DNA from: Natronoarchaeum mannanilyticum
GTDB lineage: Archaea > Halobacteriota > Halobacteria > Halobacteriales > Natronoarchaeaceae
Assembly: GCF_039522665.1 (NCBI RefSeq)
Contig: NZ_BAAADV010000004.1
Location: 248,001 to 312,000 of the forward strand
Reading direction: 5' to 3'
DNA: 64,000 bases
The notes below the pieces were generated by a model. That model was given only the letters and a program-made list of their open reading frames with translations. It was not told the DNA's origin and did no database searches. Position numbers and translations under genes: made by a program. Positions 1 through 64,000 of this stretch are shown here, in pieces (position 1 is the first letter of the stretch; each line of letters starts with the position of its first letter).

Positions 1-537
1 CGGAAACGCGTACAGCGCGTCGACCAGGCGCATGATCGCCTCGTCGATCCAGCCGCCGTAGTAGCCGGCGATCGCACCCAGCGGGACGCCGACGAACACC
101 GCGAGTCCGACGGCGATGAAGCCGATCGAGAGGCTCCAGCGGCCGCCGAACAGCACGCGCGAGAAGATGTCGCGGCCAGCCCAGTCGGTGCCGAAGAGGT
201 ACTCGAGCGACCGCGGCTCCCAGAGCCACGACGGCGCCTGCGTCGCGACGTCGTACCGGTGCGTGCTCGGCGAGTACGGGGCGATCGAGAACGGCTGGAC
301 GGTCGTCCCGGCGATCTCGATCGGTCGAGCGAAGATCGCCAACAGCGTCATCAGGAGGATGACCGAGAGCCCGAACACCGCCGCCCGGTTGCCCTTGAAC
401 CGCTGCCACGCGTAGTACATCCGCCCTTTGGCGTCTTCGGATTGCAGTTCGGGTTCCCAGTCGGAGAGATCTTCGCGCTCGTCGACCGTCTGGGTGTCGT
501 AGCCCGTGATTCGAATACGTCCTCGTTCCTGTGACAT
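1..537 (-). CDS. Dipeptide/oligopeptide ABC transporter permease, DppC/OppC type (3' end outside window)
   Basis: This is the second permease of a peptide/nickel-type ABC importer in the cytoplasmic membrane. About 179 N-terminal residues are visible. An acidic cytoplasmic leader is followed by a first membrane segment (AVFGLSVILLMTLLAIFA) and a periplasmic stretch containing LFGTDWAGRDIFSRVLFG, the hallmark of the DppC/OppC family. A second membrane segment then runs toward the transport domain before the window ends. The ATG lies 2 nt after the TGA of the upstream permease, so the two are translated from one transcript. The stop codon and the EAA loop are outside the window. The substrate cannot be told from the sequence. 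Confidence 0.93.
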   Translation of the reverse strand, partial: MSQERGRIRITGYDTQTVDEREDLSDWEPELQSEDAKGRMYYAWQRFKGNRAAVFGLSVILLMTLLAIFARPIEIAGTTVQPFSIAPYSPSTHRYDVATQAPSWLWEPRSLEYLFGTDWAGRDIFSRVLFGGRWSLSIGFIAVGLAVFVGVPLGAIAGYYGGWIDEAIMRLVDALYAFP

Positions 538-539
538 AG

Positions 540-1490
540 TCAGTATCTGATGCGCGGGTCGAGCCACGCGTACGCGATGTCCGCGACCAGGTTCGCGAAC
601 ACGATCGTTACGCCGATCATCAGCACCGTCGCCTGGATGATCGGGAAGTCACGCTGCGAGACGGCGTTCAGCAGCAGCCGGCCGATGCCCGGATAGGAGA
701 ACACCTGCTCGATGACGACCGCGCCGTTGACGATGAAGGCGATCTGGAGCGCCGCCACGGTCACGACCGCGATCATGGAGTTGCGAACGACGTGCTTGAT
801 CACGACGGTCCGCTCGGGGAGCCCCTTGGCGCGGGCCATCGTGACGTAGTCCTTGTTGAGCTCCTCGACCATCGAGGACCGCATCAGCCGCATCAGCAGC
901 GCTGACGATGCGGTGCCGATCGTCACCGCCGGCAGCAGCGTGAACATGATCATGTTGTAGCTCAACAGCGGGTAGGACGTGGGCGGCAACACCGGAAACA
1001 GGTCGAGCCGGACGCTGAAGATCAGGATCAGGATCAGTCCGAGCCAGAAGTTGGGCAGCGAGACCCCCAGCAGCGCGAACACCCGGCTGATCTCGTCGGC
1101 CAGTTCGTCTTTCCTGTAGGCGGCGATGATACCGGTCGGGATCGAGATCGCCAGCGCGATCCCCAGCGACATCACGCCGAGCAAGACCGTGTAGGGGAGC
1201 CGCGAGAGGATCTCCTCGGTGACGTTCCGCTCGGAGATGATCGACTCCCCGAACTCGAGCTGGATCGCGTCACCGAGCCACAGCACGTACTGCTTCCAGA
1301 TCGGTTCGTTGAGGTTGTACTGGGCTCGCAACTGCTGGACGGTCTCGTCGTCGATCTCGGAGAACTGCGTCATGTACGAGACGGGATCGCCGGGTAGCAG
1401 GTGCGACATCATGAACGTGACGAGCGTCACTATCAGCAGAACCGGGATCGTCACGAGCAATCGCTTTGCGACGTATCGTCGAAGAGACAT
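540..1490 (-). CDS. Dipeptide/oligopeptide ABC transporter permease, DppB/OppB type
   Basis: This 316-residue protein is full length for a DppB/OppB permease. It starts with the usual membrane segment (RLLVTIPVLLIVTLVTFMM) followed by LLPGDPV, the conserved N-terminal family signature. About six membrane segments follow. The EAA-type loop MARAKGLPERTVVIKHVVRN, which contacts the ATPase, lies near residue 220, and FSYPGIGRLLLNAV follows near residue 270. It sits 15 nt downstream of the binding-protein gene and 2 nt upstream of the second permease, so all three form one operon. The ATPase genes are presumably beyond the left edge. Confidence 0.95.
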   Translation of the reverse strand: MSLRRYVAKRLLVTIPVLLIVTLVTFMMSHLLPGDPVSYMTQFSEIDDETVQQLRAQYNLNEPIWKQYVLWLGDAIQLEFGESIISERNVTEEILSRLPYTVLLGVMSLGIALAISIPTGIIAAYRKDELADEISRVFALLGVSLPNFWLGLILILIFSVRLDLFPVLPPTSYPLLSYNMIMFTLLPAVTIGTASSALLMRLMRSSMVEELNKDYVTMARAKGLPERTVVIKHVVRNSMIAVVTVAALQIAFIVNGAVVIEQVFSYPGIGRLLLNAVSQRDFPIIQATVLMIGVTIVFANLVADIAYAWLDPRIRY

Positions 1491-1505
1491 TCTTTGGGAG
1501 GGTGG

Positions 1506-3164
1506 TTAGTCGTCGTACTCGATCTCCTGACCGAGTGCGGGGCTGTAAATGCCGGAGTAGTCGGCGCTGGCGCTCGGGTGGACCTGGAAGTCGCTGATCG
1601 CGTCACGCGTCGCCATGAGCCGCTGGCCGTGCCAGAGGAACGTGACGGGCACGTCCTGAGCGAGGATCTCGGCGATGTCCTTGTAGATCGATCCGCGCTG
1701 GTCGGCTCCGAACGTCGTCTGGCCCTCCTGCATCAGGGAGTCCAGCTCCTCGTTCGAGTAGTGGTTGATGTTGTACCCGTTGGGCGTGAACTGGTCCGAG
1801 GAGAACAGCTGGTAGACGAAGGAGTCGGGATCCGCGCTCGCGGTCCAGCCGAGCGCGACGATGTCGCTCGTCTCGGCTGCCGGCCCCGTGATGAAATTGA
1901 CGTAGGAGCTCCACTCCATCACGTTGACGCTCACGTCGAAGTACTCAGTCTCCGAGAGCGTGTTCGCGATGACTTCGCACCAGCGCTGGCGCACGGGATG
2001 CTCGTTCGTTCGGATCTCGGTCTGGTAGGGCGCTTCGATTCCCTCCTCGCTGAACGCCTCGTCGAGCAGGGTCGTCGCAGCCTCGGTGTCCTCGCCGACG
2101 TACTCGTCAAGGATGCGCTGTTCGAACTCCTCGTCCCAGTACGGCTCGCCGAGGATCGGCGGGTAGGGCGTTCCGGACTTTCTCGCGGTGTCGTTGTACA
2201 CAGCGTCCCCGACGATGTCGTCTCGCGGGATCATCCGGGTGATACCACGCCGCAGCTTCTCGTTCTGGAACGGCCCCTGGTTCACCGGGTAGATCAGGAA
2301 ATCGTAGGTGATACCGTCGTTCCGGTTCAGCGTGAGGTTGTCGTCGTCCTCGACGGACGGAACGTCCATCGGCGGCACGGAGTTGATCGCGTTGACGTCG
2401 CCCGCCTGAATGGCGTTGAACTGGGCGGACGGATCGACGACCACTCGCAGGTTGACCTCGTCAAGCGGGGCCTCGCCGGAGAAGTCGCCGGCGTCGTTGA
2501 CGTCGCCCCACCAGTAGTTGTCGAACCGGGTCGCGACGAACCGGTCGTCCTGGGACCACGACTCGTACTGGAACGGGCCGGTGCCCCGCGACTCGTCGTC
2601 CAGAGGCGTGTCGCCGTCGGCGGGACTCGTCGTTCCGGCGGGGACGATCAACACGCCCGAAAGGTCCGCGAGGAACGGTGCGTACGGCCGGGAGAGGTTG
2701 AGCCGGATCTCGTAGTCGCCCAGGATTTCGCTGGAGTCGTACCAGCTCGCCACCACGGCCGTATTGACGGTCCCCTGATACCGTTCGATCGAGTGCTGGA
2801 CGTCCTCGGCGGTCATCTCGTCGCCGTTGTGGAACTGGACGCCCTCCCGTAGCGTGAACCGGAACGTCGTGTCGTCGACTTGCTCCCAGTCGCTCGCCAG
2901 TACCGGCTGCGGGTTGAGATCGAAGTCGAACCCGACCAGCGGTTCGTACATCAGATCGATGCAGTTGGAGGACGAAGCGTCGGCCGACGCCGCGGGATCG
3001 AACGTCGACGCGTTTGCTCCAAGCGTCCCGAAGTCGACGGAACCGCCGCCACCGCCGCCGCCGCCGTCGACACAGCCCGCGAGCCCGAACGCGCCGGCCG
3101 CGGCGCTCGTTTTCAGTACGTTACGTCGGCTGATTCCTCGAGTGGGTCGTCCTTCGTTTGTCAT
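1506..3164 (-). CDS. ABC transporter substrate-binding lipoprotein, SBP_bac_5 (DppA/OppA) family
   Basis: This 552-residue extracytoplasmic receptor captures the ligand of the importer encoded downstream. The N-terminus has a twin-arginine motif (SRRNVLK, residues 12-18), a short hydrophobic run and a lipobox LAGC with Cys31. It therefore should be exported folded by Tat and anchored as a lipoprotein, as is usual in haloarchaea. A glycine linker follows the Cys. The mature part has family features such as LTLREGVQFHNGDEMTAEDV-like text near residue 110 (seen as FTLREGVQFHNGDEMTAED) and DPDSFVYQLFSSDQ near the C-terminus. Peptide, nickel or oligosaccharide ligands are all possible; peptides are the default. 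Confidence 0.94.
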   Translation of the reverse strand: MTNEGRPTRGISRRNVLKTSAAAGAFGLAGCVDGGGGGGGGSVDFGTLGANASTFDPAASADASSSNCIDLMYEPLVGFDFDLNPQPVLASDWEQVDDTTFRFTLREGVQFHNGDEMTAEDVQHSIERYQGTVNTAVVASWYDSSEILGDYEIRLNLSRPYAPFLADLSGVLIVPAGTTSPADGDTPLDDESRGTGPFQYESWSQDDRFVATRFDNYWWGDVNDAGDFSGEAPLDEVNLRVVVDPSAQFNAIQAGDVNAINSVPPMDVPSVEDDDNLTLNRNDGITYDFLIYPVNQGPFQNEKLRRGITRMIPRDDIVGDAVYNDTARKSGTPYPPILGEPYWDEEFEQRILDEYVGEDTEAATTLLDEAFSEEGIEAPYQTEIRTNEHPVRQRWCEVIANTLSETEYFDVSVNVMEWSSYVNFITGPAAETSDIVALGWTASADPDSFVYQLFSSDQFTPNGYNINHYSNEELDSLMQEGQTTFGADQRGSIYKDIAEILAQDVPVTFLWHGQRLMATRDAISDFQVHPSASADYSGIYSPALGQEIEYDD

Positions 3165-3210
3165 GATTTATCACCGTACTATGGCGATATTCAAAACTCC
3201 ACATCCATCC

Positions 3211-3220
3211 ATTAAAAACC
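3211..3220 (-). promoter_or_regulatory. Probable TATA box of the ABC importer operon
   Basis: On the minus strand the stretch reads GGTTTTTAAT and is centred about 51 nt before the ATG of the binding-protein gene. This would place transcription start about 25 nt before the codon. It is the only A/T-rich box in a suitable position; no experimental support is available. Confidence 0.45.
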
Positions 3221-3512
3221 TAACGGAGCGGACTATATTGTCGCCACATCGATTCAGTCGTCGGGTTTGCTGGTATGAACTGTTTGGAACGCAATTTCGG
3301 TTGCGACGTTTATTGCCACGAATGACCACTAACGAGTAGATGTCATCCTAGCCGGACGAATACGACCGATAGTTGCCACATCTGTTCTCTGATACGCTGT
3401 CTAACCGCGAGCGCCCGCGTTCGACCAGCCGCCGCACGCCGCTGTTAGCTCACGGCATTTGCCGCCGGCTCCTCCCCTCCCGGCGATACGAAGAAGCGAT
3501 TCTCGACATCCT

Positions 3513-3532
3513 CCCCGCCCTAGCGGACGGGG
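3513..3532 (-). other. Hairpin resembling the right end of an IS200/IS605 (tnpB-type) element
   Basis: The minus strand carries CCCCG-T-CC, loop GCTA, GG-G-CGGGG, followed by AGGATGTCGA. A GGGCGGGGAGGATGTC-like ending is typical of tnpB-type (IS1341) elements in haloarchaea, as known from the family. No tnpB reading frame or left end is visible next to it, so it would be a solo remnant. An ordinary terminator hairpin behind pccA is the alternative. The surrounding 3165-3563 stretch has no gene I can support. Confidence 0.35.
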
Positions 3533-3563
3533 GCGTCTCCTCGAACTTCCGTAACAGGACCAC

Positions 3564-3603
3564 AAAAACCGACCGAACGTCGGTGCAGCCGCCGCAACGG
3601 CTG
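3564..3603 (-). terminator. Intrinsic-type terminator of pccA
   Basis: Directly after the pccA stop codon the minus strand forms a hairpin CAGCCG-N6-CGGCTG (3586-3603). A second hairpin CCGAC-GTTCG-GTCGG (3569-3583) follows and ends in five T residues (3564-3568). U-tracts are the known termination signal in archaea. Confidence 0.6.
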
Positions 3604-5433
3604 TCAGTCCAGCACGACCAGCACGTCGCCCATGTCGACGCTCTCGCCCTCCGAGACGGCGACCTGCGTGACGGTGCCGCCGGACTCGGCGACGACGTCG
3701 TTCTCCATCTTCATCGCTTCGAGCACGCAGATCACGTCGCCCGCGGCGACCTCGTCGCCCTCCTCGACGTTGATCTCCAGGATCGTCCCCTGCATCTCGG
3801 CGGTGACGGTCTCGCCCTCGCCGGTGATCTCCGTCCCGCCGCTTCCCTCGTCCGGGCCGGCGCTGGCCGGTCGTGACGCCGATCCGCCGCCGCCGGCTTC
3901 GGCGGTGATCGGCGCCGCGCCGCGCTCCTCTAAGTCGACCTCGAAGCGCTTGCCGTTGACCTCGACGGTGAACTCCCGCTCGACCACGTCGTCTTCGTCC
4001 TCGTCGGCCTCGGTCTCGGAGCCCCACTGCTGCTGGGCCTCCGCGATCCGGCTCCGGTCGATCTCCTCGTCGAGGTACTTCGTGGTGTGCTTGCCCTCGA
4101 CGAACGTCTCGTCGGAGAGCATCAGCCGGTGGAACGGGACGATCGTCACGACGCCGTCGATCTCGTACTCGCGGAGCGCCCGCAGGCTGCGCGCGATGCA
4201 CTCGTCGCGGTCGCCCCCGTGGACGACGAGCTTGGCGATCATCGAGTCGTAGTCGGTGACGATCTCGTCGCCCTGGCGCAGGGCGTCGTCGAGCCGGACG
4301 CCGATCCCGCCCGGCGGGTCGTACGTTTCGAGCTTGCCGCCCGTCGCGGGGGCGAACTCCTCGGCGGCGTTCTCGGCGTTGATCCGGAACTCCATCGCGT
4401 GGCCGTCGATCTCGACGTCCTCTTGCTCGAATCCCAGTTCCTGGCCCGCGGCGATCCGGATCTGCCACTTCACGATATCGATGCCCGTGATCTCCTCGGT
4501 GACGGTGTGCTCGACCTGGATCCGCGTGTTCACTTCGAGGAAGTAGAAGTTGGTGTCGGGGCCGAGCAGTTCGCCGTCGGCCCGATCCTCGTCCTCCTCG
4601 ACGAGGAACTCGACGGTGCCGGCGTTCGTGTACTCGGCCTCCTTGACGCCCCGTCGAGCTGACTCGCCGATCTGCTCGCGCAGCTCGTCCGACAGCGCCG
4701 GGCTCGGGCCCTCTTCGATGACCTTCTGGTGGCGCCGCTGGAGCGAGCAGTCCCGCTCGCCGAGGTGTCGCACGTTGCCCTCTTGGTCGGCGACGATCTG
4801 GACCTCGATGTGGCGCGGGTTCTCCAGAAATCGCTCCAGGTACACCGAGTCGTTGCCGAAGTACGCCTCGCCCTCGCGCTTGGCGCTCTGGAGCTGATCC
4901 TCGGCCTCCTCGGGCGACTCGACGATCTTCATCCCGCGGCCGCCGCCCCCGCCCTCGGCCTTGATCGCGACGGGGTAGCCGTGTTCGTCGCCGAACTCCG
5001 TGACCTGCTCGGGTTCCGTGACCGGATCGGTCGTCCCGGGGACGATGGGGACGTCCGCCGACTGCATGATCTTCCGGGCCTTCGTCTTCTCGCCCAGCGA
5101 CTCCATCGCGTCGCTGGCCGGACCGATCCAGGTGATCTCGGTGTCCTCGACCTTGCTGGCGAACTCGGCGTTCTCGGCGAGGAAGCCGTAGCCCGGGTGG
5201 ATCGCGTCGGCGTTGGCCTTGCGCGCCGCCTCGATGACCGCCTCGTGGTCCAGGTACGACTCGCTGGCCTTCGCGGGGCCGACGTTGTACGCCTCGTCGG
5301 CGTACCGGACGTGGCCGGAGTTCTTGTCGGCGTCGCTGTAGATGGCGACCGTCCCGACGTTGAGCTCCTCGCACGCCCGCATCACCCGCACGGCGATCTC
5401 GCCGCGGTTCGCGACCAGAACCTTCCGGAACAT
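3604..5433 (-). CDS. pccA: Propionyl/acetyl-CoA carboxylase biotin carboxylase + biotin carrier subunit
   Basis: This subunit carboxylates its own biotin with ATP and bicarbonate and hands CO2 to the carboxyltransferase encoded at 8230-9780. The N-terminus [16 protein letters not shown] is the canonical biotin carboxylase start. The ATP-grasp domain shows [26 protein letters not shown] and [14 protein letters not shown]. The last 80 residues form a biotinyl domain with EAMKMEN, the target Lys being near residue 575. The total is about 609 residues, as in haloarchaeal PccA. An upstream ATG at 5448 would add five residues; I prefer the ATG at 5433 because family members begin there. It is separated from pccB-pccX by two unrelated genes. 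Confidence 0.95.
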
Positions 5434-5520
5434 TCTTGACTGAACCATCAGCGACCACGTACGTTACTTTACCGGTTCCTGAAGTTCCGTCGGGAGCCGC
5501 ACCGCCGTCGTCGTCTACAC

Positions 5521-5624
5521 GGCGGCGTCACGATGCCGTGCTGCCCGCGTGGCGGCGTCACGATGCCGTCGATTTGCGACAAGACACCATCGTCAGGCGT
5601 CGCGACGCCGCCGTTCGGCATCGT
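5521..5624. repeat. Direct repeat pair (19 bp, 30-bp period) with nearby inverted partial copy
   Basis: GGCGGCGTCACGATGCCGT occurs at 5521-5539 and again, identical, at 5551-5569. An inverted partial copy (GACGCCGCC and CGGCATCGT) lies at about 5607-5624. The block sits between the 3' end of the regulator gene and the promoter of pccA. Its role is unknown; a regulator binding region is one option. Confidence 0.6.
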
Positions 5625-5629
5625 TGCGA

Positions 5630-6298
5630 CTACCGCTCGGCGTCCTCCACGACCGCGCCCATCACCGCCCGCTCGGCCTTCCTGAGCAGCACCGACGCCG
5701 TCCCCGGGCTACAGTCCAGGTCCGCGGCGACGTCGTCCAGCGACGCCGACCGCGGGACGTCGTAGTAGCCTCGCTCCACCGCGGCGGCGACGGCGTCGCG
5801 CTGGCGCGCCGTCAGTTCGCTCGCGACACGTCCGCGGCGGCGGTCGAACTTCCCGACGCGCTCGACGTCGGCGTCGGCCCAGTCGGGCATATCTTCCACG
5901 AGCCTGCTGAGGTCGTCGCTCTGCCCCACGATCGTGACTCGCATCGTCCCGTCTCCGGGGTACTCGATCGGCGGCACGACGACGAGGTTCCGGCGGACGA
6001 ACGCGCGCCGGAACTCCCGGTCGACCTCCCTGGTCTCCTGGCAGACGTACGAGTAGAACTCGCGCTCGTCGATCGGCGAGACGGTGTACTCCGGGATCGA
6101 CTCGACGCTCGCGATCCGGTCGCGGTAGGCGTCGACGTCGCCCGCGACGCGGAACAGCGCGTACTCGACGCCGGCCTCGTGCTCGATGTGCCAGGTGACG
6201 AGCTCCGCGCGGTCCATCCGCTCGTCCTCGACGAGGAACGCCTCCATCGGGTGCCGGACCGCCGGCGGCTGGAACACGCTCAGGTCGAGGTAGTCCAC
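5630..6298 (-). CDS. Bat-type helix-turn-helix (HTH_10) transcriptional regulator
   Basis: This 222-residue protein has the usual layout of haloarchaeal bacterioopsin-activator-like regulators. An N-terminal sensor-like region of about 150 residues is followed by a C-terminal HTH_10 domain (LTARQRDAVAAAVERGYYDVP then LDDVAADLDCSPGTASVLLRKAE, residues 160-215). It carries no PAS or GAF domain that I can recognise. It is divergent from the P450 gene (89 bp between starts) and lies upstream of pccA, so control of either neighbour is plausible but not shown. Confidence 0.9.
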   Translation of the reverse strand: MDYLDLSVFQPPAVRHPMEAFLVEDERMDRAELVTWHIEHEAGVEYALFRVAGDVDAYRDRIASVESIPEYTVSPIDEREFYSYVCQETREVDREFRRAFVRRNLVVVPPIEYPGDGTMRVTIVGQSDDLSRLVEDMPDWADADVERVGKFDRRRGRVASELTARQRDAVAAAVERGYYDVPRSASLDDVAADLDCSPGTASVLLRKAERAVMGAVVEDAER

Positions 6299-6387
6299 GG
6301 ACGGTCGTACTCCACGATTACACTTAAACTATCTAGCGAGCTAGCGCGAAGATCGATCGGATCGGACGGCGTATTCGAACACGTCCG

Positions 6388-7857
6388 ATGACTCCCTCAG
6401 GCTCCCCCGAGACGGCCTCCAGCACAGCTACATCGCCGGACGAGCGGCCGTCGGGAGACGAGGTGCCGTCCAGGGACGATCGGTCGCCTGGAGATGACCG
6501 GTCGCCCGGCCGCAACCGGCCGGGGGACGACGAGCTGCCGCCGGGTCCCGACGGGCTCCCGGTCGTCGGCAACACCCACCAGTTCCTCCGCGCCGGCCCC
6601 TACGAGTTCTACGACCGGCTCGCGACGTACGGCGACGTCGTCGGCTACCGGGTCGCGTGGCGGGACTTCTGTACCGTCCTGCACCCGGACTACGTCGAGC
6701 AGGTGCTCGTCGAGGAGGCGGACTCGTTCGAGCGGTTCTTCTTCGACGAGATCGGGTTCGAGTTCGCGCCCGAGGGGCTGCTCATGTCCTCGGGCGAGCA
6801 GTGGCGCCGCCAGCGCACGCTGATCCAGCCGGCGTTCAGGCCGGACCGGATCGCGAGCTACGCGGACTCGATGGCCGAGTACGCCGAGCGGACGGTCGAA
6901 GGCTGGACCGACGGCGAGGAGATCGCGCTGAATCGGGAGTTCTCGCAGCTCGCGCTGGAGATCCTCGCGCGGTCGCTGTTCGATCTCGACGTCCGAGCGG
7001 GCGGGGGAGCCGAAGCCGTCACGCGCGCGGCCCGCGCGCTCGACGAGCGCGCCGACTCGCGGAGCCCCGGCGCGTTCCTCCCCGACTGGGTACCGACGCC
7101 CGCCAACAGGCGCTACCGGCGGTCGATGGAGCAGTTCCGCGAGACCGTCGACGGCCTGATCGAGCGCCGGCGGCGGGCGCCCGGCGAGTACGACGACCTG
7201 CTGGCGATCCTGCTCGACGCCGAAGACGAGTCGGGCCGGACGATGAGCGACGAGGAGGTGCGCGACCAGATGATCACGTTCCTGTTCGCGGGCCACGAGA
7301 CGACGTCGCTTGCGCTGACCTACGCGTTCCTGCTGCTCGCTCAGCACGATCAGGTCCGCGAGAAACTCGACGCCGAACACGAGCGCGTGCTCGGCGGCGC
7401 CGCTCCGACGCTGGCGGACCTGGACGACCTGGAGTACACCGAGACGGTGATCGACGAGGCGATGCGGCTGTACCCGCCCGCCTACGTCATGTTCCGCGAG
7501 GCGCTGGAGGACGTCGAGATCGGCGGTTACCGCGTCCCCGAAGGGACCGTGGTGACGCTCCCTCAGTTCCGGCTCCACGTCGACGAACGGTTCTACGACG
7601 ACCCCGAGCGGTTTCGCCCGGAACGCTGGACCGACGAGTTCGAGGAGCAGCTACCCGAGTACGCGTACTTCCCGTTCGGCGGCGGACCGCGCCACTGTAT
7701 CGGGATGCGCTTCGCGATGCTGGAGCTGAAGACGGTGCTGCCGACGATCGCCCAGCGCGTCGACTTCGAGCTGCTGAGCGACCCCGACCCCGATCTGGGC
7801 GCCGGCATCACTCTGCAGCCCGACGAAGACGTCAGAATGCGCGTCTCGAAGCGGTAG
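6388..7857 (+). CDS. Cytochrome P450
   Basis: This 489-residue soluble-type P450 monooxygenase carries all core motifs. These are the I-helix oxygen-binding AGHETTS (near residue 300), the K-helix EAMRLYPPA (near 355), the PERF-type FRPERW (near 410) and the haem loop FPFGGGPRHCIGMRFA, whose Cys ligates the iron (near 435). Residues 1-45 are a low-complexity acidic and proline-rich leader before DGLPVVGN, so a later start is conceivable. No ferredoxin or ferredoxin reductase is adjacent. The substrate is unknown; carotenoid or lipid hydroxylation is a reasonable guess only. Confidence 0.95.
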   Translation: MTPSGSPETASSTATSPDERPSGDEVPSRDDRSPGDDRSPGRNRPGDDELPPGPDGLPVVGNTHQFLRAGPYEFYDRLATYGDVVGYRVAWRDFCTVLHPDYVEQVLVEEADSFERFFFDEIGFEFAPEGLLMSSGEQWRRQRTLIQPAFRPDRIASYADSMAEYAERTVEGWTDGEEIALNREFSQLALEILARSLFDLDVRAGGGAEAVTRAARALDERADSRSPGAFLPDWVPTPANRRYRRSMEQFRETVDGLIERRRRAPGEYDDLLAILLDAEDESGRTMSDEEVRDQMITFLFAGHETTSLALTYAFLLLAQHDQVREKLDAEHERVLGGAAPTLADLDDLEYTETVIDEAMRLYPPAYVMFREALEDVEIGGYRVPEGTVVTLPQFRLHVDERFYDDPERFRPERWTDEFEEQLPEYAYFPFGGGPRHCIGMRFAMLELKTVLPTIAQRVDFELLSDPDPDLGAGITLQPDEDVRMRVSKR

Positions 7858-7903
7858 CGCCGCGTCGCGCCAGGATGGGGAGCGACGCGGCCCCGAACCG
7901 CCT

Positions 7904-8230
7904 TCAGAACCGCTCCGTCCGGCCCGCCGCGGTCCACGCGTCGGTCGGCGCGTCCAGCGGCACCCGATCGCTCCGGCCCTGCGTCGCCTCGGTCCGGCCG
8001 GCGAACGACCAGCGCTTCCCGTCCCAGGTCTCCTCGCCGGCCGCCGCGCGCGCCGCGGCGAGCTCCCGATCCCGGAGGTGAGCGCCGATCGCCGCCGCGA
8101 TGGCCGCCGCCTCGGCGTCGGTGGCGTCGTCCGGCAGGTCGATCGCGACGTCCTCGGGCATCACTTCACCGACCGGCGTCGCGACGTTCTCGGGATCGGT
8201 CGCCGTCGGCGCGTCCGAACTCCCCGCCAT
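7904..8230 (-). CDS. pccX: Small acyl-CoA carboxylase subunit, PccX type
   Basis: This 108-residue acidic protein has its ATG overlapping the TGA of pccB (TGATG), so it is translationally coupled to the carboxyltransferase. The middle contains [20 protein letters not shown] followed by [11 protein letters not shown], the pattern of the small epsilon-like subunit called PccX in Haloferax propionyl-CoA carboxylase, where it is needed for activity. Position, size and the W-x-x-x-x-W patch support the call; no catalytic residues are expected. It is convergent with the P450 gene. Confidence 0.8.
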
Positions 8231-9780
8231 CAGAGGGGGATGTTGCCGTGTTTCTTGTCGGGCTGGTCCTCGCGCTTCGAGCGGAGCATCTCGAGGTCGT
8301 CGATGAGCCGCGGGCGCGTCTCGGTGGGCTCGATCACGTCGTCGAGGTAGCCCCGGTCGGCCGCCGTGTAGGGGTTGGCGAACTCGTCGCGGTACTCGTC
8401 GATCAGCTCCTGGCGGAGCGCCTCGGTGTCGTCGGCCGCTTCGAGTTCGTCGTCGTACAGCAGGTTGACCGCGCCCTGGGGACCCATCACGGCGATCTCG
8501 GCGGTCGGCCAGGCGTAGTTGACGTCGGCGCCGAGGTGTTTCGACGCCATCACGCAGTAGGCGCCGCCGTAGGCCTTGCGCGTGATCACGGTCATCAGGG
8601 GCACCGTCGCCTCGGAGTATGCGTACAGCAGCTTCGCGCCGTGGCGGATGATCCCGCGGTGCTCCTGGTCGGTGCCGGGCATGTAGCCCGGCACGTCGAC
8701 GAACGTGACGATCGGGATGTTGAAGGAATCGCAGAAGCGCACGAATCGCGAGGCCTTCATCGAGGAGTCGACGGTGAGCGTCCCGGCGTTCACCCGGGGC
8801 TGGTTCGCCACGATGCCGACGGCGTGCCCGTCGAGCCGGGAGAAACCGACGACGATGTTCTTGGCGAAGTTCTCGTTGACCTCGAAGAACGAGCCTTCGT
8901 CCATCACCGAGTCGATCACGTCGACCATGTCGTACGGTTTCTGCGGGCTCGGCGGGACGATCTCCTCCAGTCGCTCGTCGCGCCGGTCGGGGTCGTCCCA
9001 CGGCTCGACGCGCGGCGGGTCCTCGACGTTATTTTGCGGGAGGTACGACAGCAGGTGTCGGATCTGGTCGAGCGCGGTCTCGTCGTCGGGCACCGCGAAC
9101 TGCGCGACGCCGGTGGTCGAGCTGTGGGTCGAGGCGCCGCCCAGCTCCTCGTGGGTCACCGACTCGCCCGTGACCGTCTCGGTGACGCCGGGGCCGGTGA
9201 TGTACATGTGGCTGGTGTCCTCGACCATGAACACGAAGTCGGTGATCGACGGGGAGTACACCGCGCCGCCCGCGCAGGGGCCCATGATCCCCGATATCTG
9301 GGGCACGACGCCGCTGGCCTTCTGGTTGCGGTGGAAGATGTCCGCGAACCCGGCGAGGCTGTTGACGCCCTCCTGGATGCGCGCGCCCGCGGAGTCGTTG
9401 AGGCCGACGATCGGGCAGCCGACCTCGATCGCGGTGTCCATCACCTTGCAGATCTTCTCGGCGAACACTTCCCCCAGCGAGCCGCCGAACACGGTGAAGT
9501 CGTGGGCGAACACGAACACCTTGCGCCCGTCGACCTCGCCGTACCCCGTCACGACGCCGTCGGTCAGGATCTGCTTTTCCTCCATCCCGAAGTTGTGGTT
9601 GCCGTGGGTCCGGAGCTGGTCGAACTCGTTGAACGTGCCGTCGTCGAGGAAGTACTCGATCCGCTCGCGGGCAGTCATCTTCCCCTTCTCGTGTTGGCGC
9701 TCGATCCGGGCCTCTCCGCCGCCCTTCTCGGCGTCCTCGCGGAGGTCGCGCAACTCCTCGATACGGTCCTCCATCGTCAC
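8230..9780 (-). CDS. pccB: Propionyl/acetyl-CoA carboxylase carboxyltransferase subunit
   Basis: This 516-residue subunit moves the carboxyl group from carboxybiotin to propionyl- or acetyl-CoA. It shows both crotonase-like halves: the N-terminal half has [14 protein letters not shown] and [11 protein letters not shown] (residues 120-180), and the C-terminal half has [14 protein letters not shown] and [11 protein letters not shown] (residues 350-430). A GTG start at 9780 is preceded at 7 nt by a GGAGG ribosome-binding site. The ATG two codons later fits family N-termini but is spaced less well. The partner biotin subunit is pccA at 3604-5433, and pccX follows with overlap. Mutase and epimerase genes near 47-49 kb continue the pathway. 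Confidence 0.95.
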
Positions 9781-9869
9781 GGCAGGTCCCTCCGGCTATC
9801 AGTCATAGTCCGAAGTGACTACCAGTGGAAGGAAAAGTTTTCCGCAAGCCGAAACGGGGAATGCCGAGG

Positions 9870-11213
9870 TTACAGGAACATGTCGGTCAGCGTTCCGTAC
9901 AGGTCGATCGCGCTGATCACGAGCACGAGGCCGACCACGAGGAGAATCGGGATCCGGATGTACCAGAGCCACGCGGTCGGCAATGTCCCGTCAGACCCCT
10001 TGGAGGTGCCCTTCGCGACCTCCTCGGCGGAGTCGGGGTACACCCACCCGACGAAGACGACGGTGAGGAACACGCCCAGCGGCAACAGCAGGCTCGCCGT
10101 GATCTGGTCGTACAGGTTGAGCACGTCGAGGTCGATGGCGGTCGGGATCCCGACGAGGAACACGACCGACGAGATCACCGCGGTCGCCTTCTTCCGCTCC
10201 ATGCCGTAGTTGTCGATGGCGTACGACACCAGCACCTCCAGGATACTGATCGCGCTGGAGAGTGCAGCGATCACCACGACGCCGAAGAACACGAAGCCCA
10301 CGAGCCGGCTCCCGGGGACCTGAGCGATCGCGCCGCCGACGCCGACGAACAGCTCACCCGCGCCGCCGGAGCCTGGTTCGACGCCGATCGTGAACAGCAC
10401 CGGGAACACGACCAGTCCGGCGAGGATCGACACGAGCGTGTTCAGGGCGGCGATCCAACCGCCGTCGACGGCGAGATTCCGATCCTCGCCGAGGTAGGAC
10501 GCGTAGGTGATCATCACGCCCATCCCCAGCGACAGGGTGAAAAAGGCCTGACCCGCGGCGGCCGGGAGGATCGACATCCAGTTAGACGCGATGACGCCGA
10601 TCTCCGGCGACAGGTAGTACTGGTACCCCTCGGCTGCACCCTCCAGCGTGAACGCGTAGCCGATCAGTCCGACGAGCAGCGCCAGCAGCGCCGGCACCAT
10701 CACCTTGACCGCGAGTTCGATCCCGCGCTGGATCCCGGCGGCCACGATCACGGCCGTCGCGACCATGAACAGCGCGTGGAAGCCGATCGCCGCTGGCCCT
10801 TCAGCGATCGAATTGAAGTACACGCTAGGTTCGCCGAAGTACGCGCCGGTCAGGCTGGCAAACGTGTACCGGGTAACCCACCCGGCGACGACCGAGTAGA
10901 ACGCCAGGATGACGAACCCGGTGAACACGCCCAGAGCGCCGACGAAGCGCCACTCGCCGTGGCCGAGTCGGTCGAACGCGTTGATCGGGTTGCGCTCCGA
11001 ACGCCGCCCGACGACGAACTCGACGAGCATCGCCGGGATTCCGATCAATCCCACGAACAGCAGGTATATCACCAGGAACGCCGCACCGCCTTCCTGGCCG
11101 ACCTGGAACGGGAATCGCCAGATGTTACCAAGCCCCACCGCGCTACCGACGGCGGCGAGGATGAAGCCGATTCGCGTCGCCCACTTCTCGCGCGTTACGT
11201 CTTCGAGAGACAT
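9870..11213 (-). CDS. Sodium-dependent transporter, NSS (SNF) family
   Basis: This 447-residue membrane protein couples Na+ to uptake of an amino acid or related solute. The first helix has the signature WATRIGFILAAVGSAVGLGNIWRFPF, whose residues form the Na+ and substrate sites in LeuT-like proteins. About eleven to twelve membrane segments follow, with GMGVMITYASYL near residue 235 matching TM6 of the family. On the minus strand a TATA-like AAATTATTATG lies about 30 nt before the ATG, consistent with a leaderless message. The substrate is not determinable from sequence. Confidence 0.94.
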   Translation of the reverse strand: MSLEDVTREKWATRIGFILAAVGSAVGLGNIWRFPFQVGQEGGAAFLVIYLLFVGLIGIPAMLVEFVVGRRSERNPINAFDRLGHGEWRFVGALGVFTGFVILAFYSVVAGWVTRYTFASLTGAYFGEPSVYFNSIAEGPAAIGFHALFMVATAVIVAAGIQRGIELAVKVMVPALLALLVGLIGYAFTLEGAAEGYQYYLSPEIGVIASNWMSILPAAAGQAFFTLSLGMGVMITYASYLGEDRNLAVDGGWIAALNTLVSILAGLVVFPVLFTIGVEPGSGGAGELFVGVGGAIAQVPGSRLVGFVFFGVVVIAALSSAISILEVLVSYAIDNYGMERKKATAVISSVVFLVGIPTAIDLDVLNLYDQITASLLLPLGVFLTVVFVGWVYPDSAEEVAKGTSKGSDGTLPTAWLWYIRIPILLVVGLVLVISAIDLYGTLTDMFL

Positions 11214-11236
11214 GGTACGTACTCTCCCACCGACTT

Positions 11237-11250
11237 CATAATAATTTTGC
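11237..11250 (-). promoter_or_regulatory. TATA box of the NSS transporter gene
   Basis: The minus strand reads AAATTATTATG centred about 30 nt before the ATG, the spacing expected for a leaderless archaeal transcript. The rest of the gap to 11456 is AT-rich but has no gene I can support. Confidence 0.5.
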
Positions 11251-11456
11251 GGATCGACGTTAGTGTTCGTGTGGTTTCAATTCCGCCATCTCGTGATATC
11301 CGGACGAACGTCCATTATATCGTTCTCTTCACCCAAAGAGCGCATTTAGTATACAATAACTGTCATACGCCCTGAACGAGCGGATCCGCGATCCAGTTCG
11401 GAGATAGATGCACCCGGTGCCAGACGAGAAACCGGAACGACGCGCGCTCGAGTACG

Positions 11457-12167
11457 TTACGCCTCGCCGTACACCGGCACGGCGGCGCCGCTGGTCGGAC
11501 CGGCGCCGTCGCTACAGAGGAACGCGATCACGCCCGCGATGTCGGCCGGGTCGACCCACGCGTCGTGATCGGCGTCGGGCATCATTTCGCGGTTGGCCGG
11601 CGTGTCGATCACGCTCGGCATGACGGCGTTGGCGCGCACCTGACCTTTGTTCTCCTCGGCCAGCGTCTCGGTCAGCAGTCGCACGCCCGCTTTCGAGGCG
11701 CGGTAGGGGCCGTCGCCTTCGCCGCCCGAAAGCGACGACCGGGAGCTGATGCTGACGATGGCGCCCTCGCGATCCCGCAAGTGTGGAAGGGCGTGCTTGC
11801 TCGCGAGGAAGGCGCTCTTGAGGTTGACGTCGAACAGCATGTCGAACTCCTCGACGGGCGTCTCGTCGATCGGCTGGCCGCCGCGCCAGGTGCCCGCGAC
11901 GTTCGCGAGGTAGTCGATCCGACCGTGGTCGTCGACGATCTCGGCGACCCCGTCCTCGACCGATCCCTCGTCGGTCAGGTCGATCCGGTAGTAGTGGGTG
12001 TTCTCGTCGGGGTCGAGCAACGCGTCCTCGTCGTCGGGATCGACGACGTCGACCGCCGCGACGGTCGCGCCCGCGTCGCGGAACCGATCGACGACGGCGC
12101 TGCCGAGCGCCCCGCAGGCACCGGTGACGACTGCGACGTTCCCTTCGAAGTCGAAGCTGACGGACAT
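11457..12167 (-). CDS. SDR family NAD(P)-dependent oxidoreductase
   Basis: This 236-residue short-chain dehydrogenase has a Rossmann dinucleotide motif TGACGALG near residue 15 and NVAG near residue 90. Catalytic Ser lies in VSISSRSS and Tyr-Lys in YRASK near residue 160. An acidic residue after beta-2 (AVDVVDPDD) suggests NAD preference. The chosen ATG gives the normal family N-terminus; a much longer open frame upstream is antisense to the phosphodiesterase gene and is not protein-like. It is divergent from the glycerophosphodiesterase gene. The substrate is unknown. Confidence 0.92.
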   Translation of the reverse strand: MSVSFDFEGNVAVVTGACGALGSAVVDRFRDAGATVAAVDVVDPDDEDALLDPDENTHYYRIDLTDEGSVEDGVAEIVDDHGRIDYLANVAGTWRGGQPIDETPVEEFDMLFDVNLKSAFLASKHALPHLRDREGAIVSISSRSSLSGGEGDGPYRASKAGVRLLTETLAEENKGQVRANAVMPSVIDTPANREMMPDADHDAWVDPADIAGVIAFLCSDGAGPTSGAAVPVYGEA

Positions 12168-12254
12168 ACTGGTACTCGTGTCGGTTCGGAAGTTGAATCT
12201 GTGGGCGGCGCCAGCCCGATGGCTTTTGAGACCCGAGCGCGAACCCGTCGTCGA

Positions 12255-12950
12255 ATGGAGATCGCCCACCGCGGCTACGCCGCCGAGGCGCCCGAAAACA
12301 CGCTCGCGGCGCTCCGGCGAGCGGGCCGGCACGCCGACGCCGTCGAGATCGACGTTCGCCGGTGCGGATCGGGCGACCTCGTCGTGATCCACGACGCCGA
12401 GGTTGATCGACTCACCGACGGGACGGGGCGGGTCGCGGACCTGTCGCTGGCGGAACTCGAGGCGCTCGACGTGCTCGGCTCCGGCGAGTCGATTCCGACG
12501 CTCGCCGAGGTGCTGTCGATCGTTCCGGCGGACGTCGCGATCAACGTCGAGCTCAAGGAAACGGGGATCGCGACCGATGCGGTCGAAGCCATCGATCCCG
12601 CCGAGAATCCCGTGATCGTCTCGTCGTTCTCCGAGCGGGCTCTGAGAGAGACTCGCGCAGCGTCGGCGTCGATCCCGACGGCGTACCTCGCCGATCGCCT
12701 GCGCGATCGACCGGTTACGACCGCCGTCGAACTCGACTGCCGGTGCGTCCACCCGCGATTCGCGCTGTGTTTCTACTCGCCGATCATCTCTCGCGCGCAC
12801 GACCTCGGTCTCGGCGTCAACGCCTGGACGGTCGACGACCCGCTGGTCGTCCGGGCGCTGTGTCGCCTCGGCGTCGACGGCGTCGTCACCGACCGGAGCG
12901 GCGTCGTGCCGGACCGATACCGCACCGTTGCCGACGATCGCAAGCCGTAG
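12255..12950 (+). CDS. Glycerophosphodiester phosphodiesterase
   Basis: This 231-residue enzyme hydrolyses glycerophosphodiesters to an alcohol and glycerol phosphate. The N-terminus has AHRGYAAEAPENTLAALRRA, with the catalytic His-Arg and metal-binding Glu-Asn. VEIDVRRCGSGDLVVIHD follows, with the metal-binding Glu-x-Asp and the second catalytic His. NVELKETG and the C-terminal VNAWTVDDP complete the TIM-barrel family pattern. An in-frame ATG 36 nt upstream would add twelve mostly basic residues; the later ATG matches the family better. No signal peptide is seen, so it acts in the cytoplasm. Confidence 0.93.
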   Translation: MEIAHRGYAAEAPENTLAALRRAGRHADAVEIDVRRCGSGDLVVIHDAEVDRLTDGTGRVADLSLAELEALDVLGSGESIPTLAEVLSIVPADVAINVELKETGIATDAVEAIDPAENPVIVSSFSERALRETRAASASIPTAYLADRLRDRPVTTAVELDCRCVHPRFALCFYSPIISRAHDLGLGVNAWTVDDPLVVRALCRLGVDGVVTDRSGVVPDRYRTVADDRKP

Positions 12951-13227
12951 GCGGCTCCTACTCGACGAAACGCCGCTGGTCAGGTGCAAGAGGCGTGCTA
13001 CCGCGTACCGCTCTGCCCCGGTGATCTTCTCACGAACTTCCACATCCGCCCGGTAACCGCTCGCTTCGCAACGGTATGGCAAATATATCAATCAGGCAAT
13101 CTCCTCTCAGTCGAGCGTAACGGCCGCCGCTCTCGCGGGGGACCGTCGCAACTATGATCTGGGGGGATCGCCGACAGCGTCGACCGGATCGGGGGATCGA
13201 ACCGCATGGCTCGGGAGGGCGACCGCC

Positions 13228-13602
13228 GTGACGCCGGGCAGCGACGTGCTGCTCGGCGGCGTCGACGCCTCGCCGTCGCGCTGGCTGGCCAGCGTCGGCT
13301 CGCTGTGGGGGCTGGCGATCGCCGTCTACGGCGTCGGCGACCTGGCCTCGACGATCGTCGGGCTGCAACTGGGCGCCAGCGAGAGCAACCCGATCCCGGC
13401 GGCGCTGATCGAGCTCGCGCCCGGCTTCCTCGCGGTCGTCGTGCTCCTGACGCTCTGGAAGGCGATCACGATGGCGGCGTTCGCGCTCGTCGCCTGGCGG
13501 CTCCCCGCGCCCTACGCCGCCGCGATTCCGGCGGGGCTGTGTCTGATCGGCCTGACAGTTGTGAGCTGGAACGCGTCGGTGATCCTTACTGTCTCGACGT
13601 GA
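13228..13602 (+). CDS. Small multi-pass membrane protein, DUF5658-like
   Basis: This 124-residue protein begins with GTG and has four predicted membrane segments. The first contains GLAIAVYGVGDLASTIVGLQLG followed by ESNPIPAAL; a D-x-x-(S/T)T...G...E-x-NP pattern is typical of DUF5658-like proteins. No function is known. The gap before it (12951-13227) has an A/T-rich box CAAATATATC at about 13080, which could be its promoter, but nothing else I can support. Confidence 0.7.
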   Translation: MTPGSDVLLGGVDASPSRWLASVGSLWGLAIAVYGVGDLASTIVGLQLGASESNPIPAALIELAPGFLAVVVLLTLWKAITMAAFALVAWRLPAPYAAAIPAGLCLIGLTVVSWNASVILTVST

Positions 13603-13881
13603 CGCTGCACCGCGAACTGCTCTATGGCGTCGCGTCGCTGCGTGACGATCGGCTCGTTCTCGTCGCGAGCGTTCTGGGGCTGGCCGCGTGGCTCCGGTTC
13701 GACGCCGGAGCCGCGCCGATCTTGCTCACGACGGCCGGCAGCGACACCCTCCAGCGTCTCATCGCGCCGGGGTCGCTGGTGGCGTCCCGCGAGGACGCGT
13801 CGTCGTCACCCGATGGCGCGTTGGCATCGAGTCCGGAGCAAGAAGCGTCGCGTCGGCGGCGTCGGCGCCGGACGCCGATGC
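13603..13881. other. Gap without a supported gene
   Basis: A GTG overlapping the preceding TGA (GTGA) opens a frame with one hydrophobic stretch (LVLVASVLGLAAWLRF). It then runs into arginine-rich text antisense to the YjbQ gene, so it is probably not a real gene or is a decayed one. Nothing else is seen. Confidence 0.4.
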
Positions 13882-14283
13882 TCACTCGCCGACGACGGTC
13901 ACCGTCACCTCGCGCGTCCGCGGCCCGTCGAACTCCAGCAGGAGTATCGACTGCCAGCGCCCGAGCGAGAGATCGCCGTCCTCGACCGGGATCGACTCGC
14001 TCGCGCCGACCAGCGTCGCGCGCAGGTGGGAGTCCGCGTTCCCGTCGAGCTGGTCGTGACGGTGGCCCTCGTCGGGGACGAGCTCCTCGAAGAAGTCCTC
14101 GGTGTCGTCGCGGAGTCGCGACTCGTTCTCGTTGACGCTGATCCCGGCGGTGGTGTGGCGGACGAACACCGAACAGACGCCCGTCTCGAGGCCATCGGGG
14201 ATCGCGCCGGCGACGCGGTCTGTCACGTCGACGGTGTCGGTGCGACGATCGGTCGCGACCTCGAACGAACTCGTCGTAGCCAT
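13882..14283 (-). CDS. YjbQ/UPF0047 family protein (secondary thiamine-phosphate synthase-like)
   Basis: This 133-residue protein covers the whole family length. It has the conserved core VFVRHTTAGISVNENE near residue 40, with the His and Thr of the putative active site, and GNADSHLRATLVGASESIPVEDGDLSLGRWQ with a second conserved His and the LGRWQ signature. E. coli YjbQ has weak thiamine-phosphate synthase activity, but the physiological role is unclear. It follows the SpoVR gene after 87 bp on the same strand and may be co-transcribed. Confidence 0.92.
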   Translation of the reverse strand: MATTSSFEVATDRRTDTVDVTDRVAGAIPDGLETGVCSVFVRHTTAGISVNENESRLRDDTEDFFEELVPDEGHRHDQLDGNADSHLRATLVGASESIPVEDGDLSLGRWQSILLLEFDGPRTREVTVTVVGE

Positions 14284-14370
14284 GTCCGGATCCTCGAACC
14301 GAGATCAAAAAGGTGCGTCGGGGCGATTCGCCGTCGGATCGGGACGCGCGTCGCGGCGGATTCGGCGCCG

Positions 14371-16389
14371 TCAGGCCAGCCATTCGTCGGGCTTGGTGTC
14401 GTAGTCGACGTCGCTGGCGGCGATGTCCTCGACCTCCTCCCAGGGGAGCTCGCGCTCCTCGAAGGTCGAGCCGTCGTAGCGGATCAGCAGGCCCTGCTCC
14501 TCGGGCTCTGGCTCGCGGTTCCGGCGCTTGGCCACCTCGATGTCGTGCTCGTCGACGGTCTTGACGATCGTCATCAGGTTCACCGGGCGCCCCCAGAGGT
14601 CGAACACGCGTTCGAGCGTGCGCTGGGCCTGCTCGATGTCGAGCATGACGCCGTTGTAGCGGTGGGCCAGCAGCAACTCGTTGCGGTTGTTGTAGTTGCC
14701 GTCCTGCACGACGATCGTCGGCTTCCCGAAGTTGGTGAACTGCAGCAGGAGCTTCTTCTTGACGTCCTCGTAGTCCGTGCTGGCGACGCGGTTCTGGCCG
14801 GCGGCCTGCGAGTACTCGTAGGTGAAGTACTCGTTCTCGTCGACGAACTCCTGGGTGAGGAACTCGTCGAGGAACGTCACGTCGTTGTGGCTCTCGCGGA
14901 TCTCGCGCATCCGGTCCCAGCCCCGCGCGTGGTCGACGTCGTCGAGCGCCTCGTCGACCGATTCGTAGACGGCGTCGTCGAACAGGTACCGGCCGATCCG
15001 TTCGAGTTCCGACTGGCCGACGCGCTTGAGGAACCCGCGGTTCTGGCGCTTGGTCAGCGAGTAGTGGCGCCGCGCCAGCCCCTCGTAGGTCAGCACCTTC
15101 CAGGGGTACTTGTCGACGTCCACCTCGCCCTCGCGCGCTCGCTGAAGAGCGTCGCGGTCGACGTATTCGTCGGGAAGCTCGGCGACGTCGTCGAGCGAGT
15201 CGCTGGTGATCGAAGTAAGCGCCTTCGGGGGCTCTAACTGCCCCAGAATGTCGTCGAAGTCGACGGTGTCCGCGACGTTGCGCCACGAGATGCCCTCGAC
15301 GCGCAGCAGCTTGTCGAGTACCTCTTGACGGTTCGTGGTGTTCTCGACGTACTCCCAGAGCTCCTTGCCGAGCTTGTAGGGGTTCAGGCCGGGCGATCCC
15401 AGCACGCGTGCCTGGTGGTCGGCGTAGCTGAGGAACTCGTCGGCGCCCGCGAACGCCTCCTCGCCCATCATCATCGATTCCCATAGGGCCGCCCATCCCT
15501 CGTTCATCACCTTCGTCATCTTCTGGGCGGCGAAGTAGTACGACTCGGCGCGCAGCATCTCGATCACGTCGCGCTGCCAGGGCTCGAACTCGACGGCCTT
15601 GCCGGCCTCCTCGTCGTACTGCTTGCCGTGCTCCCTGAGGAACGCGATGACGTCTTTCTCGGGCGTCTCGGGGAAGGATGCGGCCGACCCGTCGACCTCC
15701 TGGTCCTCGACCCACTCCTCGTCGAACACCTCTTCGAGCACCTCGTCGCTCAGATCCAGTTCGGAGAGCTTCTCGGCGAGGTCGTCGTCGAGCTCCTCGT
15801 CGTCGGCGTCCGGCCCGCCCAGCAGGTGCGACGCCGAGAACGTCTGGTGCTGGTCGATCGTGTCCTCCAGCGTGAGCACGTTGTCGATCCAGCGTTCGAC
15901 CTCGGCCTGCTCGACGTCCGGGTCGGCCATGTACTCGCGGATCGACCGGCCGTGCCGTTCCAGCATCGCGGCGGCGTCGACCTCGTCGTCGCCCCTCGCG
16001 TCGGTGAACATACCGAACCACTCGTTGTTCGCGAAGAAGTCCGCGTGGGCCTCGACGTGCGTGATGACGGCTTTCTGGTCGGCGACGTCATTGGACTCCT
16101 GTAAGAACGCGTGGGATGGGTTATCGTTGTTGACGATCTCGAAGGCCTTCCCGCCGCCGTACTGGCCCTGCTTCTGTTGCTTGTCGTACTGCATCCCCCA
16201 CCGCCAGTGAGGGTAGCGGTGCTGGAACCCGCCGTAGGCGATCAGCTCGTTCATCTCGTCGTAGTCGACGATCCAGTAGTTGACCGGATAGGGCTCTAAG
16301 CCGAGCTTCTCGGCGAGCAGCCGCGCCTCGTCGACGGGTTCCTGCAACTTCGATGCCTCGCGCTTGGCCTCGTAGCGGTCGAAACTCAT
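14371..16389 (-). CDS. SpoVR family protein
   Basis: This 672-residue protein is a SpoVR/YcgB homologue. The N-terminal region has PYPVNYWIVDYDEMNELIAYGGFQHRYPHWRWGMQYD, given here only by its parts YWIVDYDEM and RYPHWRWGM. Family features NNDNPSHAFL and VEAHADFFANN with conserved His and Asp follow. SpoVR proteins are linked to sporulation in Bacillus and to stress adaptation elsewhere; their biochemistry is unknown. It is the last gene of a four-gene cluster with two PrkA kinases and a DUF444 protein, a combination conserved in many bacteria and archaea. The spacing to the DUF444 gene is 16 nt. Confidence 0.95.
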   Translation of the reverse strand: MSFDRYEAKREASKLQEPVDEARLLAEKLGLEPYPVNYWIVDYDEMNELIAYGGFQHRYPHWRWGMQYDKQQKQGQYGGGKAFEIVNNDNPSHAFLQESNDVADQKAVITHVEAHADFFANNEWFGMFTDARGDDEVDAAAMLERHGRSIREYMADPDVEQAEVERWIDNVLTLEDTIDQHQTFSASHLLGGPDADDEELDDDLAEKLSELDLSDEVLEEVFDEEWVEDQEVDGSAASFPETPEKDVIAFLREHGKQYDEEAGKAVEFEPWQRDVIEMLRAESYYFAAQKMTKVMNEGWAALWESMMMGEEAFAGADEFLSYADHQARVLGSPGLNPYKLGKELWEYVENTTNRQEVLDKLLRVEGISWRNVADTVDFDDILGQLEPPKALTSITSDSLDDVAELPDEYVDRDALQRAREGEVDVDKYPWKVLTYEGLARRHYSLTKRQNRGFLKRVGQSELERIGRYLFDDAVYESVDEALDDVDHARGWDRMREIRESHNDVTFLDEFLTQEFVDENEYFTYEYSQAAGQNRVASTDYEDVKKKLLLQFTNFGKPTIVVQDGNYNNRNELLLAHRYNGVMLDIEQAQRTLERVFDLWGRPVNLMTIVKTVDEHDIEVAKRRNREPEPEEQGLLIRYDGSTFEERELPWEEVEDIAASDVDYDTKPDEWLA

Positions 16390-16405
16390 AGGTTCACCTG
16401 GGGAC

Positions 16406-17719
16406 TCACTGTTCTGCCTCCTCCTCGGTCGAGAGGATCTCGTAGATGGCGTCGGTCACGTCGTCCTCGCTGGAGACGTACGCCACCGCCACGTCGTCGC
16501 TGTCGCCGAAGTGGCTCTCGACCTCCTCGGCGTGGGTCGCGTTGATCGCGTTGCCGCTGGGCTGGGTCTCCACGTAGGCGTGGAGGTTCGCGGGGATCTG
16601 CTCCATCAGCGGGACGACGCGCTGTTCGGTGTCGTTCGAGGAGTTCTCGCTGTCGCCCGCGGCGAACACGTAGCGGTTCCACTCGCTCCAGGGGTACTCC
16701 TCTAACAGCTCCTGGGCCAGTTCGTACGCCGAGGAGATCTTCGTCCCGCCGCCCGACCGGATGCCGAAGAACTCGTCGCGCTCGACCTCCCAGGCCTCGG
16801 CGTCGTGGGCGATGTAGACGAACTCGGCGTTGTCGTACTTGCCCTGCAGGTACCAGTCCAGCGGCGTGAACACGCGCTCGACGAGTTCGCGCTTGTTCTG
16901 GCGCATCGACCCCGAGACGTCGCGGATGTTGAACACGACGACGTTCTTCTCGCGCTCCTCGATGATTTCGGGGTGGCGGTACCGCTCGTCCTCGCGGCGG
17001 AACGGGACCTGCTTGATCCCCTCCCGGCGGATCTTCTGCTGGACGGGCTCGCGGTCGACGTTCTCCTCCAGTTCCTCGATGCTCGACCACGTCGTCCGCT
17101 CGTCTCGCGGGACGTCGTCGTACGCGTCGTCGATCCAGGCTTTCGAGACGGGCACGTTCTCGCCGCGCGCCCACTCGAAGGCCTTGTCCGGCCCCCAGCC
17201 CTCGATCTTGAGCACCTCTCGGAGGAACTCCTCGTCGAAGTCCATCGCGAGCTTGCGCTTGAGACCCTCCTTGAACATGCGCTCGAAGTCCAGCGTCGAG
17301 TCGGGGCCGGTCCGGGTCAGGTCTGTGAAGGGGCCTTCCTTCTCCTCGATCACCTTCTTGCCCTTCGGGTCGAGTTCGAGCCCGAGCTCCTCGTCTAACT
17401 CCTGGGCGAACTCCTCGGGGTCCATCTCGTAGTACTCGTGTTCGGCGCCCTCCTCGCCCGGGTCCCCCTCCTCGTCGCCGTCGCCCGGCTGTGGCTGTGG
17501 CTGGCCGACCGGGTCGCCGACGTCGGCGTCGCCCTGTCCGACGCCGCCCTGGTCGCGCTGGTCGTACTCGAACTCGGGGAGGTCGACGATCTTGATCGGG
17601 ATGCGGACGTCGTCCTTCCCGCTCTGTCCGAGGTCGCCGTACTGGATGAAGTCGGCCAGGTCCTCGCGGCGCTTTTCCCCGACTTCCCTGAATCGTTCGA
17701 GGTCGTCTTGCAGTCCCAT
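16406..17719 (-). CDS. DUF444 (YeaH/YhbH) family protein with VWA-like domain
   Basis: This 437-residue protein has an acidic, glutamine- and glycine-rich N-terminal third. A C-terminal von Willebrand A-like domain follows, starting near residue 255 with [12 protein letters not shown], a MIDAS-type DxSxS metal site. [17 protein letters not shown] and [13 protein letters not shown] provide further MIDAS-like Thr and Asp. E. coli YeaH is co-expressed with the kinase YeaG (PrkA) in stationary phase and starvation. Here the gene starts 1 nt after the second PrkA gene ends, so translational coupling is likely. It is a probable partner or target of the kinases. Confidence 0.94.
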
Positions 17720-17720
17720 G

Positions 17721-20000
17721 CTAATCCCACTTGTAGGCGATCTGTCCGACCACGTGGCGGCTCGTCAGCTCCGCGGACGCCTCGCTGTAGTCGAACAGAT
17801 CCGTCATGTTCTCGATCGTCCGTTCCTTCACGGTCGCGGTCTCGGTGTCGGCCGGCGGGTCGTCCCACTGGCGCGGGTCGAAGTCCTCGTGGATGCGAGC
17901 GACGTCGTCCCAGTCGTAGCTCTCCAGCAGCGAGCGGATGATCGGGATGTCCGTCAGGTCGACGTCGCTCACCGAGAAGTCCTCGTTCCGGCGCTCCCAC
18001 GCGTGGCGGTTCAGCGCCGTGATGATCTTCTCGGTGCGGAACTCCCGGACCGCGGGGCCGGGCTCGTCGCCGTCGTAGCTGTCCTCGTCGAACCGGCCCA
18101 TGTGCTCGATCTCGAACACCTTCATCTTCAGCGGGTCCGGGTCGACGCGCTCGCCCCGATCGTTCGTGATGCGCTCGTCGGTCGCCCAGGCGTACACGTG
18201 CTGGATGTACTCCTCGACCGTCGACTCCTCGACGCGCTTGTCCCGCATCATGGCTTCGAGGACGTCGTCTTCCTGCTGCTGGAACACGTAGTTCTTCACC
18301 GGAACGACCCGGTTCTCGAACTCGGTGCGCTCGCCCGCCGAGAACACCGGCGCGTCGTCGAGATCTTCGGCCATCGCGTTGAGCACGTCCCGTGGCATCA
18401 CGACGTCCTCGACCGGCAGCTCTGCGTGGTGGCGGTCCCGCTCGGTCTGGAGCAGGCTCGCCAGCTCGTCGCGCGTGTAGGTCACGGGGATGCCGTGCTC
18501 GCCGTTGGTCGCGTCCTCGAACTCGAACTCGTCCTTGTCGACGCGCTCGTCGCCGTCCTGCAGGTACCCCCGGTCGAACAGGATCGCCTTGTCGACCAGA
18601 TCGACGCCGGCCGGCAGGTCGCCGTCGTCGAGTCGCGTGACGACGGCGTACATCGCGGCGGCCTCGACGGCGTGGGGCGCCAGCTCCCGTTCGGTGATCT
18701 CGCCGTCGGCGTCGCGCACCCGCAGCGAGATCGACTCGCGGATCTTCTCCTCGAGCTCCTCGTACCCGCGGGCCTCCCAGACCTCGGTCTCGCCGGTCAG
18801 CTCGCGGCGGATCAGCTCGGCCTCCAGCGAGTGGTTGGTGAGGTACGTGAACTCGTGCTTGTCGAGCCGGCGCTTGAGCGCCTTCAGCGGGTCGGTGCCG
18901 TTGCGGTCGGCGTGCTGGTTGAGCTGGGCGTCGAGGTCGGGGTTCGAGATGATCAGCATCTGCGTGTCGATGTCCATCCCGATCCCCTTGTCGAGCTTCA
19001 CGGTGCCCTCGTCGGGCACGTTCAGCAGCTTCTGGAGCAGGTCGGCGTGCTGGGCGGCGTCCTCGACGATCGTCAGGAGGCCGTTGCCCTGCGAGAGCAC
19101 GCCGTCGTAGCTGAACGCCTGCGGGTTCTTCCGCCCGCGCGAGTCCAGTTCCTGCAACATTCCCTGCATCCACGATCCGACGAGCCGCTGCTTGGGGTGG
19201 CCCTCGTCCTCGGAGTGGAGCACGCCGATCCCCTGCCCGACGCCGACGACGTAGTTCTTGACGCGCAGGTGCTGAGGATCGGTGATCGTCGCGAACAGCT
19301 CCTCGGCGCCGTTGCGGCGGTACTGCTCCTCGAGGTACTCGTAGGCCTCCCGCGAGAACGGGTCGAGGCGCTGGTCGACGTGGAGGTCGATGTGGTCCTC
19401 GGTCGTCTCGTTGAGCTCGGCGAGCAGCTCCTCGCGGACGTCGTCTGGGAACACCGACAGCGGATGAACCTGCACCGGGCTCTCGTACCAGTCGTCCTCG
19501 TCCTCGACGGCCTGGTCGCCGTAGCTGAGCCCGCGGCTCTCGACGGCGCCCTCGACGTTCCACTCGACCGTGTAGCGGCGTCCTTCCGGCGTTTTCGAGT
19601 ACTCCCGGAGCCCGTTGATCAGGCAGCGCTTGAGCTCGGACTTGCCGGTCGCGGTCGGGCCGTCGAACCAGATGATCTTCTCGTTCTTTCCGCGCTCGGC
19701 CGCGATCGTCCGGAGGTCGTCGACGAACGCGTTGAGCACTTCGGTGTTGCCGAGGATGGCGTGTTCGCCGTCGTTGTGCGGATCGTCGAAGAAGCGGTAG
19801 CGCTCCGTCTCCTCGCCCTCCTCGACGACCGTGCGGGTGCCGGCGGCCTCGATCGCCTCCAGCAGGTACTTGCTGGCGTGGGAGGCGATCTTCGGGTTCT
19901 CGAAGATCTGGTCGACGTACTCCCCGAGGCTCATCGGCTCCTCGTAGGCGCCCTCGAGCGCGCGGTCGGCCGCGCTGACGTACTCGTCGCCTCGACTCAT
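17721..20000 (-). CDS. PrkA-type serine protein kinase / AAA-like ATPase, second paralogue
   Basis: This 759-residue PrkA protein has an N-terminal AAA-type module with Walker [12 protein letters not shown] near residue 125. It carries the PrkA family C-terminal kinase-like region. It overlaps the upstream PrkA gene (its ATG lies inside that gene's stop, TAATG) and is followed by the DUF444 gene. It diverges clearly from its neighbour: the P-loops differ (GPTATGKS against GPVGSGKS), as do the central parts. This points to two non-redundant subunits rather than a recent duplication. PrkA of Bacillus phosphorylates proteins on serine; some homologues behave as AAA proteases, so the exact activity is open. 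Confidence 0.93.
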
Positions 20001-22072
20001 TATTCCTCCAGCTCCGATTTGGCGACCTCAGCGCCGGCGAACTCTAGCACCTCCCGCGCGCCGTCCTCGCTGTACCCCTGCTCGATCAGCGCGTCGATCC
20101 ACTGGTTGCGCTCGTCGTCGTCGAACTCGTTGGCGCTGACCAGGGCGCTGAAGTTGATGTTGTGCTTCTTGTCCTCCCAGAGCTTCCGCTCGAGGGCGCG
20201 GCGCAGGCGCTCGTTGTCCTGCGGGTTGAACGCCTCGCCCTCGCGCGCTCTGCGCGACACCCAGTTCGAGACTTCCTGGCGGAAGTCGTCCTTGCGGTCC
20301 TCGGGGATGTCGAGTTTCTCCTCGACCGAGCGCAGGAACGTCTCGTCGGGCTCCTGTTCGCGGCCGGTGAGCTCGTCCTCGACGGTGTCGTCGTCGATGT
20401 AGGCCATCACGTGGTCCATGTACTTCTCGCCCTGGCGCTGGATCTCGTCGACGTCGTAGGCCAGCGCGTGGCGCACGTCCTCGATGGCGCGCTCGCGGTA
20501 CTCCTCGCGGACGGTTTCGAGGTAGCGGTAGTACCGCTCGAAGTTCTCCTCGGGGATCGAGCCGTGGTGTTCGAGGTTCTCCTCGAAGAAGTTGAACACC
20601 GTCAGCGGCGAGAGGAACCCGCGCGAGCGGTGCTTGGAGTCCATGATCGCCTCGGCGATCTCGTCGCCGATGAACCGCGGCGAGATGCCGTCCATCCCCT
20701 CGCCGATCTCGGCCTTCTGTTCGGCCTCGTCGCGGAGCTTCTTGATGTCGATGTCGTCGGCCTCGTCGACCTCGCCGTTGTACGCCTTGGCCTTCTGGAG
20801 GAGGTCGACGAGCTCGGTGTCGGGCTCCTCGATCCGCGTCAGGACGCCGAACAGCCCCGCCATCTCCAGGGTGTGGGGCTCGACGTGGATGTCGGGCACG
20901 TCGGCGTTGCTCAGCATCTTGTCGTAGATGTCGGCCTCGTTCTCGTAGCTGAGGACGTACGGGAAGTCGATCCGCTTGGTGCGGTCGTTAAAGGCCTCCA
21001 TCTTCTCGTCGCCCTTCTTGTCCTTGTACTCGGGCATGTTCGTCCGCCCGACGATCACCTGGTCGATGTCGATCCGGGGGTTGGACTTGGGCTTGATCGT
21101 CTGTTCCTGGGTGGCGTGCAGGAAGTCGTAGAGGAACTCCCGCTGGAGTTTCAGCAGCTCCTCGCCGGAGAACACGCCGCGGTTGGCGTTACAGAACGCG
21201 CCCGAGTAGTCGAACGCGCGCGGGTCGGACTCGCCGTAGACGGCGATCTTGCTGTAGTTGACGTCGCCCGTGAGTTCGGTCTCGTCCTGATTCTTCTTGT
21301 CCTTGGGCTCGAACGTCTCCAGGGCCTGGCGCTTGTTCTCGTCGGCGGTCAGCCGGATGATCTCGACGTGGTTCGCGAGAACCTCCTTGAGGTCGTCCTC
21401 GTAGTGGGCGAGCAGCCGGTCCATGTAGAACTCGCTTTCGGGATCGAGCGACTGCTCGTTGCGGATCGTGTAGGGGGCGTCGAGGCGCTCGTTGATCCCC
21501 TCGATGACGGACTCGCGCTGCTCCTGAGGGAGCAACACGAGCGGATCCTGGTTCATCGGCGACCGGACCGTGTCGTCGGCGGGGTCCTGGTCGTCGATCA
21601 CGCTACAGAGGTTCGTCCAGCGGAACGTGTACATCCGCCCCTCGTCACGCAGCGTGTAGTCCTCAAAGTACTTGCGGACCTGCTTGTCGAAGTGGGATTT
21701 CCCCGACCCGACCGGCCCGAGCAGGAGCTTGATGCGGCGCTCGGGACCGAGACGCCGGGCGCCGCTTTTGACCTTGTTGACGAACTCGTGGATCGACTCG
21801 TGGACGACGCGACCGAAGAATCGGTTCTCGCCGTCGTGGAGCGGATCCTCCGAGGCCAGGCGGTACTCGACGACCCCGGTCTCCTCGTCGTACTCGGTGC
21901 CGTAGTGGTCGAACATGTCCGCCACCCGCTGGTGGGCGTTCCGGGCGATCTTCGGGTCCGCGTAGACCTCGTCGAGGTACCACTCGAAAGACTTGGTCTC
22001 CCGGAGGTCTTCGGGCATCGACTGCCTGTACTCCTGGCTCAGTTCGTCGAGGGTCTCTGTATCTCCTGACAT
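20000..22072 (-). CDS. prkA: PrkA-type serine protein kinase / AAA-like ATPase, first paralogue
   Basis: This 690-residue protein is the first gene of the PrkA-PrkA-DUF444-SpoVR operon and resembles bacterial PrkA/YeaG over its full length. Walker A is GPVGSGKSHFDKQVRKYF near residue 125. The conserved WTNLCSVIDDQDPADD and QEQTIKPKSNPRIDIDQV stretches belong to the AAA module. The C-terminal third contains the kinase-like PrkA domain. It is preceded by an unusually long stretch (about 350-390 nt) between likely TATA boxes and the ATG. A stress- or starvation-signalling role is inferred from bacterial homologues. Confidence 0.95.
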   Translation of the reverse strand: MSGDTETLDELSQEYRQSMPEDLRETKSFEWYLDEVYADPKIARNAHQRVADMFDHYGTEYDEETGVVEYRLASEDPLHDGENRFFGRVVHESIHEFVNKVKSGARRLGPERRIKLLLGPVGSGKSHFDKQVRKYFEDYTLRDEGRMYTFRWTNLCSVIDDQDPADDTVRSPMNQDPLVLLPQEQRESVIEGINERLDAPYTIRNEQSLDPESEFYMDRLLAHYEDDLKEVLANHVEIIRLTADENKRQALETFEPKDKKNQDETELTGDVNYSKIAVYGESDPRAFDYSGAFCNANRGVFSGEELLKLQREFLYDFLHATQEQTIKPKSNPRIDIDQVIVGRTNMPEYKDKKGDEKMEAFNDRTKRIDFPYVLSYENEADIYDKMLSNADVPDIHVEPHTLEMAGLFGVLTRIEEPDTELVDLLQKAKAYNGEVDEADDIDIKKLRDEAEQKAEIGEGMDGISPRFIGDEIAEAIMDSKHRSRGFLSPLTVFNFFEENLEHHGSIPEENFERYYRYLETVREEYRERAIEDVRHALAYDVDEIQRQGEKYMDHVMAYIDDDTVEDELTGREQEPDETFLRSVEEKLDIPEDRKDDFRQEVSNWVSRRAREGEAFNPQDNERLRRALERKLWEDKKHNINFSALVSANEFDDDERNQWIDALIEQGYSEDGAREVLEFAGAEVAKSELEE

Positions 22073-22661
22073 TGTATCACTGGCGGCCGAGTTCCACCGA
22101 TCGGTCCCGCAGCGGCGGTCATCCGCGAGAGAGTATCTCGCAGGGCGACGTGCGAAGCGCGCGGACGCCGCGCCGCGGCGTGGCCGACGCTCGACGGACG
22201 CGAACGGTCGGCACGACGACGCAGTCCGTCGGCCGAACGGCGACGCCGCTCTCCGAAGGACTGCGTTCGTGCGGCGACGCGAGGGCGAGCGGCGCGTTGG
22301 TCTGTCATGTGGTGTCGTTCCCCAAACCTCTCCGCGAGACGACGGCTTCGGCGGCGAACGACGACACGATACGACGCGAACGGGCTCGGGTGCGGGGTCC
22401 GGCGGGCGGCCACCGGGCGTGTACTATGTACAGGAGTCACGACGTATAAGTGTGTCCCCAAACCCTATTTACCAGCATACTCTCCCTTATAAAGCCTGTC
22501 GATATCGTGTCGTCGGAGCGGGCGACGATGGATCCTCATCGGTTGGTACGTCGACGCAGTTTATAATCAGCGGGGGCTGCGCGGCTGTCCGCGAGACGGG
22601 AATTCGAACGACGCGGCGCTGCTGGCGTCGCCGTCTTCAAAAATCCAGTAGCGACAGGCGA
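22073..22661 (-). promoter_or_regulatory. Long upstream region of the prkA operon, with two TATA-like boxes and a palindrome
   Basis: No gene is supported in this 589-bp gap. On the minus strand two TATA-like boxes are seen, CTTTATAAG (22487-22494) and CTTATACG (22443-22450). A palindrome TGTAC-TAT-GTACA lies at 22420-22432, where transcription from the nearer box would begin. From there to the ATG at 22072 the DNA is GC-rich without a credible ORF, implying a long 5' leader. At 22637-22641 a T-run on the minus strand follows the end of the DUF7519-like gene and may terminate it. Confidence 0.45.
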
Positions 22662-23183
22662 TCAGCTTTCGCCGTCCGAGACGGGCATCAGCCGGAGGCC
22701 GGACGCCAGCGCCACGGCGGCGAACGTCAGGAGCACGAGCGCCGTCACCGGACGCCCGCCCGCGGTCGCCGCGTAGGTTCCGTACGCCAACCCGCCGGCG
22801 ACCGCGGCGACGGTGACGGTGCCCGAAACGTGCGCGAGTTCGGCGCTTCGGGTCGCCGCGTTTCGCCCCACCTGTTCGCCGAGTTCGATCGCCCCGGTGC
22901 CGGCGTCCCACGCGAGCACGGCCAGCGCGGCGCCGACGAGCGTCGTCGGAACCGGTGCGCCGGCGACGCCGGCCAGCAGCGCCGCCAGGAACAGTCCGAA
23001 CCCGCCGACCGAGACGAACGAGTGTTCGCCGCGCCGGACGCCGACCGCGAGCACGGTGACGCCCGGACCGCCCAGCGCCAGCGACGGGAGCGAGCCGGTC
23101 GCCAGCGCGACGGCGGCCGCGGCGCCCGCGAGGACGGCGATTCGCCCGCTCGTCCGCGTCGGCGATCGGTCGACGCCCGTCAC
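22662..23183 (-). CDS. Membrane protein of the DUF58 operon, DUF7519-like
   Basis: This 173-residue protein starts with GTG overlapping the TGA of the DUF58 gene (GTGA). It has about five hydrophobic segments with short polar links (for example GRIAVLAGAAAAVALATG near the start) and a short charged tail. I assign DUF7519 mainly because this small membrane protein regularly closes DUF58 operons in haloarchaea; no motif proves it. Its function is unknown. Confidence 0.75.
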   Translation of the reverse strand: MTGVDRSPTRTSGRIAVLAGAAAAVALATGSLPSLALGGPGVTVLAVGVRRGEHSFVSVGGFGLFLAALLAGVAGAPVPTTLVGAALAVLAWDAGTGAIELGEQVGRNAATRSAELAHVSGTVTVAAVAGGLAYGTYAATAGGRPVTALVLLTFAAVALASGLRLMPVSDGES

Positions 23184-24739
23184 GCCGACCACCTCTCGCC
23201 GGCCCGCGAGATCGCGGACGCCAGCGACTCGTTCCACTCCCAGTCGGCGACCCGAGCCCCCGATCGGCGTAGCTCCGAGAGCCGGAGTTCGCGCTCGACG
23301 TGGGCGACGGTTTGCCCCGAGGTCGCCGTCGCGGTCGGGTCGGGACTGATCGCGGTGACGAGATGGCCGCTGGCCTCCAGTAGCTTCGCCTGCTCGATCA
23401 CGCCGTCGTCGCACAGCGGCGAGAACAGGATCACCTGGGAGTGGCTCGGCAGCTGGCGGCGCAGCGCCTGGACGCTGATCGGCCGCTGGATCAGGTCGTC
23501 GGCGGACTCGGCGGTCAGTAGCGGGTGCTCGACGAACAGCTCGCGCGCCTTCGCGCGGTGGTCCTCGCCGCTGCCCGGCGGGAGCCACGGGTCGGTCGCG
23601 CCGACGACCGCGACGCCGACCCGGTCGCCGCCCTCGACCAGCGAGGAGAACACCTGCATCGCCCCCTCGACCGATCGCTCGACGGCGCTGGGCGAGGCGT
23701 CGTCGGGCCGCAGCCACGCTTCGGTTCGCACGTCGATCAGCAGCACGACCGACGCCGCCCGCTCCTCGCGGAACTCGACGGTCGAGAGCTCACCCGTGCG
23801 GGCCTTCCGGTTCCAGTCGACCCGCGAGAGCGGGTCGCCGCGCTGGTACTCGCGGGTCGCGTAGAACTCGGTGCCGTCGCCGCCGATGTCGGTCTCGACG
23901 CGCCCGGCGTACGGTGTCGTCAGCGACTGCAGGGAGAGGTCGGTCGACGGCGGCAGCCCGCCGGGCGTGCAGTACACCTCGTCGTCGGTCGCCGACCGGA
24001 CGCGTGCGTCGCGCTCGACGGCGCCGCTGTAGCCGCGAGCGATCGCTCGCACCGGCTCGAAGCCGTGGCGCCCCCGCTCGGCACCGATCGAGTAGGTCAG
24101 TTCGACGGTCTCGCCCGCCCCCAGTTCGGCCGCGAGCCGCGGCGTCCCCTCGACGACGTGCAGCTGCGCGGGGACGCCGTCGACGATCCGCAGGTCCGGG
24201 ATCGCTTCGCCCTCGTTCGTGATTCGCACCGTGACCTCGACCTCCTCGCCCGGATCGGGCCGATCGTCGCCGAACGCGCGCTCGATCCGCAGATCGACCT
24301 CGGGCGGTCGGGCCGCGCGGGCGTAGGCGGCGTAGGCGACGCCGACCGCGCCGACGAGGAACGCCGCCGGCGACTGGGCGATCGCCCCGACGCCGATCGC
24401 CAGCAGCGCCGCGGCGTCGACGCCGTTCCACCGCCCGGTGAAACTGTCCTCGAACGACGCGAGCCGGTCCCTCGTCTCCGCTGCGTGGTCGGCGTCGCTG
24501 CCCGCTTCGCGGTCGCCCGGTACGGTGTCGGCGTCGCCGCCTGCCGTGCCGTCTCCGGCGTCGCTCTCGGCCGTGTCTGCCCCGGGTTCGGCGTCGTCCG
24601 ACGCCGATGGTCGGTCGGACGGATCGTCGGTCTCTCCGACCACCGCCGCACCGCCGTCGGCGCGCTCGGATCCGCCGTCCGTCCGCCCCGATCCGCCACC
24701 TGTTCGTCCCGCCCCGTCGCTCGCTCGATCTTCGGTCAC
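23180..24739 (-). CDS. DUF58 domain-containing protein (VWA-like, membrane anchored)
   Basis: This 519-residue protein starts with GTG overlapping the stop of the preceding gene (GTGA). An acidic low-complexity leader of about 100 residues precedes two membrane segments (AALLAIGVGAIAQSPAAFLV). A beta-sandwich region follows, then the DUF58 core GDPLSRVDWNRKARTGEL, which is the family signature near residue 310. A VWA-like fold with VLLIDVRTEAW comes after that. DUF58 proteins work with MoxR AAA ATPases and DUF4129 or transglutaminase proteins in assembly of envelope complexes. Here MoxR is not adjacent. Confidence 0.92.
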   Translation of the reverse strand: MTEDRASDGAGRTGGGSGRTDGGSERADGGAAVVGETDDPSDRPSASDDAEPGADTAESDAGDGTAGGDADTVPGDREAGSDADHAAETRDRLASFEDSFTGRWNGVDAAALLAIGVGAIAQSPAAFLVGAVGVAYAAYARAARPPEVDLRIERAFGDDRPDPGEEVEVTVRITNEGEAIPDLRIVDGVPAQLHVVEGTPRLAAELGAGETVELTYSIGAERGRHGFEPVRAIARGYSGAVERDARVRSATDDEVYCTPGGLPPSTDLSLQSLTTPYAGRVETDIGGDGTEFYATREYQRGDPLSRVDWNRKARTGELSTVEFREERAASVVLLIDVRTEAWLRPDDASPSAVERSVEGAMQVFSSLVEGGDRVGVAVVGATDPWLPPGSGEDHRAKARELFVEHPLLTAESADDLIQRPISVQALRRQLPSHSQVILFSPLCDDGVIEQAKLLEASGHLVTAISPDPTATATSGQTVAHVERELRLSELRRSGARVADWEWNESLASAISRAGERWSA

Positions 24740-25299
24740 GATTCTGTCCTCCAGATCCGTTCGAGTTCGGCCGCCGCCCGCTCGGCGCGGACGCCGTAGG
24801 CCGATTTCTCGCTCCAGCGAATTTTCAGGCGGGTCGCGAACGGGACCCGGTCGGCGGCGTCGTCGCTGAAAAAGGCCGCTGCGAGCGGATCGTCCGTCCA
24901 GTCGCCGGCCGCCAGTCTGCGCTCGGCCTCGTCGGTCGACCAGTCGCGTCGCCGTTCGAGGACGGCGCGCGCGACCGGATCGAGGCGCGCTTCGACCTCC
25001 TTGCGACCCTCCAGCGAGTGGACCTCGAACGTCGCCGCCAGCGCCTCGTCGAAGCCGTCGCCCGGCGTCGGGACGCCAGAGACGAGTTCCGGATCGCCTG
25101 TGTCGGCGCCGGCGAGCGGCGATCGCCAGGCGTCGCGGGCGTAGCGGCCGCCCTGGAGCAGCGCGATGACGCCGACGGCGCCGACGTAGAACTGGCCGGC
25201 GGCCGCCGCCCCGCCGAGGGACGGGACGAGAAAGACGGCCAGTCCGGCGACCGCGAGTACAACGCCGAGCCCGGTGAGCGCGCGGCTGAAGTCGCTCAC
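24736..25299 (-). CDS. Two-helix membrane protein, DUF7269-like
   Basis: This 187-residue protein has two N-terminal membrane segments (GLGVVLAVAGLAVFLVPSL and FYVGAVGVIALLQG). A cytoplasmic alpha-helical domain rich in Glu, Asp and Arg follows. It overlaps both neighbours by a few bases (ATGA upstream, GTGA downstream). It occupies the position of DUF7269 proteins in haloarchaeal DUF58 operons; that family name rests on context. Function is unknown. Confidence 0.75.
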   Translation of the reverse strand: MSDFSRALTGLGVVLAVAGLAVFLVPSLGGAAAAGQFYVGAVGVIALLQGGRYARDAWRSPLAGADTGDPELVSGVPTPGDGFDEALAATFEVHSLEGRKEVEARLDPVARAVLERRRDWSTDEAERRLAAGDWTDDPLAAAFFSDDAADRVPFATRLKIRWSEKSAYGVRAERAAAELERIWRTES

Positions 25300-26186
25300 C
25301 GCTCGTCACCTCCGTGCTCGCGCTCGATCTCGCGGAGCGCCGCGACCGCACGCTCCTCGCGCTCCTCGGTGACCGGTCGGTCGCCGTAGCGCACCGCCTC
25401 GAACAGTTCGGTGAGCTCCGCGACCCGATCGCGGTCGAGCCCGGCGTCGGCAGCTGCGGCGGCGAACTCCGCGGGCGTGCTCGTCCGCGGGTTGCCGACG
25501 TCGACGCTCTCGGCCATCTCGCGCCAGGCGCGGTACACCTCGTTTTCGGCGCTATCCTCGGCGGATTCGATTCGGTCGGCCGCGCGCCCCGCGGCCTCGC
25601 CGATCGATTCGTCGTCGTCGCTCGCCTCCTCGGCGACCTCCGCGCGCGTGGTGTCGTCATCCCGCTGCCAGGGGATGTACTCCGCGCCGAAGACCGCGAC
25701 CACCCCGACCAGCACCGCGCCGAACAGGGCGATGGTGACCAACATATTTCCACTTCCGACGGGGTCGCCCGGTCCGCCCCCGCCGCCGGGCGACACGTTA
25801 GCGCCGCCACCGCCGCCACCGCCGGACTCGTTGCCGGTCGGCATCGGGAACCCCTCGGGCGGCTGTAGTGCAGTGAGCCACAGGTGGTTGACGACGATGA
25901 TCAACGCGATGATTCCGACGAGCACCGGGATGCCCTTGAGCGCCCACCGCTTGTCGCCGATGCCGCCGCCGTTGACCGCGTAGACGGCGAGCGCGAGTAG
26001 TGCGAACAGAACCCCCACGGCGACGAACGCAGCGGTAGTCGACCACGGGGGGTCGATCCCGCCGCCCGGCATCGCCATCGGGTTCGACTCGACGACGACG
26101 GCGTTCGACAGCGTCGCCGCTCCGAGCCCCAGGGCGGCGATACAGAGGCCGGCGGCGAGCGCGGGTCGGAGCGTGTCGGATTGCAT
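25296..26186 (-). CDS. DUF4129 domain-containing membrane protein
   Basis: This 296-residue protein begins with a signal-like hydrophobic segment, then two further membrane helices. A glycine-rich extracellular loop (GGGGGGGANVSPGGGGGP, near residue 130) and one more helix follow. The C-terminal DUF4129 domain has YRAWREMAESVDVGNPRTSTPAEFA near residue 220 (seen as AWREMAESV and RTSTPAEFA) and LTELFEAVRYGDRPVTEE, the family pattern. It heads the four-gene operon ending at 22662 and is divergent from menF. Confidence 0.9.
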   Translation of the reverse strand: MQSDTLRPALAAGLCIAALGLGAATLSNAVVVESNPMAMPGGGIDPPWSTTAAFVAVGVLFALLALAVYAVNGGGIGDKRWALKGIPVLVGIIALIIVVNHLWLTALQPPEGFPMPTGNESGGGGGGGANVSPGGGGGPGDPVGSGNMLVTIALFGAVLVGVVAVFGAEYIPWQRDDDTTRAEVAEEASDDDESIGEAAGRAADRIESAEDSAENEVYRAWREMAESVDVGNPRTSTPAEFAAAAADAGLDRDRVAELTELFEAVRYGDRPVTEEREERAVAALREIEREHGGDER

Positions 26187-26346
26187 GGTGTGAAAACTGA
26201 CCGTCGGCGCCGTCCGAGCGACGCCGCCGCGTCAGTCGATTGACCGATCCTTCGGGTGACCCCGAAAAAAACGTACCGGTAGAGATTCACACCCGCCGGC
26301 GCGGCCGCCGACCGGAGGACGGACGACGTCCCGGCGGAGAGGGACA

Positions 26347-26357
26347 GGCTAAATAGT
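26347..26357 (+). promoter_or_regulatory. TATA box of the menF-menD operon
   Basis: GGCTAAATAGT is centred 28 nt before the menF ATG, as expected for leaderless transcription. The rest of the divergent gap (26187-26346) contains a run of seven A residues but no gene. Confidence 0.5.
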
Positions 26358-26379
26358 CCGGCCTCCCGAGTGACGTGCG

Positions 26380-27717
26380 ATGGAATCGCTGCGCAGCGGC
26401 GACGGCCGCCGCGATCCGGCGGACGGACCGCTCGTGACCCGGCGCCGCGAACTCGCGGACGTGTCCCGGGGCGCCGTGCTCGACGCCTTCGAACCGCCGA
26501 GAGGCCTCTGGACGCCGCCGGACGGTCCGGCGATCGCCGGCTGGGGCGCGGCGTCGACGATCGCCGCGGACGGCCCGGATCGCTTCGCCGCGGTGCGCGA
26601 GGCCGCCGAGCGGCTGTTCTCGGGGCTGGACGCCGACGGCGAGGGGGCCGTCGCCCGTCCGCGACTGTTCGGCGGGTTCGCGTTTCACGACGATCACGAT
26701 CCAGTCGGGCCCTGGGAGGGGTTTGCCGGCGCCCGGTTCGTCCTCCCGCAGGTGCAACTCGTCTGGGGTGACGACGCCGTCTGGCTGACCGTCGCGGCGG
26801 TCGACCCGCCCGAGTCCGACGCCGTCGATCGGCGTCTCGACGCCGTCGCCGAGGACATCGAGGCCGCGGCCGCAGAAACCCCCGGCGAGCCGCCCGGCGT
26901 CGTCGAACGCGAGCGGACGACCTCCCGCGAGGAGTGGCGGCGTCAGGTCCGGGCCGCCGTCGAGCGGATCGAGGGCGGCGGCCTCCGGAAGGTCGTGCTC
27001 GCTCAGGCGCTGTCGACTGATCTCGGCGCGCCGCTGTCGGTGCCCGACGCGATGGCTCGCCTCGGTCGCTCCTACCCGGACTGTCACCGATTTCTCGTCC
27101 AGCCAGAGGCGGGCGCGAGCTTCTTCGGCGCGACGCCCGAGCGACTCGTCGCGCTGTCGGGGCGGACGGTCAGAACCGAGGCGCTGGCGGGCTCGACCGG
27201 CCGGGGCGACACGCCCGAGGAGGACGAATGGCTCGCCAACGAGCTGCTCGACAGCGAGAAGGACATCCACGAGCACGAGCTGGTCGCCGAGGCGGTTCGC
27301 GAGCAGCTCGCCCCCTTCGCGGGCTCGATCCGGACCGGACAGCGCACGGTCCGAAAGCTCCCGACGGTCCAGCACCTCCAGACGCCGATCACCGCCGAGT
27401 TAGACGACGTCGAACACGTGCTCTCGCTGGTCGAGGCGCTCCACCCGACCCCCGCTGTCGGCGGGCTTCCCCCGGAAACCGCCTGGGAGACGATCAAGGA
27501 GACCGAGACGTTCGATCGGGGCTGGTACGCCGCCCCGGTCGGCTGGTTCGACGCCGCCGGCGACGGCGCGTTCGCCGTCGGCATCCGGTCGGCGCTCGCC
27601 CGGGGCGACCGGGCGACGCTCTTTGCCGGCGCCGGCATCGTCGCCGACAGCGACCCCGACCGCGAGTGGGACGAGGTACAGCTGAAGTACGGGCCGATGC
27701 TCGACGCGCTGGAGTGA
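26380..27717 (+). CDS. menF: Isochorismate synthase
   Basis: This 445-residue chorismate-binding enzyme converts chorismate to isochorismate, the first committed step to menaquinone. The C-terminal catalytic domain shows GGLRKVVLAQAL, RTEALAGSTGRG, NELLDSEKDIHEHELV with catalytic Glu, and TVQHLQTPI. HPTPAVGGLPPETAW and the tail RATLFAGAGIVADSDPDREWDEV are also present, all family signatures. Its partner menD starts 3 nt after its stop, which fixes the role as menaquinone rather than siderophore synthesis. Confidence 0.95.
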   Translation: MESLRSGDGRRDPADGPLVTRRRELADVSRGAVLDAFEPPRGLWTPPDGPAIAGWGAASTIAADGPDRFAAVREAAERLFSGLDADGEGAVARPRLFGGFAFHDDHDPVGPWEGFAGARFVLPQVQLVWGDDAVWLTVAAVDPPESDAVDRRLDAVAEDIEAAAAETPGEPPGVVERERTTSREEWRRQVRAAVERIEGGGLRKVVLAQALSTDLGAPLSVPDAMARLGRSYPDCHRFLVQPEAGASFFGATPERLVALSGRTVRTEALAGSTGRGDTPEEDEWLANELLDSEKDIHEHELVAEAVREQLAPFAGSIRTGQRTVRKLPTVQHLQTPITAELDDVEHVLSLVEALHPTPAVGGLPPETAWETIKETETFDRGWYAAPVGWFDAAGDGAFAVGIRSALARGDRATLFAGAGIVADSDPDREWDEVQLKYGPMLDALE

Positions 27718-27720
27718 GCC

Positions 27721-29568
27721 ATGACTGCACCGAACCGAAACACGCTGTGGGCCGAGACGCTGATCGAGGAGCTGGTCGCCGGCGGCGTCGACGCGGTCTG
27801 CGTCGCGCCGGGCAGCCGCTCGACGCCGCTGACCGTCGCCGCCGCCGAGCACGCCGAACTCCGGGTCTTCTCGCATCTCGACGAGCGCTCCGCGGCGTAC
27901 TTCGCCCTCGGGCGCGCCCGCCGGACCGGCGAGCCGACGCCGCTGATCTGCACCTCGGGAACCGCGGCGGCGAACTTCCACCCCGCCGTGATCGAGGCCA
28001 GTCAGGCGCGGGTCCCGATGATCCTTCTCACTGCCGACCGCCCGCCGGAACTCAGGGACAGCGGCGCCAACCAGACGATCGACCAGGAGAAGCTCTACGG
28101 CGACGCCGTGCGCTGGTACCGCGACCTGCCCGAACCCGAACCGACCGGGAGAAAGCTGCGACGGCTCAGGACCGACGCCGCCCGCGCGATCGCCGAGTCG
28201 ACCGGCGTACCCGCCGGGCCGGTCCACCTCAACGTCCCGTTCCGGAAACCGCTGGAGCCGACCGAGGTGCCCGGCGACATCCGCGACGATCTCGCCGAGC
28301 GCGAACCGCTCGGCGCCGACGGGAGAGACGGGTCCTACGTCCGGACGGTCGGCGGCCGCCCGTCGCTCGACGACGCCGCGCTGGAGCGACTCGCCGACGA
28401 ACTCGGGGCCGCCGACCGCGGCCTGATCGTCGCCGGGCCGGCGGACCCGCTCGCGGGAACCGACTCGAATCCGGGCGTCGATCCCGACGCAGTCGCCCGG
28501 CTCGCCAACGTAGCTGGGTTCCCGATCCTCGCGGACCCGCTCTCGGGGCTCCGGTTCGGCTCGCACGCCGACGCGGCGCCGGTGCTGGGCGGCTACGACG
28601 GCTACCTCGACGACCGGGTCGTCGGCGACTGGCCCGAGCCGGACGTCGTCGTTCGTTTCGGCGCGTCGCCGACGTCGAAGCCGCTCCGGAACTATCTGCG
28701 GGACGCCGACGCCCGCCAGATGCTGGTCGATCCCGCCGGCGAGTGGCGCGAGGCGACGTTCACCGCGACCGACGTCGTCGCGGCCGATCCCGAGCGGACG
28801 ATCCGCGAGCTCGCTGACCGGCTGTCGGCGGACGCCACGGCGACGGCCGGCGACGTTTCCGGGTCCGCGGAGGAGTGGCGCGATCGCTGGCTCGCCGTCG
28901 AGCGCGACTACTGGGCGGCGATCGAGGGGCTCGACATCGACGAGTCCGGCGACGACGATCTGTACGAGGGCGACGAACTGTACGAGGGAGCGGTCGTCGC
29001 CGCCGCGGTCGAGCGCGCGCCCGACCCCGCGACCGTGTTCGTTTCCAATAGCATGCCGGTCCGCGACCTCGACCGGTTCGGCCGACCGCGCGAAGCCGAC
29101 CTCTCGGTGCTGGGCAACCGCGGCGCCAGCGGCATCGACGGCATCGCGAGCACGGCTCTCGGAGCGGGTAGCGCGACCGACGACCCGCTCGTGCTCGTGA
29201 CGGGCGATCTGGCGTACTACCACGACATGAACGGGCTGCTCGCCGTCGCTCGCTGCGGCGTCGACGCCACGATCGTCCTCATCAACAACGACGGCGGCGG
29301 CATCTTCCACCTGCTGCCGATCGAAGCGTTCGACCCGCCCTTCACCGAGCAGTTCAAGACGCCCCACGGGATCGATTTCGCGCCGACCGGCGAGCTCTAC
29401 GGGCTCGACTTCTCCCGCGTCGAGACGATCGCTGCGTTCAGCGACGCCTACGACGCGTCGCTCTCCTCGTCAGGAACGCAAGTGATCGAGTTCCGGATCG
29501 ACGGCGAGGCGAGCCACCGGACGCGAGAGGCGATCCGCGACGCCGTCTGCGAGCGGCTCGGGCGGTGA
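27721..29568 (+). CDS. menD: 2-succinyl-5-enolpyruvyl-6-hydroxy-3-cyclohexene-1-carboxylate synthase
   Basis: This 615-residue thiamine-diphosphate enzyme joins isochorismate and 2-oxoglutarate. The N-terminus has CVAPGSRSTPLTVAAAEH and SHLDERSAAYFALG with the ThDP-activating Glu. CTSGTAAANFHPAVIEA follows near residue 80. The C-terminal cofactor domain has GNRGASGIDG, then VTGDLAYYHDMNGLL and INNDGGGIFHLLP, the GDL-to-NNGG metal/ThDP motif. The length is slightly above bacterial MenD because of acidic insertions. It is coupled to menF. Confidence 0.96.
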   Translation: MTAPNRNTLWAETLIEELVAGGVDAVCVAPGSRSTPLTVAAAEHAELRVFSHLDERSAAYFALGRARRTGEPTPLICTSGTAAANFHPAVIEASQARVPMILLTADRPPELRDSGANQTIDQEKLYGDAVRWYRDLPEPEPTGRKLRRLRTDAARAIAESTGVPAGPVHLNVPFRKPLEPTEVPGDIRDDLAEREPLGADGRDGSYVRTVGGRPSLDDAALERLADELGAADRGLIVAGPADPLAGTDSNPGVDPDAVARLANVAGFPILADPLSGLRFGSHADAAPVLGGYDGYLDDRVVGDWPEPDVVVRFGASPTSKPLRNYLRDADARQMLVDPAGEWREATFTATDVVAADPERTIRELADRLSADATATAGDVSGSAEEWRDRWLAVERDYWAAIEGLDIDESGDDDLYEGDELYEGAVVAAAVERAPDPATVFVSNSMPVRDLDRFGRPREADLSVLGNRGASGIDGIASTALGAGSATDDPLVLVTGDLAYYHDMNGLLAVARCGVDATIVLINNDGGGIFHLLPIEAFDPPFTEQFKTPHGIDFAPTGELYGLDFSRVETIAAFSDAYDASLSSSGTQVIEFRIDGEASHRTREAIRDAVCERLGR

Positions 29569-29589
29569 ACTGCCGGGACGATCACTCTC

Positions 29590-30606
29590 CTACCACCGCA
29601 GCACGTACGCCACGGTGATCGAGTACCCGAGCGGGATCCAGCAGCCCAGCGCGGCGACGATCATCGGCACCGAGACGAGATCGTACCCCATCGACGCCAC
29701 GGTCAGCGGCGCGAGCACGCTCCAGACGCCGAACACCGTCCCGCCGACCAGCGGCACCGTCAGAAGGTAGCTGATCAGCAGCAGCGTCAGCGCCGCGACG
29801 ACGAGGTTGGTCAGCAGCGAGAACGCCGGCGTCACGCTGCTGTAGAGCAACGCGGGGTAGAGCAGCCCCAGGATCACGGTCTGGACGAGTTCGTTTCTGG
29901 TCAGCGACGGCCGCTCGCCGATGAACGATCGGTCGGTCGCCTCCCAGTCGTGGACCGTGTAGCTGCTGGAACCGGACCCCGAGGCCGCACCGCCGTCGGC
30001 ACCTGTGCTCGACGACGCTCCGGCGGCGCCAGCACTCGACGCCGTTCGTCCGGCGTCGGCGCTCGACGCCGACCCGGCCGTTTCGCCGGTTGCACCATCC
30101 GTCCCGTCCCGCTCCTGTCCCTCGCCGCCGACCGTCCACGACGCGTCGGCCCGCCGCTCGTGAGCGCGACGCCGACGCCGCTGCCTGCGGTGCTGGCTCG
30201 ATTCGTACTCGTCGTCGGCGCCGGCCGCCGACCGGGCGCGCTCCCAGGTCGAGGACGTTCCGGACGCACTCGATCCGCCCGCGTCCGACCGGCTCGCGCC
30301 TCCCCCGGAGTCGGTCCCGTCGCCCCCGCCGGCGTTCGTCCACGGCGAGCGCTCGTTGTCGGCCGCGTTGGTGCCGTCGAGGTGGCGAACGTACGCGTCG
30401 TGGCCCAGCCGATCGTAGCGCGCCCGCTCGGTCTCGTCGCCGAGCACCTCCTCGGCGCGGGTGACCGCCTTGAATCGCTCGGCGGCGTCGTCGCGGTCGC
30501 TGACGTCCGGGTGGTACTCCTTGACTTTCTCCCGGTAGGCCGCCGTGATCTCCTCCTGGTCGGCGGTTTCGGACACGCCGAGCACGTCGTAGAACGATTC
30601 CGTCAT
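29590..30606 (-). CDS. J-domain (DnaJ-like) membrane protein
   Basis: This 338-residue protein has an N-terminal J domain (residues 3-70, FYDVLGVSETADQEEITAAY and the HPD of KEYHPDVSD). A Ser/Gly/Ala-rich low-complexity linker of about 130 residues follows. The C-terminal part has three to four membrane segments (VILGLLYPALLYSSVTPAF onwards). There is no zinc-finger or peptide-binding domain, so it is a type III J protein that could recruit DnaK to the membrane. It is convergent with menD and follows the aldolase gene on the minus strand. Confidence 0.9.
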   Translation of the reverse strand: MTESFYDVLGVSETADQEEITAAYREKVKEYHPDVSDRDDAAERFKAVTRAEEVLGDETERARYDRLGHDAYVRHLDGTNAADNERSPWTNAGGGDGTDSGGGASRSDAGGSSASGTSSTWERARSAAGADDEYESSQHRRQRRRRRAHERRADASWTVGGEGQERDGTDGATGETAGSASSADAGRTASSAGAAGASSSTGADGGAASGSGSSSYTVHDWEATDRSFIGERPSLTRNELVQTVILGLLYPALLYSSVTPAFSLLTNLVVAALTLLLISYLLTVPLVGGTVFGVWSVLAPLTVASMGYDLVSVPMIVAALGCWIPLGYSITVAYVLRW

Positions 30607-30727
30607 CGGTGGCGGGGAGTGTTACCTCGGCGATATGTCGCACCGCGACAAAAACCGTTCGGTGGCTCGACCCCGATGCCGGGAAGCGTCGGGCTCGGTC
30701 GATCTTGAGCCGGGCGTCGCCGCGGTC

Positions 30728-31654
30728 TCACTCCACTCGAAGTTTGTCGTCGTCGTACAGATCGATCAGGGTATCCTGCAGCGCCGTCTTCTGATCGTCC
30801 GAGAACGACCGCAGCGGGCTCCGCATCGGCCCGACGTCGAACCCCCGCAGGTCGAGGGCGGCCTTGACCCCGGCGAGGAAGGGCCCCTGCTGCATCGCGT
30901 CCAGCAGGTCCGAAAGGTCGCCCTGCAGTTCCCGGGCGCGCTCGTCGTCGCCCGCGCGAGCCGCCTCGTAGAGCTCGACGGCGATCTCCGGGAAGGCGTT
31001 GGCGACCGACAGCACCGCGCCGTCGCAGCCCAGCGAGAGGCCGGCGTGGGCCAATCGGTTCGCCCCGACGAGGTAGGTGAACTCGGGATGCTCGCGGAGG
31101 CAACGCTCCATCTGCACGACGTCCTCGCTGGTGTCTTTGAGCCCCGCGATCCCCTCGATTTCGGCGATGCGGTCGAGTGCGGCGGGCGAGATCTCGTTGC
31201 CCGTCATGTCGGGGAACGTGTACGCGTAGACCGGAGTGTCGACCGCGTCGGCGACGCGGCGATAGTGCTCGACGAGGCCGTCGTCGTCGACCGGGAAGTA
31301 GTACGGCACCACGACGACGAGCCCGTCCGCACCGGCCATCTCGGCAGCGTGGGCGCGCTCGATCGTCTCGCGGGTGCTTTCGGCGCCGACGCCCGCCAGC
31401 ACGGGCACCTCGTCGCCGACCTCGTCGACGACGACCTCGACGACGCGGTCGCGCTCCTCGGCGGTCAGCAGCGGGAACTCCCCGTTCGTCCCGAGCGCGA
31501 AGACGCCGTGGACGCCGCGGTCGACGAGGAATCGCGCGTGGTTGGCCGTGGCCGCTTCGTCGATCGACTCGTCCTCGTCGAACGCGGTGATCATCGGCGG
31601 CACGACGCCGTGGAGGCCCAGCGGATCGTCGGCGCCGGGGTCGTCCGCGCTCAT
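30728..31654 (-). CDS. Dihydrodipicolinate synthase / 2-keto-3-deoxygluconate aldolase family protein
   Basis: This 308-residue class I aldolase has the DHDPS-family core. It contains GTNGEFPLLTAEER in place of the classical GTTGE, the Tyr of YAYTFPDMTGN, and the Schiff-base Lys in GLKDTSED. GANRLAHAGLSLGCDGAVLSVAN lies near residue 210 (seen as GCDGAVLSVAN). The lack of the classical TTGE pattern and the solitary context away from lysine genes favour a 2-keto-3-deoxy sugar acid aldolase over lysine synthesis. That is an inference. The gene is divergent from menB. Confidence 0.85.
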   Translation of the reverse strand: MSADDPGADDPLGLHGVVPPMITAFDEDESIDEAATANHARFLVDRGVHGVFALGTNGEFPLLTAEERDRVVEVVVDEVGDEVPVLAGVGAESTRETIERAHAAEMAGADGLVVVVPYYFPVDDDGLVEHYRRVADAVDTPVYAYTFPDMTGNEISPAALDRIAEIEGIAGLKDTSEDVVQMERCLREHPEFTYLVGANRLAHAGLSLGCDGAVLSVANAFPEIAVELYEAARAGDDERARELQGDLSDLLDAMQQGPFLAGVKAALDLRGFDVGPMRSPLRSFSDDQKTALQDTLIDLYDDDKLRVE

Positions 31655-31811
31655 CGGTTCTCACCCTTGCTCGACCGGCAAAGATCGGTATCGGTCATCT
31701 GTCTCGGGCGACGCTACGGCGGCCGCACGTCTAATCGTTTGGCTGGCGGCAGGGCGAAACCGACGCCGGGACGGCAACCTATTTGCCCGTACCGCCCCGA
31801 GTCACGCGAAA

Positions 31812-32699
31812 ATGGTCTCGGAGATCTTCGACCCCGAGCGCTGGGAGCCGATCGAAGCGTTCGACTTCGACGACGTCACCTACCACCGCTCCGATTCGGG
31901 CCACACCGTCCGGATCGCGTTCGACCGGCCCGAAAAACGGAACGCCTTCCGGCCCAAAACTGTCGACGAGCTGTACGACGCGCTCGATCACGCCAAGCGC
32001 CAGACCGACGTGGGCTGCGTGCTGCTGACGGGCAACGGACCGTCCCCCGACGACGGCGGCTGGGCCTTCTCCTCGGGCGGCGACCAGGGGATCCGCGGCG
32101 CGGACGGCTACGAGTACGAGGGCGACGAGGAGCGCGCCAGCGAACACGGGCGCTTGCACATCCTCGAAGTCCAGCGCCTCATTCGGCACATTCCCAAGGT
32201 CGTCGTCGCGGTCGTGCCGGGCTGGGCGGTCGGCGGCGGCCACAGCCTGCACGTCGTCTGCGACCTGACGATCGCCAGCGAGGACTACGCCAAGTTCCTC
32301 CAGACCGACCCCGACGTCGGCAGCTTCGACGCCGGGTTCGGGTCGGCGTACCTCGCGCGCCAGATCGGCCAGAAGAAGGCCCGCGAGGTGTTCTTCCTCG
32401 GGAAAACCTACAGCGCCGAGGAGGCCGCGGACATGGGAATGGTCAACGAGGCGGTTCCCCACGAGGAACTGGAGGAGCGCGCTCTGGAGTGGGGCGAGCG
32501 GATCAACGCCAAGAGCCCGACGGCGATGCGGATGCTCAAGTACGCGTTCAATCTCGACTCGGACGGGCTGGTCGGGCAGCAGGTCTTTGCGGGCGAGGCG
32601 ACCCGGCTGGGCTACATGACCGACGAGGCCCAGGAGGGACGGGACGCGTTCAACGAGGGGCGAGAGCCGGACTTCGACGAGTTCCCCTGGAAGTACTGA
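31812..32699 (+). CDS. menB: 1,4-dihydroxy-2-naphthoyl-CoA synthase
   Basis: This 295-residue crotonase-fold enzyme closes the second ring of the naphthoquinone. It has RPEKRNAFRPKTVDEL near residue 40, FSSGGDQGIRG with the DHNA-CoA synthase GGDQ signature, and VVPGWAVGGGHSLHVVCDLTIA with the oxyanion-hole glycines. FLQTDPDVGSFDAGFG carries the conserved Asp and Ser region specific to MenB. A box CTATTTGC about 28 nt upstream suggests a leaderless transcript. It stands alone between menD and menA on the same strand. Confidence 0.95.
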   Translation: MVSEIFDPERWEPIEAFDFDDVTYHRSDSGHTVRIAFDRPEKRNAFRPKTVDELYDALDHAKRQTDVGCVLLTGNGPSPDDGGWAFSSGGDQGIRGADGYEYEGDEERASEHGRLHILEVQRLIRHIPKVVVAVVPGWAVGGGHSLHVVCDLTIASEDYAKFLQTDPDVGSFDAGFGSAYLARQIGQKKAREVFFLGKTYSAEEAADMGMVNEAVPHEELEERALEWGERINAKSPTAMRMLKYAFNLDSDGLVGQQVFAGEATRLGYMTDEAQEGRDAFNEGREPDFDEFPWKY

Positions 32700-32883
32700 T
32701 TCGGCGCCGAGCGACGCTACGCGAGCACGCTTTTCGACCGGGACGGACGCCGCGTCCCGCGGTACCGACGTTCTCTGCAGTGTCGTCTCTCTGCGTTTCG
32801 CGAGAGCCGCCGATCTAGCAGAGGGCGCCATCGTCGCCGCCCCGGCGACCGATTCTCGGCGAGGGGTGTGATTCCACCGACAG

Positions 32884-32932
32884 TTTTAATGCCAGGGGTG
32901 TAAAGAACGTTTTACTGTAAAGGAGTGTTTAC
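32884..32932 (+). promoter_or_regulatory. Promoter and double operator (two GTAAA-N6-TTTAC sites) of the ABC exporter operon
   Basis: A TATA-like TTTTAAT (32884-32890) is followed by two inverted repeats of form GTAAA-N6-TTTAC at 32900-32915 and 32917-32932, with centres 17 bp apart. They cover the likely transcription start. The same TATA-plus-operator arrangement is found once more at 35599-35628. The rest of 32700-33035 holds no gene I can support. Confidence 0.7.
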
Positions 32933-33035
32933 ACCCGATGCCCCTCGACCACCCTGCCCCACCACCGACGTCCACGACCGCCCGAACTGGTGTCGCGAGT
33001 CGCGGAGCCGCTACTCTCCCGGCGGTGACCAGCCT

Positions 33036-33836
33036 ATGACCGAGGACGCGATCGTCGCCGACGGGCTGACGAAGCGCTTCGGCGAGAAAACGGCGGTGAA
33101 CGACGTCTCGCTGTCGATCCCGAGAGGAACGGTCTACGGATTCCTGGGCCCGAACGGCGCCGGCAAGACGACCACGATGCGGATGCTGACCGCGCTCACC
33201 GAGCCCACGGCCGGGTCGGCGACGGTCGCCGGCGTCCCGGTGTCGAACCGCCGCCAGCTCACCCGACACATCGGGTACCTGCCCGCGGATCCGCCGGTCT
33301 TCGACGAGCTCACCGCCTGGGAGCAGCTCCGCCACGTCGCTCGACTTCACGGCGTGTCCGACGGCGACGCCGACGAGCGCATCGAGACGCTGCTCGACCG
33401 CTTCGATCTCCTCGCCGACGCCGACGATCGAATCGCGTCGTACTCGACGGGCATGGCCAAGAAGGTCGGGATCATCGCGGCGCTGTTCCACGAGCCCGAC
33501 GTCGTCTTCCTCGACGAGCCCACGAGCGGCCTCGATCCGCGCGCGGCTCGTACCGTTCGGGACACGATCGCCGATCTCGTCACCCGGGAGATGACCGTCT
33601 TCCTCTCGACGCACATCCTCCCGATCGTCGACGAGCTCGCCGACACGATCGGCGTCATCAACGAGGGCGAACTCGTCGCGGAGGCGCCGCCCGCCGAACT
33701 CAAAACGTTGGCGGACGAGTCGCCGGACCTCGAAACCGCCTTCCTCGAGATCACCGCCGAACGGGATCGCGACGCCACGGACGGTCGGTCGGCGGGGTCC
33801 GGGGCCACGGCCGCCGAGGGCCCCACCGATGTCTGA
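33036..33836 (+). CDS. ABC transporter ATP-binding protein (ABC-2/exporter type)
   Basis: This 266-residue ATPase energises the permease encoded next. It has Walker A GPNGAGKTTT near residue 40, a Q-loop region GYLPADPPVFDEL, the signature YSTGMAKKVGI and Walker B VVFLDEPTSGLDPRAA. The H-loop STHILPIVDELAD is also present. The start ATG lies about 100 nt after the operator; an upstream in-frame GTG at 32925 falls inside the operator and is unlikely. The last 8 nt overlap the permease gene. Family resemblance is to DrrA/CcmA/YhaQ-type exporters. Confidence 0.93.
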   Translation: MTEDAIVADGLTKRFGEKTAVNDVSLSIPRGTVYGFLGPNGAGKTTTMRMLTALTEPTAGSATVAGVPVSNRRQLTRHIGYLPADPPVFDELTAWEQLRHVARLHGVSDGDADERIETLLDRFDLLADADDRIASYSTGMAKKVGIIAALFHEPDVVFLDEPTSGLDPRAARTVRDTIADLVTREMTVFLSTHILPIVDELADTIGVINEGELVAEAPPAELKTLADESPDLETAFLEITAERDRDATDGRSAGSGATAAEGPTDV

Positions 33837-35574
33837 GAAGTCGTCCGGCCTCTCGGACGCCTCCTCGCCCGCGACGACGCCGGCTCGGCATCACGACGAA
33901 GAGTCGCAGCGGCGGCTTCGCGACGTCGTGCCGTCGCCGCGACCGAGCGTAGAGGTCGCGAGAGTCGAGCTCCTCCGCGGGTACCGCTGGGTGAGACACC
34001 AGGACCTCTGGCTCGCGTTCACCGTTCTGATGGGCTTCGTCGGCGCGTTCTTGCTCCTCGAAACGTTCGACGCCGCCCGATCCGTCGGCGCGAACATCTC
34101 CGCTGGCGCACCCCTCCCCTCGTGGCCGGTGACGGCCACGAGCGTCGTCTGGCTCTTCCTGACGATCCTCCTCGTGGCCGACAGCCTGGGCGGTAACGGC
34201 GACCTCGACAACGACAACCAGTACCTCACGATCCGGCCCGTCGCGGACGTCGCCGGGGGACTGATGCTCGCCGCGGCGGCCAAGTTCTCCGTCTACACGA
34301 TCGGGCTCGGGGCCGCTGTCGGCGCCGGGCTAGTCGCGGGGACCGGCTCGTTGCGGCCCCTGCTCGGAATCGCCGCCGTGGCGGCCGCCATTCCGGTTAC
34401 GGCGACCGCGGTCGGCTATCCGATCGGCTTCGCGCTCAAGGGCGTCGCTCGGCGGTCGCGGAACCTCCAGCGGCTCACGACCGTCCTCGGCGTCGGCGTC
34501 GGATCGGCGTACGTCGTCCTCTCGGTGACCGGCAAGCTCTTGACGATCGTCCGGCTGCTGGAGCCGGTTCTGCAGTCCCCGCCGCTGGCGTGGTTCGCTC
34601 GGCTCGCGTTCGTCACGACGCCCGGGGCCGGCGTCGACGCCGCCGGCGCCGTCGCGCTACTCGCGCTCGCGCCGGTCGTCACCGTCGCGGGAACCGCGTT
34701 CGCGGCGCCCGCGGCGCGGTACGCGTGGCTCGCTGACGGCCCCGCGCCGGGCGCCGACGACGAGGAATCCGGGCTTCCGACGGCGCCGAACTCCCGTCTC
34801 GACGCCGCGCTCGCGGCCGTCTGTCGAGCGCCCGCCACGCGGGGCATCGCGAGCACGACGCTCCACCGCGCGGTGCGCTCGCCGTTCCAGTTCGTGTTCG
34901 TCGCCCCGCCGCTCCTCGCTGCGATCGCCTTCGTCGAAACGGCGGTGACGACCGGGTCGGTGCCGTGGTACGTGCCGTGGTTCGTCGTCTGGTACGGCGC
35001 GTGGGCGTCCGGCGCCGTGCTGCCGTTGAACCCGCTGGGGAATCAGGGCGCGGTGCTGTCGACGCTGCTGACCTCGCCCGCGCGCGGCCGCCACGTCGTC
35101 CGCGGCAACGTCGTCGCGGCGTCGCTCGCGGGCGTCCCGCTGACCGCGGGCATCGCCGTCGCCGCGGGGCAGGTCGCCGGCGCCCCTCTTCGGGAGTTGC
35201 TCGGCCTCAGCGTGGCCGGAGGCGCTGCGGTCGTCGGCAGCGCGATCGTCGCCACCGGCATCGGCTCCGCGTTCCCGCGGTTCGATGCGGTCAGTCTCGA
35301 CGCCGCCAGACGGGCGGTGCCGCCGAGCAAGCGCGCCTACAGCATCTTCTCGACGTACCTGAGCGTCACCGTGCTCGCGGTGGCGGTCGTCGCCGACGAG
35401 ACGGCGCGCGCGGTCGCCGCCCTCGTGCTCTCCCAGCGGCTTCCGTTCGGTCTCGACGTCGGCGTCGATGCGCTGCGAACGATCGGCTGGGTCGCGATCG
35501 GCCTGAGCGTCCTCTCGATCCCTGCCGCGTACCGGCTCGCCGTTCGTCGCATCGAGACGTATCGGGTCGCGTGA
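33829..35574 (+). CDS. ABC transporter membrane subunit (ABC-2-like)
   Basis: This 581-residue protein has a cytoplasmic leader of about 60 residues and roughly 12 to 14 hydrophobic segments (for example LWLAFTVLMGFVGAFLLLE and VTATSVVWLFLTILLVADSL). It overlaps the ATPase gene by 8 nt, which makes it the cognate membrane part. The fold resembles large archaeal ABC-2 permeases without a recognisable conserved motif. The substrate is unknown. It is followed by a promoter with the same operator as the operon start. Confidence 0.85.
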   Translation: MSEKSSGLSDASSPATTPARHHDEESQRRLRDVVPSPRPSVEVARVELLRGYRWVRHQDLWLAFTVLMGFVGAFLLLETFDAARSVGANISAGAPLPSWPVTATSVVWLFLTILLVADSLGGNGDLDNDNQYLTIRPVADVAGGLMLAAAAKFSVYTIGLGAAVGAGLVAGTGSLRPLLGIAAVAAAIPVTATAVGYPIGFALKGVARRSRNLQRLTTVLGVGVGSAYVVLSVTGKLLTIVRLLEPVLQSPPLAWFARLAFVTTPGAGVDAAGAVALLALAPVVTVAGTAFAAPAARYAWLADGPAPGADDEESGLPTAPNSRLDAALAAVCRAPATRGIASTTLHRAVRSPFQFVFVAPPLLAAIAFVETAVTTGSVPWYVPWFVVWYGAWASGAVLPLNPLGNQGAVLSTLLTSPARGRHVVRGNVVAASLAGVPLTAGIAVAAGQVAGAPLRELLGLSVAGGAAVVGSAIVATGIGSAFPRFDAVSLDAARRAVPPSKRAYSIFSTYLSVTVLAVAVVADETARAVAALVLSQRLPFGLDVGVDALRTIGWVAIGLSVLSIPAAYRLAVRRIETYRVA

Positions 35575-35598
35575 GGTCGGCGGGACGCCGAGCGCCAA

Positions 35599-35628
35599 TT
35601 TTAATACCGGGTGTAAAAGACGCTTTAC
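35599..35628 (+). promoter_or_regulatory. Second promoter/operator of the cluster (TATA plus GTAAA-N6-TTTAC)
   Basis: TTTTAAT at 35599-35605 is followed by GTAAA-N6-TTTAC at 35613-35628. Over the 20 bp starting with GGTGTAAA it matches the first site upstream of the ABC operon at 17 positions. It drives the DUF2178-like and XRE genes. Confidence 0.7.
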
Positions 35629-35646
35629 TATCAACGCTCGCTCGCC

Positions 35647-36057
35647 ATGACGACCATCACAGTGATGCCGCGACTCGGACGGCAGACGTACAGGCGGCTC
35701 GTGTACGGGATCGCCGGCGTAGCCGTTCTCGGGCTGTTCGTCGGGATCGCACTCGATCGCCACTTCGTCGGTGCGGTCGTTTACTTGCTCGGCGCGTGGA
35801 TCGGCGGCGCGCTCGCGGTGCTCCTCCCGCGGTGGAGCGACCGAACGCTTCAGGACGAGCGGGACTACGAGTTACACAACCGCGCCAGCGGACTGGCGGT
35901 CGGGATCGCGATGGCGCTGGGCCTGAGCGCGCTTCCGGCGCTGTACGTCCTCGACGCCGGCGGCCAGTTCGAGATCACGGGAGCGGTCTCCGGCGTGGTC
36001 CTCACCCTCTCTGGGCTGTTCCTGTTGTACGGCATCTGTTACGGAATCGTCAAATAG
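35647..36057 (+). CDS. Small four-helix membrane protein, DUF2178-like
   Basis: This 136-residue protein has about four membrane segments. A cytoplasmic link QDERDYELHNRASGLAVGI sits between helices 2 and 3; a DER-x-x-x-L-x-x-(R/A)A motif is the mark of DUF2178-like proteins. Such proteins are usually encoded beside a small XRE repressor, as here (next gene 9 nt downstream). An in-frame ATG seven codons in (MPRLGR) is an alternative start. Function is unknown; a role in sensing for the adjacent repressor is conceivable. Confidence 0.8.
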   Translation: MTTITVMPRLGRQTYRRLVYGIAGVAVLGLFVGIALDRHFVGAVVYLLGAWIGGALAVLLPRWSDRTLQDERDYELHNRASGLAVGIAMALGLSALPALYVLDAGGQFEITGAVSGVVLTLSGLFLLYGICYGIVK

Positions 36058-36066
36058 CGCACTCTC

Positions 36067-36270
36067 ATGCAGAACAATCTCTCCGAACGACGCGAGGCCG
36101 AGGGCATCAGTCAGGGCGAGCTCGCCGAGGCCGTCGACGTCACCCGGCAGACGATCAACGCGATCGAACGCAACCGGTACGATCCGTCCCTGGAGCTCGC
36201 GTTCGATCTCGCGACCCACTTCGACTGCGCCATCGAGGACATCTTCGACCCCGACGGCGGCGAGGACTGA
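36067..36270 (+). CDS. Small XRE-family HTH repressor (YozG-like)
   Basis: This 67-residue protein is almost only a Cro/CI-type DNA-binding domain: LSERREAEGISQGELAEAV, then the recognition helix VTRQTINAIERNRYDPSLEL, then FDLATHFDCAIEDIFDP. It is compact and dimeric in relatives. It is co-transcribed with the DUF2178-like gene from a promoter carrying a GTAAA-N6-TTTAC palindrome also present twice before the ABC operon. It is therefore the best candidate for the regulator of both promoters. Binding itself is inferred. Confidence 0.92.
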   Translation: MQNNLSERREAEGISQGELAEAVDVTRQTINAIERNRYDPSLELAFDLATHFDCAIEDIFDPDGGED

Positions 36271-36346
36271 GGGGAGTTTCGGACGCCGATCAACCCGTGG
36301 CGCGAGATGCCAACCTTAACACGCAATCGCTCCCGAACGTCGGACA

Positions 36347-37282
36347 ATGAGTACCGACGTGAGCCGGGGCCGAGCGTGGCTGATGGCCACCCGCCCCCAG
36401 ACGCTGCCCGCGGGCGCCGCGCCGGTCGTCGTCGGCGCCGCGATCGCGGTCCACGAGGGCGTGTTCGCGCCCTGGCCCGCACTCGCGGCGCTGGTCGGCG
36501 CGCTGCTGATCCAGATCGGGACGAACTTCGCGAACGACTACTACGACGCCGTCAAGGGCGTCGACGACGAGAACCGCGAGGGCTTTACTCGCGTCACCCA
36601 GTCCGGGCTGATCCCGGCGAAACAGGTCAAGCTCGCGATGGCCGCCACGTTCGGGCTGGCGATTCTCCTGGGAACGTACCTGGTCTACGTCGGCGGCCTC
36701 CCGATCCTGGTGATCGGCCTCGCCAGCGTCGCGAGCGGCTACGCCTACGCGGGCGGTCCCTACCCGTTGGGCTCCCACGGCCTCGGCGACCTGTTCGTGT
36801 TCGTCTTCTTCGGCGTCGTCGCCGTCGTCGGGACGGTGTACGTGCAGGCCGCGGCCGTCCTCGCCGACCCGCTGGCGACGACGATCCCCGCGGGCACGAT
36901 TCCCGCCGTCGCGGTGCTCGCGAGCCTGCCGGTCGCCGCGATCTCGACGAACATCATCGTCGTCAACAACGTGCGCGACATGGAGACCGACCGCGAGGCC
37001 GGCAAGCACACGCTGGCCGTGCTGATCGGCTACCGCTGGAGCCGCGTCGAGTACGTCGGCCTGCTGGCGCTGGCCTACGCCGTCCCGGTCTACCTCTGGG
37101 CGACCCGCGACGCGTTCGGTCCCGGCGTCCTGCTGCCGCTGCTCACCCTCCCGCTGGCCGCGAGCGTCGCCCGAACCGTCTGCACGCGCACCGACGGCGA
37201 GGCGCTCAACCCCGCGCTGGAACGCACGGGCCAGCTACTCGCGGCTTTCTCGGCGCTGTTCGCGGTCGGGGTGGTCGTCTGA
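36347..37282 (+). CDS. menA: 1,4-dihydroxy-2-naphthoate polyprenyltransferase
   Basis: This 311-residue UbiA-family membrane enzyme attaches the isoprenoid tail to dihydroxynaphthoate. The first Asp motif is [20 protein letters not shown] near residue 65 (N-D-x-x-D-x-x-x-D type). The second is [19 protein letters not shown] near residue 205. [17 protein letters not shown] at the N-terminus is typical of MenA. About nine membrane segments are present. Its TGA overlaps the ATG of menC. Confidence 0.95.
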
Positions 37283-38337
37283 TGGACGCCGAGCTCCGGG
37301 AGTTCGCGGTCGACCTCGCCGCACCGCTGGAGACCGCTTCGGGAACGATCGAGCGCCGCGAGGGCGTCCTGCTTCGCGTGTCCGAAGTGGCCGCCGCGGG
37401 CGTCGGCGAGGCGACGCCGCTGCCCGGCTGGACGGAGTCGCCGGCGACCTGTCGCGACCGCCTCGACGCGGCGAAGCGTCGCCTGAACGACGACGATCCG
37501 GCGGCCGCCCTCGAAGCCGTCGAGGGCGCCCCTGCAGCGCGCCACGCGGTCCACCTCGCGCTCGCTGACCTCCGGGCCCGACAGGACGGCGTCCCGCTGT
37601 ACCGCTATCTCGGCTCGGTCGGGCGCGTCGAGCGCGTGCCGGTCAACGCGACGATCGGCGTCGGATCGCCCGACGAGGTCGCTGCGGCCGCCCAGGGAGC
37701 GGTCGACCGCGGATTTCGGTGTCTCAAACTCAAGGTAGGGTCCGGCGCCGTCGCGGAGGATACCGAGCGCGTCGCCGCCGTCCGCGAGGCGCTCCCGCGC
37801 GGGGTCGCGCTCCGAACGGACGCCAACGGCGCCTGGGATCGCGAGCAGGCGAGCGAGGCGCTCCGTGCGTTCGCCGACAGCGACGTCGAGTACGTCGAGC
37901 AACCGCTCGACTCCGACGACCTGTCGGGCCACGCCGACCTCCGCCGGGAATCGCCCGGCGTCGGCGTCGCGCTCGACGAGTCGCTGCGGACGGCGTCGAT
38001 CGACGACGTGCTCGAAGCCGACGCGGCGGACGTCGTCGTGCTCAAACCGATGGTGCTGGGCGGCCTCGACCGTGCCCGCCGAGCAGCGCTACGCGCGCGC
38101 CGTGCCGGCGTCGCCCCGGTCGTCACGACCACCGTCGACGCCGTCGTCGCGCGCACAGGTGCGATCCACCTCGCGGCGTCGATTCCGGGCATCGAACCCT
38201 GCGGGCTGGCGACCGCCGATCGGCTCGCGGAGGACCTCGCTCCGGACCCCGCCCCCGTCGAGAGCGGCGATATCGCGGTCCCGCAGGACGACGGGCTCGG
38301 GACCGACGGGCCGTGGAGCGGAGGTGTCGACGCGTGA
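37282..38337 (+). CDS. menC: o-Succinylbenzoate synthase
   Basis: This 351-residue enolase-superfamily enzyme dehydrates SHCHC to o-succinylbenzoate. The catalytic KxK motif is seen in CLKLKVGSG near residue 155. The metal ligands appear in LRTDANGAWD, VEYVEQPLDSDD and VALDESLR, and the second catalytic Lys is in VVLKPMVLGG. The ATG overlaps the menA stop (TGATG) and the stop overlaps the GTG of menE, so all three are translated in series. Confidence 0.94.
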   Translation: MDAELREFAVDLAAPLETASGTIERREGVLLRVSEVAAAGVGEATPLPGWTESPATCRDRLDAAKRRLNDDDPAAALEAVEGAPAARHAVHLALADLRARQDGVPLYRYLGSVGRVERVPVNATIGVGSPDEVAAAAQGAVDRGFRCLKLKVGSGAVAEDTERVAAVREALPRGVALRTDANGAWDREQASEALRAFADSDVEYVEQPLDSDDLSGHADLRRESPGVGVALDESLRTASIDDVLEADAADVVVLKPMVLGGLDRARRAALRARRAGVAPVVTTTVDAVVARTGAIHLAASIPGIEPCGLATADRLAEDLAPDPAPVESGDIAVPQDDGLGTDGPWSGGVDA

Positions 38338-39941
38338 CGACCTGGCCCCAGTCGGACTGGCTCGCCGCCCGCGCCGCGGCGTCGCCCGACGCGCTCGCCG
38401 TGATCGACGCCGACGAGAGCGCCGGTAGTGACGCCGACGCGGGTGACGGGGCCGACGCCCGCTGGACCTACGCCGACCTTGACGCCGCGACCGACGCCGT
38501 CGCCCGATCGCTCGCGGCCCGCGGCGTCGGCCCCGGCGACCACGTCGGGACGCTGCTCGACACCGGCCTCCCGTTCGTGCTGGTCGTCCACGCCCTCGAC
38601 CGGCTGGGCGCCGTGCTCGTCCCGCTGAACGTCCGGCACACGCCCGGCGAACTCGCGCGAGCGTGCGACAAAGCCGACGTGACGACGCTGCTGTGCGACG
38701 CCGACACCGAGTCGAGCGCGAGCGAGGCCGCCGAGCGGTGCGACGAAGCGCCCGACGTCGTCCCGATCGACGCGATCGCACCGGCGGATCCGTCCCTCGA
38801 CGCGACCGGCCCGGACGCGACGCAGCCGGACGCCGACGCCGGATCTCTTCCGACCGTCGAGCGATCGCCCGCCGACGTGCGCGTCGTCCTGTTCACCTCG
38901 GGCACTACCGGCGAGCCGAAGGCCGTCCCGCTGACGGCGGGCAACCTGCTCGCCAGCGCCGTCGCGTCGGCGTTCCGGCTCGGCGTCGCGCCCGACGACC
39001 GCTGGCTCTGCTGTCTCCCGATGTACCACATGGGCGGGCTGGCGCCGGTCCTGCGGTCGACGCTGTACGGCACGACCGTCGTCCTCCAGTCCGAGTTCGA
39101 CGCCGAGCGCACGCCGACCGTCGCCCGCGAGCGCGGCGTCACCGGCGTCTCGCTGGTGCCGACGATGCTCCAGCGGATCTTGGATAGGGATGCCGCTCCC
39201 GATCTCCCCGACACGCTGCGATTCGTACTACTCGGCGGCGCGCCCGCCGGCGCCGACCTGATCGCGGACTGCGAGCGCCGCGACGTTCCCGTCCACCCGA
39301 CGTTCGGGATGACCGAGACGGCCTCGCAGGTCGCCACGGCGACCCCGAGGGAAGCGTTCGAGCACGAGGGGACCGTCGGCCGCCCGCTGTTCGGAACGAC
39401 GGTGACGGTCGTCGACGAGGACGGCGACCCGCTGCCGGCCGGCGAGACGGGCGAGCTCGTCGTCGACGGCCCGACCGTGACGCCGGGGTACTACGGCGAC
39501 TCCGCGGCGACCGAGGCGTCGTTCGGCGCGCACGGGCTGCACACCGGCGACGTGGGCTACCGCGACGATGGCGGGCGCCTGTGGGTGCTCAACCGTCGCG
39601 ACGACCGGATCGTCACCGGCGGCGAGAACGTCGATCCCGGCGAGGTAGTGGGGGCGCTCCGCGAACACCCGAAGATCCGCGACGCGGCGGTCGTCGGCCT
39701 CGACGACGCGGAGTGGGGCGAGCGCGTCGCCGCGCTCGTCGTCCCCGAGCGAGACGCGGACGAAGGTGCGAACGCGGCGTCAGTCGCGCTCGACGCCGAC
39801 GCGGTGCGCGAGCACTGCCGCGAGCGACTGGCGGGGTACAAGCTCCCGAGAACGGTGACATTTGCGGACGAACTCCCCAGAACGGCGTCGGGGACAGTCG
39901 ACCGAGAGCGCGTCCGCGCGGCGCTCCGGGGCGCGGAGTAG
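38334..39941 (+). CDS. menE: o-Succinylbenzoate-CoA ligase
   Basis: This 535-residue ANL-family ligase activates o-succinylbenzoate with ATP and CoA. It has the P-loop-like LFTSGTTGEPKAVPLTAGN near residue 180, HPTFGMTETASQV, YRDDGGRLWVLNRRDDRIVTGGENVDP with the hinge Asp and Arg, and the C-terminal catalytic Lys in LPRTASGTVDRE. In that last motif the usual Lys position is not obvious (TASGTVDR against typical T-x-x-GK), so the acyl-adenylation Lys may be replaced. This is worth checking by alignment. The GTG start overlaps the menC stop. Confidence 0.93.
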   Translation: MTTWPQSDWLAARAAASPDALAVIDADESAGSDADAGDGADARWTYADLDAATDAVARSLAARGVGPGDHVGTLLDTGLPFVLVVHALDRLGAVLVPLNVRHTPGELARACDKADVTTLLCDADTESSASEAAERCDEAPDVVPIDAIAPADPSLDATGPDATQPDADAGSLPTVERSPADVRVVLFTSGTTGEPKAVPLTAGNLLASAVASAFRLGVAPDDRWLCCLPMYHMGGLAPVLRSTLYGTTVVLQSEFDAERTPTVARERGVTGVSLVPTMLQRILDRDAAPDLPDTLRFVLLGGAPAGADLIADCERRDVPVHPTFGMTETASQVATATPREAFEHEGTVGRPLFGTTVTVVDEDGDPLPAGETGELVVDGPTVTPGYYGDSAATEASFGAHGLHTGDVGYRDDGGRLWVLNRRDDRIVTGGENVDPGEVVGALREHPKIRDAAVVGLDDAEWGERVAALVVPERDADEGANAASVALDADAVREHCRERLAGYKLPRTVTFADELPRTASGTVDRERVRAALRGAE

Positions 39942-39978
39942 CGACTGGCAGGCGAGGGCGTCGGCGTGCGTCGAGAAC

Positions 39979-40278
39979 TTAGCGGTCGTCGTCGGAATCG
40001 ACTTCGGAGACGGTGATCGCGCCGTGGCTGGTGACGGTGATTTCGCAGCCGGCGTACCGGAACCGCACGCGGACCGGCTCGCCCGCGGGGAGGGGGTCGT
40101 CGGATCGGACGACGTCGTCCAGCCGGTCGCCGTCGATCGCGTCGTACAGCGGCGGTAACTCGTCCTGCTCTAGGTCGCGAACTTCGGCGACCGCCTCCGT
40201 CACGACCGTACTCGGTTGCTCGTCGGGATCGAACGTGAATCGCCGGCCGGTGTCACGGTCGTCGCTGCCGTCACTCAT
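39979..40278 (-). CDS. HalOD1 domain protein
   Basis: This 99-residue protein consists of one HalOD1 output domain. It has TVVTEAVAEVRDLEQDELPPLYDAIDGDRLD (seen as AVAEVRDLEQDELPPLYDAI), then VRVRFRYAGCEITVTSHGAITV. The family is haloarchaea-specific and thought to be a signalling output module. Its ATG lies 8 nt inside the end of the Lrp gene, so the two are co-translated and probably act together. Confidence 0.85.
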   Translation of the reverse strand: MSDGSDDRDTGRRFTFDPDEQPSTVVTEAVAEVRDLEQDELPPLYDAIDGDRLDDVVRSDDPLPAGEPVRVRFRYAGCEITVTSHGAITVSEVDSDDDR

Positions 40279-40747
40279 CGTCGCCCTCGACGAGATCCTG
40301 CCCGAAGTGGTCGAACGGCTGGACGCGGGTGCTCTTGAGAATCTTCGAGTTCACGACGTCGAGACCGAGCTCGGCGAGGTCGTCGCTGATTCGGGCGATG
40401 TCGTCGGTGTCGGTGCCGACCGCCTCGACCTGCAGGTTGTCGCTGCCGTTGAGCACCTCCTGAGTCTGGACGACGCCGCTGACCGAACAGGCCTCGGCGG
40501 CGAGTCGGTCTCGGTCGGCGCTGTCGGCCCTGCAGATGAACAACACGTGCAACTGGAGGCCGGCCTTGTCGTAGTCGATGTCGGGCTGGTACCCGCGAAT
40601 CACTCCCTCGTCCTCTAGTTGCTCGATGCGGTTCCGGACGGTGCTGGCGGACACGCCGACGCGCTCGCCCATCTCTTTGGTCGTTACGTGTCTCGCGTCC
40701 CGCTGGAGGAGATAGAGAATTCCCTTGTCTACCTCGTCGAGTTCCAT
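40271..40747 (-). CDS. Lrp/AsnC family transcriptional regulator
   Basis: This 158-residue regulator has an N-terminal winged HTH (LDEVDKGILYLLQRDARHVTTKEMGERVGVSASTVRNRIEQLEDEGVI, residues 2-50; key part VSASTVRNRIEQLE). A RAM-like ligand-binding domain follows, with VVQTQEVLNGSDNLQVEAV. The ATG at 40747 gives the usual family start. Upstream codons TTG and GTG near 40801 would lie at or before the predicted transcription start. It is co-transcribed with HalOD1. Palindromes in its upstream region are candidate autoregulatory sites. Confidence 0.92.
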   Translation of the reverse strand: MELDEVDKGILYLLQRDARHVTTKEMGERVGVSASTVRNRIEQLEDEGVIRGYQPDIDYDKAGLQLHVLFICRADSADRDRLAAEACSVSGVVQTQEVLNGSDNLQVEAVGTDTDDIARISDDLAELGLDVVNSKILKSTRVQPFDHFGQDLVEGDDE

Positions 40748-40810
40748 CTCATGGTCAGTCGGTTCCTCCCCTAAATCATGTTTTCGTATTCTCGGCACCA
40801 ATACGTGCGC

Positions 40811-40898
40811 ATTTTATAAAAACATCCATACATATTGCGTTTTTCGCACGTTATCGTGCACTCGAAATTGGTGTTGTCAGGGTTTATGCGAAATAAAC
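40811..40898 (-). promoter_or_regulatory. lrp promoter region with two upstream palindromes
   Basis: A strong TATA box (TTTATAAAAT on the minus strand, 40811-40820) is preceded upstream by GCACG-TTAT-CGTGC at 40846-40859. Further on lies GTTTAT-GCGAA-ATAAAC at 40882-40898. Both are perfect inverted repeats. The area 40748-41041 between lrp and the NRDE gene holds no other gene. Confidence 0.55.
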
Positions 40899-41010
40899 AC
40901 CCGTCGGCTCGGCGCGATGGCAGTTTCCTCTATCGGTTCTCGGGCGCACAGTTCGAGGCTCGTCGACGACGGGCCCCGCGGCGAGCGGAAACGACGCCGT
41001 TCGACAGTGG

Positions 41011-41018
41011 CTTTATCG
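41011..41018 (+). promoter_or_regulatory. TATA box of the NRDE-family gene
   Basis: CTTTATCG is centred about 28 nt before the GTG start at 41042. This fits a leaderless message and supports the GTG over upstream codons. Confidence 0.5.
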
Positions 41019-41041
41019 CCGTCCTCACCGTACGTTCCCGC

Positions 41042-41788
41042 GTGTGCACGCTGACGCTCGCCTGGCAGGTGTTTCCCGACACGCCCGTCGCGGTCGCGGC
41101 GAACCGCGACGAAGCCGACGGTCGGCCGTCCGAGCCGCCCGAGGTGCTAGAGCGCGATCCGCGGGTCGTCGCGCCGCGGGACGCCGAAGCGGGGGGTACC
41201 TGGATCGGGTACAACGACCGGGGACTCCTCGTCGCGATCACCAACCGGTGGATCGACGCGGATCTCGCCGGCGAGCGCTCGCGCGGCCTGCTCGTCCGCG
41301 ACGCGCTTCGGCGGCCCAGCGCCGAGGCTGCGGGTCGATTCGTCGAGTCCGAGGTTCGCGAGCGGGAGTACGACGGGTTCAACCTCGCGGTGGCCGACGC
41401 CGGCGCGGCGCTGTACTACGAGTGGTCGGGCACCCTGGACTTCCGCCAGCTCGACCCCGGCGTCCACGTCGTCGTCAACGTCGGCGCCGACGGCCGGTTT
41501 TCGATTCCTAAAATACGGCCCGACGCCGGTGAACGGCAAGCCGAGAACGCGACGCGGCTCCGCGAGGCGCTCGCGGTCGAACCCGGCGAGACGGCGACCG
41601 CCTGGCTCGACCGGGCGGGCGACGCACTGGGCGACCACGAGTTCGGCGTCTGCGTCCACGGCGACGGATACGGGACGCAGTCCTCGTCGCTCGTCGCCGT
41701 CGGTGGGTCGGGCGCGACCTACCGGTTCGCAGACGGGCCGCCGTGCGAGGCCGATTACGAAGACGTGACCCTCTCTGTCGACGAGTGA
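41042..41788 (+). CDS. NRDE (TANGO2-like) family protein
   Basis: This 248-residue protein starts GTG-TGC, giving Met-Cys-Thr, the typical NRDE N-terminus in which Cys2 can become an N-terminal nucleophile. VAVAANRDEADGRPSEPPEV holds the NRDE motif that names the family. GGTWIGYNDRGLLVAITNR follows, also conserved. Human TANGO2 is linked to Golgi organisation and haem or lipid metabolism, but the activity in archaea is unknown. The start is supported by a TATA box 28 nt upstream. Confidence 0.9.
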   Translation: MCTLTLAWQVFPDTPVAVAANRDEADGRPSEPPEVLERDPRVVAPRDAEAGGTWIGYNDRGLLVAITNRWIDADLAGERSRGLLVRDALRRPSAEAAGRFVESEVREREYDGFNLAVADAGAALYYEWSGTLDFRQLDPGVHVVVNVGADGRFSIPKIRPDAGERQAENATRLREALAVEPGETATAWLDRAGDALGDHEFGVCVHGDGYGTQSSSLVAVGGSGATYRFADGPPCEADYEDVTLSVDE

Positions 41789-41885
41789 CCGGCGGAGTTG
41801 GCGGTCCTCGTTTCCGGTCCGATCGACTCTTTGCCGGCGGAGTTGGCGGTCCTCGTTTCCGGTCCGATCGACTCTTTGCCGGCGG
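41789..41885. repeat. Tandem repeat, 45-bp unit, two full copies plus 7 bp
   Basis: The unit starting CCGGCGGAGTTGGCGG and ending CGACTCTTTG occurs at 41789-41833 and identically at 41834-41878. The first seven bases occur again at 41879-41885. It lies right after the NRDE stop codon and before dnaJ, so it is in a 3' or 5' untranslated stretch. Confidence 0.9.
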
Positions 41886-41960
41886 TTTCGCGACGGCGCG
41901 ACGCTGGCCCGGCCGAGCCGTTCTTTTCAAGTGTCCCAACCGTCTACGTCGCTACAACGA

Positions 41961-43166
41961 ATGAGCGAGGACTTCTACGATATTCTCGGCGTGAGTCGGG
42001 ACGCGTCCGAGGACGAGATCCAGCAGGCCTATCGAAAGAAAGCCAGCGAGCTTCATCCCGACGTCAGCGACGATCCGAACGCCGAGGAGAAGTTCAAGAA
42101 GGCACAGAAGGCAAAGGAGGTGCTGACCGACGAAGAAAAACGCAACGCCTACGACCGCCTCGGTCACGAGCGCTTCGAGGAGGCCGAGAAGCACGGCGGC
42201 TTCGACGGCGGCCGCGGCGGTGGCGGCGCGGGCGGCCCGTTCGGAGGTGCGGGCGGCGCTGGCGGTCCGTTCGGCGGCGGTGGCGGGGGCGGCCCGTTCG
42301 GCGGCGCAGGCGGCGGCGGAGGCGGCGGCATGGGCGACATCTTCGACCAGATCTTCGGCGGCGGTGGGGGCGGCCGTGGCGACTCCGGTCGCGGCGCCGA
42401 CCTCCGGACGTCGCTGGAACTCGACCTCGAGGAGGCCTACGAGGGCGCACAGAAGGAAGTGACAGTGCGCCGCCCCGAGAACTGCGACACCTGCGGCGGC
42501 GCCGGACACCCGCCCGACGCCGACTCGCGGACCTGTCCGCAGTGTGAGGGCCAGGGCCAGGTCACGCAGGTCCAGCAGACGCCGCTCGGCCGCGTCCAGC
42601 AGACCCAGACCTGTCCGCACTGTTCCGGCCAGGGCGAACTGTACGACGAGACCTGCGGCGACTGCGGCGGCGAGGGGGAAGTGACCAACACCTCGACGCT
42701 GACCGTCGACATCCCCGCGGGCATCCAGGACGGCCAGACGCTCCGGATGGAAAACGAGGGCGCGCCGGGCGACACCCGTCGGCGGAACGGCGACCTGCTG
42801 ATCGAGGTGGCGGTCGCGGACCACCCGGACTTCGAGCGCGACGGCGACGATCTCCAGCACCGCGAGCCGATCTCGTTCCCGCAGGCGACGTTCGGCGACA
42901 CGATCGAGGTGCCGACGCTCGACGGCCCCGTCGAGATGGACGTCCCCGAGGGGACCCAGAGCGGCGAGACGTTCCGCCTGGAGAACAAGGGGATGCCCCG
43001 GCTCCGCGGCCGGGGACAGGGCGACCTCTACGTGCAGGTTCAGGTCGTCACGCCCGACTCGCTCAACGAGGAGCAGCGCGAGGCCCTCGAACAGTTCGCG
43101 GAGGCCGGCGGCGAGGAGATCGACGTCGAGACCGGCTTCTTCGAGAAGATCAAGAACTCGTTCTGA
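41961..43166 (+). CDS. dnaJ: Molecular chaperone DnaJ (type I)
   Basis: This 401-residue Hsp40 stimulates DnaK. The J domain (residues 3-70) has FYDILGVSRDASEDEIQQAY and the HPD of ELHPDVSD. A Gly/Phe-rich segment (about residues 80-145) follows. Four CxxCxGxG zinc repeats come next (CDTCGGAG, CPQCEGQG, CPHCSGQG, CGDCGGEG), then a C-terminal peptide-binding region. No dnaK or grpE is adjacent, which is unusual since dnaK-dnaJ are often neighbours in archaea. The 45-bp tandem repeat sits upstream. Confidence 0.96.
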   Translation: MSEDFYDILGVSRDASEDEIQQAYRKKASELHPDVSDDPNAEEKFKKAQKAKEVLTDEEKRNAYDRLGHERFEEAEKHGGFDGGRGGGGAGGPFGGAGGAGGPFGGGGGGGPFGGAGGGGGGGMGDIFDQIFGGGGGGRGDSGRGADLRTSLELDLEEAYEGAQKEVTVRRPENCDTCGGAGHPPDADSRTCPQCEGQGQVTQVQQTPLGRVQQTQTCPHCSGQGELYDETCGDCGGEGEVTNTSTLTVDIPAGIQDGQTLRMENEGAPGDTRRRNGDLLIEVAVADHPDFERDGDDLQHREPISFPQATFGDTIEVPTLDGPVEMDVPEGTQSGETFRLENKGMPRLRGRGQGDLYVQVQVVTPDSLNEEQREALEQFAEAGGEEIDVETGFFEKIKNSF

Positions 43167-43288
43167 GCGGTTTCGACCGGTTCTGCGCCACGTTTTCGCC
43201 GCTCTTCCGTCCCCCCGAGTTTCCGACCGTGTTCCGCAAGTGATCGACCGTAAACGGTAGCTAACACGCAAGTAACCGGTGAGTAACT

Positions 43289-43828
43289 ATGGGGTATCCG
43301 GGTGTTCCCGCTGACGAGGGAACACGCGACATGACCGAGACCGATCCCGACGGTGCGGGCGCCCCGACCGGAAGCGTTCTCGTGACCGGCCCGGCGCCGG
43401 AGCGATTCGAGCGCGCGACCGAACTGCTGACCGACGAGGCGGTCGTCGTCCCGGGGGTCGACGACGGCCTCGACGAGTCGCTCGCGGCGGCCGACCTCGA
43501 CGTCGCCGCGGTGCCGGAGAGCGAGGACGCGCTCCCGCCCTCCGAGCTCGGCATCGCCGTTTCGGATCGGGTCGCACGCCGCGAAGATCCGGATATCCTC
43601 GTGGACGGCGACGCCGTCGCCGACGCGGAATCGGTCTGCCCGTTCACGCTGTTCCGGTTCCTCCACTTGCTGCGGTGGCGCGTGGCGGGCACCGACGGTC
43701 GCCTCGTGTGTACCCTCGGGGATGCAGTCGATCCGATCACCGTCGAGACGATCGACGAGGTGTTCGACGAGCGCGTCCGGCTGGAGTCGATCCGGGACCG
43801 CCGACGCGTCGGCGGGCTCTCGCCGTGA
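43289..43828 (+). CDS. Haloarchaeal conserved hypothetical protein
   Basis: This is an acidic protein of 179 residues from the ATG at 43289, or 165 from the ATG at 43331. It reads GSVLVTGPAPERFERATELL near the start and ends with a helical, basic tail. The beginning recalls the P-loop-less RecA/KaiC-like DUF7504 group, but there is no Walker motif and I would not name a function. A box CGTAAACGG about 30-35 nt before 43289 favours the first start. It is followed by the ANL-like orphan. Confidence 0.65.
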   Translation: MGYPGVPADEGTRDMTETDPDGAGAPTGSVLVTGPAPERFERATELLTDEAVVVPGVDDGLDESLAAADLDVAAVPESEDALPPSELGIAVSDRVARREDPDILVDGDAVADAESVCPFTLFRFLHLLRWRVAGTDGRLVCTLGDAVDPITVETIDEVFDERVRLESIRDRRRVGGLSP

Positions 43829-43952
43829 CGCCCGCTCGTCGATGATCGGTGCGTGACGCGACTTGCGGCGACCAGTGCGTGCCGCCGGGGACACGGGGGT
43901 GATCCCGGCGGGAATCTACGTTCTTTTGGCGGCGGCGTCCGAACGAGCGCGC

Positions 43953-44678
43953 ATGGAGAGTCTCGACGATGTCGTCGCGCGGGAGCGGCGCTCGCAGGAC
44001 CTCGCCGTCAGGGCCGCCGGCGAGCCCGAGCGAACGTACACCTACCACCGTTTCTGTACGACCGCCTGGAAGACGGGGAACTTCCTGCGACACCTCGGCG
44101 TCGGCGACGACGTGGCCGTCGGCGTCGCAGCCGATCCGGTCCCCCAGTCGCTGCTCGCCTTTTTCGGGACGGCGCTGCTGGGCGGCCGGACGCGCTTCGA
44201 TCCCCCGCGGGCGTGGGACGGGCGCGCCGCGGTCGCCCGGAGCGACGCCGTCGCGGAGTACGACCTGCCCGCGGGCGGACAACGAGTGGGCTACGGCGAC
44301 GATCCCGCCGATCCCGCGACGCGCTACTTCGAGGAGGAGGTCTGGAGCGAGAACCCCTCGTTCCCGCCGGTCGATCGCGACCCGAGTACGGCCGCGCTCG
44401 AAGACGCCGAACGCCGGTACTCGCACCGCGAACTCGTGGACGCGGCGTCGACCGCGGTCGAGGAGTTCGATCTCGACGCCGACGACGCCGTGGCGGTGCG
44501 AGCGTCGCTCGCCGATCCCCGAACGGTCGTCGCGGGCGCGCTCGCGCCGCTGATCGCCGGCGGTTCCGTGTTGTTCCCCGGCGCGGACGCCGAGGGTGAC
44601 GTAGCGGTGACGCCCGGGGGAAATGGGGGAGACGCCCCCGAACCGCGAACGATCGCGCTCGACGCGGTTTCGCTCTGA
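43953..44678 (+). CDS. Orphan protein with two adenylate-forming (ANL) N-lobe-like repeats
   Basis: This 241-residue protein resembles only the beginning of acyl-CoA synthetases, and does so twice. Residues 27-85 read RTYTYHRFCTTAWKTGNFL then GVGDDVAVGVAAD then LLGGRTRFDPP. Residues about 150-205 read RRYSHRELVDAASTAVEEF then LDADDAVAVRAS then LIAGGSVLFPG. Each matches the T-Y-x-E-L...GV-x-x-G-D-x-V-A pattern of the ANL N-lobe. The catalytic motifs (SSGTTGxPK, hinge, C-terminal Lys) are absent, so it is unlikely to be an active ligase. It is convergent with an acetyl-CoA synthetase remnant. Confidence 0.7.
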   Translation: MESLDDVVARERRSQDLAVRAAGEPERTYTYHRFCTTAWKTGNFLRHLGVGDDVAVGVAADPVPQSLLAFFGTALLGGRTRFDPPRAWDGRAAVARSDAVAEYDLPAGGQRVGYGDDPADPATRYFEEEVWSENPSFPPVDRDPSTAALEDAERRYSHRELVDAASTAVEEFDLDADDAVAVRASLADPRTVVAGALAPLIAGGSVLFPGADAEGDVAVTPGGNGGDAPEPRTIALDAVSL

Positions 44679-44723
44679 GCGGCGGCGTCCGGACGCCGCT
44701 GCGACGCCGGAGCCGAGCGTCGC

Positions 44724-45383
44724 TCAGTGCTTCGCCTCGATGCCGTCCAGCGCCTCGGGGTTCTCGATGCTGGAGAGGTCGCCGGGATCCTCGCCGGCGT
44801 AGGCCGCGGCCATCGCTCGGCGGATGATCTTCCCGCTCTGGGTCTTGGGGAACTCCTCGACGAACAGCACGTCGCGCGGTCGGAACGGCTTGCCCAGTTC
44901 GGCGCCGACGTGTTCGCGGAGTTCGACCCGGAGATCCTCGGTTTCCTTCGAATCGGGTTCGAGCACGACGTAGGCGACGACGGCCTGTCCGGTCGTCTCG
45001 TCGGGGACGCCGACGGCGGCGGCCTGGTTGACCGCGTCGCCGGTCTCGACGCCGCGGGCCGCCAGCGCGTTGGCGACGCCGTTCGCCTCGGCACCGAGGT
45101 CGCCGAACGTCATCTTGCGGACCTCGCCCTCCTCGCCCTCCCAGCACACGGCGACGTCCTCGCGCGCCTCGGCGTCGGCGGCGTGGCGGTCGACGACGTT
45201 GTGGGCCGCGTTGATCCGACCGCCGGGGTACCAGTCGGTGAACTGGGGTCCCTCGCAGTCGTCCCGCACCGCGTCGTAGTCCTCGATGTCGTACCGTTGC
45301 ATGAACTCGTAGACGTTCGTCGACTCGACGAACTCGCGGGAGGACTCGTGGACGACCTCGTCGGCGTCGCTGAGGGATGGCAT
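44724..45383 (-). pseudogene. Acetyl-CoA synthetase-like gene with in-frame internal deletion
   Basis: The 219-residue product joins the N-terminal ACS region to the C-terminal domain. The N-terminal part shows TDWYPGGRINAAHNVVDRHA, then VRKMTFGDLGAEANGVANAL. The C-terminal part shows AAAVGVPDETTGQAVVAYV, FRPRDVLFVEEFPKTQSGKI and the catalytic Lys in SGKIIRR. Roughly 400 residues normally between them, with the SSGTTGKPKG loop, the acyl pocket and the hinge, are missing. The join is at GVETGDAVNQ, where both sides would read about Gly-Asp-x-Val. The frame stays open throughout, so it may still be translated, but adenylation is impossible. It is divergent from the GNAT gene. Confidence 0.8.
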
Positions 45384-45520
45384 GGCGTGGGTGGGGATTT
45401 TGCACGAACGATTCAGAAGTTTCGCGCGAGCGGTGAGTTCGGACGGTCGTTCCCGCGACCGCGGGACGAACGGCCACCGCCTCGGTAACGTCTTTACCCG
45501 CGGGGCGCGTAGTATCACGC

Positions 45521-46102
45521 ATGTACGTCCGGGACGCGAAGAACCGCGAGGAGGTCTGGCTCTTGGATCACATCGAGGAGATGGGCCTCGACGCGACGGC
45601 GTTTCGATCGCGGGACTACGTGATCGCGATCGACGAGCAGTCCGGGACGAAGGCCGGCTTCGGTCGGATCCGCATCCACAAGCTCGACGACGGCGAGGCC
45701 TGCGAGCTGACCAGCATCGGCGTCCTCGACGGCTGGCGCGAACAGGGCGTCGGCGCACACGTGATCGAGCGCCTGATCGAGCAGGCCCGCGACCAGGGGT
45801 TCGAGCGCGTGTACAGCCTCACCGACGAGCCGGGCTACCTCGCGCAGTTCGGCTTCCAGGGCGTCGCGGCCTCGGACCTCCCCGAGAAGCTCCAGGATCG
45901 GCTCGACGCCAAGCGCGAGGCGTCCGCACCGGAGGCGACGCCGGTTCTCGTCGACGTCGACGAGTTCGAGATGCCCGACCGGCTGCGCGAGCGGTTCAAG
46001 TACGCCGCCGAGGAGGAGACCGAGTCCGAGCCCGACGAGAACGCCGAGGACTTCGGTATCGATCCGGAGTCGGCGACCTACAAGTACGACACCGGTCGCT
46101 AG
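45521..46102 (+). CDS. GNAT family N-acetyltransferase
   Basis: This 193-residue protein has a GNAT fold. The N-terminal half ends in ACELTSIGVLDGWREQGVGAHVIERLIEQA, where the R/Q-x-x-G-x-G/A acetyl-CoA loop is EQGVGA. GFERVYSLTDEPGYLAQFGFQ follows. The C-terminal 70 residues form an acidic tail not needed for the fold. It resembles PhnO/ArgA-type small-molecule acetyltransferases, but the substrate cannot be assigned. Confidence 0.9.
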   Translation: MYVRDAKNREEVWLLDHIEEMGLDATAFRSRDYVIAIDEQSGTKAGFGRIRIHKLDDGEACELTSIGVLDGWREQGVGAHVIERLIEQARDQGFERVYSLTDEPGYLAQFGFQGVAASDLPEKLQDRLDAKREASAPEATPVLVDVDEFEMPDRLRERFKYAAEEETESEPDENAEDFGIDPESATYKYDTGR

Positions 46103-46184
46103 ACGGTCGAGAGAGCGCAAAAATACGATCGTGCGGCGGAAGGGACGAGTCAGCGGTCGTTTGTGCGTTCGCGATCAGCGACGT

Positions 46185-46292
46185 TCAGGTCGACAGGACG
46201 GCCGCGAGGACCGACGTGTTGTCGACGCCGGCGGTCGCTTCTTCTTTCTTCTCTTCGGCTCGGGTTCGGTTGCGGGAGTAGTTCCACGTCAT
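46185..46292 (-). CDS. Putative 35-residue protein, leaderless
   Basis: The frame begins MTWNYSRNRTRAEEKKEE, rich in charge, and ends VLAAVLST after an apolar C-terminal stretch. A TATA-like TTTATTCTTAT (46316-46326, minus) is centred about 31 nt before the ATG, as expected for leaderless transcription. Right upstream of that box is the palindrome TTGTC-N5-GACAA. No homologue is known to me. The rest of 46103-46508 holds no other gene I can support. Confidence 0.5.
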   Translation of the reverse strand: MTWNYSRNRTRAEEKKEEATAGVDNTSVLAAVLST

Positions 46293-46326
46293 ACTAGATT
46301 GGAGGGGACGGGGACATAAGAATAAA

Positions 46327-46341
46327 TTGTCGTGTTGACAA
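46327..46341 (-). promoter_or_regulatory. Palindrome TTGTC-GTGTT-GACAA beside the TATA box of the 35-codon gene
   Basis: The perfect 5-bp arms extend imperfectly to about 8 bp (46324-46344). Its position directly upstream of the TATA box is where archaeal activators or BRE-blocking repressors bind. Confidence 0.5.
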
Positions 46342-46508
46342 ATTGGAGGATTGTTCACGACAGTCGGTAGCGGGCCTATCTGTGCGGACGAGAGGTGATA
46401 TAGGGGGATTGAATCACCCGGTCGTCAAATCTGACAGTAACTAGTTGATAGTTGGGCCGAGATCTGTCGAAATACGATTCGGTATCCTCGGGCGAGGGGT
46501 CGACCGAC

Positions 46509-46748
46509 TCACCCGGCCTCGGGGTCCTCGCCGACGCCGTACTTGAACGCGATCCAGCCGATCACGCTGATGAAGAGGATCGGCGGGAGCATCACGAACA
46601 CCCACAGCGGCTTGAGCCCCCACTGGAGGACGAGCGCGACGCTGGTCAGCCCGAGCACGAGGAAGGGGAGGATCGCCAGCGTGGCGCGCAGGCGGCTGGT
46701 TCCCGGCCCGTCCTCGGCGTCGTCGACGTCAGGGATGGGAGCGTCCAT
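46509..46748 (-). CDS. Small two-helix membrane protein
   Basis: This 79-residue protein has an acidic N-terminal tail of about 20 residues and two membrane helices (LAILPFLVLGLTSVALVLQW and PLWVFVMLPPILFISVIGWIAF) joined by a short loop. A short acidic end follows. It is haloarchaeal in composition with no recognisable family motif. It is divergent from the mutase gene with about 130 bp between. Confidence 0.7.
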   Translation of the reverse strand: MDAPIPDVDDAEDGPGTSRLRATLAILPFLVLGLTSVALVLQWGLKPLWVFVMLPPILFISVIGWIAFKYGVGEDPEAG

Positions 46749-46877
46749 TGGTTGAACGTCGGTCGGCCGCCGGCAAAAACGAACCGGTCGACGGCGTCAG
46801 GACGCCGCGTCGCGACGCGGTCGACGGACGCCGACGGTCGCCAATCCTTAAGCCGGACCCATCCATCGTGATAAACA

Positions 46878-48563
46878 ATGTTCGATCCGGACGACCTGGA
46901 GGAGATCCGCTCCAAGAAATCGGAGTGGGAAGACGAACAGGTCGAGCCCACGCTGGAGCGGTTCGGCGAGCGCCAGGAGCAGTTCACGACCGACACCGGA
47001 GGCCAGCCCGTCGACCGGCTGTACACGCCCGCCGACGTCGCCGATCAGGACTACGAGGAGGACCTCGGGTTCCCCGGCGAGGAACCATACACCCGCGGCG
47101 TCTACCCGACTGGGTATCGCGGGCGCCTCTGGACGATGCGCCAGTACGCCGGGATGGGCACCGCCGAGGAGACCAACGAGCGATTCCAGTACCTGCTCGA
47201 TCAGGGCCAGACCGGTCTCTCGATGGCGTTCGACCTGCCGACCCAGATGGGGTACGACTCGGACGACCCGATGGCCCAGGGCGAGGTCGGCAAATCCGGC
47301 GTCGCCATCGACTCGCTGCGGGACTTCGAGACCGTCTTCGACGGCATCGACCTCTCGGAAGTCTCGACGAGCATGACGATCAACGCGCCCGCCTCCGTGC
47401 TGCTGGCGATGTACATCGCCTTGGGGGATCAGCAGGGCGTCGACCGCGCGGAGCTCCGGGGCACCATCCAGAACGACGTGCTCAAGGAGTACGTCGCGCG
47501 CAACACCTACATCTACCCGCCCGAGCCGTCGATGCGGATCGTCACCGACGTGTTCGACTTCTGCGCCGCCGAGACGCCGAAGTTCAACACCATCTCGATC
47601 TCGGGCTACCACATCCGCGAGGCCGGCGCCACGGCCGCCCAGGAGATCGCCTTTACCCTCGCGAACGGCATCGAGTACGTCGAAGCGGCGCTGGACGCCG
47701 GGCTCGACGTCGACGAGTTCGCGCCCCAACTCTCCTTTTTCTTCGCCTCGTACAACAACATCCTCGAAGAAGTCGCGAAGTTCCGCGCCGCCCGCCGGAT
47801 GTGGGCGAAGATCATGGACGAGCGCTTCGACGCCGAGGATCCCAAATCGAAGCAGTTGAAGTTCCACACCCAGACCGCCGGCTCGACGCTGACCGCCCAG
47901 CAGATCGAGAACAACGTCGTCCGCGTGGCCTATCAGGCGCTGGCGGCGGTGCTGGGCGGCACCCAGAGCCTCCACACCAACGGGAAGGACGAGGCGCTCG
48001 CGCTCCCCACCGAAGAATCGGTGCGGACCGCCCTCAGAACGCAGCAGATCCTCGCCCACGAGTCGGGCGCCGCAGATACGGTCGACCCGCTGGCCGGCAG
48101 CTACTACGTCGAGAGCCTCACCGACGATCTGGAGGACGAAGCGTTCGAGATCATCGACGAGGTCGACGACCGGGGCGGGATGCTCCGGGCGATCGACCAG
48201 CAGTGGGTCCAGCGGGAGATCCAGGACGTCGCCTACGACCGCCAGCAGGACGTCGAGTCGGGCGACCGGATCATCGTCGGCGTCAACGAGTTCCAGATCG
48301 AGGAAGAAGAGCAGGCGATGGACTTAGAGGAAGTCACCGAGGAGGACGAGCGCCGGCAGATCGAACGCCTGGAGTCGGTGCGCGAAGAGCGCGACCAGGA
48401 GGTCGTCGAGGAGCGGTTGGCGGCTATTCGGGACGCCGCCCAGAGCGACCAGAACCTGATGCCGCCGCTGATCGACGCCGTGAAGGCGTACGCGACGGTC
48501 GGCGAGATCTGTAACGTGCTCCGCGACGAGTTCGGCGAGTACAAGGGCGGCGGGGCGGTGTGA
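46878..48563 (+). CDS. Methylmalonyl-CoA mutase, catalytic (TIM-barrel) subunit
   Basis: This 561-residue subunit carries the substrate-binding barrel of the B12-dependent mutase that converts methylmalonyl-CoA to succinyl-CoA. The N-terminus has [22 protein letters not shown] near residue 70 (seen as [19 protein letters not shown]), then [19 protein letters not shown] and [33 protein letters not shown] and [19 protein letters not shown] follow. It ends before the B12-binding domain, as usual in archaea where that domain is a separate protein; that gene is not in the window. The epimerase gene follows 49 bp downstream. Confidence 0.95.
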
Positions 48564-48612
48564 GGATCGCCGTCTGGTAAACGTTCAACTGTTCTCCCCC
48601 GTAAGTTCGCGT

Positions 48613-49002
48613 ATGCACTTCGATCACGCCGGGATCGCGACGAACGATCTGGACGCCGCCGCGGAGCTGTACGGCGAACTGCTCGACGCGCCGGTCGCCC
48701 ACGAGGAGGAACTCGACGGGCTCCGGGTCGCGTTTCTCGACCTGGGCGATGGCTTCTTCGAGCTGCTCGAACCGATCCAGCACGCGACCGTCGCCCGGTT
48801 CCTAGACAAGCACGGGCCCGGCGTTCATCATCTGGCCGTGGCAACCGACGACATCGAGGGCGCGCTGGAGACCGCGCGGGAGATGGAGATCGACCTGATC
48901 GACGAGGAGCCGCGGGACGGGGCGTGGGGTCACGACGTGGCGTTTCTGCATCCGAACGATACGGGCGGCGTGCTGATCGAGTTCGTCGAGCACCAGGAGT
49001 AG
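48613..49002 (+). CDS. mce: Methylmalonyl-CoA epimerase
   Basis: This 129-residue glyoxalase-fold protein interconverts the 2R and 2S forms of methylmalonyl-CoA. The metal ligands are seen in FDHAGIATNDLDAA (His), the Glu of FFELLEP, the His of GPGVHHLAVATDD and the Glu of GGVLIEFVEH. The length is exactly that of the family. It lies just behind the mutase, so the two are one operon. Confidence 0.94.
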   Translation: MHFDHAGIATNDLDAAAELYGELLDAPVAHEEELDGLRVAFLDLGDGFFELLEPIQHATVARFLDKHGPGVHHLAVATDDIEGALETAREMEIDLIDEEPRDGAWGHDVAFLHPNDTGGVLIEFVEHQE

Positions 49003-49075
49003 TTGCAGCGCGATTTATCTATTCAGATTGAGGGGTGAAAATCGCGCTCAGGATGGTAGAAATACATAGCGAGGG

Positions 49076-49276
49076 TCAACATCCCCGGTAGGGATGGTAG
49101 CTCTTGTTAATAGTAACCAGAGTAGCCGTTAGACCGAGAAGAGAAGTGGCTACTATAAACAGTAGCATAGCACGAAGTAGAGTACTATCTCTGAAACTAC
49201 TCTGGTCAGATGGTTCACAGTCGCCTGGATCCGACCCAATGAGTTCGTTTCCTGTTATCGCCATTGTCAGTTTCAC
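49076..49276 (-). CDS. Putative small single-helix membrane protein
   Basis: This 66-residue frame begins with GTG right after the TAG of the ester cyclase gene, with no gap. An ATG four codons later is an alternative start. It has a polar, Ser/Asp-rich N-terminal half and one membrane helix (LLFIVATSLLGLTATLVTI), then a short basic end. Coupled position supports it; the AT-rich DNA and lack of a known family weigh against. Confidence 0.4.
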   Translation of the reverse strand: MKLTMAITGNELIGSDPGDCEPSDQSSFRDSTLLRAMLLFIVATSLLGLTATLVTINKSYHPYRGC

Positions 49277-49753
49277 CTACAGTTTTGCTTTTAATTTCCT
49301 GAGGATGAGTTTTGGGAGTTGACCAAGAACCGTCGGAAACGTCAGACCGAGCTGGTTGGCGAGAGTCTTTGTATCGTAGTACACGTGGCATTCCTCCACT
49401 TTGCCGTCCGCAACGACGTATCTCGCCATCGCTCCAAACTCAACTCGGCGGCCCGTCGGCGGGATGCCTTTGAACTCTCCCTGATGCGTTCCCCTCACAG
49501 TTAATTCTGCCAATATCACGTTATCATCAGCGACTATTTCCTCAATCAGGAACGCGGCGTCGGGAAATGCAGCCCGACTTTCGTAGAGATATGCTGCAAC
49601 CTCTTCTCGATGGTGGGCCTCTCCGTTCGGCAAACCAGGGTTGTACATATCCAGCGATTCTGATACCACATCGATCTTCGAATCGTCGCCGTTCTCCCAA
49701 GCGACGAAATCACGGGCAACTTGTTCTGATTGTGCAGTGTTTGTTTCGGTCAT
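49277..49753 (-). CDS. Ester cyclase / SnoaL-like protein
   Basis: This 158-residue protein has the NTF2-like SnoaL pattern. It reads MYNPGLPNGEAHHREEVAAYL, then FPDAAFLIEEIVADDNVILAELTVRGTHQGEFKGIPPTGRRVEF (key parts RGTHQGEFKGIPPTGRRVEF and FPDAAFLIEEIV), with a His and Asp typical of SnoaL. The family includes polyketide cyclases but also many detoxifying or unknown proteins. The DNA is visibly poorer in GC than neighbours, suggesting later acquisition. Its ATG directly follows a TGA of a 33-codon leader frame. Confidence 0.88.
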   Translation of the reverse strand: MTETNTAQSEQVARDFVAWENGDDSKIDVVSESLDMYNPGLPNGEAHHREEVAAYLYESRAAFPDAAFLIEEIVADDNVILAELTVRGTHQGEFKGIPPTGRRVEFGAMARYVVADGKVEECHVYYDTKTLANQLGLTFPTVLGQLPKLILRKLKAKL

Positions 49754-49855
49754 TCATCTCCCCCTTAACGTTCTCCCGCTCTGCCCGCGAGTCTCCGCGT
49801 TAATCCGGAGAACGTTACCCCGTACTTCACCGTGCGATGCGTTAACTCTATTCAT
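49754..49855 (-). CDS. Possible 33-codon leaderless leader peptide before the ester cyclase
   Basis: An ATG at 49855 lies about 25 nt after a TATA-like TATTTATC (49876-49883, minus). It opens a 33-codon frame (start MNRVNASHGEVRG) that ends in TGA immediately before the ester cyclase ATG, in the same frame. An 11-bp inverted repeat TAACGTTCTCC/GGAGAACGTTA (49766-49776 and 49807-49817) lies within it. It could regulate the downstream gene or be a decayed N-terminal extension. Confidence 0.35.
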   Translation of the reverse strand: MNRVNASHGEVRGNVLRINAETRGQSGRTLRGR

Positions 49856-49884
49856 GGCGGTGGTAGTACTCTGCTGATAAATAC

Positions 49885-49898
49885 GCACGTGTACGTGC
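49885..49898 (-). promoter_or_regulatory. Palindrome GCACG-TGTA-CGTGC upstream of the ester cyclase TATA box
   Basis: GCACG-N4-CGTGC is directly upstream of the TATA-like box and is the same pattern as the site at 40846-40859 ahead of lrp. The rest of 49899-50111 has no gene I can see. Confidence 0.5.
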
Positions 49899-50111
49899 CG
49901 AATCAGTCACTTCAGTTCCATCCGAAATTAGAATGAGTGATCTCCATTACTGATACTGGTAGGAGTACATAACCCCACGCCGAACGCCTCGAAAGCCGTC
50001 GGCCCGATCGCCGTTTCAGTCCGCCAGGAACCGGCCGCGACTTCCGCCTCCCAACCGGTTTCGCGCCCACGGTGGGGCGCGAGCGCCCTCGCGCGCACCG
50101 GACCGTTCGAT

Positions 50112-51572
50112 TTACCCCTTAATGTTACACACCGGGAACGTCCGCGCGACCTTGTCGCCGATTCCCAGCGCGTCCGAGACGCGCACGACCTCGTCGACGT
50201 CCTTGTAGACGCCGGGGGCCTCCTCGGCGACGGTCGCGCCGCTCTGGGCCTTCACGTAGATCTGCTCTTGCTCTTCGAGGTCGTCCTGCACGTCGCCGCC
50301 CCAGAACTCGTTTTTCGCCTGCGTCCGGGACATCAGCCGTCCCGCACCGTGGGCCGTCGAGCCGAACGTCTCGGCCATCGACTGGTCGCCGCCCCGGAGG
50401 ACGTAGCTGCCCGCGCCCATGCTGCCGGGGATGATGATCGGCTGGCCGACGTCGCGGTACGCCGCGGGCACCTCCGGGTGTCCGGCGGGGAACGCCCGCG
50501 TCGCGCCCTTGCGGTGGACGTACAGCGTCTTCTCCTCTCCATCCACCTCGTGCGTCTCCTTCTTGGCGATGTTGTGGGCCACGTCGTACAGCAGCTGCAT
50601 CTCCATCTGCTCCCACGTCCGGTCGAACACCTTCTCGAACACCCGTCGGGTGCGGTGCATGATGAGCTGTCGGTTCACCCACGCGAAGTTGATCGCCGCG
50701 CACATCGCGCCGTAGTACTCCTCGGCCAGTTGCGAGCCGGCGGGCGCCGCGGCGAGTTCCTTGTCCGGCAACTGGTCCAGCAGTCCCGAGTGGGTCTTCT
50801 CGATCTCGCGCAGGTAGTCGTTGCAGGTCTGGTGGCCCAGCCCCCGGCTCCCGCAGTGGATCAGCACGACGATCTGGTCCTCTTCGAGATCGAACTCGTC
50901 GGCGACGTCCTCGCGAAACACGTCGGTGACGCGCTGGACCTCGAGGAAGTGGTTCCCGCTGCCGAGGCTTCCGAGCTGGTTCTTCCCGCGATCCTTGGCC
51001 TTCTGGGAGATAGCCGAGGGGTCGGCGTCCGGACGCCGCCCCTCGTCCTCGCACGCTCGGAGGTCGTCCTCGACGCCGTACCCTTCCTCAACGGCCCACT
51101 CGACGCCCTTCTCCAGCACTTCGTTCACGGTGTCGATCCCGCTCTCGACGATGCCGCCGCCGCCCAGTCCCGACGGAACGTTGGCGAAGAGCGCGTCGAC
51201 GAGCTCCTCTTCTTTGCCTTGCACGTCGTCGTACGTCAGATTCGTCGTCATCATCCGGACGCCGCAGTTGATGTCGTAGCCGACCGCGCCCGGCGAGATA
51301 CAGCCGTCTTCGGCGTCGAGCGCGCCGACGCCGCCGACCGGGAAGCCGTAGCCCTGGTGGCCGTCGGGCATGCAGATCGCGTACTTCGTGATCCCAGGAA
51401 GGTGCGTCGCGTTCTTGAGCTGCTGGAGCGTCTTGTCCTCCGAGATCTCGTCCAGAAGCTGCTCGCTGGCGAGCACGCGCGCCGGCGCGCGCATATCGCC
51501 CTCCTGTGGAATCTCCCAGACGAACTCCCGCAGCTTGTGCAGGGTCACGCCGTCGGCGTCGTAGGTGGTCAT
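50112..51572 (-). CDS. rtcB: RNA-splicing ligase RtcB
   Basis: This 486-residue ligase joins 2',3'-cyclic phosphate and 5'-OH RNA ends using GTP and Mn2+, as in tRNA splicing. Metal and guanylate sites are visible: CMPDGHQGYGFPVGGVGA, DINCGVRMM with the conserved Cys, LGSLGSGNHFLEVQ, and HCGSRGLGHQ. GSMGAGSYVLRG and HGAGR lie near the C-terminus with the His that is guanylylated. The end IKG is typical. Archease, its activator, is encoded 1.3 kb upstream on the same strand. Confidence 0.96.
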   Translation of the reverse strand: MTTYDADGVTLHKLREFVWEIPQEGDMRAPARVLASEQLLDEISEDKTLQQLKNATHLPGITKYAICMPDGHQGYGFPVGGVGALDAEDGCISPGAVGYDINCGVRMMTTNLTYDDVQGKEEELVDALFANVPSGLGGGGIVESGIDTVNEVLEKGVEWAVEEGYGVEDDLRACEDEGRRPDADPSAISQKAKDRGKNQLGSLGSGNHFLEVQRVTDVFREDVADEFDLEEDQIVVLIHCGSRGLGHQTCNDYLREIEKTHSGLLDQLPDKELAAAPAGSQLAEEYYGAMCAAINFAWVNRQLIMHRTRRVFEKVFDRTWEQMEMQLLYDVAHNIAKKETHEVDGEEKTLYVHRKGATRAFPAGHPEVPAAYRDVGQPIIIPGSMGAGSYVLRGGDQSMAETFGSTAHGAGRLMSRTQAKNEFWGGDVQDDLEEQEQIYVKAQSGATVAEEAPGVYKDVDEVVRVSDALGIGDKVARTFPVCNIKG

Positions 51573-51654
51573 ACCCGTACATGCCCTCGCAGCACCGGAA
51601 TAGGTTTCGAGTCGTCGGCGGACCGACGTGTCGCTCGCCGCGACTGATGCTCGG

Positions 51655-52740
51655 TCAATCGTCCGCGGCGACGCCCTCGCTCCCCGGCGCTTCGGCGTCC
51701 TGCGCGGGCTCGCGCAGCCAGTTGTCGACCGCCAGCGGGCCGCTCCCGGTGATAAACAGCATCGACACCATCCCGTACAGGGTGACGTGGGCGAGGACGG
51801 GGTCGTCAGGCAACCCGAAGAGCGTCAGCGTGAACATCAGGAAGGCGACGGCGGCGCCGCCCCGCGTGAAGATACCGACGAACAGCGCGACACCGAGCGC
51901 GAGCTCGGTGAGGCCCGCACCGAGTACCCAGAGTCCGGCGTCGACCGGCACGACCGCGGTGAGGTCGTACTTCTCGACGACGGCGAGGCCCGTGCCGGGC
52001 GCGAGTAGCTTCTCGACGATGCCCAGGTACGCGAAGGCGATCCCGAGGCCCGCGCGGACCACGGTCGGCGCGTAGCGCTCGTACGGTTCGACGACGCCGT
52101 TGAACCAGTTCGCGAGGCGGTGGATCGGGTCGAACCGCCCGTAGATCGTCCCCGGCGTCTGGGCGACCTGGTTGAGCATCTGGTCGGCGCTGGGCCGGCC
52201 GCCGCCGAGCAGCAGGATCGCGATAAAGCCCGGCACGTACTCGAACGCCAGCAGCAGGTCGGGCGCGAACGGCAGCGCGGCGAGGTACGCCAGCAGCCCC
52301 ACGGCCGCCACGGCCCGCGTCGCCAGGCCGAACAGCAGGAAGAAGCCGATCGCTACCTGGAACACGCGGACCGACCACGTGACTTCGGGGCTGAAGAAGT
52401 AGCCCGCGAAGCCCGCACCGACCAGCGGCAGCCCCAGCGAGAGTCGGAGCATCCACGGGATCAAGTCGCGATACCCCGACAGCGTCTCGCGGAGCACCGC
52501 GAGATCCGCCCGGGCCGGGCGGAACTGCAGGTACGCCAGCGCGACCACCAGCGTCGCGACGGCGCCGCCGCCCAGCAACACGGCGTTGAGCGGGTCGGAG
52601 AGCACGTCGACGATAAAGTCCAGCCCCGTCGGGCCGCCCTCCTCGTCGGAGACGTACCGAACGTGGGCCGCGACGGGCCGGACCAGCAGCCACAGCGCGG
52701 CGACGACCGCTCCCGCGCGCCCCGCCATATGACGGTTCAT
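51655..52740 (-). CDS. DoxX-family membrane protein
   Basis: This 361-residue protein has a signal-like N-terminal helix and about eight to nine membrane segments. The C-terminal part resembles DoxX: VRAGLGIAFAYLGIVEKLLAPGTG near residue 235 (seen as AFAYLGIVEKLLAPG), then LWVLGAGLTELALGVALFVGIFTRGGA. DoxX proteins are linked to redox or quinone functions, but this role is unproven here. The gene lies between archease and rtcB on the same strand. An ATG four codons later is an alternative start. Confidence 0.85.
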   Translation of the reverse strand: MNRHMAGRAGAVVAALWLLVRPVAAHVRYVSDEEGGPTGLDFIVDVLSDPLNAVLLGGGAVATLVVALAYLQFRPARADLAVLRETLSGYRDLIPWMLRLSLGLPLVGAGFAGYFFSPEVTWSVRVFQVAIGFFLLFGLATRAVAAVGLLAYLAALPFAPDLLLAFEYVPGFIAILLLGGGRPSADQMLNQVAQTPGTIYGRFDPIHRLANWFNGVVEPYERYAPTVVRAGLGIAFAYLGIVEKLLAPGTGLAVVEKYDLTAVVPVDAGLWVLGAGLTELALGVALFVGIFTRGGAAVAFLMFTLTLFGLPDDPVLAHVTLYGMVSMLFITGSGPLAVDNWLREPAQDAEAPGSEGVAADD

Positions 52741-52831
52741 GACCGATAGTTGGGACGCCAGCCTCAAATCTGGTCCGCTTCGGGAGGCCGGAGTTCGACG
52801 GCCGCACCGGGCTCGGACGCCGCGCCGCAAC

Positions 52832-53242
52832 TCAGACGTCGAACACGACGTACGCGCGCCAGCCCGCGGCCGTCTCCTCGAGCTCCATCTCCGAGTAGGT
52901 GACGGCCTTGATCTCGCGGGCCGACACCGACGCCAGCGGGACGCCGCGGGCTGATCCCGCCAGCTCGAACGCGCCGTCGCGCTCGGCGATCTCGACGCCG
53001 TTGTCGACCGGTAACACGCCGCGCACGTCGCGCTGGTAGATCAGCTCGTCGAGGTAGTCAAAGAGTAGCGCCTCCCGGCTCTCGGCGTCGACGCGCACGT
53101 CGAAGCGCTCACCCTCGGGCGGGACGTCGTCGCACATCGCCGCCGCCAGCCCGTCGGCGACGGCCGCCGCGACGGCGTCGAACGAGCGGCCTTCGGCCTC
53201 GACGGCGACGTCGGCCGTGTGATCGCGCAACTCGTAGCTCAC
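52832..53242 (-). CDS. Archease
   Basis: This 136-residue protein activates RtcB by helping guanylylation and allowing multiple turnover. It has the family start YELRDHTADVAVEAEG with the metal-binding Asp residues. FDYLDELIYQRDVRGVLP and the tail REIKAVTYSEMELEE then AYVVFDV contain further conserved acidic residues. The family is about 140 residues. It is on the same strand as rtcB with one DoxX gene between. Confidence 0.93.
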   Translation of the reverse strand: MSYELRDHTADVAVEAEGRSFDAVAAAVADGLAAAMCDDVPPEGERFDVRVDAESREALLFDYLDELIYQRDVRGVLPVDNGVEIAERDGAFELAGSARGVPLASVSAREIKAVTYSEMELEETAAGWRAYVVFDV

Positions 53243-53307
53243 TGATCGGACGAACGGGGTTGGCGACCGTCAATCGGTCGGTTCGGCGTCGCCCGGGGAG
53301 GCCATCC

Positions 53308-53475
53308 GTGTCTGACCGGAGGGAGTCCGCCGGTGTACTACCGAGCGCAGCGAGTCTGCCGGTGTGCTGTCGACCGAAGGGAGACAGCGTTCGACAATCG
53401 ATCGGAGGGAGATTGCCGGTGTCTCGCGGAACGAAGTGACGCGAGGCTCGGCAGGCGAGTGGAACGAGCCTGCCG
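53308..53475. repeat. Array of hairpins with variable stems and 11-nt loops
   Basis: Four clear hairpins follow each other. GCTGTC/GACAGC is at 53366-53388 with loop GACCGAAGGGA. CAATC/GATTG is at 53395-53415 with loop GATCGGAGGGA. CTCGCG/CGCGAG is at 53423-53445 with loop GAACGAAGTGA. CGGCAGGC/GCCTGCCG is at 53449-53475 with loop GAGTGGAACGA. Two degenerate units precede (loop-like GACCGGAGGGA at 53314, GAGCGCAGCGA at 53343). Most are followed by GCCGGTG. Stems differ yet pair perfectly, so pairing itself is conserved. Confidence 0.8.
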
Positions 53476-53480
53476 GTGGA

Positions 53481-53490
53481 ATTATATTCG
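53481..53490 (+). promoter_or_regulatory. TATA box of the second GNAT gene
   Basis: ATTATATTCG is centred about 28 nt before the GTG start at 53512, directly downstream of the hairpin array. Confidence 0.5.
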
Positions 53491-53511
53491 CGTCCCTAGT
53501 ACGTACCGACA

Positions 53512-53994
53512 GTGAGCGTCAACGTCGAAACGCGGGTCTCCGCTCCGGGCAGCGACGACCGCCTGGACGACGCCTGGGACCTCAAAGAAACCATCCGGCG
53601 ATCCGAGGGGGTGCTCAAGCAGCGCCGGAGCTTCTTCGCGGACGCCTACCGCCGATCGACGGTCCACCTGCTCGTCGACGCCGACGACGATCTCGCCGGC
53701 TTCGCGGCGGTGCGTCGCGACGGGTACATCCTGTTTCTCGCGGTCGCACCGGAGTATCGCGGCGAGGGCTTTGGCAAGCGGCTCGTCGCCACCGTCGCCG
53801 AGGAACACGACTCGGTCACCTGCCACGCGCGGGCGACCAACGACGAGGCGCTGCAGTTCTACGAGTCGCTGGGCTTCGAGATCAAGCGCCGCATCGACGC
53901 CTACTACGAGGACGGCGGCGACGCGTACTACCTCAAGCTCGGCGACGACGCGGGGCTGGCGAGCAAGCTCAGCGATCTCGTTCGTCGGCGGTAG
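53512..53994 (+). CDS. GNAT family N-acetyltransferase (RimI-like)
   Basis: This 160-residue protein begins with GTG 28 nt after a TATA box, so it is probably leaderless. The GNAT core is seen in GYILFLAVAPEYRGEGFGKRLVATVAEEH (key part PEYRGEGFGKRL, the acetyl-CoA loop). CHARATNDEALQFYESLGFEIKRRI follows, with the conserved Asn-x-x-A and the YxxxGF motif. It is like RimI or other protein N-acetyltransferases; the substrate is unknown. Confidence 0.92.
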   Translation: MSVNVETRVSAPGSDDRLDDAWDLKETIRRSEGVLKQRRSFFADAYRRSTVHLLVDADDDLAGFAAVRRDGYILFLAVAPEYRGEGFGKRLVATVAEEHDSVTCHARATNDEALQFYESLGFEIKRRIDAYYEDGGDAYYLKLGDDAGLASKLSDLVRRR

Positions 53995-54073
53995 GGCCGC
54001 CCGCGATCGCGACGCCGAGTCGCGATTCTTCGCTCGCCGAAACTGTTAGTTGCCCCGCCGTGCAACCCTGTCC

Positions 54074-56407
54074 GTGGACGAGACGATCGAGTGGCTGCGC
54101 GGCCGCCCCTACTACGACGGCCAGATCGCGGAGCGACGCGTCGTCCCCGGAAGCGACGCCGACCTCGCGGAGCTCGACGTCGAGGATCGGCTGGCCGGCG
54201 CGCTGGCCGACCGCGGCATCGAGTCGGCGTACGCCCATCAGGCCGACGCCATCCGGACGATTCGTGACGGCCGCAACGCCGTGCTGGCGACGCCGACGGC
54301 GAGCGGCAAGAGCCTCGCGTACACCGTCCCGGCGTTCGAGCGGGCGCTGGACCGCCGGGCGACGACGCTGTACGTCGCCCCGCAGGTCGCGCTGATCAAC
54401 GACCAGGCCGAGACGCTGTCGGATCTGGCGCACGATCTCGGCTTCGCCAGCGGCGTCACCGTCGACCGCTACACCGGTCGGCTCTCGAAATCCGAGAAAG
54501 AGGGCGTCCGGGATCGACAGCCGACTGTCTTGCTGACGACGCCCGACATGCTCCACTACGGCATCCTGCCGCACGGACACCGGCTGTGGGACTGGTTCTT
54601 CCAGCGCCTGGAGACCGTTGTGATCGACGAGGTCCACGAGTACCGCGGCGTGTTCGGCAGCCAGGTCGCACTCGTGATGCGCCGGCTCCAACGCCTGTGC
54701 GAGCGGTTCGACGCCGATCCGCAGTTCGTCTGTTGCTCGGCGACGATCGCGAATCCCGCCGAGCACGCCGCGAACGTGACCGATCGGCCCGCCGACTCGT
54801 TTTCGGTCGTCGACGAGGACGCCTCGGCGTCGGGCCCGACCCACTGGCTGCTGTGGAACCCGCCCGAGTACGAGCGCGAGGACCAGGGATCGGGCCGCCG
54901 ACGCTCCAGTCACGTCGAGGCAAAGCGTCTGTTCGTCGACCTCGTCGTCCGGGGGTACCAGACGGTGGTGTTCACCCGGGCGCGCCAGACCGCCGAGCGC
55001 TACGCCAGCGACAGCGCCGAGGCGCTTCGCGACCGCGGGTTCGCCGACGAGGCCAGCGGCGTCACCGCCTATCAGGCAGCGCTCAAGCGAGATCGCCGCG
55101 ACGAGATCGAGGCCGGCCTCCACGACGGCGACATTCGGGGCGTCTGGAGCACGAACGCCCTGGAACTCGGCGTCGACATCGGCGGGCTCGACGCCGTCAT
55201 TCTGGATGGCTACCCCGGCACGAAGATGGCGACCTGGCAGCAGGCCGGCCGCGCGGGACGCGGGACCGACCCGAGCCTCGTCGCGCTGGTCGCCGGCGAA
55301 GACCAGCTCGACCAGTACGTGATGCGCACGCCCGACGAACTGTTCTCCGGCGATCCCGAGCACGCCGTCGCCAACCCCGAAAACGACCAGCTCGTCCCGC
55401 CCCACGTCCTCGCCGCGGCGCGCGAGAACTGGCTGTCGGCCGACGACGAGCGCCACTTCGGCGCCCAGTTTCCGGACGTCGTCGCGGAACTGGAGTCTGC
55501 GGGCGACCTCGAACGGCGGACGACCAACAAGGGCGTGCGCTGGACGGCCGACGTCGACGGTAGCCCGCACCACGAGATGAGCCTTCGCTCGATCGACGAC
55601 CGCGAAATACAGCTCCTCGACGCGCGCTCCGGCGACGCCATCGCCAGCCTGCCCTTCGCCGACGCACTGCGCGACGCCCATCCCGGCGCGATCTACCACC
55701 ACCAGGGCCAGCGCTACGAGGTGACCGACCTCGACCTGGATCGGGATCTCGCCGAACTCTCTCCGACGTGGGCCGACTACCACACGCGCGTGCTCCACGA
55801 CAAGGAGATCACCGTCGAGCGCGACATCGACGAGCGGCGGCTTCCGGATCGGGATGATGTGACAGTGGGGTTCGCTGAGGTGACGATGCGCAAGCGGATC
55901 ACCGGCTTCGAGCGCCGCGACGCCAAGCGCAGCGAGCCCATCGCTCGCGAGACGCTCGATCTGCCCGAGACGACGCTCCGGACGCGCGCGCTGTACTTCA
56001 CTCAGCCCGACTCCATGCAGGCCGACATTCGGGCGACTGCGACGGACTCGGAGGACACCTTCGAGGGCGCGATCCACGCCGCCGAGCACGCGCTCATCTC
56101 GCTGTTCCCGCTCCAGGTGCTGTGCGACCGGCGCGACATCGGCGGCCTGTCGACGCCGCGGCATCCCCACACCGGCGAGAGCACGATCTTCGTCTACGAC
56201 GGCTACCCCGGCGGCGTCGGGCTGACGCGCGAGGGGTACCAGCGTCTGCCGGAGATGCTCGGTCGGACTAGGGAACTGCTTGCAGAGTGTCCCTGCGAGG
56301 ACGGCTGTCCGAGCTGCGTGCAGTCGCCCCACTGCGGGAACGCCAACGACCCGCTATCGAAGGGGCTGGCGCTGGATCTGGTCGAACGCCTGCTCGATTC
56401 TCAGTAG
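54074..56407 (+). CDS. DEAD/DEAH-box helicase with DUF1998 zinc domain (YprA/MrfA-like)
   Basis: This protein has about 777 residues from the GTG at 54074; a TTG at 54050 would add eight. Motifs are Q-like YAHQADAIR, Walker A ATPTASGKSLAYT near residue 90, Walker B VVIDEVHEYRG, and CCSATIANP as motif III. The second RecA domain carries STNALELGVDIGGLDAVI and QQAGRAGRG. The C-terminus carries a Cys cluster CPCEDGCPSCVQSPHCGN typical of DUF1998. The Bacillus relative MrfA repairs mitomycin-damaged DNA; a DNA-repair role is therefore inferred. The stop codon lies within a perfect 7-bp hairpin (56403-56420). Confidence 0.93.
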   Translation: MDETIEWLRGRPYYDGQIAERRVVPGSDADLAELDVEDRLAGALADRGIESAYAHQADAIRTIRDGRNAVLATPTASGKSLAYTVPAFERALDRRATTLYVAPQVALINDQAETLSDLAHDLGFASGVTVDRYTGRLSKSEKEGVRDRQPTVLLTTPDMLHYGILPHGHRLWDWFFQRLETVVIDEVHEYRGVFGSQVALVMRRLQRLCERFDADPQFVCCSATIANPAEHAANVTDRPADSFSVVDEDASASGPTHWLLWNPPEYEREDQGSGRRRSSHVEAKRLFVDLVVRGYQTVVFTRARQTAERYASDSAEALRDRGFADEASGVTAYQAALKRDRRDEIEAGLHDGDIRGVWSTNALELGVDIGGLDAVILDGYPGTKMATWQQAGRAGRGTDPSLVALVAGEDQLDQYVMRTPDELFSGDPEHAVANPENDQLVPPHVLAAARENWLSADDERHFGAQFPDVVAELESAGDLERRTTNKGVRWTADVDGSPHHEMSLRSIDDREIQLLDARSGDAIASLPFADALRDAHPGAIYHHQGQRYEVTDLDLDRDLAELSPTWADYHTRVLHDKEITVERDIDERRLPDRDDVTVGFAEVTMRKRITGFERRDAKRSEPIARETLDLPETTLRTRALYFTQPDSMQADIRATATDSEDTFEGAIHAAEHALISLFPLQVLCDRRDIGGLSTPRHPHTGESTIFVYDGYPGGVGLTREGYQRLPEMLGRTRELLAECPCEDGCPSCVQSPHCGNANDPLSKGLALDLVERLLDSQ

Positions 56408-56420
56408 ATTGCGATCTACT
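56403..56420 (+). terminator. Hairpin overlapping the helicase stop codon
   Basis: AGTAGAT-TGCG-ATCTACT is a perfect 7-bp stem with a 4-nt loop. No T-run follows directly, so termination is only possible. Confidence 0.35.
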
Positions 56421-56454
56421 TCGGATCCTCTGTGAGACCGGCACAGCGGTTAAC

Positions 56455-56715
56455 AACACCACGAAAGCCCCCGCTCGCTCCGGTCGAGGGGCTTGCTGCG
56501 CGCGCTCCCTTCGGTCGCGTGCTTACGGCGCCCGTCTTCCCGGAGCGAGCGGCCCCTTTCAGTCCCACCCGTGTCGGCTGATCAGTCAGGCATCGCGGGT
56601 GGGACTGAAAGGGGCTGAGCGTTCGGCGAACCCGGACGAAGCAAGCACCGCAGGCCGAAGGCCGAGGAGCGCAGCGAGTCCCGGGAGCCGAACGCTCAGG
56701 GGCTTTCGTGGTGTT
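56455..56715. repeat. Cloverleaf (four-way junction) inverted-repeat element, 261 nt
   Basis: Four perfect stems nest without unpaired bases at the junction. The closing stem is 56455-56471 with 56699-56715 (17 bp). Arm A is 56472-56483 with 56540-56551 (12 bp). Arm B is 56552-56571 with 56596-56615 (20 bp, 24-nt loop). Arm C is 56616-56627 with 56687-56698 (12 bp). Arm A contains an inner hairpin with loop TCCCTTCGGTC, and arm C contains GGCC-GAA-GGCC. The only frames here are translations of the repeats. It fills the gap between the helicase and rhomboid genes; the remainder up to 56804 has nothing I recognise. Confidence 0.85.
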
Positions 56716-56804
56716 CGTGGTCGAATTCGAAGATGCCCCTCCGGATACATCACTTCCCAGGTCCCCTCGCAACTTCTTTCAACACCACGCTCCCTTGATC
56801 CGGT

Positions 56805-58466
56805 ATGATTCCGCTGCGGGCCGCGCTGTTCGCCGCGGCCGTCGCGCTGCTCGCGCTGTCGGCGATCGCGATCGTCCGCGCCGACAGGCCCGGCGGGGCG
56901 TGGGGTCGCCGACTGCGCTCCCGACTGCTCCTCGGTATCCCCTGGGGAACGATCGTCTCCGTGCTGTTCGTGCTCGCGGTGTACCTGTTCCTCCAGCAGG
57001 GGTACTGGTACTGGTACGACCCCGTGACGATTCCGTTTCGATCGTGGTCGTACCTCTACCCGACGGGCTGGCTGGCGTCGGGCTTCTCCCACGCCGGGCC
57101 CGGCCACCTGCGGGGCAATCTGACGGCGACGCTCGTGCTCGCCCCAATCGTCGAGTACGCGTGGGGCCACCTGCCCCAGGAGCGGGGTAGCAACTCGTTC
57201 GATTCCTGGAAAACGAACCCCTGGATCAGAGCGTTCGTTCTCTTTCCGGCGGCGGTGCTCGGCCTCGGCCTGCTGACCAGTCTGTTCGCGCTCGGGCCCG
57301 TCATCGGCTTCTCCGGCGTCGTGTTCGCGTTCGCCGGGTTCGCGCTGGTTCACTACCCCGTCGCGACGGTGGTCGCGCTGCTGGTCTCCAGCGTCGTCTC
57401 GACCGTCATCCCCGCGCTGCTCGACCCGATCGTCTCGGTGACGGTGTCGGCGAGCCCGCCCGCGCCGCCGTCGTGGGCCGGGATCGCCATCCAGGGCCAC
57501 GCGCTCGGGCTCTTCCTCGGGCTGGTGCTCGGGCTGGTGGTGTTGCACCGCCGGACGGGGACGCCGAGCGCCGCGCGCGTCTGGCTCGCCGCGCTGGTGT
57601 TCGCCGTCATCCAGCGGCTCTGGGCGGTCTACTGGTTCCGCGGCGAGGGGACGTACGTGCTGTTCCGCGGGGTCGGCGTCGCGCTGGTGCTGTTGCTCGC
57701 GCTCCTGATCACGGTCGCCGCCGTGGCGTCCGAACGGCCGCTGCTTTCGAGAGACGTCCCCGCCCTCGATTGGATTACGCGCCGCCGCGTCGCCGTCACG
57801 GCCGTCGTGCTGGGCGTCGCCGTGCTGGCCGGGCCGGGGATCGTCCCGAACCTCGTCACCGTCGACGGCGGCGTCGGCCCCGAGGACGCCGTCGAAGTCG
57901 AGGACTACACGGTCACGTACGCCGAGAACGTCACCAACCGGATGGTGTCGGTGATCGAGATCGAGGCGTTCGGCGAGTCGACCGAGGTCAGGACCAGCGG
58001 GGTGATCATCACGAGCGAGCAGCGCCACCTCTGGTTGCGCCAGGCTTCGAGCCAGCGACTCGCCTACACCGGCGAGGTCGACGTCCGGTTGGGCGGCGTC
58101 GGCTGGAGCGAGCAGGTCGTCGCGACTCGCGAGGGCTGGACCGCGGCGGGCAACGACACGGCCTACCATGTCTGGCTCGATCCCGCCAGCGGTCCGGAGC
58201 GCCACGTGTTCTCGTCCGAGAGCCACACCGCCGCGCCGCGGATCGACAACCGATCCGTCTCGATCGTGCCCGAGGACGGAGAGTTCTACCTCCGAGTCGA
58301 GCGCGAGAACGAGTCGCTCGGGCGCGTCGAAATCCCCGAGGTCGGCAAGTCCGTCGACGCCGGGGGACTGACGTTCGCGACCGAGCGGCGCGAGGGTCGG
58401 CTCGTCGTGACAGCCGAACGGGGCGGAACGAGCGTCGCGGTCGCTCGTGAAGAAGTGTACCGGTAG
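56805..58466 (+). CDS. Rhomboid family intramembrane serine protease
   Basis: This 553-residue protein has about ten membrane segments. The rhomboid core is in the middle: HAGPGHLRGNL (His and Asn of the oxyanion region) near residue 100, catalytic Ser in VIGFSGVVFAF near 175, and the catalytic His in IQGHALGLFLGL near 230. The C-terminal 200 residues form a predicted beta-rich extracytoplasmic domain after the last helix, seen in archaeal members. It cleaves membrane proteins; the substrate is unknown. Confidence 0.9.
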   Translation: MIPLRAALFAAAVALLALSAIAIVRADRPGGAWGRRLRSRLLLGIPWGTIVSVLFVLAVYLFLQQGYWYWYDPVTIPFRSWSYLYPTGWLASGFSHAGPGHLRGNLTATLVLAPIVEYAWGHLPQERGSNSFDSWKTNPWIRAFVLFPAAVLGLGLLTSLFALGPVIGFSGVVFAFAGFALVHYPVATVVALLVSSVVSTVIPALLDPIVSVTVSASPPAPPSWAGIAIQGHALGLFLGLVLGLVVLHRRTGTPSAARVWLAALVFAVIQRLWAVYWFRGEGTYVLFRGVGVALVLLLALLITVAAVASERPLLSRDVPALDWITRRRVAVTAVVLGVAVLAGPGIVPNLVTVDGGVGPEDAVEVEDYTVTYAENVTNRMVSVIEIEAFGESTEVRTSGVIITSEQRHLWLRQASSQRLAYTGEVDVRLGGVGWSEQVVATREGWTAAGNDTAYHVWLDPASGPERHVFSSESHTAAPRIDNRSVSIVPEDGEFYLRVERENESLGRVEIPEVGKSVDAGGLTFATERREGRLVVTAERGGTSVAVAREEVYR

Positions 58467-58467
58467 T

Positions 58468-59088
58468 TCAGGACCACTCGATTCGGAAGACCTCGGCGTC
58501 GAGTGCCTCGCTGTCGGCGTCGTGGAACTCGAACTGGCGCTCGATATCCAGCTCCGCGCGGAACGCGTGGGTGACCTCGCCGCCGTTATCCGCCGCGAAC
58601 GCCTCGACGAACTCGTCGCTGTCTTCGTTGTGGATCGAGTACGACACCGCGGCGATCTCGCTGGCGGTTTCCAGAAACGCTCGGTCCGCGTGCTCGTTGC
58701 CATCCTGAGCGCCAAAGGGCGGGTTCATCACGACGGTCGCGTCCTCGACCGCCAGCGGCGCGCGGGTGGCGTCAGCCTGCACCCAGCCGATCTCGGACGC
58801 CGTCCCGACGCGGCGCTCGTTGGCCTGGGCCGTGGTCAGCGCCCCGCGGTCGACGTCGACGCCGACGACGCGCCGGGGGCCCCGGAGCGCGGCGCCGAGC
58901 GCGAGCATCCCCGTTCCGGTCCCGAGATCGACGACCGTCCGGTCCTCGACGTCGCCCTGCAGGTCCGCGACGTGGATCAGGTGGGCCGCCAGCTCCGGCG
59001 GCGTGGGGTACTGTTCGAGCTCGGCGCTCGGGCTCTCGAAACCAGCGACGACCGCCAGCTGCTGGGCGAGCTGTCGTTTCGTACTCAT
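58468..59088 (-). CDS. METTL5-like SAM-dependent methyltransferase
   Basis: This 206-residue enzyme has SAM motif I VVDLGTGTGMLALGAAL near residue 50 and the adenine N6-type catalytic NPPFGAQ near residue 120. LEQYPTPPELAAHL at the N-terminus is shared with METTL5, which methylates 18S rRNA adenine. An rRNA or tRNA m6A role is therefore likely but not proven. Its stop lies one base from the rhomboid stop (convergent). The ATG at 59088 gives the normal family start. Confidence 0.9.
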   Translation of the reverse strand: MSTKRQLAQQLAVVAGFESPSAELEQYPTPPELAAHLIHVADLQGDVEDRTVVDLGTGTGMLALGAALRGPRRVVGVDVDRGALTTAQANERRVGTASEIGWVQADATRAPLAVEDATVVMNPPFGAQDGNEHADRAFLETASEIAAVSYSIHNEDSDEFVEAFAADNGGEVTHAFRAELDIERQFEFHDADSEALDAEVFRIEWS

Positions 59089-59388
59089 GTTTCGGAATCG
59101 AGTGGGGCTATCTGGCCGTCGCCCTGAGATCGCCGTGGCACGGCGTCGATCCGCTCCGTCGCGGCGTCGGTCCGCATCGGCTCGATGCCATCGCGGTGAC
59201 GTCGTACGATCGCTCGATCGACGGGTGACGCCGGCGTGTGGGTCATGCTGCCGGACCATACACCGCGGGTATGCAAAAACGTTGGTACATGCCTACGGCT
59301 CATCTTCTTTCCGTCGATCATCTTCGAGAATGCTGGATGGAAACGCCCACTGCGACGGCTCTCCCGGACGAACGCGATCGCGAAGGAC

Positions 59389-59400
59389 TAATTATTAAGA
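59389..59400 (+). promoter_or_regulatory. TATA box of the zinc-ribbon gene
   Basis: TAATTATTAAGA is centred about 29 nt before the ATG at 59424, consistent with leaderless transcription. Confidence 0.5.
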
Positions 59401-59423
59401 GGGCGCCACGAGATCACACGCCC

Positions 59424-59591
59424 ATGGACTGTCCGCGCTGTTCGGGATCCCTCGAGACGTACGAGCTGTTCGGCCGCGAGGCCGAAGGCTGCGAGACGTG
59501 TGGCTACGTCGGGGTCGCGGTGAGCCACGAGAGTGAGCCCGTCGAACTGGAGTCCTGGCAGGAAGCGCTCGATCGCTTCAAAAAAGAGTAA
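59424..59591 (+). CDS. Small zinc-ribbon protein
   Basis: This 55-residue protein has two CxxC knuckles, MDCPRCSGSLE at the start and CETCGYVGVAV near residue 25. An acidic helical tail (ESWQEALDRFKKE) follows. It resembles TFIIB-like or rubredoxin-type zinc ribbons common in haloarchaea, with unknown role. The start is fixed by a TATA box at 59389-59400. Confidence 0.82.
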   Translation: MDCPRCSGSLETYELFGREAEGCETCGYVGVAVSHESEPVELESWQEALDRFKKE

Positions 59592-59618
59592 CCGGAAATC
59601 GTTCGTCGCTCGGACTGC

Positions 59619-60647
59619 TTACTCGTCGGCCGCGGCTTCCGCTTCCGCGCCGCCGCTGGCTGCCTGCTCTTCCTCGTCGGAGCGTGCGGCGACCAGACCG
59701 CCGCGCGCGACGCTGTACAGCGGCTCGTCGGCGTGGCTGACGCCGCTGATCGAGAACGGGATGTTGGCGTCCTGCAGGTGGTCGCGGAACAGCGCCTCGA
59801 ACCCGTCGGGGCTGGAGGTGCCGCCCGTGACGACGACCGGCACGTCCAGACCTTCCTCGACGTCCTCCTCGTCGACCTCCTTGACGATCCGCTCGATGAC
59901 GTAGTCGAGCAGGTTCTCGTAGTAGATCGACAGCGCGCCCTCGACGCCGCCGACGTCGGTCTCGAAGTCGAGCTCGAAGTCGTCCTCCTTGATGGAGGTG
60001 ACCTTGTCGACGGGCGTGCCCGTCGCCTGGGCGGCCTGCTCGTCGACCCAGTCGCCGCCGCGCGCGACCGAGAACTTCATGACCGGGACCGCGTAGTACG
60101 CCAGGCAGACGTTGGTCATGCCGGCGCCGAAGCTGATGCCGAGTCCGGTGAAGTCGTTGTCCGCGAGCTCGCTGTAGATAACCGCCATCCCCTCGTTGAT
60201 GGGCTCTGCGTCGTAGCCCATGTCGTCGATGAACGACTCCAGTGTCTTCTGGTGATACAGCGTCGAGAGGTCCGAGTCGATCGGGTCGGCGGGCGAGGAG
60301 AAGTACAGCTTCTCGTTGGGGTGGTCGGGCTCGCCGACGACCTGCTCGATGATCAGCTTCATCATCGGGATCGCGGATTTCTCGTCCGAGGAAAGGATGC
60401 CGTGCTGCATCGGACGGCGCGTCTCCCGGTTGAAGATGTTCGCGAAGTTCAGGGCGTCGTCGCCGACGACGTACACCTTGTCGTCCTTCCGGATGTGGAG
60501 GACCTCGCTCCGCGAGAGCATCTGCTCCGCCATGTCGGAGTAGTCGATCTCCACGAAGGAGTTGCGCTGCTGGACGAATACCGTGTCGTTCCCATCCTGC
60601 TGTGCCGACAGGATGTTCATCGTGCCGACGTCTAGGCCTTTCGCCAT
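59619..60647 (-). CDS. Actin-like protein, salactin type
   Basis: This 342-residue protein has actin/MreB-like ATPase motifs. Phosphate-1 is [14 protein letters not shown] at the N-terminus, phosphate-2 is [21 protein letters not shown] near residue 165, and the adenosine motif is [16 protein letters not shown] near 280. The sequence resembles the haloarchaeal polymerising actin salactin described in Halobacterium, which forms dynamic filaments. The assignment rests on recalled family features. A TATA box lies 28 nt upstream, and a membrane-protein gene lies further upstream on the same strand. Confidence 0.85.
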
Positions 60648-60670
60648 ATCCGGTAAACCTGCCCCACGTA

Positions 60671-60680
60671 CAATAAAACT
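60671..60680 (-). promoter_or_regulatory. TATA box of the salactin-like gene
   Basis: The minus strand reads AGTTTTATTG, centred about 28 nt before the ATG, so this gene likely has its own leaderless transcript. Confidence 0.5.
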
Positions 60681-60771
60681 ATGTGAAATAATTACAGAAC
60701 TTTCTGGCAAGAAAACATATCTACGGGAGGGGAACGGTCTGACGGGGGCAGGAACGCAACGTTTCGACCGG

Positions 60772-61698
60772 TCAGCGCCGGAGGGCGCTCCGGACCCGAT
60801 CGACCAGTCCGGTCCCGCCGATGCCGGCGACGATGCCGTCATCGTCGTCGGCCTCCTCTTCTTTGCGGCGCTGTTCTCGCAACTCTTTGAGCTTGTTCGT
60901 CTGGTCGTCGACCGTCGACTCGGAGGTGGCGGTCTTCTTGTCGCCGCCTTTGAGCTGGCGCAGGCCGCTGACCTGATCGTCGACGCTGCCCGACTGTCGG
61001 GTGGTCGTCGCCTCGACGTCGACGCCGGACGCGTCGAACTCGGGTCCCGTGGAGAACTCCAGGCGCTTGGACTCCTGTTTCTCGACGCCGCCCCACGAGA
61101 GGTCGACGCCGTCCATCGCGTCCTCGATGTCCTCCTCGATCTGTTCGGTCGTGTAGGTCGTCTCCTCGTCCTCCTCGTCCTCGACCGGATCGATGTCGGC
61201 CGGGCCGGGCCGGGCGCGCGCCAACTGGTGGGCGATCAGCGCCGCGCCGGTCGAGGCCGTGATGACGGTCATGCCGACCGCATACACTGACGTCACCTGA
61301 ATGCTGTAATCGGCTGCGTCAGCAACGTTCCAGTTGCTCGGGTAGACTCGCCAGAATGCGACCACCGCGATCAGGGTGATCGCCCAGCCGCCCAGTCCGC
61401 TCAGCGTCGCGCGCCGCTCGACGGGGAGCAGCACCACGAGACTCAGCATCAGCGTCGGGACCGAGAGCATCCCGAGCGCGAACGACAGCGCCCGGCGGGT
61501 CCAGAACGCGCCGGTCCCGTACTCGAACGCGCCCGACCAGGCGAACAGGCCTAGGCCGATCACCGCGAAGGCGATGCCGACGAAGAACAGCCCGAACCCG
61601 AGATAGACGTCCGTCTCCGCGTCCGGTTCGCCGAGGTACTGTTCGTAGAGCTCGAACAGTTTGTTGTCGGGGAGCTCCCCCGTCGCGTCCTCTGTCAT
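60772..61698 (-). CDS. Haloarchaeal membrane protein, DUF7139-like
   Basis: This 308-residue protein has five predicted membrane segments in the first 160 residues. A long acidic, helical cytoplasmic tail of about 140 residues follows, with [16 protein letters not shown] and [16 protein letters not shown] repeated in form. The tail suggests coiled-coil interaction. It lies directly upstream of the salactin-like gene on the same strand (124 bp gap), so a role in positioning filaments at the membrane is possible. That is an inference, and the DUF name rests on context. Confidence 0.7.
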
Positions 61699-61824
61699 TG
61701 ACGCCGATTACTTACCCCATGCTCATGACTGTTCTGCTAATTATTTCCTGCTTGGTAGGATGGACGAACGGCATCGGGCGCGGCGGCTGGCGAAAAGCGT
61801 CGACGAAGAAGGAACGGCGTCCGA

Positions 61825-62871
61825 CTACCAGGTGCCGTGGAACGTGTCGAAGCTCAACTCGTCCAGCGGCTTGTTGCCGACGGCGATCTCGTACTCGCCG
61901 GGCGTCAGGAGCGGCTTGTGGAACTGCGGCCCGTCGTCGGTCGTGATCCGCGGACAGCCGGTGTTGACGAAGGCGTCGAAGCCGAAGTTGCGCAGCCGGT
62001 CCGGCGTCACCTCGTCCATCGTGATGAGGTAGGCGTTCTCGTTCTCGTCGAGGATCTTCTCGGCCTGGTCCATGCGGCCCTGGCCGATCTTGGTGCAGAA
62101 GATGACGCCCCACGTCTCGGCGTCCATCGCCTTGTGGACGGTCGCGTAGCGCTGCTTGAGGAACTTCTCGGTGTCGGCGATCGTCACGACGTTGTTGACG
62201 GGGTCGCCGATGACGACTTTCTTGTCGGGGTGCTCCATCGCCAGCCCGAGCGGGTGGAACTTTCCGCCGCCGACGTACAGCACCTGATCGGCCGGGACGT
62301 CCGCGGAGGCGTAGTTACAGCCCAGCACCTGCCCCTCGTGGGTGAGCCGCTCGTCGCCCCGCCGGGTCAGCACCTCGTAGCCCCGGTCTTCGAGCCAGTC
62401 GGCCATGTCGTCGAACCGGTTCATGTGCTGAGCCGTGGTGACGAGCCCGACTTCCGGATCGTCCTCGGGATCCGCGAGTTCTTCCTCGGCTTCCTCCATG
62501 ATCGGCAGCACGTCGACGTTCGAGAACAGCGGGACGTAGATGATCTTCTCCGACTCCTTCATCGGGCTGTGCCCGAAGTGGACGAACACGTCGGTCCGCC
62601 GCATCAGGAACGTGTCGAGGTCGCAGGCGCCGTAACACGGCTGGCCCGACAGCATGATCGTCACGTCGTCGTCGACGAGCTCGCGCAGGTCGTCGGCCAC
62701 CCGCGGCCCGCGGCGCTTGAGCCCCTCGGGGAACTGCAGTCCGACCTTCTCGGCGTCGCGCTCCTCGACCGCCGAAACGATGCGGTCGAGTTCGTAGTCC
62801 CACTCCCGGTCGTGCTTGAGCGACATCCCCGTGTTCCGGAGGTCGCCCTCGCTGTACGTCTGCTCGCTCAT
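61825..62871 (-). CDS. dph2: Diphthamide biosynthesis enzyme Dph2
   Basis: This 348-residue radical enzyme transfers the 3-amino-3-carboxypropyl group from SAM to the target His of elongation factor 2, using a 4Fe-4S cluster. Its three cluster Cys residues are visible in SGQPCYGACDLDT, VLGCNYASADVP and VNTGCPRITTDD. The archaeal protein works as a homodimer. The ATG at 62871 gives the usual start; a longer frame would add only a few residues. Confidence 0.93.
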   Translation of the reverse strand: MSEQTYSEGDLRNTGMSLKHDREWDYELDRIVSAVEERDAEKVGLQFPEGLKRRGPRVADDLRELVDDDVTIMLSGQPCYGACDLDTFLMRRTDVFVHFGHSPMKESEKIIYVPLFSNVDVLPIMEEAEEELADPEDDPEVGLVTTAQHMNRFDDMADWLEDRGYEVLTRRGDERLTHEGQVLGCNYASADVPADQVLYVGGGKFHPLGLAMEHPDKKVVIGDPVNNVVTIADTEKFLKQRYATVHKAMDAETWGVIFCTKIGQGRMDQAEKILDENENAYLITMDEVTPDRLRNFGFDAFVNTGCPRITTDDGPQFHKPLLTPGEYEIAVGNKPLDELSFDTFHGTW

Positions 62872-63017
62872 TGCACCTTCGTAGCGACTCACGACGTATA
62901 ACACGTACGTTACTGGAGCGAGGGTGGTGTCGTCTGGCGCACCCCACTTCGGCGAACACGCGGCCAGACCGGCCGCTGGCGCCGGGATTCAAGCGCCTGG
63001 GACGCTTTCGTCCGCCC

Positions 63018-63680
63018 ATGACGAAGTCCGACGTTCCCCTCGAACACAAGACGATCAGCCCGCCCGACGACGCCGACGGCCCGCACCCGGCCGTCTTCGT
63101 GTTCCACGGCCGCGGCGCCGACGAGACCGACCTGCTGCCGGTCGCCCAGCGGTTCCCTGACGAGCTGTTCGTCGTCAGCTTCCGCGCGCCCGACCGCCTT
63201 CAGGGCGGGTACACCTGGTACGATCTGGACCTCTCCGCGGGCGGGATCCACCAGAGCCAGCCCGACGCCGACGAGTTCCGCCGGAGCCTCGATCTGATCG
63301 ACGAGTCGATCGACGCCGCCGTCGAGGCGTACGACCTCGATCCCGATCGGCTGGGGCTGCTCGGGTTCAGCCAGGGCGCGATCTCTACCTTCGCCTTGCT
63401 GCTCGAACACCCCGGCCGGTTCGCGTGGGCCGCCGGACTCCACGGCTACCTCCCCGAGTCTCACGCCGACCTGACGCCCGAGGGGATCGAGGGAACGCCG
63501 GTGTTCGTCGGCGCCGGCCAGCAAGATCAGATCATCCCGCCCGCCCGCGCGGAGAACGCCGCCGTGCGGCTGAGCGAGGTCGGCTGCGCCGTCGACTCGA
63601 ACACGTACGACGTGGGGCACGGCATCGGCCCGGACGAACTCGAGGACCTGCTGTCCTGGCTCGACGACAGGACGGCGTGA
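63018..63680 (+). CDS. Alpha/beta hydrolase (carboxylesterase/phospholipase type)
   Basis: This 220-residue hydrolase has VFVFHGRGADETDLLPVA (oxyanion region), the nucleophile elbow LGFSQGAIS with the Ser of GFSQG near residue 118, and VGAGQQDQIIPPARAE with the catalytic Asp. The final His is in VGHGIGPDEL. The pattern is that of YpfH/acyl-protein thioesterase-like carboxylesterases. The natural ester is unknown. Confidence 0.93.
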   Translation: MTKSDVPLEHKTISPPDDADGPHPAVFVFHGRGADETDLLPVAQRFPDELFVVSFRAPDRLQGGYTWYDLDLSAGGIHQSQPDADEFRRSLDLIDESIDAAVEAYDLDPDRLGLLGFSQGAISTFALLLEHPGRFAWAAGLHGYLPESHADLTPEGIEGTPVFVGAGQQDQIIPPARAENAAVRLSEVGCAVDSNTYDVGHGIGPDELEDLLSWLDDRTA

Positions 63681-63706
63681 TTTCTCCCGCGGGCCGTCCT
63701 TCGGCG

Positions 63707-64000
63707 TCACTCGGAAGCCCCGGACTCATCGCCGATGCGGACCCGCAGCGCGCGCGGTAGCACGGAGAACTCGACGTCGTCGAACTGCCGGATCTCGCCG
63801 TCCAGACTGAACGTCACCGGCTCGTCGTCGAGGTGCTCGAACGCGAGTGCGCTCGCCTTCAGCGTCGTGACGTGCTCGGTATCCTGCCCGAGCAAGCGCT
63901 GGGCGACGGTCTCGGCGACGGCGTCGCTCGGCGGCATCCGCTCGCCGATCTTCACCTCCAGCAGGCCGTCCCGCGCCCTTTCCGGCCCGCTGTCCGGATC
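63707..64000 (-). CDS. Diacylglycerol kinase-type lipid kinase, C-terminal part (5' end outside window)
   Basis: About 97 C-terminal residues are visible and the frame stays open to the right edge. DGLLEVKIGERM, then ASALAFEHLDDEPVTFSLDGEIRQFDDVEF and LPRALRVRIG form the beta-rich end of YegS/LCB5-type lipid kinases, including the D-G-E of the second domain. It would phosphorylate a lipid such as diacylglycerol or dialkylglycerol. The catalytic N-terminal domain lies outside. Confidence 0.82.
   Translation of the reverse strand, partial: DPDSGPERARDGLLEVKIGERMPPSDAVAETVAQRLLGQDTEHVTTLKASALAFEHLDDEPVTFSLDGEIRQFDDVEFSVLPRALRVRIGDESGASE

Follow-up and report, generated by a model that had tools for sequence, protein, structure and literature searches.

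The repeats closest to the one described here belong to three systems: the MITEs of the IS6 family, the REPINs/BIMEs, and the SMR-A and PATE repeats of haloarchaea. IS6 elements generate repeats of 8 bp, and their ends have the tip GG and the motif cTGTt (PMC7986276). SMR-A, with a length of about 110 bp and inverted ends, targets the palindromes of PATEs, which carry near-terminal palindromes (PMC3119063), and the work on REPINs mentions a 'clover' configuration (PMC3116915). The window, a stretch of 64,000 nucleotides from Natronoarchaeum mannanilyticum, contains a 261-nt element that is read here, with a probability of about 0.78, as an old copy of a non-autonomous DNA transposon (MITE), whose family is spread over most haloarchaea and is composed of two convergent foldback units around a short palindromic arm. 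A very widespread repeat of haloarchaeal genomes, undescribed in the literature searched, would thereby be explained as a MITE family.

Architecture and distribution of the element

The original prediction proposed four perfect stems meeting at a junction without a gap, and this is borne out by the coordinates (Table 1), the pairing and the folding energy: all four stems are perfectly paired where they had been placed, and the four-arm shape is the minimum-energy fold of the strand (−196.3 kcal/mol). Such nesting had been thought unlikely by chance, and it lies far beyond it, as 200 dinucleotide shuffles give −132 ± 5 kcal/mol (z −12.5) and 0 of the 200 are as stable. It is not locus-specific either, because the same genome harbors a paralogue with 90% identity to the window element over 260 nt, and over 90 additional short cloverleafs come from this genome and from other haloarchaea. 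A chance structure is ruled out by the z value, by the paralogue and by the wide distribution of the unit described below.

The stems do not represent four separate coincidences, since one hairpin unit is present twice, as unit 1 and, inverted, as unit 2. This composition is evident from BLAST alignments to the window's genome and to related ones, which break at positions 11-127 and 152-272 of the query, on opposite strands. The sequences flanking unit 2 are reverse-complementary to those flanking unit 1, and therefore outer and central stems and a gapless junction are formed, as they would be by any convergent pair of such hairpins; the exact junction is accounted for by two convergent copies of a single hairpin unit of ~100 nt. 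The unit follows the plan GAAAG-CCC-(variable stem)-loop-(stem)-CCC-CTTTCAGTCCCACC and is preceded by AACNNCNN.

Table 1. Features of the element, numbered from the first nucleotide of the window.
Feature	Position	Strand	Remark
Outer arm, left (AACACCAC), element-specific outer stem	56455..56462	+	pairs with 56708-56715
Hairpin unit 1 (GAAAG-CCC-stem-loop-stem-CCC-CTTTC)	56463..56560	+	model match G000:C4:304453-304573:+
Variable stem of unit 1, 5' arm	56471..56483	+	pairs with 56540-56552
Variable stem of unit 1, 3' arm	56540..56552	+	pairs with 56471-56483
Central arm, 5' side (GCCCCTTTCAGTCCCACCCG)	56552..56571	+	pairs with 56596-56615
Central arm apex, itself partly palindromic (CGGCTGATCAGTCAG)	56572..56595	+	
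Central arm, 3' side	56596..56615	+	pairs with 56552-56571
Hairpin unit 2 (inverted copy of unit 1, other variable stem)	56607..56707	-	model match G000:C4:304594-304717:-, the genome's best
Variable stem of unit 2, one arm	56615..56627	+	pairs with 56687-56699
Variable stem of unit 2, other arm	56687..56699	+	pairs with 56615-56627
Outer arm, right (GTGGTGTT)	56708..56715	+	pairs with 56455-56462

The many copies to be expected of a repeat are indeed found with a covariance model of the unit, which has 49 matches in the window's genome and occurs in 246 of 292 Halobacteriales genomes and 65 of 77 genera. About 84% of the sampled species carry the unit and about 16% of the genomes are without it at the threshold used, the genome of Halonotius roseus (G250) reaching 97 matches. 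A pattern for the centre of the short cloverleaf matches at least 120 stretches and, among the matches listed, all are haloarchaeal. Some copies reside on haloarchaeal plasmids; no viral carriage was found in IMG/VR for the pattern used, and no match to the element in the phage collection. In the fetched loci, close unit pairs are convergent in 104 of 104 cases, with a spacing of mostly 35-48 nt and in a few of up to 252 nt (range 35-252 nt), and in the wider-spaced pairs the layout is unchanged and the central arm larger. The elements are short and dispersed in many copies, carry no transposase gene and leave no coding room between the units; no autonomous version with a gene between two units was found in these loci, where the spacing is at most 252 nt.

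Several variants accompany the short form. About 20 similar copies of a long form of 450-660 nt occur in the window's genome (L008, L010, L013, L031, L033, L036, L037 and L039-L043 among them), in which the left hairpin is the same, a core of 250-300 nt (CTCCCCAACCG ... CTGTCTCGCCATGAAGGCTCGACAG ... GCGTGGTCGCC) is conserved and the right hairpin has diverged. An insert made of two small hairpins (TTCGAAAG...CTTTCGTGATGACGARAG...CTTTCGAACCAC) is found across genera within the unit loops (L030, L031, L035 and L040 in the window's genome, L340 in a Haloarcula-like genome, and L075), and seems to be a nested element that targets hairpin loops. Around position 3652 of L319, a copy lies within a perfect inverted repeat that extends at least 50 nt beyond the element on each side, which is either a genuine large palindrome or an error of the assembly. 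The family also concerns genome annotation, which places hypothetical ORFs over units of this kind: the long ORFs across the window element (56287-56808 and 56416-56772) look like annotation artefacts of the repeat, and the hypothetical protein Halar_0093, whose annotation spans a unit of strain DL31 (L395 785-1318, CP002989), looks like another.

Stem covariation and the molecule that folds

Pairing figures for the variable stems and the cloverleafs are inflated by the choice of units with at least 6-8 pairs, and the unbiased tests of the stems are an alignment of 41 units picked by their end motifs only and the outer stem. In the motif-selected alignment, 97.8% of the stem cells are paired, 32 two-sided changes stand against 0 one-sided ones, and the covariation score is 0.262, compared with 0.059 ± 0.012 for shuffled and at most 0.048 for slid alignments. 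The outer 8-bp stem, which lay outside the selection criteria, is 84.9% Watson-Crick (59.8% when shuffled, maximum 63.9%), and its sequence varies by genus while mostly remaining self-complementary. The compensatory changes anticipated in the original prediction are hence present at the level of the family. The internal CCC/CCC mismatch is unpaired in 95 of 95 copies, a weaker kind of evidence because the C runs are partly contained in the search motif, and the inner-loop sequence is conserved across units.

The stems also seem to be renewed on a larger scale. Between the 90% identical copies of the window's genome the stems of unit 2 are strongly unlike, each still being complementary, and the congener's copy at the orthologous site has a different unit-1 hairpin, of a type found in the long elements. 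Hairpins seem to be exchanged between copies as whole cassettes, and such an exchange would explain why one-sided changes are absent.

A strong fold, a conserved inner loop and covarying stems would equally be expected of a structured RNA, that is, a regulatory 3' UTR element, a terminator or a small RNA, and an RNA in the 3' region of the helicase transcript had been suggested for this locus. This explanation is disfavoured and highly improbable. G.U and A.C are both rare and about equally frequent in variable stem positions 1-10 (12 versus 13 of ~1500 cells), and G.U is the rarer of the two in the cloverleaf set read in unit orientation (9 versus 26). The elements are intergenic, between gene pairs that are tandem, divergent or convergent in 72, 56 and 28 cases, like the background of 190, 118 and 65; the gene-context comparison revealed no preference for a unit orientation or a gene end, and no recurring neighbour gene family beyond shared orthologous loci. 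A terminator or gene-orientation role was rejected for this lack of bias in gene context. Rfam 15 returned nothing above gathering score, only weak sub-threshold matches and a neighbouring tRNA. As G.U does not exceed A.C and placement is blind to gene direction, a DNA structure is favoured over an RNA.

Mobility, ends and candidate mobilisers

The original prediction of a cruciform-forming mobile repeat is supported by dispersed copies, by sites that are occupied or empty and by near-identical copies in unrelated flanks. The joined flanks of two occupied loci match uninterrupted DNA in 6 and 4 related genomes, and alignment of orthologous sites reveals the same place occupied, partly deleted or empty among relatives. 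Decay of these sites consists in the loss of hairpins; at the congener's orthologous site unit 1 and the apex are present and unit 2 is absent. In G258, a genome from a genus other than the window's, copies are 97-99.7% identical over ~370-377 nt and lie in unrelated flanks.

Relatives of the window element also possess terminal inverted repeats with target duplications. The G258 copies are bounded by the inverted ends GGTA(C/G)TGTTYAGATAAGC, about 40 nt outside GAAAG, and ends of this kind are immediately flanked by exact direct repeats of 8-9 bp in ten different elements (L356, L358, L357/L145, L171, L301, L121/L251, L074, L252, L318 and L139). Repeats of at least 8 bp occur within the searched zone in 14 of 97 pairs, compared with 4 of 97 when flanks are exchanged. 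The same ends bound an IS of ~695 bp in G250, which has its own 8-bp duplication (CTAGTACC) and encodes a 213-aa IS6-family transposase (NF033587, E 7.5e-56). MITE and autonomous element have ends in common within one genome in G250 and in G258, the transposase gene of the G258 IS being shortened. Besides Halonotius, several genera have ends of the IS6 type with a duplication. As a family the elements are MITEs, being short, gene-less and dispersed, with terminal inverted repeats and duplication at the family level. The earlier view that no named family fits was a reasonable one, although the element does fall into the known class of MITEs.

The search for target duplications, positive for the family in these ten elements, is negative at the window copy, where none is visible; neither IS6-like ends nor a target duplication were found there or at the other copies of its genome, which does have intact IS6 transposase genes. 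IS6-type ends were not found in the Haloarcula-like copies, nor on the element of a plasmid in halophilic archaeon DL31. Copies of the window's genome and of Haloarcula-like genomes have CTAG-containing ends, sometimes with tandem repeats of the end, and for that reason other transposases may be used there.

Further repeats were observed beside the elements. Tandem direct repeats of the element end (about 47-60 nt, up to four copies) lie outside the element in L036, L040, L041 and L042 of the window's genome and in L245, L282 and L285 of Haloarcula rara, joined at CTAG- or TCTGG-containing sequences. Truncated long forms of genus g7 (L153, L157, L160, L161) have TTTATAA(ATAG) repeats on both sides, possibly a target duplication or a shared promoter-like target, and in the Halosimplex-type loci L176, L177, L216 and L311 short tandem repeats of a CGACCGCGAACAGCGT-like sequence stand next to the element ends.

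As for the enzyme involved, the family would be moved in trans by an IS6-type transposase in at least some genera, judging from the shared ends, and for the subfamily to which the window copy belongs IS6 is, on grounds of kinship alone, the best available guess. Copy number is not predicted by the presence of IS6: no IS6 match was obtained in several genomes rich in copies, many zero-copy genomes have one, and in the absence of an association the presence of the IS6 family alone is no evidence.

It could also be argued that the units are recognised single-stranded by an HUH (Y1) tyrosine transposase, in a REPIN/BIME-like system comparable to REP doublets, which RAYTs mobilise, or to haloarchaeal PATEs, which are moved by an IS605-type TnpA. 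The inverted hairpin pair, intergenic position and compensatory changes closely resemble a REPIN; many copies, including that of the window, have no target duplication, as is the case for the palindrome-bearing haloarchaeal PATEs (PMC3119063). Such a mechanism is nevertheless improbable, because Y1_Tnp (PF01797) is absent from G250 with its 97 unit matches and from G108 with 28, and is present in many zero-copy genomes, and because no neighbouring gene recurs; moreover, the inverted ends and 8-9-bp duplications of the ten related elements are of DDE type, not HUH. Y1/HUH mobilisation was rejected, Y1 genes being associated neither with copy number nor with the neighbourhood, and a PATE/IS605 type does not agree with the inverted ends and duplications of relatives with intact ends.

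A cellular DNA site, kept for the benefit of the host and bound by a nucleoid protein, a resolvase or a chromosome-organising factor, would fit the long persistence at orthologous loci, the mostly chromosomal copies, the constant mismatch and the conserved inner loop. The genomes without the element at the threshold used (about 16%) and the decay of sites by hairpin loss speak against it, and the 97-99.7% identical copies, together with the duplications in relatives, show selfish spread, so that this is hardly a probable explanation.

Proposed mechanism and comparison with known systems

According to the MITE reading, an IS6-type DDE transposase would copy and insert the element in trans, and one strand, or a cruciform, of the two convergent units would make the four-way cloverleaf. 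The hairpin body may be kept since the DNA fold matters for replication, for co-integrate resolution or for protein binding. The window copy, in which no IS6-like ends or duplication are visible, is read as old and vertically inherited; its insertion would have followed the same general route and preceded the split of the species from its congener, and its recognisable ends would have been lost afterwards. A more tentative idea, possible but rather unlikely, is that the conserved hairpin unit is a module adopted by different haloarchaeal transposons behind different ends. The mismatch and inner loop would then form a protein-recognition structure in single-stranded or cruciform DNA, by analogy with integron attC or REPIN although with no known enzyme, and the stems would be renewed by whole-hairpin exchange. 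The family raises the question of why, throughout an order, a MITE keeps a DNA junction of four arms whose internal mismatch is fixed.

Searches of the literature by sequence and by terms yielded nothing that matches the family, MITEHarch3 being only named. MITEHarch3 and MITEBth2, the IS6-family MITEs in ISfinder (PMC6807381, PMC7986276), are like the present family in lacking a transposase gene and in their few hundred bp, and they have IS6-type ends with an 8-bp target duplication, as do the copies of Halonotius and several other genera; many genera of the present family differ in carrying other ends, and no cloverleaf or order-wide family is described for IS6-family MITEs in the text consulted. 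MITEHarch3, which appears to be haloarchaeal from its name, may be a relative. REPINs and BIMEs (PMC3116915) share with the present family the inverted doublet of palindromic units, the intergenic and dispersed position and the compensatory stem changes, but their units measure 20-40 nt instead of ~100 nt, and the present family differs from REPINs in having no link to a Y1/RAYT gene and in relatives that make target duplications. SMR-A and the PATEs of Haloquadratum walsbyi (PMC3119063) are, like the present family, small transposase-free haloarchaeal repeats. Both are described as making no target duplication, and PATEs as having no inverted ends, whereas intact relatives of the window element do make duplications.
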